The position numbers were made by a program, and so were the translations under genes. A stretch of DNA of 40,168 nucleotides from Myxococcota bacterium (GTDB lineage: Bacteria > Myxococcota_A > UBA9160 > PR03). The stretch spans positions 1-40,168 of the forward strand of contig JANQRO010000344.1 in assembly GCA_028284525.1 (NCBI GenBank), read 5' to 3'. Each line of letters opens with the position of its first letter. Positions within the stretch are counted from its first letter, which is position 1. Under the pieces are notes generated by a model. The model was not told the DNA's origin and searched no databases. It saw only the letters and a list, made by a program, of their open reading frames with translations. Shown one piece after another: positions 1 to 40,168 of this stretch.

Positions 1-458
1 CGCAGCGCGCCGCGGCTCCACGCCACCACCGGCACACCGGCCCGCTCGGCGAGCTCCTTCGCGCCGATCTTCTCGCCGCCGGCGCGGATCACGTCGCCGC
101 GGGGGCCCAGGAAGCGAATCCCCGCCGATTCGAGGGCGTCGGCGAAGACGGCGTCCTCGGCGAGGAACCCCCATCCGGGCCACACCGCGTCGGCCTCGAT
201 CTCGCGCAGCACGGCGAGCAATGCGTCGCGGTCGAGGTAGGCGGCGAGGGCCCCGTTCGGGCTCGGGAGCAGCACCGCGCGGTCGGCGTGCCGGGCGAAG
301 GGCGCACCCCGGTCGACCTCGGTGTAGAGGGCGACGCACTCGATGTCCGAGCCCTCGCTCCCGCGCAGGGCCTTCACCGAGCGCACACAGCGCATCGCGG
401 CCTCGCCGCGGTTCAGGATGGCGAGACGGTGGATCGGCTGCGCATCGCTGGGAGTCAT
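1..458 (-). CDS. Biotin carboxylase N-terminal part of an acyl-CoA (acetyl-CoA) carboxylase, truncated by window edge
   Basis: Reverse-strand translation MTPSDAQPIHRLAILNRGEAAMRCVRSVKAL...VALYTEVDRGAPFARHADRAV...DAVWPGWGFLAEDAVFADALESAGIRFLGPRGDVIRAGGEKIGAKELAERAGVPVVAWSRGAL runs off the window; NRGEAAxR and GWGFLAE/FxGP/K-x-x-AK motifs of biotin carboxylases. Confidence 0.88.
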   Translation of the reverse strand, partial: MTPSDAQPIHRLAILNRGEAAMRCVRSVKALRGSEGSDIECVALYTEVDRGAPFARHADRAVLLPSPNGALAAYLDRDALLAVLREIEADAVWPGWGFLAEDAVFADALESAGIRFLGPRGDVIRAGGEKIGAKELAERAGVPVVAWSRGAL

Positions 459-1078
459 TGGACACCTCTCGGGCGAGAGGGGTCGCCGGGTTGCCACAAC
501 ACCGCCGCCCGGGCGAGGCGGCCGTGGTGCGAGATGGAGACGGGGAAGCGGTGGCCGCCCACCCGGAGGGACGGGATCCGCCCGCGGCGTTCGAGCACCG
601 CGGCGTCCGTGTGACCGCGCGAGACGGCCTCGCGACCGAGCGCGCGGCCGAAGGCCGCGCGGAGCGTGTCGCGATCCACGGGGAGGCCAGGTGTCGAGCC
701 GATGGAAAGGACGTGTTCGGAGACCGCCTCGAGTGGGGTGTCCGGCGCCATCGCCAGGGCGCTCACCGCGTCGTCTTCGACGCGGACACGCACCGCGAGC
801 GAGGAGCCGGCTGGGGTGTCGACGCGCCCGCATCCCCCCTCGGCCAGCGCGACGCGCAGGGCGCGGGGCGCGAACACGAAGCGGGGGTCGCCCCGCCGTA
901 GCGCCTTGTAGGCCGCTTCTTTCGCGGCCCAGAACATCCAGCGTCGGCGGCGCGGCTCGGGGTCGGCGGAGATCGCGGCGCGCTCGTCGGCGTCGAACAC
1001 GCGTCGGTCGAAGCCGGGATGCTGGGCGCCCTCGCGGGTGTCCGCCTGGGCGAGATCGACGACATCGTTGCCGATCAC
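455..1078 (-). CDS. 4'-phosphopantetheinyl transferase superfamily protein
   Basis: GTG start, VIGNDVVDLAQ...RVFDADERAAI...RRRWMFWAAKEAAYKALRRGDPRFVF: GNDxVD and W(A/S)xKEAxYK motifs; stop overlaps next gene start (ATGA). Confidence 0.88.
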   Translation of the reverse strand: MIGNDVVDLAQADTREGAQHPGFDRRVFDADERAAISADPEPRRRRWMFWAAKEAAYKALRRGDPRFVFAPRALRVALAEGGCGRVDTPAGSSLAVRVRVEDDAVSALAMAPDTPLEAVSEHVLSIGSTPGLPVDRDTLRAAFGRALGREAVSRGHTDAAVLERRGRIPSLRVGGHRFPVSISHHGRLARAAVLWQPGDPSRPRGVQ

Positions 1079-1851
1079 GAAAGCGATCGTTCCATCTCGA
1101 TCAGCGTGCCCGTGATCTGACGGGCCACCTCGCGAGAGCCGCGCAGACCGCTCTCGTCGGTCTTGGGCTCCATCAGCCGGAGCGCCACCTGGAAGCGGTC
1201 GCCGCGCGTGGGTACCGCCGAGAAGGAGGTCTGCCGGCGGCCGCGCAGGTACACACAGAGCACCCGGCAGCCGGGCACGGCGCGATAGATACGGCCGACG
1301 CCGGGTGCGGCGTTTTCCATCTCGACACGACCCGAGCGGCTGCGGCCGCCTTCGGGGAAGAGCAGGGTCGTCTCGCCGCGCCGCAGGGTGTGCACCACCC
1401 GCGCCAGACTGCGCGCCACCTCGGCGCGTTTGCCTCCGCGTACCACCGGGATGCACTTGAAGACATAGGCGAAGAGCCGCAACGGGAGGTTCGACGCGAA
1501 GATGCTCCGCTCCGGCACGTTCCACGGCAGGCGGGAGAAACGCCGCACGTAGTAGAGGGGATGGCCCAGCGCCCATCCGATCAGGAACGAATCGATCATC
1601 GTCAGGTGGTTGGCGCAGATCAGCAGGGGCCCCGGCTCGTCCGCGATCTGCCGGTAGAGACGGCGGATCTCGTCACCGCCTTCGATCCGAAAGCCAAACC
1701 CGAAGCGCAGGGTGATCGCGGTGAGCGCGGTCGTGAGCGGCGAGAGCAGCCGATCGATCTCGCGCTGGATCCCGAGGCGAACCCGGCCCGCGAGGGGCAA
1801 CGCGAGTGCGTCCGCCGTGTCGGTGCGCGGCGGTGCGCCCGCGTCGCGCAC
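1075..1851 (-). CDS. 1-acyl-sn-glycerol-3-phosphate acyltransferase (PlsC-like)
   Basis: 258 aa ORF; NHLTMIDSF (NHxxxxD) and FPEGGRSRSG motifs of the PlsC family. Confidence 0.9.
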   Translation of the reverse strand: MRDAGAPPRTDTADALALPLAGRVRLGIQREIDRLLSPLTTALTAITLRFGFGFRIEGGDEIRRLYRQIADEPGPLLICANHLTMIDSFLIGWALGHPLYYVRRFSRLPWNVPERSIFASNLPLRLFAYVFKCIPVVRGGKRAEVARSLARVVHTLRRGETTLLFPEGGRSRSGRVEMENAAPGVGRIYRAVPGCRVLCVYLRGRRQTSFSAVPTRGDRFQVALRLMEPKTDESGLRGSREVARQITGTLIEMERSLS

Positions 1852-2105
1852 TACCCGATCTTGGAGCGGATCAGCTCCACCGCGTTGCCCACACTCTCGA
1901 CGGCGTCGACATCTTCGTCGGCGATCTCGATGTCGAAGGCGCCTTCGAACTCGAGGACCACGTCGACGAGGCGCGCCGAGTTCACCTCGAGGTCGTCGAG
2001 GATGTGGGTGCCGAGACCCACCGCGGCGAGGGCGTTCTGGTTCTTCACATAGGGCGTGAGAATCTTCACGACCTGCTCGAACACATCCTTCTCTGTCATG
2101 CGCAT
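1851..2105 (-). CDS. Acyl carrier protein
   Basis: 84 aa acidic helical protein, DDLEVNSARLVDVVLEFEGAFDIEIADEDVDAVESVGNAVELI; Ser in the phosphopantetheine position but NSA instead of DSL. Confidence 0.85.
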   Translation of the reverse strand: MRMTEKDVFEQVVKILTPYVKNQNALAAVGLGTHILDDLEVNSARLVDVVLEFEGAFDIEIADEDVDAVESVGNAVELIRSKIG

Positions 2106-2141
2106 CTCCTCATCCAGTCCGCGCAGGATTCCCCGTCTGTC

Positions 2142-3422
2142 TCAGTCTTTCCACTTGCGGAGGACGAGACAGGCATTGACGTCACCAAATCCAAACCCCG
2201 CCTTCACGAGGATCTCTAGATCCGGAGCCTCGCGCAACTCGTGGGTCACCGACCCCGCGTAGGGCGCGATCTCCGGGTGGATATCTTCGCAGTTGACCGA
2301 AGGATGGACGAAGCCCTCCCGGACCATCAAGACCGCGGCCACCGATTCGATCGCCCCGGCAGCCCCTAGGGTATGCCCGATCAGCGATTTCGTCGCGGTG
2401 ATCGGAGGCAGGGCCTCCGGAGCGCAGCCCAGGGCCGTCGCCCAGGATCGGACCTCCTGCGGGTCGGCCCCCGTGGCGGTGAGGTGGCCGCTGATCGCGT
2501 CCACCTCGGAGGCCTCGATCCGGGCGTCCTGCAGGGCCCCTCGGACGCAGCGCACCACTCCCTCCGGGTTGGGGGCGGTCATGCTGCCACCCCCGCGGTG
2601 GCCTCCGCAGTTGACGCCGGTGCCGAGGAGCTCGGCGTGGATCCGGGCGCCCCGCTCCTGCGCGCTCTCGAGGCCCTCGATCAGCAGCACCCCGGCGCCC
2701 CCGGCCGGCACGAAGCCGGCCGCGCTGGCGCTCATCGGCCGGGAGGCCCGCTCGGGCGCGTCGTTGTACTTGCGCGACAGCACGCGCATCGCGTCGAAGC
2801 CTCCCCAGATGTAGACCGAGGCGCCCTCGGCGCCGCCGCAGAGCATGCGCTCGGCGAGTCCCGCCCGGATCCGCTCGGCGCCGATCGACACCGCCTCGGC
2901 TCCCGTGCTGCAGGCGCTCGAGTTGGTCGTCACCTGGTTGCCGAGGGCCAGGAGCCCGGAGACCCGGGCGGAGATCCCACTGGCCATCACCTGCTCGACG
3001 GCGGTGCTTCCCATCCGCCGCACGCGGCCCTCGTTCACGAAGGGCACGACCCGGTCGGCGATGGTGTCCATCCCGCCGATCCCCGTGCCGAGGACGGCGC
3101 CGGTATCCCAGTCGACCCGGTCGTCGTCGTAGGCGGGGCGGGGGAAGCCCGCGTCGGTCCAGGCGTCCACCGCCGCGATCGAGGCGTAGCGGTGCGCCTG
3201 GTTCATCGCGAGGAGCTGCTCCTCGCTGAAGTAGCTCTCGGCGATCTCGTCGGCGCCCTCGGGGACGCCGGCGACGTGGCAGCCGAACTTGAGCTCCGCC
3301 ATCTCCTCGACCACGCGGATCCCCGACGCGCCCTTGCGCAGCGCCAGCTCGAAATCGGAGACGCGGTTCGCGTTCGGGGCCACCACGCCGAGGCCCGTGA
3401 TCACCACTCGTCGGTCGCTCAT
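2142..3422 (-). CDS. Beta-ketoacyl-ACP synthase (KAS II / FabF-like)
   Basis: MSDRRVVITGLGVVAPN...NSSACSTGAEA (catalytic Cys), ISGHLTATGADP (His), ATKSLIGHTLGAAGA (Lys/His). Confidence 0.95.
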   Translation of the reverse strand: MSDRRVVITGLGVVAPNANRVSDFELALRKGASGIRVVEEMAELKFGCHVAGVPEGADEIAESYFSEEQLLAMNQAHRYASIAAVDAWTDAGFPRPAYDDDRVDWDTGAVLGTGIGGMDTIADRVVPFVNEGRVRRMGSTAVEQVMASGISARVSGLLALGNQVTTNSSACSTGAEAVSIGAERIRAGLAERMLCGGAEGASVYIWGGFDAMRVLSRKYNDAPERASRPMSASAAGFVPAGGAGVLLIEGLESAQERGARIHAELLGTGVNCGGHRGGGSMTAPNPEGVVRCVRGALQDARIEASEVDAISGHLTATGADPQEVRSWATALGCAPEALPPITATKSLIGHTLGAAGAIESVAAVLMVREGFVHPSVNCEDIHPEIAPYAGSVTHELREAPDLEILVKAGFGFGDVNACLVLRKWKD

Positions 3423-3880
3423 GTCGCGACTCCCATCCCGGAGATTTCCCCCGAGCACACGACCTTGCCCTCGGCGCTCTGCATCTCTACCCGCGAGCGT
3501 AGCTTTCTGCGGCGAAAGAAAACCTTCTCGGCGCGCACCGTCACCGTCTCGCCGGGGTGGACGACCCCCGAGAACTCGACGTTGGCGTCGGTGAACAGCG
3601 TGACGAGCTTGCCGAGGTCGTCCGGGGCCTCTCGGGAGACGAGATAGATCCCCAGCGCCACCACCCCGGCCTGGGCCATCGTCTCGAGCAGGATGACGCC
3701 CGGCGTCACCGGGTTGCCCGGGAAGTGACCCCGGTAGAAGTCCGCCTCGGGGCGGAACCGGTAGCGGGCCACGATGTGGTCGTCGTCGAGCTCGACGATC
3801 TCGTCCAGGAAGCGGAAGGGCTCCTGCTGCGGGAGCGCCGCCAGCACCTGCTCCGGAGAGAGGCCGGGGCCCGCGCTCAC
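3419..3880 (-). CDS. 3-hydroxyacyl-ACP dehydratase, FabZ-like
   Basis: GTG start; PFRFLDEIVELDDDHIVARYRF...FYRGHFPGNPVTPGVILLETMAQAG: hotdog fold catalytic His/Glu motifs; GTGA overlap with upstream gene. Confidence 0.9.
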   Translation of the reverse strand: MSAGPGLSPEQVLAALPQQEPFRFLDEIVELDDDHIVARYRFRPEADFYRGHFPGNPVTPGVILLETMAQAGVVALGIYLVSREAPDDLGKLVTLFTDANVEFSGVVHPGETVTVRAEKVFFRRRKLRSRVEMQSAEGKVVCSGEISGMGVAT

Positions 3881-4467
3881 CGGTCCATCTTCCCGCCCCG
3901 GGCCCGCTCGCTGGGGTGCGGGTAGTCGGGGTAGTCGATGTCCCGGAAGGTTCCCACCTTCGCGCGGTCGATGCTGTAGACCGCCTCGCCGTTCACCGAG
4001 ACCGTGGCGTCGCCGATCGCCATCGAGGCGCCCGCCGCCGCGAGCTCGGTGAAACGTCGCACCCGGATCTCGGTGCGCACGACGCCGTCGTGGGGCCGGA
4101 TCTGGCCGTAGAACTCGACCTCGCCGCAGCCCAGGGCGCGGCCCGCCCCCAGCCCGCCGCGCCACGCGCAGTAGAAGCCGAGGAGCTGCCACACCCCGTC
4201 GAGACCCAGACAGCCCGGCTGCACCGGGTCGCCGAGGAAGTGGCACTGGAAGAACCAGTCGTCCAGACGCACGTCGCGCTCGCCGACGATCCGTCCGCGC
4301 GCGCCGTCCCCGGCGACCTCGACGATGCGGTCGAGCATCAGCATGGGCGGCATCGGGAGCCGCGCGCCGAAGGCGGGCGGCGCGTCTTCGATCAGACGGC
4401 CGTGGGCGAAGGCCAAGAGCTCGCTCTGGTCGAAGGCGTCGCGGCTCTGGAACTCCTGGTATTTCAC
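3877..4467 (-). CDS. 3-hydroxydecanoyl-ACP dehydratase-like protein, FabA family
   Basis: GTG start; LPMPPMLMLDRIVEV...WFFQCHFLGDPVQPGCLGLDGVWQLLGFYCAWRG, FabA-type HFxGDPVxPGxLGLD motif. Confidence 0.9.
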   Translation of the reverse strand: MKYQEFQSRDAFDQSELLAFAHGRLIEDAPPAFGARLPMPPMLMLDRIVEVAGDGARGRIVGERDVRLDDWFFQCHFLGDPVQPGCLGLDGVWQLLGFYCAWRGGLGAGRALGCGEVEFYGQIRPHDGVVRTEIRVRRFTELAAAGASMAIGDATVSVNGEAVYSIDRAKVGTFRDIDYPDYPHPSERARGGKMDR

Positions 4468-5459
4468 GCACGCCCCTCGAAGCGCATCAGATAGCTCGAC
4501 CAAGTGAGGCCGGCGCCCACCCCCGCGACGGCGACGTCGTCGACGGCCTCCCATTTCTCCCAGTGCATCGAGATCACGCTCGCCGAGCTGGCGGCGCCGG
4601 TGTTGCCGAACCACTCGACGTTGCTGTGGTGTCGGTCGGCGGGGATCGAGCACTGTTTACAGACGTTCTGCAGCATGCGCAGATTCGCCTGGTGCCCGAC
4701 GAAATGGAAGCGACGGGTCTCGTCTTCGAACTCGTTGCGCATGTCCCGCACCAGCCGCGTCATCCGTTTGATCCCGAAGGTCTGGACCACGCGTCCCTCC
4801 TGGGCAAAGTGACCCAGCCGCGGCACCACCACCTTGTCCGCGCCGGCGGGGCTCGACGCGAGGGTGTTGCCGAGGATCTCGACCGGCGCGGGCACCCGGG
4901 TCGACACGACCGCCGCGGCCGCGCCGTCCCCCCAGATCACCGCCGCGGCCCGGTCGCGGTAGTCGACGGTGCGGGTCAGCGCGTCGGGGACCGCCAGCAG
5001 GATGTAGTCCGGCAGCCGCTGCGGGTCCATCTGCTGGAGCATGTACAGCTGGACGTAGAAGCTCGTACACGCGGAGAGCATGTCGAAGGCGGGAACTTCG
5101 AGCTCGAGAGCGCAGGCGATGTTGCAGGTGTCGGCCGGGGACGCGGTGTCGATCGCCGAACTCCCTCCGATCACCATCCCGATCTGGCTCTTCTCGATCC
5201 CGGCGCGCTCGATCGCCATCAGCGCGGCGTGTTTGGCGAGATCGGCGTTGCTGTAGAGCTGGACCTCGAGGGCCGCCCGGGGCTCGGCGTTGCGCGTCTC
5301 GCGCAGGTAGTCGAGGGGCATCACGGTGCGTCGCGATCGGATCCCCACGCGCTCCATGATCCACTGGTCCGTGGTCCCGATGTCGAGCTCTTCGAGAAAG
5401 GCGTTGCTGATCTCGTTCTCGGGATGGAAGTGGCCGAGTCCGTGCAGGTACAGCGTCAT
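4464..5459 (-). CDS. Beta-ketoacyl-ACP synthase III (FabH-like)
   Basis: MTLYLHGLGHFHPENEISN...SACTSFYVQLY (Cys), FVGHQANLRML (His), WFGNTGAASSASVI (Asn) catalytic triad. Confidence 0.93.
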   Translation of the reverse strand: MTLYLHGLGHFHPENEISNAFLEELDIGTTDQWIMERVGIRSRRTVMPLDYLRETRNAEPRAALEVQLYSNADLAKHAALMAIERAGIEKSQIGMVIGGSSAIDTASPADTCNIACALELEVPAFDMLSACTSFYVQLYMLQQMDPQRLPDYILLAVPDALTRTVDYRDRAAAVIWGDGAAAAVVSTRVPAPVEILGNTLASSPAGADKVVVPRLGHFAQEGRVVQTFGIKRMTRLVRDMRNEFEDETRRFHFVGHQANLRMLQNVCKQCSIPADRHHSNVEWFGNTGAASSASVISMHWEKWEAVDDVAVAGVGAGLTWSSYLMRFEGRA

Positions 5460-6436
5460 CGCATGGCTCCCGAAATGTGCTCGCCGCCGTCGACACGGAT
5501 CACTTCGCCGTTGATCCACGACGCCTCGTCGCGCGCGAGCAGGTAGATGCAGTTGGCGACATCGCGGGGGGTGGTGAGGCGTCCGAAGGGGTTGCGCGAC
5601 CGGGCCGCGGCCTTCAGGTGCGCGTTGCCGGGGATCGCGCGCAACGCCGGGGTGTCGGTGATGCCGGCCTGGATCACATTGGTACGCACGCCGTAGGGGG
5701 CAAACTCGACGGCGATCGACCGGGCCACGGACTCGAGGGCCACCTTCGCGGCGCCGACGGCGGCGTAGCCGCGCCAGGCGACGGTGTTGCCCTCGCTCGT
5801 CAGGCCGAACACCCGGGCGTCGTCGGCGAAGAGCTTGCGCTGGTGGAGCCGCTGGGTCCAGCCGAGGAGGCTGGTTCCCATACTGTGAATCGTGCGTCCG
5901 AGGTCGTCGTCGTCGATGAACGAGCGCTGGGAGTATTCCGGGAGGCTCGCCAGCGAGACCATCGTGTCGATGCCCTCGTCGAAGAGCGCGTCGACAGCCT
6001 CCTGCACCGAGTCGGCGTCGAGACCCAGCCGGGCGGCGAGCTCGCTCACCCCGGGCCGCTCTTCTTCCACCTGGGGGGCTACGAGCTTCAGGTTGCCGAA
6101 GGCGATCGAGTGGAGCAGGACGCGCACACAGCCCTCGCCGGCGGTCTCCTGGAGCTCGTCGAGGATCGACTCGCGCTTGTCCTCGGCGAGGGCGTCGGTG
6201 TTCTTGGTGAGCACCTGCACGCCGAGGCTGCGGAGCTTCTCGAACTCGGGCTCGATGCGGGCGAGGGCGCCCCGGCGATCCCGGTGCACGAGGCACAGGT
6301 GCATGCCGTGCTCGGCGAGCTTCTGCGCGGTCGCGAGCCCGAACCCGCTCGACGCGCCGAGGATCACCGCCCAGGCGTTGTCGCCAAACTCAGAAGCCGT
6401 CGTTGCCAAGCGTTCCCCCCGCTCTGCCCTGGGCAT
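5456..6436 (-). CDS. Enoyl-ACP reductase-like SDR (FabI/FabL-type)
   Basis: WAVILGASSGFGLATAQKLAEHGM, LLHSIAFGNLK, YAAVGAAKVALE (Y-x6-K), VRTNVIQAGITDTPA, NGEVIRVDGGEH. Start is the ATG at 6434-6436, chosen by reading frame and homology. Confidence 0.85.
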   Translation of the reverse strand: MPRAERGERLATTASEFGDNAWAVILGASSGFGLATAQKLAEHGMHLCLVHRDRRGALARIEPEFEKLRSLGVQVLTKNTDALAEDKRESILDELQETAGEGCVRVLLHSIAFGNLKLVAPQVEEERPGVSELAARLGLDADSVQEAVDALFDEGIDTMVSLASLPEYSQRSFIDDDDLGRTIHSMGTSLLGWTQRLHQRKLFADDARVFGLTSEGNTVAWRGYAAVGAAKVALESVARSIAVEFAPYGVRTNVIQAGITDTPALRAIPGNAHLKAAARSRNPFGRLTTPRDVANCIYLLARDEASWINGEVIRVDGGEHISGAMR

Positions 6437-6553
6437 CGCCCCGCCGCTCGCGGGGTCGACGCCTCGGGGCTCCACCCGCCGCGCGCTCCGTTCGGACGGA
6501 CGACGGACCCGATAGACCCGATGGAATTCGGAGGTCTCACCGCCCGACACACA

Positions 6554-6604
6554 GTTTGGCTCGGTTTTCCGCCCACAGCCAAACAGCGGGAAGGTCCTTC
6601 CCGC
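6554..6604. promoter_or_regulatory. Two adjacent perfect inverted repeats in a divergent intergenic region
   Basis: GTTTGGCT-N15-AGCCAAAC (6554-6584) and GCGGGAAGG-T-CCTTCCCGC (6586-6604). Confidence 0.5.
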
Positions 6605-6776
6605 CGGTGGGGGGCCATCCAAGGTGACCCACTCGCGACGACACTTCAAATGCCCCGGCGGGGTCTGCCTCCCAGGGGGCGCGCGGACGGCGCGGCCACT
6701 CGGTCGCGCGCCCCGGGGGCGACGCCTCCGGAGCGACGAGCGTCGGGAAGCCAGGCCTGGCAGGATACGCGGGGCG

Positions 6777-8936
6777 ATGACGACCCGTACGACGCTCTCC
6801 GAGTTCGACTCCAAGGCCCTGCTGCGCGAGTTGGGTGTGCCCGCCAGCCGGGAGCGCCTGGTCGACGGGCCCGCTGGTGTGGTCGAGGCCGCGCAGGCGC
6901 TGGGATTCCCGGTCGTGATGAAGCTCTGTGGCGCCGCGATCTCGCACAAGACCGAGCGGGATCTGCTGCGATTGAATCTTGTTTCCCCCGAGGGCGTCCG
7001 CGCAGCGGCCGAGACCCTCTGGGCCCAGCGCCGGCCCGAGGATGGGGCGGTCGGCCTGCTGGTCGCGGAGCAGGTGGAGGGACGCCGGGAGCTCATCGCA
7101 GGCGTGGTGCGAGACCCCCAGTTCGGCCCCTGTGTGCTCGTCGGGCTGGGCGGCATCCTCGCCGAGGCCCTGGGAGACGTGGTCTTCGGGGTCGCGCCCC
7201 TCGATCGCGCCGAAGCGCGCCGCATGATCGAGAGTCTCAGCGCCGCCCACCTCGTGACCGACCCCTTTCGCGGTGAAGGTCCCGGCGACCTCGACGCCAT
7301 CGCCGACGTCCTCGTCGCCCTGGGAGACCTCGCCGTCCGGGACCCGGGCATCGAGAGCGTCGACGTGAACCCGCTGATCCTCCGCGAGGGGGCACCGGTC
7401 GCCGTCGACGCGTTGGTCGTGCGACGCAGCCCGGCGCCCGAATCCGTCGAAGCCCCGGCCCCGGTCTCCGGCGACGCGATCCGCGAGCGCTTCCGACCGC
7501 TCTTCCACCCGAAGGGGGTGATCGTGGCCGGCGCCTCGAGCCACCCGGGGAAGTTCGGGTTCGTCGCTCTGCACAACCTCCGGCGCTGTGGCTACGGGGG
7601 GGCGATCTTTCCGGTGAATCGGGAGGGCGCGGAGATCTTGGGCGCGCCGAGTCTGCGCGACGTCTCGGAGGTACCGCCGGGGGAGGCCGATCTGGTCTTC
7701 GTGTGCACCCCCGCGCCCGCCAACGCGGAGCTGCTGCGGGCCTGCGCCAAGGCGGGGGTGCGGGCCGCCTTCGTCGCGAGCGGTGGCTACCGCGAGGCCG
7801 GCGAGGACGGCGAGGTCCTCGAAGACGAGCTCGTCGCCACCGCCGACGAGCTCGGCATCGTTCTCGCGGGCCCGAACGGCCAGGGATTGATCTCGACGCC
7901 GGCGAAGATGTGCGCGCAGATCGTCGCGCCGTATCCGCCCCCGGGCCGCATCTCGGTGGCGAGCCAGAGCGGGAACCTCGTGTCCTCGTTCTTGAACTAC
8001 GCCACCCAGACCGGAGTGGGGATCTCCAAGGCGGTCTCGGCAGGCAACGCGGCGCAGACCGACATCGCCCACTATCTCGACTACTTCGCCGAGGACCCCG
8101 AGACCGACGTCGTCGTCGCCTACATCGAGGGCGTGCCCGACGGTTCCCGTTTCGTCCGCGCCCTCGAACGGTTGACGCCGCGCAAGCCCCTGGTCCTGGT
8201 CAAGGGCGGGGTGGGGAGCGAGGGGCAGAAGGCCGCCCTCTCCCACACGGGCTCCCTCGCCACCGACGACCGCGTGTTCTCCGGGGTGTGTCGCCAACAC
8301 GGCGTGCTCCGCGCCCCCACCGTCGAGGAGGCCTTCGAGTGGGCCGCCACCCTGGCCAGCCAACCGCTGCCGCGGGGTCGGCGCACCGTCGTGTTCACCA
8401 CCGCCGGCGGCTGGGGGGTGCTCTCCGCCGACGCCTGCGCCGCCGCCGGGCTCGACTTGATGGAGCTCCCCATCGACATCCGCGACGCCGTCGACGAGAT
8501 GGTGCCGGCCCGCTGGAGTCGCGGGAATCCCCTCGATCTGGCCGGGGGCGAGACCCGCGACACGGTGACCGCGGTGCTCGACCTGCTCTGCGCGCATCCG
8601 GAGGTCGACGCGGTGATCCACCTGGGGTTGGGGATCCAGGCCGCGACGGCCGAGCTCATGCGCAACGGACCCTTCTATCCCGACTTCGGTCTCGACCGCA
8701 TGACCGACTTCCACACCAATCAGGACCGCCGGTATGCCGAGGCGGCAGCCGAGGCCTCGGCTCGCCACGGCACCCCGGTGCTCTCCGCCACCGAGTTGGT
8801 CTACACCGATCGCGAGTACGGCAACTCCGGGCCCCTCGCGGTCAAGGCCGTGGGGCGCGTCTGCTACCCGAGCGCCCACCGCGCGATCCGCGCGTTGCGC
8901 GCGCTGTGCGACTACGCGGAGTTCCGGTCCCGCTGA
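6777..8936 (+). CDS. ADP-forming acyl-/acetyl-CoA synthetase, fused beta-alpha (ATP-grasp then CoA-binding/ligase)
   Basis: N-terminal ATP-grasp (FPVVMKLCGAAISHKTE, VDVNPLIL), then CoA-binding domain (GVIVAGASSHPGKFG), SQSGNL and SHTGSLA (phospho-His) motifs. Confidence 0.9.
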   Translation: MTTRTTLSEFDSKALLRELGVPASRERLVDGPAGVVEAAQALGFPVVMKLCGAAISHKTERDLLRLNLVSPEGVRAAAETLWAQRRPEDGAVGLLVAEQVEGRRELIAGVVRDPQFGPCVLVGLGGILAEALGDVVFGVAPLDRAEARRMIESLSAAHLVTDPFRGEGPGDLDAIADVLVALGDLAVRDPGIESVDVNPLILREGAPVAVDALVVRRSPAPESVEAPAPVSGDAIRERFRPLFHPKGVIVAGASSHPGKFGFVALHNLRRCGYGGAIFPVNREGAEILGAPSLRDVSEVPPGEADLVFVCTPAPANAELLRACAKAGVRAAFVASGGYREAGEDGEVLEDELVATADELGIVLAGPNGQGLISTPAKMCAQIVAPYPPPGRISVASQSGNLVSSFLNYATQTGVGISKAVSAGNAAQTDIAHYLDYFAEDPETDVVVAYIEGVPDGSRFVRALERLTPRKPLVLVKGGVGSEGQKAALSHTGSLATDDRVFSGVCRQHGVLRAPTVEEAFEWAATLASQPLPRGRRTVVFTTAGGWGVLSADACAAAGLDLMELPIDIRDAVDEMVPARWSRGNPLDLAGGETRDTVTAVLDLLCAHPEVDAVIHLGLGIQAATAELMRNGPFYPDFGLDRMTDFHTNQDRRYAEAAAEASARHGTPVLSATELVYTDREYGNSGPLAVKAVGRVCYPSAHRAIRALRALCDYAEFRSR

Positions 8937-8945
8937 GCTCGAGCG

Positions 8946-10850
<1,905 letters not shown>

Positions 10851-10902
10851 GCGTCGATGTGGCTCCGCGTCCCGACCCGTTCCGCACCGCGGGTGGCCGC
10901 GT

Positions 10903-12195
10903 CTAGCGGCCGGATCCCTCGGGCAGGTCGAGCTCCTGTTCCTCGCGCGAGGCGAGGTCGCGCACCCGCATCTTACCGCGGGCCGCCTCGTCGGGGCCGA
11001 TCATCACGACCCGCTCCACCCCGGCCCTGGAGGCGTCGGCCAGCACGCGTTTGAGGCGGGCGGCCCCCAGCACCACCTCGACCGAACGTCCCTCGCCGCG
11101 CAGTGCCCGCGCGACGCGGAGGGCGGCGGGCCGCTGGGCCTCGTCGAGGGGGACGACCACGTCGCCCACATCGCGGGAGAGGGTGGGAAGCCGATCGAGA
11201 TCGGCGAGGAGCTCCGCGATCACGACGTCGCCAAAGCCAAAGCCCACCGCCGGCATCGCCGGCCCGCCCAGGGTCTCGACGAGGCGGTCGTAGCGGCCGC
11301 CGCCGAACACCGCGCGCAGCGTGGCGCCGGCGTCGAAGCCCTCGAAGACGATGCCCGTGTAGTAGGCGAGGCCGCGCACCACCGACGCGTCGAAATGGAC
11401 GTAGGGGCCGATCCCGTAGGCCTCGAGCAGCTCGAAGAGACGCCGCAGCTCCGCGGCGGCGGCCGAATTCGGGGGCGCTTCGCGCAGCGCGTCGTCCAGG
11501 TCGTCGATGGCGAGCCGGTCGACCACCTCGCCGGAAGCGTCGCGGGTGAGGCCGACCTCGCCCTGCGGATCGCTCAGGAGATCCACGACGGCGTCGCGAC
11601 CGATCTTGGAGAGCTTATCGATCGCGATACAGAGGGGTCCGAAGACGTCGGGCCGGTCCCGCAACACGCCCCCGCGCAGGCTCTCTTCGAGGAGCGCGCG
11701 GCTGTTCACGCGGACCTGGACCTCTCCGTTCCCCAGCCCGACCCGCTCGAGGAGCGCAAAGATGGCGGAGAGGAGCTCGGCCTCCGCGGCCACCCCCGGC
11801 TCGCCCAGGATCTCCGCGTCCCACTGATAGTGCTCGCGTTTGCGCCCGCGGGTCATGCGCTCGTAGCGCCAGTTCTGTCCGATCGTGAACCAACGCAACG
11901 GGAGCCGCAGCGCCCCGGCGCGCGCGATCACCATCCGCGAGATCGACGGCGTGAGCTCCGGGCGCAGCGCCAGGTGTCGCCCGTGGAGCTCGAAGTGGTA
12001 GAGCTGCTCGACGATCTCTTCGCCGGCCTTGCGGATGAAGAGATCGGCGTGTTCGACGATCGGCGCGTCGATCTCCTCGAAGGCGAAGGCCCGCGCCACG
12101 GCGCGGAAGTGGTCGAAGAGCCAGCTCCGGAACCGCATGTCCTCCGGGTAGAAGTCACGGGTGCCGCGCGGGGCCTGGAGCTCGCGTTTCGCCAT
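10903..12195 (-). CDS. hisS: Histidyl-tRNA synthetase
   Basis: [23 protein letters not shown]...LRPELTPSISRMV...REHYQWDAEI...GLAYYTGIVFEGF...FGGGRYDRLV class II motifs. Confidence 0.95.
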   Translation of the reverse strand: MAKRELQAPRGTRDFYPEDMRFRSWLFDHFRAVARAFAFEEIDAPIVEHADLFIRKAGEEIVEQLYHFELHGRHLALRPELTPSISRMVIARAGALRLPLRWFTIGQNWRYERMTRGRKREHYQWDAEILGEPGVAAEAELLSAIFALLERVGLGNGEVQVRVNSRALLEESLRGGVLRDRPDVFGPLCIAIDKLSKIGRDAVVDLLSDPQGEVGLTRDASGEVVDRLAIDDLDDALREAPPNSAAAAELRRLFELLEAYGIGPYVHFDASVVRGLAYYTGIVFEGFDAGATLRAVFGGGRYDRLVETLGGPAMPAVGFGFGDVVIAELLADLDRLPTLSRDVGDVVVPLDEAQRPAALRVARALRGEGRSVEVVLGAARLKRVLADASRAGVERVVMIGPDEAARGKMRVRDLASREEQELDLPEGSGR

Positions 12196-12536
12196 CAGCC
12201 CGGAGGCCAGGAGAGCGACCGACCGCCGATCACGTGGAGGTGGAGGTGGAAGACGGTCTGGCCGGCGCCGGCGCCGTTGTTCACGACGACGCGGAAGTCC
12301 TCGAGACCCGCGTCCCGCGCCGCCCGGGTCGCCACCCGCATCAGGTGGCCGAGCAGCGCCTCGTCCCCGTCCTCGGAGGCCGAGAGCATCGGGATCGGCT
12401 TGCGGGGGATCACGAGGAGGTGGGTCGGCGCCTGGGGGTTGATGTCGCGAAACACCAGCGCGCGGTCGTCCTCGTAGACGAACTCGGTCGGGATCTCGCC
12501 CCGCGCGATCTGGCCAAAGATCGTGTCGTCGCTCAT
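12195..12536 (-). CDS. HIT family (histidine triad) nucleotide-binding protein
   Basis: [48 protein letters not shown]...[15 protein letters not shown], HxHxH motif; ATGA overlap with hisS. Confidence 0.95.
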
Positions 12537-12833
12537 CTCGCCTCCGCGGACGGGTCGGCGCCCGCAGCCGCCACGCGATCGATCTCGCGGCGAGGGGACA
12601 CGCCCCTTGGGGAGCTCGCTCCGCCCCACGCGATCGGCACCGCGCGCCGACGGCCGGGTCTCGCACTCTGCGCCAGCGCTGCAAGCTCGCGAAAGCAGGA
12701 CGCTATCGCCAGTCCCGGGTCGCGTCGCCGGCGCCCCGCGCTCAAGTTTCGGCGCCGGCGCCCGACTGCGTCAGCTTGTCAGGGAAAAAAGGCCGGGCTA
12801 AGCAGAGGCCGCTCCGTCCCGGGAAGAGGTCAC

Positions 12834-15590
12834 GTGGCCAAGGCACTGATCATTACGGAGAAGCCCAGCGTGGCGCGCGACATCGCCGCGGCGGTGGGCG
12901 GGTTCGACGAGAACGAGGATTTCTTCGAGAACGACCAGTACGTCCTGAGTTGGGCGGTCGGTCACCTCTTCGAACTCCTCGAGCCCGAAGAGATCGACGA
13001 CGCCTACAAACGCTGGACCCTCGACACCCTCCCGATCATCCCCGACGGCTTCCAGCTGAAGCCGAAGAGCCGCCAACGCGACCGCGTCCGCGCCGTCAAG
13101 ACGCTCCTCGAGCGCGACGACGTCGACCGCGTCATCAACGCCTGCGACGCCGGGCGCGAAGGCGAGCTCATCTTCCGGGAGATCGTCCAGTACTTCCGCT
13201 GCGAGAAGCCCGTCGAGCGGCTCTGGCTCCAGTCGATGACCGAGGACGCCATCCGCACCGGTCTCGACGCGCTGCGGCCCGGCGAAGAGCTCGAGGGGCT
13301 GGGCTCGGCCGCGGAGTGCCGCGCGTTCACCGATTGGCTGATCGGGATGAACGCCACCCGCGCCCTCACCAAGCGGCTGCGCGGGCGCCGCGAGCGCGGG
13401 GCGTGGTCGGCGGGCCGGGTGCAGACGCCCACCCTCGCGCTCCTCGTCGAGCGCGAGCTCGAGGTCCTGGCCCACATCCCCGTGCCCTACTGGCGGCTGG
13501 TCGGGCAGTTCGAGCACGCGGGACACTCCTACGAGGGGGTGTGGTTCGACCCCGCCTTCGTGCAGAGCGAGGACGCCCCCAACGCCCGGGACGACCGCAT
13601 CTTCGACGAGGCCCGCGCCCGGGCGATCCTCGCCGCGGTCCAGGGCCAGACCGGCGCCGCCCAGGAGACCCGCAAGCCCTCCAAGGAGAGCGCGCCCCGG
13701 CTCTTCGACCTCACCAGCCTCCAGCGCGAAGCCAACAGCCGGCTCGGCTGGTCGGCGCGGCGGGCCCTCTCGGCGGCCCAGCGCTGCTACGAAGGGCACA
13801 AGATCCTCACCTATCCCCGCACCGACTCGCGTTGTCTTCCCAACGACTATCGCGACACGGTGCAGGAGACCCTCCGGTCCTTTGCGGCCGCCGAGGGCGA
13901 CGTCGGCGAGACCCCGCTGGGCGCCTACGCGGCGGCGTCGCGTTACCTGCTCGACGCCGGTCTGCTGAACGAAGGGCGCACCTTCGACGACGCCAAGGTC
14001 TCCGACCACCACGCCATCATCCCGACCGGGAAGCTCCCGCCCCGGGATCTGTCGGGGGACGACAAACGTCTCTACGACCTGGTGACCCGACGCTTCCTCG
14101 CCACCTTCCACCCACCGGCGACCTGGGAGCGGGTCGAGCGGGTCACCGAGGTGGCGGAGCACAAGTTCCGGAGCCGCTCGCGCACCCTCGTCGAGCCCGG
14201 CTGGCGCAGCATCGGCGACCCCAACGTCGGCGAGGACGAGAGCGCGCTCCCGGCGCTGCACCCGGGCCAGAGCGAGGCCTCGGGGGTCGCAGTGCAGACC
14301 CGAGAGGTCGAGCTCGAGGACAATCAGACCAAGCCCCCGCCGCGGATCACCGAGGCGCGCTTGCTCTCGCTGATGGAGAACGCGGGGAAACAGGTCGAGG
14401 ACGAGGAGCTCGCCGAGGCCCTCTCCGAGCGCGGACTCGGCACCCCCGCCACCCGGGCCGAGGTGATCGAGAACCTGATCGCCAAGGGCTACGCGGTGCG
14501 TCTGGGCAAGGCGTTGCGGCCCACCGCCAAGGGCATCCGACTGATCGATATCCTCGAGCGCATCAAGATCCACCGGCTGGCCTCGGCGGAGCTCACCGGG
14601 GAGATCGAGCACCACCTCCACGAGGTCGAAGACGGCGAGCGTAGCGCCGCGGCCTTCATGCAGGAGATGGAGCAGTACACCCGCGAGATCGTCGAGATCG
14701 CCAAGACCTTCGAGTACACCGATCTCTACAAGGACGACCCGCCGCTGGGCAACTGTCCGATGTGTGATCGCCCGGTCTACGAAGGGGCGTGGTTCTACCG
14801 CTGTGTGGAGCAGCACGAGGAAGGGGAAGACTGCCCGGCGCGGATCTGGAAGGACACCTCGGGGCGCTACCTCGACCGTCAGACCGTCGAGACGCTGCTG
14901 CGCGACGGCACCTCCGGCGTGCTCGAGGGATTCACCGCGCGCAACGGCCGCACCTACTCGGGGATCCTCGAGTTCGACCGCGACGAGAAGAAGATGGTGG
15001 TGCGCCCCACCGGGTGGGAAGAGGGCTCGGTCAACGCCGACCCCGAGTACGAGGTGAACCCCGAGCCCCTCGGCAACTGCCCCTTCGAGGAGGAGTGCAA
15101 GGTCGTCGAGTCGCCGACCCACTTCGTGTGCGAGCGCAAGCTCAAGGAGGCCGACCTCGACAAGGACGCCGCCGCGGACACCGAGTCGGGAGAGGAGCGG
15201 CCCAAGAGCTGCGGCTTCAACTTCCCGCGCACCGTGTGCAAACGCGAGATCGTCCGCGACGAGGCGCTGGTCTACCTCGCGAACGGTCGCACCGATCTGC
15301 TCACCGACTTCACCTCGCGCTTCGGACGCCCCTTCTCGGCGACCCTGGTCCTCAAGAAGAACGGACGCCACGGCTTCGAGTTCCCGCCGCGGGCCCCCAA
15401 GGAGGGCGGCGCCGCGGGCGGCAAGAAGAAGGCCGGGCGCAAGAAGGCCGGCGCCAAGAAGAAGACGACGACCAAGAAGAAGACCGCCCGGCGCAAGAAG
15501 ACGGCAACCAAGAAGAAGACGACGGCGAAGAAGAAGGCCGCGGCGAAGAAAACCACCCGCAAGGCCCCCGTCAAGAAGACCAGCTCCTAA
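12834..15590 (+). CDS. topB: DNA topoisomerase III (type IA) with C-terminal Cys clusters and Lys/Ala-rich tail
   Basis: GTG start; VAKALIITEKPSVARDIAAAVGG Toprim start, ACDAGREGELIFR, SAGRVQTPTLALLVERE, LTYPRTDSRCLPND; tail KKKAGRKKAGAKKKTTTKKK... Confidence 0.93.
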   Translation: MAKALIITEKPSVARDIAAAVGGFDENEDFFENDQYVLSWAVGHLFELLEPEEIDDAYKRWTLDTLPIIPDGFQLKPKSRQRDRVRAVKTLLERDDVDRVINACDAGREGELIFREIVQYFRCEKPVERLWLQSMTEDAIRTGLDALRPGEELEGLGSAAECRAFTDWLIGMNATRALTKRLRGRRERGAWSAGRVQTPTLALLVERELEVLAHIPVPYWRLVGQFEHAGHSYEGVWFDPAFVQSEDAPNARDDRIFDEARARAILAAVQGQTGAAQETRKPSKESAPRLFDLTSLQREANSRLGWSARRALSAAQRCYEGHKILTYPRTDSRCLPNDYRDTVQETLRSFAAAEGDVGETPLGAYAAASRYLLDAGLLNEGRTFDDAKVSDHHAIIPTGKLPPRDLSGDDKRLYDLVTRRFLATFHPPATWERVERVTEVAEHKFRSRSRTLVEPGWRSIGDPNVGEDESALPALHPGQSEASGVAVQTREVELEDNQTKPPPRITEARLLSLMENAGKQVEDEELAEALSERGLGTPATRAEVIENLIAKGYAVRLGKALRPTAKGIRLIDILERIKIHRLASAELTGEIEHHLHEVEDGERSAAAFMQEMEQYTREIVEIAKTFEYTDLYKDDPPLGNCPMCDRPVYEGAWFYRCVEQHEEGEDCPARIWKDTSGRYLDRQTVETLLRDGTSGVLEGFTARNGRTYSGILEFDRDEKKMVVRPTGWEEGSVNADPEYEVNPEPLGNCPFEEECKVVESPTHFVCERKLKEADLDKDAAADTESGEERPKSCGFNFPRTVCKREIVRDEALVYLANGRTDLLTDFTSRFGRPFSATLVLKKNGRHGFEFPPRAPKEGGAAGGKKKAGRKKAGAKKKTTTKKKTARRKKTATKKKTTAKKKAAAKKTTRKAPVKKTSS

Positions 15591-15686
15591 CGCCCCGCGG
15601 GTCCTCGCCCGGCCCGCGCGTCAAGTACGATTCCTGCGCAGCCGATAGGTGCCGACGGCCGCCGCGGCTGGCCCGCGGGCGGCGCA

Positions 15687-16355
15687 GTGGAGCGGGTGAT
15701 GAGGAACGTCTTCGCAGCTTCGATCCGCGTACTCTGCGCGGGTCTCCTGGCCGGCCTCTGGTTCGGGGTGGCCGGTGGCGCCGGCGACGCCGAGGCGTCG
15801 CTCTACAAGTGCCAGAACCGCGACGGCACCGTTCGCTACCAGCAGACCCCCTGCAACGTCGGCAATCGCGGCACCCGTCTCGAGACCCACTCGCCCCCCG
15901 AGCGCGACCGCGCCTATCCGAGCGGGGGCGCCACCTGGGGCGACGTGCGGCGCGCCAAGGCCCAGTGCGACGAAGCTGCGCGACGCAGCTACGGCGAGTC
16001 CGACCCGCGACGTCAGGAGCAGCGCGCGCGCTGTATGGAGCGCGTCGAGCGGGCGTGCAGCGACAAGAACAGCTCGCGCTGTCGCAGCGAACTGCGCCGC
16101 ACCGGGCGCAAGGTGGAACGGGCGCGGGGCCAGCAACGCCGCGCCACCCGCGCGAGCGCCCGTTCGGGTGCCGGCGCGCGGGACCTCGAGCTGAGTACCG
16201 CCAAGGCCAGCTGTCACGCGTGGTCGGGTGCCGACCCGAGCTATCGGACGCGGCAGGGCCGCGAGCGGGCCTGCGACGCCCTCGCGGCCGCGTGCCGCGC
16301 GGATCGCTACGGCCCGGAATGTCGCCAGCGGATCCAGCAGCTCCAGCCGCGCTAG
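15687..16355 (+). CDS. Secreted DUF4124-like, Cys/Arg-rich protein of unknown function
   Basis: Signal-peptide-like N terminus, then ASLYKCQNRDGTVRYQQTPC resembling DUF4124; basic Cys-containing C-terminal region. Confidence 0.65.
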   Translation: MERVMRNVFAASIRVLCAGLLAGLWFGVAGGAGDAEASLYKCQNRDGTVRYQQTPCNVGNRGTRLETHSPPERDRAYPSGGATWGDVRRAKAQCDEAARRSYGESDPRRQEQRARCMERVERACSDKNSSRCRSELRRTGRKVERARGQQRRATRASARSGAGARDLELSTAKASCHAWSGADPSYRTRQGRERACDALAAACRADRYGPECRQRIQQLQPR

Positions 16356-16511
16356 CGCCCCGTCGTCGCGGCCTCGCGCGTGGCGACGCTGCGGCGGCCA
16401 CGTGTGTCTCGAAGAACGCAGATCGCGGTCGGTCGCCGTCGTCCAGCGCGGGGCGAGCCCCGCGTCGTCGCGACGGATGCGGCGGGTCGCGAGCTTTGCG
16501 AAGCTTCCCAC

Positions 16512-17288
16512 ATGACGGGGCTTCGCATGTTCGCCCAGCCCGAGCTTCGCAAGCCGACGCTGGTCATCGCGCTCGAGGGCTGGAACGATGCCGGCGAGGC
16601 CGCGACCACGGCGGCGCGCTACATCGCGCGGCAGAACAGCGGCGAGCGCTTCGCCGAGCTCGACGGAGAAGAGTTCTACGACTTCACCGTGCGGCGGCCG
16701 CAGGTCGAGGTCGACGCCGGGGTCGTCAGCAAGGTCACCTGGCCGACCAACGAGTTCTTCAGTGCTCCCGCCGACGCCGAGTCGGACATCGTGGTCGGGG
16801 TCGGCGTGGAGCCCCACCTCCGCTGGCGCACCTTCAGCGACGAGGTGATCGGCATGGTCGACGACCTCGGGATCCAGAAGGTGGCCCTGCTCGGCGCCTA
16901 TCTGGCGGACGTGCTCTACTCGCGTCCGGTCGAGGTGAGCGGCGTCGCGAGCTCGCCGGAGGTCGTGTCCAAGCTCGGGATCGAGCCCACGACCTATCAC
17001 GGCCCCACCGGAATGATCGGGGTGCTGGGCTACCGACTCCGCGAGCACGGCTGCGAGGTGGCGAGCTTGTGGGCCGGACTGCCCCACTACGTGAACGTCT
17101 CCCCCAACCCGCGTGGCTCTCTCGCGCTGATCGAGAAGCTCTCCGAGTTCGTCGGGCTCCGGGTCGACCTCGAGCCCTTGCGCAGCGCCGCCGCCGAGTG
17201 CGAGGAGCGCGTCTCGGCGATGGTCGCGGCGGACCCGGAACTCACCGAGTACGTCCGGCAGCTGAAGCGCCGCGAATTCGCCCAGTAG
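16512..17288 (+). CDS. PAC2 family protein
   Basis: LVIALEGWNDAGEAATTAARYI...FYDFTVRRPQ...LLGAYLADVLYSRPVEVSG...YHGPTGMIGVLGYRLREHGCEVASLWAGLPHYVNVSPNP. Confidence 0.88.
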   Translation: MTGLRMFAQPELRKPTLVIALEGWNDAGEAATTAARYIARQNSGERFAELDGEEFYDFTVRRPQVEVDAGVVSKVTWPTNEFFSAPADAESDIVVGVGVEPHLRWRTFSDEVIGMVDDLGIQKVALLGAYLADVLYSRPVEVSGVASSPEVVSKLGIEPTTYHGPTGMIGVLGYRLREHGCEVASLWAGLPHYVNVSPNPRGSLALIEKLSEFVGLRVDLEPLRSAAAECEERVSAMVAADPELTEYVRQLKRREFAQ

Positions 17289-17328
17289 GCGTCGGCGGAG
17301 ACAAGCGGGCGGAGACCCGCGCGCCGCG

Positions 17329-17592
17329 TCAGCGCGTCTCGGCCCCGAGCTCGATCGACTCCTCGATCAACATCACCGGGATGTCGTCCTCGGTCGGGTA
17401 GAGCACGGCGCGGTCTTCCCGCACGAGCCCCGCCTGGATCTCGCGCCCCACCGGCTCGCCGCCGCGGTTGCGGAGTGCGCCCTCGCGCACCTTGGCGTTC
17501 AGGGTCTCCAGCAGCGCGGCGTCCGCGAGCTCGAGGGTCTGCCTCGTCTCCGGGCACACGAGGATGTCGAGGAGGTCCTGGGAGATCGCCAT
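17329..17592 (-). CDS. Trm112 family protein
   Basis: MAISQDLLDILVCPETRQTLELAD...VREDRAVLYPTEDDIPVMLIEESIEL, typical small Trm112p-like protein. Confidence 0.9.
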   Translation of the reverse strand: MAISQDLLDILVCPETRQTLELADAALLETLNAKVREGALRNRGGEPVGREIQAGLVREDRAVLYPTEDDIPVMLIEESIELGAETR

Positions 17593-17605
17593 GGCGCGCC
17601 CGCGT

Positions 17606-18847
17606 CTAGACCCGCTCGAGCACCGTCGCGATTCCCATGCCGTTGCCGATGCACATCGTCACGAGCGCGGTGCTCTTGTCCTGGCGTTCGAGTTCGTCGA
17701 GGGCGGTGCCGATCAGCATCGCCCCGGTGGCGCCGAGGGGGTGCCCCATCGCGATCGCGCCGCCGTTGATGTTGACCTTGGCGTGGTCCATGCCGAGGTC
17801 GCGCATCGTCTTGAGCGGCACAGCGGCGAAGGCCTCGTTGATCTCGATGACGTCGATGTCGCCGATCTCCATTCCGGCCTTCTCGAGCACCCGTTTCGAG
17901 GAGGGCGTCGGGGCGGTCAGCATGATCACCGGCTCGTCGCCCGCGGTCGCCGTCGCCACGATCCGCGCCCGCGGCGACATGTCGTGGGCCTTGGCGTACT
18001 CCGGGGACGCGATCAGCACCGAGGCGGCGCCGTCGACGATGCCCGACGAGTTGCCGGCGTGGTGGACGTGCTCGATCGAGTCGATCTGCTGGTAGCGGGA
18101 GAGCGCCTTCTCGACGAAGGAGAGCTCGTCGCCCTTCTGGACGTAGCGACCGAGCTGATCGAAGGAGAGCGGGAGCTTGCCCAGCGATTCCGCTGTGGTG
18201 CCCGCGCGGGGGTGCTCGTCGCGGTCGAGCACCACGTCGCCTTGGCGGTCCGTCACCGGGACGAGGCTGCCGTCGAAGCGGCCCTCGCGCTGGGCGCGTT
18301 CGCAGCGCGCCTGGCTCTCGGCGGCGTACGCGTCGACGTCGCTGCGGCTGAAGCCCTCGAGGGTGGCGATCAGGTCCGCGGAGATCCCTTGGGGCACCAG
18401 GGGGTGGAGCTCGCGCAGGTGGGGGTTGTGGCCGCCGATCCCCGATTTGTCGGCTCCCATCCCGTGCTTTGACATCGACTCGACACCGCCGCCGATCACG
18501 AGGTCTTGCTGGCCGGCCATCACGCCCATCGCCGCGAAGTTCACGGCCTGCTGCCCCGAGCCGCAGAAGCGGTTCAACGTGACCCCGGTCGCGGCCTGGG
18601 GGTCCCAGCCGGCGGCCAGCGCGGACATGCGCGCGATGCAGCCGCCCTGCTCGCCCACGGCGGTGACACACCCCACCACGACATCCTCGACGTCGGTGGT
18701 CTCGAAGCCGTTGCGGTCCTTCAGTGCGTTGAGTGTCTGGGCCATCAGCTCCTGGGGATGGATGGTCGAGAGCGCGCCGGTCTCGCGCTTGCCGCGCCCT
18801 CGGGGAGTTCGTACCGCGTCGATGATCCAGGCGTCGCCGATGGCCAT
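17606..18847 (-). CDS. Thiolase (acetyl-CoA C-acyltransferase)
   Basis: [30 protein letters not shown] (Cys), [19 protein letters not shown] (His), [15 protein letters not shown]. Confidence 0.94.
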
Positions 18848-19032
18848 GTGTCCTTGCCTCTCGTCCTCGGGAAGGGTGGGGTGAGCGGGGCCGCGCCCCG
18901 GAGCACCTCATGTTACCGGCCGCGGGGCGCGCTTGCCCCGCGGGCCCGCCGACCGGCCGCCGATCCCTTCGTCGCGAGGCAAACATCGTTCGAGAATCGC
19001 TTCGAAAGGCAGTTTCCGGGCCCGTTCGAGTG

Positions 19033-19060
19033 TTGACGCCGCCGGGGCGACGTTCTAACA
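19033..19060 (+). promoter_or_regulatory. Possible sigma70-like promoter upstream of the act operon
   Basis: TTGACG (19033-19038), ~15-16 nt spacer, TCTAAC/CTAACA (19054-19060) ~200 nt upstream of actA. Confidence 0.3.
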
Positions 19061-19259
19061 ACCAGGCGCCGAACCGGAGGGGGAACTCGGATCGGATCGC
19101 TGCGAGGGCATCACGCCCGGCGCGGGCCGAACCCGACACCATCGAACGCTGTGGGACCCCGCGGCGCGGCCTGGCTACGAACGCGGGCCTACTCCTCTGG
19201 CACAGCGGTACAGCTGTCTTCACTAGGGCTGGGCAGCGCCTCGCACCTGGGGGTGGTTC

Positions 19260-19907
19260 GTGAACCCGATTCGATCGCACTGGCGTCTGCTCGTCGCCGC
19301 CGTGACCGCCGCCGCAGCGGGATTCTTCCTGATGAGCCTCCCCGCGCCCCAGCAGGTCTCGGCCCAACCGCGGACGCCCGAGCCCGATCTGCTGGCCGCC
19401 CAGGCGGCGGCCGGCGACCCCGACGCGCCCGGTCCGATGCAGCCGATCCCCTTCAGCCACGCCTGGCACGCCGGTAAGTACGAGATCGAGTGTCTCTACT
19501 GTCACACGGGCACCGACCGGTCCCAGGCCGCAGGCGTCCCGTCCGTCGAGCTCTGCATGGGTTGCCACTCCCAGTTCCAGTATGGGAACGACGAAGAGGG
19601 CAACACCCTCGAGCCCGAGGGGATCCAGGTGCTCAAGCAGTACTGGGAGAACAAAGAGCCGATCCCGTGGCAGCAGATCCACCGGCTCCCGGAGCACGTG
19701 CAGTTCCGCCACAATCGCCACGTCGCGGCGGGTGTCGAGTGCCAGACCTGTCACGGGCCGGTGGAGACCATGGACAAGCTCTACCTCACCGAAGACACCG
19801 TGTGGTGGCCCTGGCTGCTGCCGTCCAAGAAGCTGGAAATGGGGTGGTGCATCCAGTGCCACCGCGAGAACGAGGCGTCTCAGGACTGCCTGCTCTGTCA
19901 CTACTAG
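19260..19907 (+). CDS. actA: Alternative complex III pentaheme cytochrome c subunit ActA
   Basis: GTG start; signal/anchor then five CxxCH motifs (CLYCH, CMGCH, CQTCH, CIQCH, CLLCH); first gene of actABCDEF-like operon. Confidence 0.9.
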   Translation: MNPIRSHWRLLVAAVTAAAAGFFLMSLPAPQQVSAQPRTPEPDLLAAQAAAGDPDAPGPMQPIPFSHAWHAGKYEIECLYCHTGTDRSQAAGVPSVELCMGCHSQFQYGNDEEGNTLEPEGIQVLKQYWENKEPIPWQQIHRLPEHVQFRHNRHVAAGVECQTCHGPVETMDKLYLTEDTVWWPWLLPSKKLEMGWCIQCHRENEASQDCLLCHY

Positions 19908-19916
19908 GAAAGACGG

Positions 19917-22900
19917 ATGACCGAATTCCACCGTCGCGACTTCCTCAAGATCGTCGGAGCCAGCGCTGGCGCCGCGGCCGCCGCCGGCTGTTCGGATCCC
20001 GTCCAGAAGCTGATTCCCTACGTGGTCCAGCCGGAAGAGATCACGCCCGGCGTGCCCGTCCACTACGCGTCCACCTGCCAGGAGTGTCCGGCGGGGTGCG
20101 GACTCCACGTCCGCACCCGCGAGGGGCGCCCGGTGAAGCTGGAGGGTCACCCGGAGCACCCGATCAACCGGGGCGCCCTCTGCTCTCGCGGCCAGGCGTC
20201 GATCGGCTGGACCTACCATCCCGACCGCTTCCGCCAGCCGATGCAGCGCGGCGCGGACGGCGAGCTCGAGGCGATCTCGTGGGAAGACGCGATCGCGCGC
20301 CTCGCCGGGGCGATCCGCGACGGCGGGGCGCGCGCGCGGATGCTCGGCGGAGAGACGGGGCCCACCGCCAGCGAGTGGCTCGATCGCATCGGTGACGCGG
20401 TGGGGCTCGGGCCCCGCGTGGTCTACGAGCCCTTCGCTCCCGAGGCGCTCCGCGAGGCGAGCCGTGCCCTGTTCGGCGCACCCGCCGAGCCGACCTTCGA
20501 CCTGTCGAAGGCCGACTTCATCCTCGATTTCGGATCGGACTTCCTCGACGCCGGGCTCTCGCCGGTGGAGCACGCCCGACAGCTCGCGGAGGCCCGCGAC
20601 CCCGACCACGAGGAGACCCAGGGGACGCATTTCGTCTCGGTCGGGCCGCGGCTGTCGATGACCGCCTCGAACGCCGACGAATGGATCGCCGCCGCGCCGG
20701 GGAGCGAGGGGCGTATCGCCGCCGCCCTGGCGGGGCTGGTCGGAGGCGAGGGTGCCGCCCAGAGTCTGCTCCCCTCGGTGAGCATCGAGGAGGCCGCGGC
20801 CGAGGCCGGAGTCGACGCCGCCGATCTCGAGCGGATCGGACGCGCGTTGGCCGGGGCGAGCAACCCCGTGGTGTTGCCGCCGGGCCCGGGGCTCACCAGC
20901 CGCCGCGCCCGAGACACCGCGGGCGCCGTGCTGCTCCTGAACGCCGCCCTCGGGGCGGTGGGGCGCACCGTGCATTTTCCCGCCGAGGCACCGGCCGGGC
21001 GGCGCGCCCACTACCAGGACGTCCTCGAATTGATCGACGCGATGGACGAGGGCCAGGTCTCGGTCCTCCTCATCCACGACGCCAACCCGGTCTACAGCGT
21101 GCCCGCCTCGGCGGGCTTCGCCGCGGCGCTCGAGAAGGTCGGGTTCGTGGTGTCCTTCGCCTCGATCCCCGACGAGACCACCGAGCACGCCGACCTGATC
21201 CTCCCCGATCACAGCTCCCTCGAGAGCTGGGGCGACGCCGAGCCCCGCGCCGGGGTGCGCTCCCTCGTCCAGCCCTCGGTCCGACCGCTCTTCGACACCC
21301 GCGCCCTGGTCGACACGATGCTCGACGCCGCGCGCAATATCGGCGCGTCGGTTCCCGACGGCGACTTCCGCTCGCTGGTGGAAGCGGCCTGGGGGGGCGG
21401 GCCCGCCTTCCGCGAGGCCCTGGGTCGCGGCGGCACCTTCTCCGACCCGCCCGCCGGGGCGGTCGGACCCGCCGAGGGGGCCCGGACGGTCGAGCTCGAC
21501 GCACCCGTCCTCGAGGGCAACGGCGAGTTCACCCTGCTGGCCTACCCGTCGCCGGCCTTCCGCGACGGGAGCGGTGCCAACCTTCCCTGGCTCCAGGAGT
21601 CGGGCGACCCGATCACCAAGATCGCGTGGCAGTCCTGGGCGGAAATCAGTCTGACGACGGCCGAACGCCTGGGCGGTCTCGACCACGGCGACGTCGTCAC
21701 CGTGAGCACCGACATCGGGAGCCTCGAGGTCCCGGTGATGCCCCGCGGCGGCGTCCGCGACGACGTGGTCGCGATCGCCATCGGCCAGGGACACCGGGTC
21801 GGGAAGTTCGCCGGGGGCCAGGGCGTCGACGTGTCGTCGTTGCTGCCGCGCGGAACCGACGAGGCCGGCGGCCCGGCGTGGCTGCTCACCAAGGCCCAGG
21901 TGGCGTCGACCGGCGGCCACCAGCGTCTCGCCTTCCTGCAGGGCAGCCAGAACATGCGCGGGCGTATGCTCGGGATGGCGGTCTCGCTGGCCGACCTGGC
22001 CAACGGACACGCCAAGGTCGAGGACTACAACGAACACGCGACGCCGCCGGTGAGCGCCGCCGGCGAGGACGACCACGGGGACGGTCACGGCGAGGCCGGG
22101 GAGCACGGCGACGCTCACGGAGACGCCGGGGGCCACGGCGACGATCACGGTGGTGGCCACGCCGAGCACCACCTGAAGCCCTTCGTGGCGGCGATGGACG
22201 CCGCGCCCGACAGCAACTACCGCTGGGGGATGGCGATCGACCTCGATCGCTGCACGGGCTGCAACGCCTGTATCACCGCCTGCTACGTCGAGAACAACAT
22301 CCCGGTGGTCGGCGAGGAGAGCACCCTGCGCGGCCGCAACATGGCCTGGCTGCGCATCGAGCGCTGGGTCGGCGAGGGTGACAACCAGGGCGGCACGACC
22401 CTCCCGATCATCCCCGAGGAGAAGCCGGGGGCCGTCGACATCCGCAACGGCGTCATGATGTGTCAGCAGTGCGGCGCCGCGCCCTGCGAGCCCGTGTGCC
22501 CCGTCATCGCGACCTACCACAGCGACGAGGGCCTCAACGGGATGATCTACAACCGCTGCATCGGCACGCGGTACTGCTCGAACAACTGCCCGTACAAGGT
22601 GCGTCGCTACAACTGGTACGACTTCCAGCTCGAGAACCTGCCCGAGCCGATGCAGCTCATGTCGAACCCCGACGTGACGGTGCGCGGCCAGGGCGTGATG
22701 GAGAAGTGCACCTTCTGCGTGCACCGCATCGCGGAAGCCCGCCAACCGGCCAAGGACGAGGGTCGTCCGATCGCCGACGGCGAGGTCACGACGGCCTGCG
22801 CGCAGGCCTGCCCCACCCAGGCGATCACCTTCGGCAACCTGCGAGACCCGGAGAGCGCGGTCTCGAAGCGCGGGAGCGAGACGAAGCGGGGCTTCCACGC

Positions 22901-22973
22901 GCTCCACGATCTCAACACCAGACCCTCGGTGACCTATCTGAAGAAGGTCACCCGCGGGCCGGTCGAGGGTTAA
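19917..22973 (+). CDS. actB: Alternative complex III Fe-S / molybdopterin-oxidoreductase-like subunit ActB
   Basis: TAT-like RRDFLKIVGAS; CQECPAGCGLHVRTREGRPVKLEGHP; C-terminal ferredoxin-like clusters CTGCNACITAC, CQQCGAAPCEPVCPV, CSNNCPYKVRR, CTFCVHR, CAQACPTQA. Confidence 0.94.
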   Translation: MTEFHRRDFLKIVGASAGAAAAAGCSDPVQKLIPYVVQPEEITPGVPVHYASTCQECPAGCGLHVRTREGRPVKLEGHPEHPINRGALCSRGQASIGWTYHPDRFRQPMQRGADGELEAISWEDAIARLAGAIRDGGARARMLGGETGPTASEWLDRIGDAVGLGPRVVYEPFAPEALREASRALFGAPAEPTFDLSKADFILDFGSDFLDAGLSPVEHARQLAEARDPDHEETQGTHFVSVGPRLSMTASNADEWIAAAPGSEGRIAAALAGLVGGEGAAQSLLPSVSIEEAAAEAGVDAADLERIGRALAGASNPVVLPPGPGLTSRRARDTAGAVLLLNAALGAVGRTVHFPAEAPAGRRAHYQDVLELIDAMDEGQVSVLLIHDANPVYSVPASAGFAAALEKVGFVVSFASIPDETTEHADLILPDHSSLESWGDAEPRAGVRSLVQPSVRPLFDTRALVDTMLDAARNIGASVPDGDFRSLVEAAWGGGPAFREALGRGGTFSDPPAGAVGPAEGARTVELDAPVLEGNGEFTLLAYPSPAFRDGSGANLPWLQESGDPITKIAWQSWAEISLTTAERLGGLDHGDVVTVSTDIGSLEVPVMPRGGVRDDVVAIAIGQGHRVGKFAGGQGVDVSSLLPRGTDEAGGPAWLLTKAQVASTGGHQRLAFLQGSQNMRGRMLGMAVSLADLANGHAKVEDYNEHATPPVSAAGEDDHGDGHGEAGEHGDAHGDAGGHGDDHGGGHAEHHLKPFVAAMDAAPDSNYRWGMAIDLDRCTGCNACITACYVENNIPVVGEESTLRGRNMAWLRIERWVGEGDNQGGTTLPIIPEEKPGAVDIRNGVMMCQQCGAAPCEPVCPVIATYHSDEGLNGMIYNRCIGTRYCSNNCPYKVRRYNWYDFQLENLPEPMQLMSNPDVTVRGQGVMEKCTFCVHRIAEARQPAKDEGRPIADGEVTTACAQACPTQAITFGNLRDPESAVSKRGSETKRGFHALHDLNTRPSVTYLKKVTRGPVEG
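22062..22172 (+). repeat. His/Gly/Asp-rich low-complexity coding repeat inside actB
   Basis: Encodes GEDDHGDGHGEAGEHGDAHGDAGGHGDDHGGGHAEHH (9 His in 37 residues). Confidence 0.9.
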
Positions 22974-22975
22974 CG

Positions 22976-24349
22976 ATGACGCCTCCGCCTTCTGCTGGGT
23001 CGATCGCCGCTCGGATGCGTCCGGTGCCCGAGGTCGGCGATTCGGCCACCAACCGCGATGTGATGCGCGTGTTCATGGAGCGGCCCGGCGGGGGCTGGCT
23101 CCTGCTCGTGCTGGTCTGTCTCGCGACGCTCGGCGCCGCGGGCGCCGTGTGGCTGTACCAGATCTACAAAGGGCTCGGGATCGCCGGGTACGCCCACCCG
23201 GTCTTCTGGGGCGCCTACATCGTCACCTTTGTGTTCTGGGTCGGGATCGCCCACGCGGGCACGCTGATCTCGGCGATCCTCCTGCTCTTCCGCGCCAAGT
23301 GGCGCAACGCGATCAACCGCAGCGCCGAGGCGATGACCGTCTTCGCGGTGTTCACGGCGCAGCTCTTCCTGGGGATCCACGTCGGGCGGATCTGGAAGGC
23401 CTACTTCATCCTGCCCTATCCGAACCAACGCGGGCTCTGGGTGAACTTCAAGAGCCCGTTGCTCTGGGACACCTTCGCGATCTCCACCTACACGCTGGTG
23501 TCGATCATCTTCTTCTACGTCGGGCTGCTCCCCGACCTCGCCGCCTCCCGCGACCGCTCGACCGGCTGGCGCCGCGTCCTCTACGGCGCGCTCTGTCTCG
23601 GCTGGCAGGGCACCTCTCGTCAGTGGAAGGCCCACACCCGCACCTCGCTCCACCTCTCGGGGCTCGCGACGCCGCTGGTGCTCTCGGTGCACAGCGTCGT
23701 GTCCTGGGACTTCGCGATGTCGATCGTGCCCGGCTGGCACGCCACCATCTTCGCGCCCTACTTCGTCGCCGGCGCGATCTTCTCGGGCTTCGCGATGGTG
23801 CTCACGGTGATGATCCCGGTCCGCCGCATCTTCGGGCTCGAGCACATCATCACCGAGTACCACTTCGACAACATGTGCCGCTTCTTGCTGCTCACGTCGA
23901 TGATCGTGTTCTACGCGTACATGATCGAGTACTTCATCGCGTGGTACAGCGGGGTCGACGCAGAGAAGGCGAGCTTCTGGCTGCGCGCCTTCGGCCCCTA
24001 CTGGGTGTCGACCTGGATCATGATCATCTGTAACGGGGTGGTCCCACAGATCTTCTGGTGGAAGAAGTGTCGCGTCACACCCTGGATCATCTTCATCGCG
24101 GCCACCCTGATCAACATCGGGATGTGGTTCGAGCGTTACGTGATCATCATCACCGGACTCTCCCGCGAGTACGACCCAGCCGTGTGGGGGCACTACACGC
24201 CACACCCCTACGAGCTCATGATCGTCGCCGGGAGCTTTGCCTTCTTCAGCGTGGCCTTCCTGATCTTCCTGAAGCTCTTTCCGGTGATCCCGATGTTCGA
24301 GGTCAAGGAGCTCGAGATCCACGCGCGTGACCACGAGGGAGCGCACTGA
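22976..24349 (+). CDS. actC: Alternative complex III NrfD-like membrane subunit ActC
   Basis: 458 aa polytopic membrane protein, YQIYKGLGIAGYAHPVFWGAYIVTFVFWVGIAHAGTLISAILLLFRAKWRNAINRSAEAMTVFAV; between actB and actD. Confidence 0.93.
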   Translation: MTPPPSAGSIAARMRPVPEVGDSATNRDVMRVFMERPGGGWLLLVLVCLATLGAAGAVWLYQIYKGLGIAGYAHPVFWGAYIVTFVFWVGIAHAGTLISAILLLFRAKWRNAINRSAEAMTVFAVFTAQLFLGIHVGRIWKAYFILPYPNQRGLWVNFKSPLLWDTFAISTYTLVSIIFFYVGLLPDLAASRDRSTGWRRVLYGALCLGWQGTSRQWKAHTRTSLHLSGLATPLVLSVHSVVSWDFAMSIVPGWHATIFAPYFVAGAIFSGFAMVLTVMIPVRRIFGLEHIITEYHFDNMCRFLLLTSMIVFYAYMIEYFIAWYSGVDAEKASFWLRAFGPYWVSTWIMIICNGVVPQIFWWKKCRVTPWIIFIAATLINIGMWFERYVIIITGLSREYDPAVWGHYTPHPYELMIVAGSFAFFSVAFLIFLKLFPVIPMFEVKELEIHARDHEGAH

Positions 24350-24852
24350 TGCCCACCGTCCTCGGCGTATACCAGCGGCCCTCGAAGGTGGCGGAGAGCG
24401 TCCGCCAGCTGAAGGGGCGCGGCTTTACAGAGCTCGAGGTCTTCGCGCCCTCGCCCTTCGAGGAGATCGAGGAGGCCGTCGACCCCAAGCCCAGCAAGGT
24501 GCGGTACTTCACCTTGATCGGCGGGCTCCTCGGGGTGACCACCGGCTACGCGATGACGATCTGGATGTCTCTCGACTGGCCGATCATCATCGGTGGCAAG
24601 CCCTACGCCTCGATCCCGCCCTACACGATCATCGCCTTCGAACTCACGATCCTGTTCGGCGCGATCGCGACGCTGATCGGGCTGCTCTCCGTGGGACGGC
24701 TACCCAAGTTCAAGATCGACCCCGCCTACAGCGCTCGCTTCTCCGGCGAGGAGTTCGGCGTCGTCGTCGAGTGTCTCGACCGCGACGTGAGCGAGATCGA
24801 GGGCCTGATGCGGGCGGGAGGCGCGTCGGAGGTGAGCCTTGTCGACGCCTGA
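24349..24852 (+). CDS. actD: Alternative complex III subunit ActD (DUF3341)
   Basis: 167 aa, two TM segments, GVYQRPSKVAESVRQLKGRGFTELEVFAPSPFEEIEEAV; 1-nt overlap with actC. Confidence 0.9.
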   Translation: MPTVLGVYQRPSKVAESVRQLKGRGFTELEVFAPSPFEEIEEAVDPKPSKVRYFTLIGGLLGVTTGYAMTIWMSLDWPIIIGGKPYASIPPYTIIAFELTILFGAIATLIGLLSVGRLPKFKIDPAYSARFSGEEFGVVVECLDRDVSEIEGLMRAGGASEVSLVDA

Positions 24853-25465
24853 GCGAAGCGGGTCGCCGCGTCTCGTCCTCGCTCCCCAGCGGCTGCTGTT
24901 GGGGGCGCTGGTCATGCTCTTTGGCACCGGGTGCTGGGAGCAGTGGAGCGAGACCTGGTGGCCACAGATGAAGTTCCAGAAGGCGGTGCAGGCCTTCGAG
25001 CAGACCGGGCACCCGGGTGCCGATGCCACCGGCGGGTTCATGCCGCCCGAGGGCGCCGTCCCCGTCGGGGCGCCCCTCGATCTCCGCGCGCTCAGTGTGG
25101 CCGAAACCGAGGCGCTGGTGAGCCCGCAGCCCGCGAGCCTGGCCTCCCTCGAGAACGGCAAGGTCCAGTACGAGATCTTCTGTCTGCCCTGTCACGGTCC
25201 CCAGGGTGGTGGCGACGGTCCGATCGGCGGGCCGCCCTTCGGCACCGGCCCGCTGATCGGCGTGTTGCCGATCGGCGGGCAGTTCAGCGCCGCCAAGGGG
25301 CTCACCGACGGCCACATCTTCACCACGATGACCCTCGGCCGTGGCCGCATGCCCAGCTACCGGCGCATTCCCGCCGAGGATCGCTGGGACATCCTGAACT
25401 ACGTCCGATACCTGAACGGCCAGGTCGGGGCGGAGTCCGCCTCCGCGGAAGGAGCCACGCCGTGA
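24839..25465 (+). CDS. actE: Alternative complex III monoheme cytochrome c subunit ActE, lipoprotein
   Basis: TTG start; lipobox-like LFGTGC; YEIFCLPCHGPQGGGDGPI single CxxCH; GRGRMPSYRRIPAEDRWDILNYVRYL. Confidence 0.9.
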   Translation: MSTPERSGSPRLVLAPQRLLLGALVMLFGTGCWEQWSETWWPQMKFQKAVQAFEQTGHPGADATGGFMPPEGAVPVGAPLDLRALSVAETEALVSPQPASLASLENGKVQYEIFCLPCHGPQGGGDGPIGGPPFGTGPLIGVLPIGGQFSAAKGLTDGHIFTTMTLGRGRMPSYRRIPAEDRWDILNYVRYLNGQVGAESASAEGATP

Positions 25466-26781
25466 GTGCCGCAGCGACGACCGCCGAACGGTCGAACCCG
25501 CGCTCGTTGCCCGCGCCGATCGTCGGGGTCTGCGCCCTGTTGATCGCCGTCGGCGCGGTCGCATTTTTCTCCGGGCTCGCCGGCGACCCCGACACCGCCT
25601 GGCGCGCCTTCCACATCAACTACCTCTACTTTGGCGCCATCGCCCAGGCCGGGGTGGTGCTCGCCTCCGCCTTCGTGATCGTCGGCGCCCCCTGGCCGGG
25701 CCCGGTCCGGCGGATCGCCGAGGGCCTCTCGGCGTGGGTGCCCCTCACGCTGGTCTTCTTCTTGATCGGCTGGTTCGGGGGTCGCGGCGCGGTCTATCGC
25801 AACTGGCTCGACCATCCGCCCGAGGTGAAGGAGGCCTGGCTCAACTCGACCCGGCTCTTCTGGACCGACCTCGGTGTCTTCGCGGTGCTCACCGTCCTCA
25901 CCCTGACCTTCCTCTACCACTCGGTGCGGCCCAACCTGAAGCGCGGCGCCGAGAACGCGACTGGGTTCGCCAAGGGGATGTTCGAGCGTTGGACCGCGGG
26001 CTGGCGCGGCGACGACGAAGAGCGCGCGCGCAGCGCTCAGCGTCTCAAGGTGCTCGCCCCGATCCTGTGTCTCGCCTACGCCTACGGCTGGAGCGTGATC
26101 ACCTTCGACCAGGTGATGTCCCTCACCCCGACCTGGTATTCCAACCTCTTCGGCGCCTACTTCGCCTGGGGCGGCTGGCTCGGGGCGGTGTCTCTCACCG
26201 CACTGATCGCGGTGCTGGTGCGCAACCAACCGGGCTTCGAAGGCCAGATCACGCCGTCGCGGATGCACGACCTCGGGAAGATGATCTTCGCCTTCTCGAT
26301 CTTCTGGATGTACCTCTTCTTCTCCCAGTACATCGTGATCTGGTACGGGAACCTCCCCGAAGAGACGACCTTCATGGAGGCGCGTCTCGGCAGCCAGTTC
26401 ATGCAGGACAAGTCGGGGATCGGGGCGATGGCACTCTCCCAGACCTTCGGGAGTTGGGAGCTCTTCTGGGAGCGGCTCCGGGAGCCCTACGCCAAGCTCG
26501 CCCTCGCCGCGTGGATCGGCTGCTGGGTGGTGCCCTTCTGGGTGCTGCTGGGCCAGCGCCCGAAGCGCACCCCGGCCATCCTCGGGTCGGTGGCGACGAT
26601 CGTGCTGATCGGGTTCTGGATCGAGCGCAACGTCCTGATCTGGCCTTCGCTCGTGCCCGACCGGACCGCGGCCTTCGCCGGCTTCGTCCAGTTCGGCACG
26701 GCGGCGGGCTTCCTCGGCGCCTTCGTGCTGGTCTACCTGGTCTACTCGCGGATCTTCCCGACGACCGCGGTCCCCGAGTAG
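25462..26781 (+). CDS. actF: Alternative complex III membrane subunit ActF
   Basis: GTG start, 439 aa polytopic protein, WRAFHINYLYFGAIAQAGVVLAS...DQVMSLTPTWYSNLFGAYFAWGGW...HDLGKMIFAFSIFWMYLFFSQYIVIWYGNLPEET. Confidence 0.92.
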   Translation: MSAAATTAERSNPRSLPAPIVGVCALLIAVGAVAFFSGLAGDPDTAWRAFHINYLYFGAIAQAGVVLASAFVIVGAPWPGPVRRIAEGLSAWVPLTLVFFLIGWFGGRGAVYRNWLDHPPEVKEAWLNSTRLFWTDLGVFAVLTVLTLTFLYHSVRPNLKRGAENATGFAKGMFERWTAGWRGDDEERARSAQRLKVLAPILCLAYAYGWSVITFDQVMSLTPTWYSNLFGAYFAWGGWLGAVSLTALIAVLVRNQPGFEGQITPSRMHDLGKMIFAFSIFWMYLFFSQYIVIWYGNLPEETTFMEARLGSQFMQDKSGIGAMALSQTFGSWELFWERLREPYAKLALAAWIGCWVVPFWVLLGQRPKRTPAILGSVATIVLIGFWIERNVLIWPSLVPDRTAAFAGFVQFGTAAGFLGAFVLVYLVYSRIFPTTAVPE

Positions 26782-26788
26782 ACACCCG

Positions 26789-28021
26789 CTACGGCGAGGC
26801 CGGGTTGGCCGCGCGCCGCTCGGCGCCGCCGAGGGGCAGACAGAGCAACGCCGATACGGCGACGAAGAGCGCCGAGCCGAGCAGACAGGCGAGGAGACCG
26901 GTCTGGCCCCCGCCCGCGGCCTGGAAGAGCGCTCCCGAGAGCAGCATCCCCACGAGCCGCCCGCCGGCGTTCGCCATGTAGTAGAAGCCGACCCGCAGGG
27001 CGACGCTCTCGCTCTCGGCATAGGCGACGATCAGGTAGCTGTGCAGGGCGCTGTCCACCGCGAAGGCCACGCCGAAGACGGCGAGCCCGGCGACCAGGGC
27101 GAACGCCGGTGGGGCGCCCACCGCCAGCGCTCCGCCGAGGGCACCCAACGGGAGCAACAGGAAGCCCGTCCAGCCGAGCAGGGCACCCGCCGCGCGGGGC
27201 GCGGCGTCGGGGCGCCGCACAAGCGCCGGCGCGAGCGCCTGCACGCCGCCGTAGCCGATGATCCACAGCGCCAGGAATCCGCTCACCTGGGAGAAGCTCC
27301 AGCCGAGACTCGAGGCCAGGAAGACCGGGAGCGCGACGGCGAACCACAGGTCGCGGGAGCCAAAGAGAAAGAACCGCGCGGCCGCGAGCCAGTTGATGCG
27401 GGCGTCGTCCGAGAACACCGAGCGAAGCGGCATCTTGGTCGTGGTCTTTCCCGCGGCCCGGGGGAGGACGAGGGACGAGACGAGGAGCCCCACGCCCACC
27501 AGCGCCGCCATCGCCGCGCAGGCCGCGGCAAAGCCCAGCGTCTCGAGGGCGACCCCTCCGAGCAGGAAGCCCACGCCCTTGAGCGTGTTCTTGGATCCCG
27601 TGATGAGGGCGACCCCGCGCAGCAGGCCCGCGCCGTCGTCTTCCGGCACCACGAGCTTCACGAAGCTCTTCGAGCTCATCTTGGTGAGGTCTTTGGCGAT
27701 CCCCGAAAGCCCCTGGCAGGCCATCACCAGGACGACCGAGAGCTCGCCGGCGCGTAGCGCCAGCACCGCGCAGGCGAGGATCTGGAGGGCGAGCCCGCCG
27801 CTCAGCGTGGCGTTCAGCCCGAAGCGGCCGCCGAGCCAGCCGCCGACGAGATTGGTCACGACCCCGAAGAACTCGTAGAGCAGGAAGAGGGTGGCGAGCT
27901 CCAGGGGGCTGTACCCCAGGCTGTGGAGGTAGAGGAGCACGAGGGTGCGCAGGGCGCCGTCGGTGACGGTGAAGGCGCCGTAGGTGGCGCTCACCACCGC
28001 GTAGGAGCGCAGGTCGCGCAC
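26789..28021 (-). CDS. arsJ: ArsJ-like organoarsenical (1-arseno-3-phosphoglycerate) efflux MFS transporter
   Basis: GTG start; LRSYAVVSATYGAFTVTDGALRTLVLLYLHSLGYSPLELATLFLLYEFFGVVTNLVGGWLGGRFGLNATLSGGLALQ, ArsJ-type N terminus; 2 nt downstream of a GAPDH gene. Confidence 0.9.
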   Translation of the reverse strand: MRDLRSYAVVSATYGAFTVTDGALRTLVLLYLHSLGYSPLELATLFLLYEFFGVVTNLVGGWLGGRFGLNATLSGGLALQILACAVLALRAGELSVVLVMACQGLSGIAKDLTKMSSKSFVKLVVPEDDGAGLLRGVALITGSKNTLKGVGFLLGGVALETLGFAAACAAMAALVGVGLLVSSLVLPRAAGKTTTKMPLRSVFSDDARINWLAAARFFLFGSRDLWFAVALPVFLASSLGWSFSQVSGFLALWIIGYGGVQALAPALVRRPDAAPRAAGALLGWTGFLLLPLGALGGALAVGAPPAFALVAGLAVFGVAFAVDSALHSYLIVAYAESESVALRVGFYYMANAGGRLVGMLLSGALFQAAGGGQTGLLACLLGSALFVAVSALLCLPLGGAERRAANPASP

Positions 28022-28023
28022 GG

Positions 28024-29037
28024 CTAGCCCCGGGCCCGGGCGATCGCCTCGGCGAGGTCGATCATCCGCCGGACGTAGCCCCACTCGTTGTCGTACCACA
28101 CGAGCAGCTTCACGAGTCGCCCGTCGGTGACGCGGGTCGAGGGCGCGTCGACGATCGCCGAGCGCGGGTCGCCCGAGAAGTCGCCGCTCACCAAGGGCCG
28201 GTCTTCGACGCCGAGGATGCCCTCGAGGGGCGGTGTCTTCGCGGCGGTGCGGAGCGTCTCGCACACCTCCTCCGGCGTGGTGTCACGGGAGAGCTGGAAG
28301 ACCCCGTCCACCAACGAGGCGTGGAGACACGGGTTGCGCACCGCGACGCTGTCGAGTTTTCCGGCGAGCTCCGGAAGGATCAGCGTGACCGCGTAGGCCG
28401 AGTTGGTGCTGGTGGGGATCAGGTGCTGGGCGGCGGCCCGGGAGCGACGCACGTCGCCTCCGTCCCGGGGCAGGTCGAGCACCTCCTGGGTGTTGGTCGG
28501 GGCGTGGATCGTCGTCACCAGCCCCCGCTCGATGCCGAAGACCCGGTGGAGCACCTGGACCACCGGGGCCAGACAGTTGGTCGTGCAAGAGGCGGCGCTC
28601 AGGACCGGAAGCTCGGCCAGCGCGAAGCGCTGGTGGTTCACGCCGAACACGATGTTGGCGTCGATGTCCCGCACGGGCGCCGAGACCAGCACCTGGCGCG
28701 CCCCCGCGTCGTGATGGCCCTGGAGGAGGGCCCGCTCGCGGAAGCGCCCGCTGCACTCGAGGACGAGCTCGACGCCGTGCTCGCGCCACGCGATCTCGCC
28801 GGGGGTCTGGCACCGGCTGCGAGGGAGGACGCGGTCGCCCACGGCGAGACCGCCCGCGCCCGCCGCACACGGCGTGTCGAAGCGGCCGTGGAGGGTGTCG
28901 AACTCGAGGAGCACCGCCAGGGCGTCGTCGTCGGCGTGGGGCTCGTTCACCGCGACGAACTCGAGGTGCTCGGAGGCCCAGCCGGCGCGGAGCGCGAGCC
29001 GCCCCATCCGCCCGAAGCCGTTGATCCCGACCCGCAT
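28024..29037 (-). CDS. ArsJ-associated glyceraldehyde-3-phosphate dehydrogenase
   Basis: MRVGINGFGRMGRLALR, SAASCTTNCLAPVVQVLH catalytic Cys, WYDNEWGYVRRM; immediately upstream of arsJ. Confidence 0.93.
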   Translation of the reverse strand: MRVGINGFGRMGRLALRAGWASEHLEFVAVNEPHADDDALAVLLEFDTLHGRFDTPCAAGAGGLAVGDRVLPRSRCQTPGEIAWREHGVELVLECSGRFRERALLQGHHDAGARQVLVSAPVRDIDANIVFGVNHQRFALAELPVLSAASCTTNCLAPVVQVLHRVFGIERGLVTTIHAPTNTQEVLDLPRDGGDVRRSRAAAQHLIPTSTNSAYAVTLILPELAGKLDSVAVRNPCLHASLVDGVFQLSRDTTPEEVCETLRTAAKTPPLEGILGVEDRPLVSGDFSGDPRSAIVDAPSTRVTDGRLVKLLVWYDNEWGYVRRMIDLAEAIARARG

Positions 29038-29078
29038 CGTCACGCGCGGACGTCGCGTCGCACGGGGCGCCCCACGGC

Positions 29079-29873
29079 CTACCCGAAGCGCCCCGTGATG
29101 TAGTCCTGGGTCCGTTCGTCGCGCGGGTTGGTGAAGATCGTGTCGGTCTCCCCTTCCTCGACCAGGATGCCGAGGTGGAAGAACGCCGTCCGCTGGGACA
29201 CGCGTGCCGCCTGCTGCATGTTGTGGGTGACGATCACGATCGTGAAATTCTCCCGCAGCTCATCGATCAGATCTTCGATCTTGGCGGTCGCGATCGGGTC
29301 GAGTGCCGAGCAGGGCTCGTCCATCAAGATGACCTCGGGACTGACCGCGATCGCGCGGGCGATGCAGAGACGTTGTTGCTGACCGCCCGAGAGACCCGTC
29401 CCGGGCTCCACCAATCGGTCGTTCACCTCTTCCCAGAGCCCCGCCTTCCGCAGCGCCCACTCCACCCGATCGTCGGTCTCGGAGCGGGTCTCCGTGAGAC
29501 CGTGGATCCGGAGCCCGTACGCGACGTTCTCGTAGATCGACTTGGGGAAGGGGTTGGGCTTCTGGAACACCATCCCGACCCGCGCGCGGAGCTTGACGAC
29601 GTCGACTTCCGGTCCGTAGAGGTCTTCGCCGTCGAGCGCGAGCTTCCCGACCACGCGACATCCCTCGATGACGTCGTTCATGCGGTTGAAGGTGCGCAAG
29701 AACGTCGACTTCCCGCAGCCCGAGGGGCCGATCAACGCGGTGACCTGGCGTTCCAGCACGTCGAGGTTCACGTCGAAGAGCGCCTGTTTCTCGCCGTAGA
29801 AGACGCTGACGTCCCGTGCGGTGATCTTCGGCGCGTGTTGGGACAAGACGGAACTCCCCGGGGAGGATTGCAT
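29079..29873 (-). CDS. pstB: Phosphate ABC transporter ATP-binding protein
   Basis: [69 protein letters not shown]. Confidence 0.96.
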
Positions 29874-29884
29874 CGGCCCTCCCG

Positions 29885-31192
29885 CTACCAGCGACGCTCG
29901 AACCGATTGCGGAGTAGCACGGCCGCGAGGTTCATGACCACCAGGAAGAGCAACAGAACCAGGATCGCGGCGGCCGTCAGGGCCTCGAAGGCGCGTTCGG
30001 GACTGTCCGCCCACAGAAAGACCTGCACCGGGAGCACCGTCGCGGGGGACGTGAGACCCGTGGGCACGTCGACGATGAAGGCCACCATGCCGATCATCAG
30101 CAGGGGGGCGGTCTCTCCCAGCGCGCGGGCCATGCCGATGATGGTTCCCGTGAGGATTCCGGGGGTCGCGAGGGGGAGGACGTGGTGCACGACACACTGC
30201 AGCGGGGAGGCCCCGACGCCGAGCGCGGCTTCGCGGACCGAGGGCGGCACCGCGGCGAGGGCCGCCCGCGCCGCGATGATCACCACGGGCAGGGTCAGGA
30301 GGGCGAGCACGATCCCTCCGACCAACGGGGCCGATCGCGGCAGCGCCAAGAAGTTCAGCAGGAACGCCAGCCCGAGCAGACCGAAGACGATCGACGGCAC
30401 CGCCGCCAGGTTGTTGATGTTGACCTCGATGATGTCGGTCCAGCGGTTGCGCGGGGCGAATTCCTCGAGATAGACGGCCGTCGCGACACCCAGGGGGAAG
30501 CACAGGGCGAGGGTGACCGCGAGGGTCAAGGCGGTCCCGACGACCGATCCCCACACCCCGGCGAGCTCGGGCTCGCGGCTGTCGCCCGAGGTGAAGAAGC
30601 GCGTGTTGAGGCCCCCCTGGATCATCCCGCGCTCGTCCAGCGTCTGGAGCCACCCTACCTCGGCGTCGCTGAGCCGCCGTTCGCCTTCGGGAACGTCGAG
30701 AGCGACGCGCCCCTTGAAGAACAAGTCGGCGTCGTCGCTGATCGGAAGCGTCACCGCGCGACGCGTGCCGAGGATCGCGGGGTCGGACGCCACCGTGTCG
30801 CCGAGCTCGTAGGCCGCGCCGCTGCTCATCAACCCGCGGAGTCGGCGCTTCTCGCGCCGACCGGAGACCTCGGGAAACTCGGCGTAGAGGCTCGTGCGGA
30901 TCAGGCTCTCGTAGTTGGCCCTCGCCCAGACGGACGGATCCCCGCTCCCCTCCGGGTCGATGACGGCCGGGTCGAAGAAGATCTCGAGGGTGACGCTGTG
31001 CCCGAAGAACCCGCTGTAGCCCCGCACCGCGATGCTGCCGAGCAAGAGCACGAGGGCGCCGAGCGCGGCGGCGATCGAGAGGACGCCGTAGAGCCGAAAG
31101 CGCCGCTCGGCGGCGTAGCGTTTCCGCAAACGCCGCTCCGCCGCCTCGCTGTCCGTCCACGAAATGGCGACGTCCCGGGTCCCCTCACTCAT
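29885..31192 (-). CDS. pstA: Phosphate ABC transporter permease PstA with extended N-terminal periplasmic domain
   Basis: Polytopic C-terminal half with [39 protein letters not shown] and [12 protein letters not shown]; ~190 aa N-terminal insertion. Confidence 0.94.
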
Positions 31193-32555
31193 ACTGTTCT
31201 CGGTACTTCTTCACCACGCGCAGCGCGACGATGTTGAGCGTCAGCGTGACGAAGAACAGCACCAGCCCCAACGCAAACGCCGCGAGGGTCTTGGCGCTGT
31301 CGAATTCCTGGTCTCCCACCAGCAGGGTCACGATCTGCACCGTCACCGTGGTGACGGCGGCAAAGGGGTTGCCGGTGAGGTTCGCCGCGAGGCCGGCGGC
31401 CATCACCACGATCATGGTTTCCCCGACGGCCCGGGAGATCGCCAACAGCACGGCGCCGACGATCCCCGGGAGCGCCGCGGGGAGGACCACGCGGCGGATG
31501 GTCTCCGATTTCGTGCTTCCCAACGCGAGCGAGCCCTCTCGCAACGCCTGGGGGACGGCACTGATGACGTCGTCCGAGAGCGAAGAGACGAAGGGGACGA
31601 TCATCACGCCCATCACCAGCCCCGCCGCCAACGCGCTCTCCGAGGCCGCTTCGAGTCCGATCGACTCGGCGAACTGTCGAATCACCGGGCCCACCGAGAG
31701 CGCCGCAAAGAAGCCGTAGACCACGGTCGGGATGCCCGCGAGGATCTCGAGGGAGGGCTTCACCACGGCGCGCGTCCGCTCGCTCGCATAGTCCGACAGG
31801 TAGATTGCCGACATCAGTCCGATCGGAACCGCGACGACCATCGCGATCAGCGTGATCAGCGCGGTGCCGGCGAACACGGGAATCGCCCCAAAGGATCCCG
31901 AAGACCCCACCTGGTCGGCGCGCAGCGCGGTTTGCGGGCTCCAGTGCGTTCCGAAGAGAAAGTCGAAGGGGGTCACGAGGGCGAAGAAGCGCATCGCCTC
32001 GAAGACGAGAGAGAGCACGATTCCAATCGTGGTCAGGATCGCGATGGTCGAGCAGACGATGAGCGCCACCCGGACCGTGCGCTCCACCGCGTGACGCGCA
32101 CGGAGACGCGGGTGCACCCGTCGCAGGGCAAAGGCGAGGCCGCCGAGCGCCACCGCGAGTCCCACGCCGACCGTCGAGAGATCGCCGACGGCGCCGAGAC
32201 GCGTGTAGTGGTCGGCCACACGCTGCAGCGCGGGGGTCGGGTCGGTGCTCGTGATGTCGCCGCGGGCGAGCTGCCGCGCGTCCTCGAGAAAGCGGTCGAT
32301 CCGCTCCGGGGGGAGCTCGCGCACCGCCGCGGGAAGATCGGCGCGAACCAGCTCCTCGATCAGCGCGGGGCCGCCCACGGCTCCGATCAGCACGACGGCG
32401 AGCGCTGGAAGGCCACACCAGAGCGCGACATAGGCCCCGTGGTAGTGCGGACGCGAGTGCGCGGCGTCCCCGGCGCGGGCGGCCGCCCGGCGGCGGCCTG
32501 CGCCGAACGCGGTGGCGAGGAGTGCCAGGAGGGCGATCGAGAACGCGGTGAGCAT
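31185..32555 (-). CDS. pstC: Phosphate ABC transporter permease PstC
   Basis: FFALVTPFDFLFGTHWSPQ, IYLSDYASERTRAVVKPSLEILAGIPTVVYGFFAAL, ISRAVGETMIVVMAAG. Confidence 0.94.
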   Translation of the reverse strand: MLTAFSIALLALLATAFGAGRRRAAARAGDAAHSRPHYHGAYVALWCGLPALAVVLIGAVGGPALIEELVRADLPAAVRELPPERIDRFLEDARQLARGDITSTDPTPALQRVADHYTRLGAVGDLSTVGVGLAVALGGLAFALRRVHPRLRARHAVERTVRVALIVCSTIAILTTIGIVLSLVFEAMRFFALVTPFDFLFGTHWSPQTALRADQVGSSGSFGAIPVFAGTALITLIAMVVAVPIGLMSAIYLSDYASERTRAVVKPSLEILAGIPTVVYGFFAALSVGPVIRQFAESIGLEAASESALAAGLVMGVMIVPFVSSLSDDVISAVPQALREGSLALGSTKSETIRRVVLPAALPGIVGAVLLAISRAVGETMIVVMAAGLAANLTGNPFAAVTTVTVQIVTLLVGDQEFDSAKTLAAFALGLVLFFVTLTLNIVALRVVKKYREQYE

Positions 32556-32607
32556 GGGAGGGGCCGGGGAGCGGGCCGGGGTCCGACCTCTCCCATGGAG
32601 GGAAGAG

Positions 32608-33666
32608 CTAGGGCGCCGAGACGGCCGCCGTCATCGGGGTCATACCGCGCGCCGCGTTCCGGACTTCCGCGCGCTCCGCTTCGGGGAGCGGGATCAGGCC
32701 TTTGTCGGCGAGATAGCCTTCGTCCCCGGTCGCGCGATCGCTGGTGAACTCGTCGACGAATTCCTGGAGCCCGGGGACGACGCCGACGTGGGCTTTCTTG
32801 ACGTAGAAGTAGAGCGAACGGGAGATCCCGTAGTCGCCCGCGGCGATGTTCTCGAAGGTGGGTTCGACCCCGCCGACCTTGTTCCCCTGCACCTTGTCCG
32901 CGTTCTGATCGAGAAAGGAGAACCCGAAGATCCCGAAGGCGCTGGGGTTGGCCTCGAGCTTCTGGACGATCAGGTTGTCGTTCTCGCCGGCTTCGATGTA
33001 GGCGCCGTCCTCGCGGATGGCGTGGGCGACGGCCTTGAAGGCCTTCTTGTCCTCGCCTCGCAGCTTGCCCAGCATTGGAATCCCCGTTGCGCCGCCCTCC
33101 ATCGCGAGTTCGACGAAGGCGTCCCGGGTGCCCGAGGTCGGCGGCGGCCCCAGGACCTCGATCTTGGCCGCCGGAAGCGACGGGTCGACGTCCTTCCAGG
33201 TCGTGTAGGGGTTGGCGAAGAGCTTGCCCTGCACCGGAACCTCTTTCGCCAGCGCCCGGAAGATCTGCTCCTTGGTGAAGTCGAGGCGTTCGCCCCCCTT
33301 GGCGTTGGCCAGCACGATTCCGTCGAAGCCGATCTTCACCTCGACGATCTCCGTCACCCCGTTGCTCCGGCAGGTCTCGACCTCCGACTCCTTGATCTTT
33401 CGCGAGGAGTTGGTGACGTCGGGGGTGCCGACACCGACGCCGGAGCAGAAGAGCTTGAGGCCACCGCCGGACCCGGTGCTCTCGACGACCGGCGTCTTGA
33501 AGTCCGTGGACCTGCCAAAGGTCTCCGCCACCGCCGTCGAGAACGGGAAGACCGTCGACGAGCCGACGATCCGAATCTGATCGCGGGCTTCGGCGAGACC
33601 CGCGAGCCCGAGGCTCGCGAGGCCTGCGAACACCGCAACTATCTGTTTCACGTACGCAATCTCCAT
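32608..33666 (-). CDS. pstS: Phosphate ABC transporter substrate-binding protein
   Basis: Signal-like N terminus, RDQIRIVGSSTVFPFSTAVAETFG, VVESTGSGGGLKLFC, GPPPTSGTRDAFVELAM. Confidence 0.94.
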   Translation of the reverse strand: MEIAYVKQIVAVFAGLASLGLAGLAEARDQIRIVGSSTVFPFSTAVAETFGRSTDFKTPVVESTGSGGGLKLFCSGVGVGTPDVTNSSRKIKESEVETCRSNGVTEIVEVKIGFDGIVLANAKGGERLDFTKEQIFRALAKEVPVQGKLFANPYTTWKDVDPSLPAAKIEVLGPPPTSGTRDAFVELAMEGGATGIPMLGKLRGEDKKAFKAVAHAIREDGAYIEAGENDNLIVQKLEANPSAFGIFGFSFLDQNADKVQGNKVGGVEPTFENIAAGDYGISRSLYFYVKKAHVGVVPGLQEFVDEFTSDRATGDEGYLADKGLIPLPEAERAEVRNAARGMTPMTAAVSAP

Positions 33667-33813
33667 CCTGGGATCTGGGGGGACTCGTCCGGGGTGCGGC
33701 CCGAGCGGCGCGGCGCCCACGGCATCACCGGGTGTCCAGCCGCGGAGAGCGTCGGCCCGCCTCTCGACTCGCGCAAGAGGATTGGGGTTTTGCGGCCCGG
33801 ACGCCCGCGGGGG

Positions 33814-33833
33814 AACGTGAAGAAAACGTGAAG
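33814..33833. promoter_or_regulatory. Candidate Pho-box-like direct repeat between pstS and the porin
   Basis: AACGTGAAG (33814-33822) and AACGTGAAG (33825-33833), 11-bp periodicity; opposite strand reads CTTCACGTTTTCTTCACGTT. Confidence 0.5.
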
Positions 33834-33929
33834 ATTTTCGCATTCGCGTGGCGCCCGATGCCTCGCGTACCGTCCGGCGCCGCGATCCTGTGTGCCGCGA
33901 TCGACCCAACCATAGAAGGAGAAGAACGG

Positions 33930-35243
33930 GTGACGCAAGAGAACCGGAGGAGGGCGAGCATCGCCGTGGTGATGGCTCTGCCCTTTCTGGCCGCGCCGGC
34001 TGGCGCTGCCAACGAGGAACTGCTCCAGATCCTCCTCGACAACGGCGCCATCACCAGCGAGCAGTACGAGCGGCTGCGCGAGAAGGAGGAGCTCGAGGCC
34101 AAGGATTTCCCCAAGGTGGAGATGTCGGTGGGGCGCCGGGGCGTCCGGGTGAAGACCACGGACGGCCAGTTCGCCTTCAAGATCGGCGGCCGGGTCCACG
34201 TGCAGGCCTCCGGTCACCGCGGCCGGCTGGAGGGCGACGCGAGAAACGGGACGGAGATCCGCCGGGCGCGTTTCGACCTCGAGAGCACGCTCTACCGGGA
34301 CTGGCACTGGAAGGGCGAGGTCGACTGGGCGGACAACGACGTCGGGGTGAAGGACTTCTTCGTGTCGTACAGCGGCCTGGACGGGATCGGGCTCTCCGCC
34401 GGCCACCAGAAGCAGCCCTACAGCCTCGCCGTCGAGATGAGCTCGAACGACATCCCGTTCATCGAGCGCGGCGTCGACACCGATCTGATCCTTCCCTTCG
34501 CCGACCGCGCGATCGGCGTGCGGACCGACCTCTCCGGGGAGCGTTGGTACTTCGCCGGCGGGATCTACGGGGGGTCGGTCGACCCGGAGGAGCTCGGTAG
34601 CGAAGGCTGGGGTGTGGCGGGCCGTGTCGTGTACGCCCCGATCCTCGACGAACGCAGGGTCTTGCACCTCGGCGCCCGCTCCCTGTTCCGCGAGCCCGGC
34701 GACGACCAGACCCGTGTCCGCTCCGAAACCACCCATATGTCGAGCCTGTTCACCTCCGACACGGGGCTCCTGCAGGACATCGATCAGGCGGCCGTGGTCG
34801 GCCCGGAAGCGACGCTCGCCTGGGGACCCTTCTCCGTCGGCGGCGAGTACAACCACGCGTTCCTGCGCCGGAGCGGGAGCAGCAACCTCGTCTTCAACAG
34901 CTGGCACGTCGAGGCGACCTGGTCGCTCACCGGCGAGACGCGCGCGTCCGCCTACCGGATCGGCAGCGGCGAGTTCGAACGCCTCCACCCCGACCGCAAC
35001 TTCGGCCTCCAGTCGGGCGGCCCCGGCGCCTGGGAGCTCGCGGCGCGCTACGCCGCCATCGATCTGGACGACGAGGACGTGGAGGGGGGCGAGCAGGGGA
35101 CCTTCACCTTGGCGCTCAACTGGTACGTGAATCCAACCGTTCGACTCATGCTCGAGTGGTCCAAGATCCTGGACACCAACTCGACCAACCGGGACGCGGA
35201 AGATCTCGACGTGTTTCAAAGCCGCGTGCAGTTCGCGTTCTGA
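33930..35243 (+). CDS. Phosphate-selective porin OprO/OprP-like
   Basis: GTG start after AGAAGGAGAAG RBS-like sequence; signal peptide; FAFKIGGRVHVQASGHRG...RRARFDLESTLYRDWHWKGEVDWADNDVGVKDFFVSY; C-terminal aromatic FQSRVQFAF. Confidence 0.9.
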   Translation: MTQENRRRASIAVVMALPFLAAPAGAANEELLQILLDNGAITSEQYERLREKEELEAKDFPKVEMSVGRRGVRVKTTDGQFAFKIGGRVHVQASGHRGRLEGDARNGTEIRRARFDLESTLYRDWHWKGEVDWADNDVGVKDFFVSYSGLDGIGLSAGHQKQPYSLAVEMSSNDIPFIERGVDTDLILPFADRAIGVRTDLSGERWYFAGGIYGGSVDPEELGSEGWGVAGRVVYAPILDERRVLHLGARSLFREPGDDQTRVRSETTHMSSLFTSDTGLLQDIDQAAVVGPEATLAWGPFSVGGEYNHAFLRRSGSSNLVFNSWHVEATWSLTGETRASAYRIGSGEFERLHPDRNFGLQSGGPGAWELAARYAAIDLDDEDVEGGEQGTFTLALNWYVNPTVRLMLEWSKILDTNSTNRDAEDLDVFQSRVQFAF

Positions 35244-35349
35244 ACGCGGGTTGGCGGATGTTCGCGGAGGGGGGGCGCCACCGTGGTGAAGGGCAGGGCC
35301 GAAGCCGTCGGCGCTCGGGCACTGCGGCCCTGGCCGCCCGGCCCCTCGG

Positions 35350-36321
35350 CTAGGGGACGAAGTCGACGCCGTCCTCGGCGATCGCGATCTGTCCCCCGAA
35401 GTGCTGCGAGGCCGGCTCGGTGTACTGGCTGTCGAAGAGGGGGGGCGGGCGCAGCCGCGTGTAGACGAGCCCCAGGGCGCCGGCGCGGGATGCGATCGCC
35501 GCGACCTCCTCGAGGTCGAGGTGGAGGTCGGCCTCGCGGCGCAAGCGCTCGGCGTCGTCGCTGCCGGCCTCGATCGCCATGTCGACGGCGTTCTTCAGAA
35601 AGCCCTCCGCCACCAACACCCAGGCCCCTTCGGCGAAGCGCCCGAGCGCCTCCGGGTCGGGACCCACGCCGGAGACGACGATCGACTTGGGTCCGACCTC
35701 GAAGCGGAAGGCGAGCTGGGGGAGGGCTCCGGGGACGTCGCGTTCGACGCGCTCGGCCCGCACCGAAAGCTCGCCGCGGGTCTCGGCGAAGCGGTCGACC
35801 ACCTCCTCGACGGCGAAGGCGCCCCCGGCGGCCGGCAGCTCGAGCTCGCGCTCGAGGGCGTCGCGACCCGCGAGGTGGGCGGCAGCCAGCCCCTCGGCGA
35901 AGGCCGCCGTCCCCGGCGGCCCGACCAGACGCAGCGGGACCTCCCGGGGTGAGAGCCAGCCCGTGAGGAGCAGGTCGTCGAGGCCCACGGTGTTCTCGGG
36001 GAGGAGGCTGGTCAGGTACACCGCCGAGGGCTGGCGGAGCGGGATCTCGGCCCCGCGGAGCGCTTCGCTGACCCCGCGACCGGCGTCGACGAGGACGACC
36101 TCCCGGCCGAGCGCGATCGCGGTGGCGGGGCCGAGACGCCGGGGGTTCTCGTAGGCGCTGCCGGTGCCGACGGTGACGAGGGTCAGGGCCTCGAATTCGC
36201 GGGTGTCGAGCCATACCACCCCCGCCGCGATCTCTCGGTAGTTCCAGAGCTGGCAGGTCACGTACCAGCTCCCGATCACGGTGAGCAAGCCGAAGGCGAG
36301 CAGTCCGACGCGGCCGAGCAC
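35350..36321 (-). CDS. Membrane-anchored MBL-fold protein, probably catalytically degenerate
   Basis: N-terminal TM; TVGTGSAYENPRRLGPATAIALGREVVLVDAGRGVSEAL matches ElaC/arylsulfatase-type MBL proteins, but HxHxDH position reads TSLLPEN. Confidence 0.75.
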   Translation of the reverse strand: MLGRVGLLAFGLLTVIGSWYVTCQLWNYREIAAGVVWLDTREFEALTLVTVGTGSAYENPRRLGPATAIALGREVVLVDAGRGVSEALRGAEIPLRQPSAVYLTSLLPENTVGLDDLLLTGWLSPREVPLRLVGPPGTAAFAEGLAAAHLAGRDALERELELPAAGGAFAVEEVVDRFAETRGELSVRAERVERDVPGALPQLAFRFEVGPKSIVVSGVGPDPEALGRFAEGAWVLVAEGFLKNAVDMAIEAGSDDAERLRREADLHLDLEEVAAIASRAGALGLVYTRLRPPPLFDSQYTEPASQHFGGQIAIAEDGVDFVP

Positions 36322-36330
36322 CGGTCCTCC

Positions 36331-37200
36331 CTAGTCGAAGACCACGGTCTTGTTGCCGTACACCCAGACCCGGTCGTCCAGGTGGGCGCGCACCGCGCGG
36401 GCGAGCACCAGCTTCTCGAGATCGCGGCCCTTTCGGATCAGATCGGAGACCGAGTCGCGGTGGGAGCAGCGCGCCACATCCTGCTCGACGATGGGCCCCT
36501 CGTCGAGATCCGAGGTGGCGTAGTGGGCCGTCGCGCCGATCAGCTTCACCCCGCGCTTGGCGGCCTGGTGGTAGGGCTTGCTGCCGATGAAGGCGGGCAG
36601 GAAGGAGTGGTGGATGTTGATGATCCGGTGCGGCATGCGCTCGATGAATTCGGCGCTCAGGATCTGCATATAGCGGGCCATCACGACGAGGTCGATGTCG
36701 AGGGACTCGAGCAGCTCGAGCTCGCGCTCCTCTTGCACTCGCTTGGTGTCCTTGGTGACCGGGAACACCTCGTAGGCGATGCCGAACTGCTCGGCGATCG
36801 TCTTGAGGTCGGGGTGGTTGCTCACGATCAGCGGGATGTCGCAAGCGAGCTCGCCGGCCCGGTGTCGCAGCAACAGGTCGTAGAGACAGTGGTCGTACCG
36901 GGAGACGAAGATCGCGACGCGTTTGCGCTCGTCGCCAAAGGACAGACGCCAGGTCATGTCGAAGCGCCCGGCCATCTCATCGATCGCCCTGCGCAGCCCG
37001 CCGCGCTCGGTGTGGAGCTCGCGCAGGTCGAAGCGGATGCGCTGAAAGAATTGACCTTCTTCGGCGTCGGTGTGCTGGTCCGCGTCGAGGATATTGGCGC
37101 CGAGGCCGTAGAGGAGCTGGGCGAGGGCCGCGACGATGCCGCGCCGGTCGGGGCACGAGACCAGCAACGTCGCGAGAACATCGATCGGGGGATTCGGCAT
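36331..37200 (-). CDS. purU: Formyltetrahydrofolate deformylase
   Basis: LLVSCPDRRGIVAALAQLLYGLGANILDADQHTD ACT domain; SNHPDLKTIAEQFGI; MARYMQILS; INIHHSFLPAFIGSKPYHQAAKRGVKLIGATAHY. Confidence 0.96.
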   Translation of the reverse strand: MPNPPIDVLATLLVSCPDRRGIVAALAQLLYGLGANILDADQHTDAEEGQFFQRIRFDLRELHTERGGLRRAIDEMAGRFDMTWRLSFGDERKRVAIFVSRYDHCLYDLLLRHRAGELACDIPLIVSNHPDLKTIAEQFGIAYEVFPVTKDTKRVQEERELELLESLDIDLVVMARYMQILSAEFIERMPHRIINIHHSFLPAFIGSKPYHQAAKRGVKLIGATAHYATSDLDEGPIVEQDVARCSHRDSVSDLIRKGRDLEKLVLARAVRAHLDDRVWVYGNKTVVFD

Positions 37201-37298
37201 GGCGCGCGGAATCTAACCCATTTTCAGGCACTTACGAGATCGCGGGGGACGGTCTTCAGCTGGCCCGACCCGGCGCCGATTTGATATGTTGCAGCCAA

Positions 37299-37652
37299 GG
37301 GGAAATCACTCATTCCCCGAGTTCCGACAACCGGAACATGTGGGTCGGTTGGACGGGGCGACCCGAGGAGGCGGGAACGGCGACCGCCTATCCGATCGGG
37401 ACCCGATGCGGGGTCTGGGCCTCGCAGGGTGTGCCCCACGCCGGGACAGGAGGTGATTCGGTGGGAAAATCTAGCTCTACGGCGAGTGAGGTGGCGGCGT
37501 CCTAATCGCCAAACCGAATCGCTATTAGACGTCTCGGTGATTGTTGGGACGCATGATCCCAGCGCCACCGGCCCCAGGAGCGCGGCTGCCGTAGACCGCA
37601 TCAGGCCTTTGTCTCGCCAGATCTCACTGGCGAGGGGAGACCGCTCCTGGGG
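37299..37652 (+). ncRNA. Candidate structured RNA or structured leader of unknown family (strand tentative)
   Basis: At least eight successive perfect inverted repeats within ~350 nt (listed in findings); no convincing long CDS. Confidence 0.4.
37461..37505 (+). CDS. Possible 14-aa small ORF / leader peptide (VGKSSSTASEVAAS)
   Basis: AGGAGGTGA Shine-Dalgarno-like sequence 7 nt upstream of GTG; TAA stop; lies inside the structured region. Confidence 0.3.
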   Translation: MGKSSSTASEVAAS

Positions 37653-37738
37653 TTTCGTCGTTAAGGGCTCCCTCCCGACTGCGGCCTTCAGATCACCGCC
37701 CCGGGCGCCGATCTGCGTCGTGTTGGAAGGGGGCCTCG

Positions 37739-38758
37739 GTGCGAAGGCTCGCGTTCGCGACGATCGTCTTTGTCATCAGCCTCGCGGGGCTCGCCGCCGT
37801 GGCCGAGTTCACCCTGCGCCAGCGCTCGGACGCGACGACGAGCTGGCTGGTCCGCGACCCCGCGCTCAACTACAAGCTGAGCGACGCCCTCGACGGGGTG
37901 AACTCCTTGGGGATCCGCCATCCCGAGGAGCTCGGACGACACGATCCCGCCGTCGGGGTCCGGATCCTCGTGATCGGCGACTCCGTCGCCTGGGACGCGG
38001 ACGGGTTCGTCCACCGACTCGGTCGCCGGCTCCGGGCGGCGTCCCCCGATCGCCACGTCGAGGTGATCAACGCCGCGATTCCCGGCTACACGACCTACCA
38101 GCAGCGTCGATTCCTCGAGCGCGACCTCGAGCCGCTCGGCGCCGACCTCGTGCTGCACCAGTACTGCTTGAACGACAACTACCGCTTCCTCCACGAGATC
38201 GAGGAGGGGGGGCGTTGGGTGATCATCGCGGACGGCCCGCGACGAACATCGAGACCCTGGTGGCAGCGCAGCGCGTTGCTACGCCGCGTCGCGTTTCGTC
38301 TCCGAGCCGACACGCGAGAGCGCGACGAGCAAGTGCTCTACCCCTGGGAGCGGAACGAGTTTCGCACCGCGTGGGCCCCCGAGACCTGGCCGGAGCAGGA
38401 GGACCACATCCGCGCGATCCGCGACAGCGCACACCGGATGAACGCCCGGTTCGCGATGGTCACCGTTCCCTACGAGCCCCAGCTGAGCGACGCAGCGCTG
38501 CGGGAAGACCTCGACTACACCCTCTACCCACAGCGACAGCTCGCCGCCATCGCCGAACGCTTGGACACCGCGCACCTCGACCTGCACGCTGTCTTCCGCG
38601 CGTCTCGCGAGGGGGAGCTCTACACCGACAAGATCCACCTCACCGACGTCGGTCACGAGCTCGTGGCGGCAGAGCTCGAGGCGTTCCTCGACCGGGAGCG
38701 TCTGCTCCCGACCCCCGCGGAGTCGGTCGACGAGGTGGCCCGCGCTCCGCTCCCCTGA
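37739..38758 (+). CDS. SGNH/GDSL-like hydrolase family protein, membrane-anchored or secreted
   Basis: GTG start; N-terminal TM; VIGDSVAWDADGFVHRLG (block I), INAAIPGYTTYQQ, HQYCLNDN, DKIHLTDVGHELVA (block V DxxH). Confidence 0.8.
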   Translation: MRRLAFATIVFVISLAGLAAVAEFTLRQRSDATTSWLVRDPALNYKLSDALDGVNSLGIRHPEELGRHDPAVGVRILVIGDSVAWDADGFVHRLGRRLRAASPDRHVEVINAAIPGYTTYQQRRFLERDLEPLGADLVLHQYCLNDNYRFLHEIEEGGRWVIIADGPRRTSRPWWQRSALLRRVAFRLRADTRERDEQVLYPWERNEFRTAWAPETWPEQEDHIRAIRDSAHRMNARFAMVTVPYEPQLSDAALREDLDYTLYPQRQLAAIAERLDTAHLDLHAVFRASREGELYTDKIHLTDVGHELVAAELEAFLDRERLLPTPAESVDEVARAPLP

Positions 38759-38832
38759 ACCGAGGCCGCGCGACGCGTTCCCTTTCCTCTCCCCTGCGAT
38801 GACGCCATACTTCCGGGCGGGAGGACCGCGTC

Positions 38833-40002
38833 ATGTCGTTGGAGCAGCGCAACCCGCAGGATCTGGGGTTCGACCCCGGGCGTCTCTCTGCCGTGGAGAC
38901 CGCGATCGCGGGCGACATCGACCGCGAACACTACGACGGCGCGGCGTTGGCCGTGGGGCGGCGCGGCGCGTTGGCCCTGTTCTCGGTCCAGGGCTACGCC
39001 CATCGCGAAAGCGGGCGGGCGCTCAAGGAAGACGACGTCTTTCTGACCTTCTCCTCGGGCAAGCAGTTTACGACGGCCGCGGTCCTCCAGTACGTCGAGC
39101 GGGGTCGGCTCCACCTGCACCAGCCCGTCGCCGACCTGATCCCCGAGTTCGCCCAGCACGGCAAGGGGAAGATCGCCCTCCACCATCTGCTGACCCACAC
39201 GAGCGGCATCGTACCCTTCCCGCCGCCGCTCCCCCCCGAGCACACCTTCGATCTGCAACGGGTCGTGGAGGCGGTGTGCGGCACGCCTCCCGAGTCGCGA
39301 CCCGGAGAACGGGTGCGCTACTCGGTGATCACGGCTCACGCGGTGATGGCGGAGATGGTGAGACGGGTCGACGACAGCGGGCGACCCTTCCGCCAGATCG
39401 TGGAGGACGAGATCTTCGCGCCGCTCGGGATGACCGACACGGCCCTCGGAATCCCCGACCGCCTGCGCGAGCGTCTCTGCCCGGTGGTAGTACGCGATCG
39501 TCGCCCCGGGCTCCTCGACCCCGATCTCATCGAGGGGATCGGCGAGGCGCTCCGGCCCGAAAGCGAGATGCCCGCGGGCGGCTTCGTCACGACGCTCTCC
39601 GACTTCGCCCGTTTCGCCGACGCGCTGCGCGCGGGTGGCGTGCTCGACGGGAAGCGCATCCTCTCGCCCGCGATGCTCGACCTCGCGACGCGCAACCACA
39701 CCGGCCAGGAGCCGAACGACCTGTGGAACTACGCCGTGGAGGCCCGCGATTGGCCGATCTTCCCCGCCTATCTCGGGTTGGGATTCTTCTTGCGGGGCGA
39801 GGGGGTGCACCCCGCCCCCTTCGGGTCGCTGGCGTCGTCACGCACCTTTGGCGGCATCGGTGCCGGCTCGACCACGTTCTTCATCGACCCCGAGCGCGAC
39901 CTCTTCTACGCGTTCCTCTCGACCGGGCTTCTCGAGGAGAGCTACTCGATGGAGCGGCACCAGCGGCTCGCCGACATCGTCCACGCCGCGGTCGTCGACT
40001 GA
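38833..40002 (+). CDS. Serine hydrolase of the class C beta-lactamase / penicillin-binding protein family
   Basis: VFLTFSSGKQFTTAAVLQYVERGRLHLHQPV (SxxK), LLTHTSGI, YSVITAHAVMAEMV, FIDPERDLFYAFLS. Confidence 0.9.
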   Translation: MSLEQRNPQDLGFDPGRLSAVETAIAGDIDREHYDGAALAVGRRGALALFSVQGYAHRESGRALKEDDVFLTFSSGKQFTTAAVLQYVERGRLHLHQPVADLIPEFAQHGKGKIALHHLLTHTSGIVPFPPPLPPEHTFDLQRVVEAVCGTPPESRPGERVRYSVITAHAVMAEMVRRVDDSGRPFRQIVEDEIFAPLGMTDTALGIPDRLRERLCPVVVRDRRPGLLDPDLIEGIGEALRPESEMPAGGFVTTLSDFARFADALRAGGVLDGKRILSPAMLDLATRNHTGQEPNDLWNYAVEARDWPIFPAYLGLGFFLRGEGVHPAPFGSLASSRTFGGIGAGSTTFFIDPERDLFYAFLSTGLLEESYSMERHQRLADIVHAAVVD

Positions 40003-40018
40003 TCGCGGGGGGCGTGGG

Positions 40019-40168
40019 CTAGGGCAGCCGGAAGCTACAGCCCTCGGCGTTCTCGGTGTCGTCCGAGCCCAGCGGGTAGCGACAGACGAACACGCACGGG
40101 AGCTCGGTCTCGACCGGCGGCTCGTCCATCGGGATGCGGTACTGACACCGCTGTCGGACCCAGATCGC
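40019..40168 (-). CDS. C-terminal end of a Cys-containing protein of unknown function (truncated by window edge)
   Basis: Reverse translation AIWVRQRCQYRIPMDEPPVETELPCVFVCRYPLGSDDTENAEGCSFRLP* open to window edge. Confidence 0.45.
   Translation of the reverse strand, partial: AIWVRQRCQYRIPMDEPPVETELPCVFVCRYPLGSDDTENAEGCSFRLP

Follow-up and report, generated by a model that had tools for sequence, protein, structure and literature searches.

Sequence evidence for a candidate Pho operon joining phosphate uptake and ArsJ-type arsenate export in a Myxococcota bacterium

A 40,168-nt stretch of DNA from the draft genome of an uncultured Myxococcota bacterium (hereafter the window) carries on its minus strand the gene string pstS-pstC-pstA-pstB-gap-arsJ, in which a phosphate importer is followed by a glyceraldehyde-3-phosphate dehydrogenase (GAPDH) and an ArsJ-type exporter. 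We consider it likely that the six genes form one Pho operon, in which the supply of exporter would follow import capacity and not arsenic sensing; the cell would then probably make an arsenate remover whenever it makes the importer. Under low phosphate, a PhoB-type regulator would bind a box between pstS and a divergent porin gene and switch on the importer genes, perhaps with the porin gene as well. The terminal genes gap and arsJ would deal with arsenate slipping through the importer: the dedicated GAPDH would convert arsenate and glyceraldehyde-3-phosphate into 1-arseno-3-phosphoglycerate, and ArsJ would export either this product or free arsenate. Transcription of the six genes as one unit, binding of PhoB, export of arsenate and arsenic-independent induction are predictions from the DNA sequence.

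Gene organization of the locus

The operon runs from 33666 to 26789 on the minus strand, and the porin gene (33930-35243) diverges from it; the six minus-strand genes and the porin are all intact open frames. pstC and pstA overlap by 8 nt, pstA and pstB are 11 nt apart, gap and arsJ 2 nt, and pstB and gap 35 nt, or 41 nt if the ATG at 29037 and not the GTG at 29043 is the gap start. An earlier note on this DNA had described six same-strand genes with short junctions facing away from the porin, and both the frames and the junction lengths bear this out.

The periplasmic phosphate-binding protein PstS (32608-33666, minus strand) passes PF12849 at 171 bits and falls below the cut-off of TIGR02136 (142 against 207 bits); the mechanical open reading frame begins further upstream, at 33909, than the called start at 33666. 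The permeases PstC (31185-32555, minus strand; N-terminal DUF3708, PF12501) and PstA (29885-31192, minus strand; N-terminal DUF3333, PF11812) and the ATPase PstB (29079-29873, minus strand) exceed their equivalog cut-offs, with 289 bits for TIGR02138, 211 bits for TIGR00974 and 401 bits for TIGR00972, respectively. One operon thus encodes all four components of a PstSCAB importer, and it is the only Pst locus that the genome yielded. The other PBP_like_2 match, on contig C63, was rejected as a second Pst locus, its open reading frames reading as a TupABC-like (tungstate) cassette. As the draft assembly is 87% complete with 5.9% contamination, it may lack a second pst locus or an arsR-arsJ copy.

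The divergent gene (33930-35243, plus strand) is predicted to encode an OprO/OprP-type outer-membrane porin, with a PF07396 (Porin_O_P) match of 162 bits that passes the threshold and spans the whole profile (positions 1-370 of 370). Its start is the GTG at 33930, preceded by the purine-rich AGAAGGAG, and relatives of the porin were found near pst in several genomes of the class. A check of composition for foreign origin gave GC3 values of 0.94-0.95 for gap and arsJ versus 0.88-0.92 for the pst genes, with one flanking gene also at 0.94.

Predicted phosphate control

A Pho-box-like tandem repeat, TCTTCACGTTTTCTTCACGT (33815-33834, minus strand), with 7-bp units at an 11-bp period, lies between pstS and the porin gene and is oriented towards pstS. 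In a scan with a position weight matrix built from 29 pstS upstream regions of the same class, with the window excluded, this site was the top match among approximately 80,000 positions in the window, which places it with the Pho boxes of the class; nothing notable was found at the pstB-gap junction. The exact motif CTTCACN5CTTCAC occurs only twice in the genome (4.7 Mb), once in the pstS/porin gap. The score (16.9) is below that of most relatives because the units in the window read CTTCACG where the class consensus is CGTCACA. The E. coli-type consensus CTGTCAT does not fit the repeat (at most 6 of 14 positions among the windows listed), and a class-specific profile was therefore needed. Contig C424, separate from the window, carries PhoB-, PhoR- and PhoU-like genes grouped together; the PhoB-like protein scores under the TIGR02154 cut-off, as it does in 10 of the 12 control genomes with a match.

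The putative Pho box before pstS supports control by phosphate starvation. No ArsR-type protein is encoded on the 40-kb contig or within 6 kb of arsJ, and the locus is not an ArsR operon by that measure; the earlier report that arsR, arsC and acr3 are missing near the operon holds for the whole window. Outside the contig, the genome encodes one solitary Acr3 (contig C420) and seven ArsR-type proteins, and the latter could act in trans on gap-arsJ. No PF03960 ArsC turned up in a profile search of the genome, and the cell would therefore benefit from a different way of dealing with arsenate. The proposal that phosphate and not arsenic governs the operon thus gains sequence support from the class-conserved Pho box, the contig free of arsR and the PhoB/PhoR/PhoU-like genes elsewhere.

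ArsJ and its GAPDH partner

ArsJ (26789-28021, minus strand) is a predicted MFS exporter of arsenate or 1-arseno-3-phosphoglycerate. It scores 482 bits against an NF033734 cut-off of 400, matches the profile over its full length (positions 1-390 of 392) and so belongs to the ArsJ family. In a tree it is the sister of ArsJ from a genome of the same class, G144 (support 96), and stands among other gap-linked ArsJ proteins.

The adjoining GAPDH (28024-29043, minus strand) is of the ArsJ-associated type. Its best match is NF033735 (ArsJ-associated GAPDH) at 404 bits, under the cut-off of 450; its closest relative, the GAPDH of G144, scores 470. Context points the same way as the best match, as the gene lies 2 nt from arsJ and the protein groups with ArsJ-linked and not with housekeeping GAPDHs, falling inside a clade of 79 ArsJ-linked sequences that is split from two ordinary GAPDHs with support 100. 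A second GAPDH, of housekeeping type, is encoded on contig C75 and is 46% identical to that of the window, which is closer to most ArsJ-linked GAPDHs (up to 62%, median 49%). The window GAPDH keeps C149 and H176. A210S is present in all 79 ArsJ-linked sequences and G209N, in the phosphate-binding loop, in only four, the window's among both; the two changes are suggestive of a preference for arsenate.

A role of this GAPDH and of the MFS protein in phosphate or phosphoglycerate metabolism during starvation, unrelated to arsenic, would agree with the place of their genes in a phosphate operon and with the sub-threshold GAPDH score. This reading is very improbable, given an MFS protein above the ArsJ equivalog cut-off that clusters with gap-linked ArsJ proteins, a GAPDH in the ArsJ-linked clade and unlike the housekeeping-type enzyme of the genome, and the use that a genome showing no PF03960 ArsC would have for another arsenate route.

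Related loci in other genomes

Among related pst loci of the class, gap-arsJ follows pstB in 1 of 38, that of the window, and phoU is usual at that place. Counted from arsJ, 16 of 75 well-flanked loci, that of the window included, have pst genes no more than 9 kb away, versus about 0.5 expected by chance by our estimate. Chance adjacency is unlikely, since gap-arsJ placed at random would land beside the only pst operon about once in 10^3 cases (also our estimate). In 69 of the 75 loci, a GAPDH gene closely precedes arsJ. ArsR-type matches occur within 6 kb in 52, leaving 23 with no neighbouring arsR, and an ArsJ locus without an adjoining arsR is not rare. Set against a single Pho operon are this arsR-linked majority, the low Pho-box score, the GAPDH score below the NF033735 cut-off, the PhoB-like score under its own cut-off, the seven ArsR-type proteins encoded elsewhere, the weak response of most Nodularia arsenate genes (below) and a hairpin at the pstB stop codon.

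Two further loci combine pst and arsJ without arsR. In G144, gap-arsJ stands head-to-head with pstSCAB-phoU, with a hydrolase-like gene between. Aliidiomarina sedimenti L058, a case resting on one contig, has pstCAB-phoU-arsJ with 5 nt between phoU and arsJ, a 13/14 Pho-box match before pstC and no arsR within 6 kb; no GAPDH gene was found within its 21-kb arsJ locus. Among the 38 related class pst loci, pst-gap-arsJ without arsR, for which the earlier note suggested a survey, occurs in full only in the window; the Aliidiomarina variant is without gap.

The pstB-gap junction

A GC-rich hairpin (29061-29097, minus strand) spans the pstB stop codon, with perfect 10-bp arms (CACGGGGCGC/GCGCCCCGTG), a 17-nt loop and no T-run. 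No stem of such length occurs in 35 related pstB 3' ends and none of 60 shuffles reaches 10 bp, while the RNA fold z-score is only -1.6. The hairpin is possibly an attenuator or an intercistronic mRNA-stability element. Because it spans the pstB stop only in the window operon, gap-arsJ may differ in amount from pst, perhaps lying below it at a level set by the hairpin; it could also terminate or process the transcript and so uncouple gap-arsJ from pst.

In that event, gap-arsJ would be a separate arsenic-responsive unit behind pst, the Pho transcript being stopped or cut at the hairpin and the pair having its own promoter, weak or controlled by ArsR in trans. The window-specific stem, the ArsR that accompanies most ArsJ loci elsewhere and the seven ArsR-type genes in the genome would suit this arrangement. 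We find it unlikely, in view of the 35-41 nt between pstB and gap, the hairpin without a T-run, the ArsR-free contig, and the Aliidiomarina and G144 loci that likewise lack arsR. A scan for sigma-70-like promoters recognised none at the junction (0.2 expected, a weak test at 70% GC), and none of four terminator-like sites (3.5 expected) lies there. The earlier note had named as grounds for doubt an arsenic-regulated promoter between pstB and gap or an arsR for gap-arsJ only; no promoter was recognised there, and no arsR on the contig. Co-expression of importer and exporter, as proposed there, is favoured by the Pho box at pstS and by this junction free of recognised promoters and T-tailed terminators, but the hairpin may lower gap-arsJ.

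Implications

Arsenate resistance is normally described as arsenic-induced via ArsR. More broadly than the single Pho operon, arsenate export may be a built-in proofreading of phosphate uptake, with pst operons having acquired arsJ modules on more than one occasion (in the window genome, head-to-head in G144 and independently in Aliidiomarina) and phosphate starvation turning on efflux with no need to sense arsenic; to this we give a little less than an even chance. If true, such control of an exporter would be anticipatory, because low-phosphate water has a high arsenate-to-phosphate ratio just when Pst is made, and growth under trace arsenate without sensing arsenic would be explained. The idea yields a testable rule for genome searches: a Pho box with pst and arsJ, and no arsR.

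Comparison with known systems

Linkage of phosphate and arsenate genes is known already from Halomonas sp. GFAJ-1 and cyanobacteria (PMC5930303, PMC3610870, PMC1906773, PMC4284471), so the earlier description of the system as under-described needs correction. Pst-type systems are reported, in work cited in PMC5930303, to be highly selective for phosphate. Of the claim that Pst admits arsenate as a mimic, leakage therefore survives as what is being handled, and bulk import does not.

The var operon of Vibrio cholerae shares the two-gene core of GAPDH and ArsJ; unlike the window operon, it is ArsR-controlled and arsenate-induced and contains no pst genes (PMC9601151). Its data favour export of free arsenate, as 1-arseno-3-phosphoglycerate was detected inside and not outside cells and ArsJ loss was more harmful than VarG loss (PMC9601151). 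The substrate of ArsJ is thus disputed, and the route from GAPDH through 1-arseno-3-phosphoglycerate to ArsJ, taken as established in the earlier note, is one model and not a settled one. ArsJ may instead export free arsenate, with GAPDH buffering arsenate by a side route, a scheme put forward for V. cholerae; this has a considerable chance of being right, though we lean away from it. The pst-linked arsJ of Aliidiomarina, with no GAPDH gene nearby, agrees with it, whereas the close GAPDH gene in 69 of 75 loci, the absence of a VarH counterpart from the window operon and the gene disruptions in Halomonas (below) speak against it. It concerns the chemistry only, keeps phosphate control and is compatible with a single Pho operon.

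Pseudomonas aeruginosa DK2 has the same core in arsR-gap-arsJ, an operon without pst (Chen et al. 2016, cited in PMC5930303). The plasmid ArsJ loci of Halomonas pHAL1 and Hydrocarboniclastica proved to be ordinary arsR/arsC islands without pst. Aio/ars/pst arsenic islands (PMC3834237) likewise link phosphate and arsenic genes; they centre on the arsenite oxidase aioBA, and the ArsJ system of the window is a different arsenic function. Aliidiomarina sedimenti L058 resembles the window in having arsJ at the end of a pst operon, a Pho box ahead and no nearby arsR, and differs in keeping phoU and lacking gap. Its ArsJ sits on a distant branch of the tree, and arsJ would therefore have joined pst independently there.

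In cyanobacteria, arsR-sphX(pstS)-gap3-arsJ clusters (PMC3610870, PMC4284471) combine a phosphate-binding protein, GAPDH and ArsJ, as the window does, with a predicted SphR (phosphate-starvation) site before sphX-gap3 (PMC1906773); unlike the window, they hold only an extra binding protein and no whole importer, and arsR is usually upstream. In Nodularia under phosphate limitation, the ArsJ-associated gap and arsJ rose by log2 values of up to 2.4 and 1.2, and the phosphate response of most arsenate genes was weak (PMC9846622). The arsenic island of Halomonas sp. GFAJ-1 comprises pstBACS, mfs1-mfs2(arsJ)-gapdh and arsH1-acr3-arsH2, and arsenate resistance was lost or weakened when mfs2 (arsJ) and gapdh were disrupted in a strain already deleted for acr3 (PMC5930303). 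As in the window, Pst genes, ArsJ and GAPDH share one neighbourhood and arsenate reductase is not needed. In GFAJ-1, the pair sits in an operon of its own, mfs1-mfs2-gapdh, and acr3 and arsH are close by, whereas in the window gap-arsJ directly follows pstB on the same strand, on a contig without acr3 and with a putative Pho box ahead.

Gene arrangement

The pst-gap-arsJ arrangement is real and well supported by both its anatomy and its comparison with other loci. On the minus strand, pstS (33666-32608), pstC (32555-31185), pstA (31192-29885), pstB (29873-29079), the GAPDH gene gap (29043-28024) and arsJ (28021-26789) follow one another at spacings of 52, -8 (an overlap), 11, 35 and 2 nt, and 263 nt separate the pstS side from a divergent OprO/P-type porin starting at 33930 on the plus strand. 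Coordinates, spacing and family scans agree with the six-gene string and divergent porin described in the earlier note. The scans match the names of the four pst genes and the porin; ArsJ scores 482 bits against a curated cut-off of 400, and the best match of the GAPDH is the ArsJ-associated model (404 bits, under its cut-off of 450). The source genome is a draft of 4.72 Mb in 601 contigs, with completeness of 87% and contamination of 5.9%, and the window is all of its contig C490.

The pstB stop codon lies inside a GC-rich inverted repeat (29097-29061, minus strand) whose 10-bp arms match perfectly. Among 35 related pstB ends none carries a stem of this length, nor did any of 60 shuffled sequences produce one. 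The hairpin has no T-run and a folding z-score of only -1.6; it may act in partial termination (attenuation), in transcript processing or in stabilising the mRNA. Mainly because of this hairpin, equal expression of pst and gap-arsJ is not claimed.

GAPDH type

The window's GAPDH is probably not the housekeeping copy, since a second GAPDH, on contig C75 of the same genome, scores 436 against the cut-off of 367 for ordinary GAPDH-I. A tree was built from 79 ArsJ-linked GAPDHs, the window's among them, and two ordinary enzymes (the C75 copy and E. coli GapA). The window's GAPDH groups with the ArsJ-linked enzymes, away from the ordinary two (support 100), its fine placement being unsure because some branches are long. 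Its closest relative is the copy of G144, a genome of the same class (62% identity, vs 46% to the C75 enzyme). Catalytic C149 and H176 are retained; S210 replaces A210 in all 79 ArsJ-linked GAPDHs, and N209 replaces G209 in four, including the window's. Residues 209/210 presumably adjoin the inorganic phosphate site, and these changes may affect arsenate preference.

Regulation

A Pho-box profile was aligned from 29 same-class pstS upstream regions, the window excluded; its consensus, nCGTCACnnAAtCGTCACAn, is a tandem repeat with an 11-bp period. When both strands of the 40-kb window were scanned, the top match was TCTTCACGTTTTCTTCACGT (33815-33834, minus strand; 16.9 bits, runner-up 13.5), about 150 nt upstream of pstS and oriented as in relatives, and the pstB-gap junction gave no score. 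In a simpler test, 25 of 30 upstream regions held repeats of this type, against none in one shuffled set; since the repeat unit had been derived from the data being counted, the result is descriptive. The exact motif CTTCACN5CTTCAC has two sites in 4.7 Mb, one of them at pstS.

PhoU is encoded on another contig (C424:2008-2631). Alongside it are genes for a PhoB-like regulator, the top-scoring of 33 matches at 253 bits (under the cut-off of 296), and for a PhoR-like kinase identified by reading the ORF. The earlier note saw no arsR in the window, and no ArsR-type protein was found anywhere on contig C490. Read from sequence, the arrangement gives good reason to infer, rather than demonstrates, that arsenate export would be Pho-controlled and arsenic-blind.

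Elsewhere in the genome, a solitary Acr3 arsenite exporter is encoded on contig C420 (L151:2048-3160), and neither arsR nor arsC was recognised among its neighbours on that contig. A second Pst was considered and rejected: the other PBP_like_2 match (locus L152, contig C63) lies in a TupABC-like (tungstate) ABC cassette.

Comparison with other genomes

A close PstC relative occurs in 37 of 91 class genomes (own included), at 38 loci, nearly all with phoU adjoining pst, downstream or divergent. The window's locus alone among the 38 has gap-arsJ after pstB. Beyond its own genome, ArsJ was found in the class only in G144, where a hydrolase-like gene, gap and arsJ stand head-to-head with pstSCAB-phoU, without arsR; the two ArsJ proteins are sisters in the tree (support 96). 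None of the five same-family genomes has ArsJ, and these have no Pst this close or a more distant one. In one same-family genome a single TAG stop interrupts a PstC-like frame (L166, G061:C76:18543-19691).

In G017, of the same order, an arsenate-reductase-like gene of the thioredoxin-type family (L163:2869-3426, minus strand) lies immediately upstream of pstSCAB. Its protein scores 68 bits to TIGR02691, under the cut-off, and it would be another gene for arsenate handling joined to pst in this group.

The wider comparison took in 75 ArsJ loci, the window's included, whose upstream sequence extends for 3.5 kb or more; they were chosen by ArsJ similarity and not by context, except for those of the window's own phylum. 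In 69 of them gap lies close upstream of arsJ, and 52 have an ArsR-type match within 6 kb of arsJ. Some pst gene occurs within 9 kb in 16 of the 75, all four in six. The partial loci include nine cyanobacterial ones with an extra pstS (sphX), in eight of which sphX directly precedes gap (L005, L019, L024, L046, L050, L053, L066 and L081, mostly with arsR). A gap-arsJ pair also occurs in L077, filed as a Bifidobacterium breve MAG, a label that may be a binning error.

Aliidiomarina sedimenti (L058:5569-11224) has pstS, followed by a Pho box (13 of 14 consensus matches) and the genes pstC-pstA-pstB-phoU-arsJ; arsJ comes 5 nt after phoU, and the locus has neither arsR nor gap. Its ArsJ is distant from the window's in the tree. 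It is the clearest independent parallel, a pst operon that appears to have captured arsJ separately.

Relation to known systems

In Halomonas GFAJ-1, pst and arsJ-gapdh already share one arsenic island (PMC5930303), and arsenic islands carrying pst have been surveyed (PMC3834237). Cyanobacteria carry arsR-sphX-gap-MFS clusters (PMC3610870, PMC4284471), with a predicted SphR site upstream of sphX-gap3 in Anabaena (PMC1906773). Under phosphate limitation, gap and arsJ rise modestly in Nodularia (PMC9846622), the one paper that a limited literature search found to treat ArsJ together with PhoB. Whether ArsJ carries the ester or free arsenate is debated (PMC9601151). The association of phosphate genes with arsJ is thus already known, and the window's arrangement is a new variant of it.
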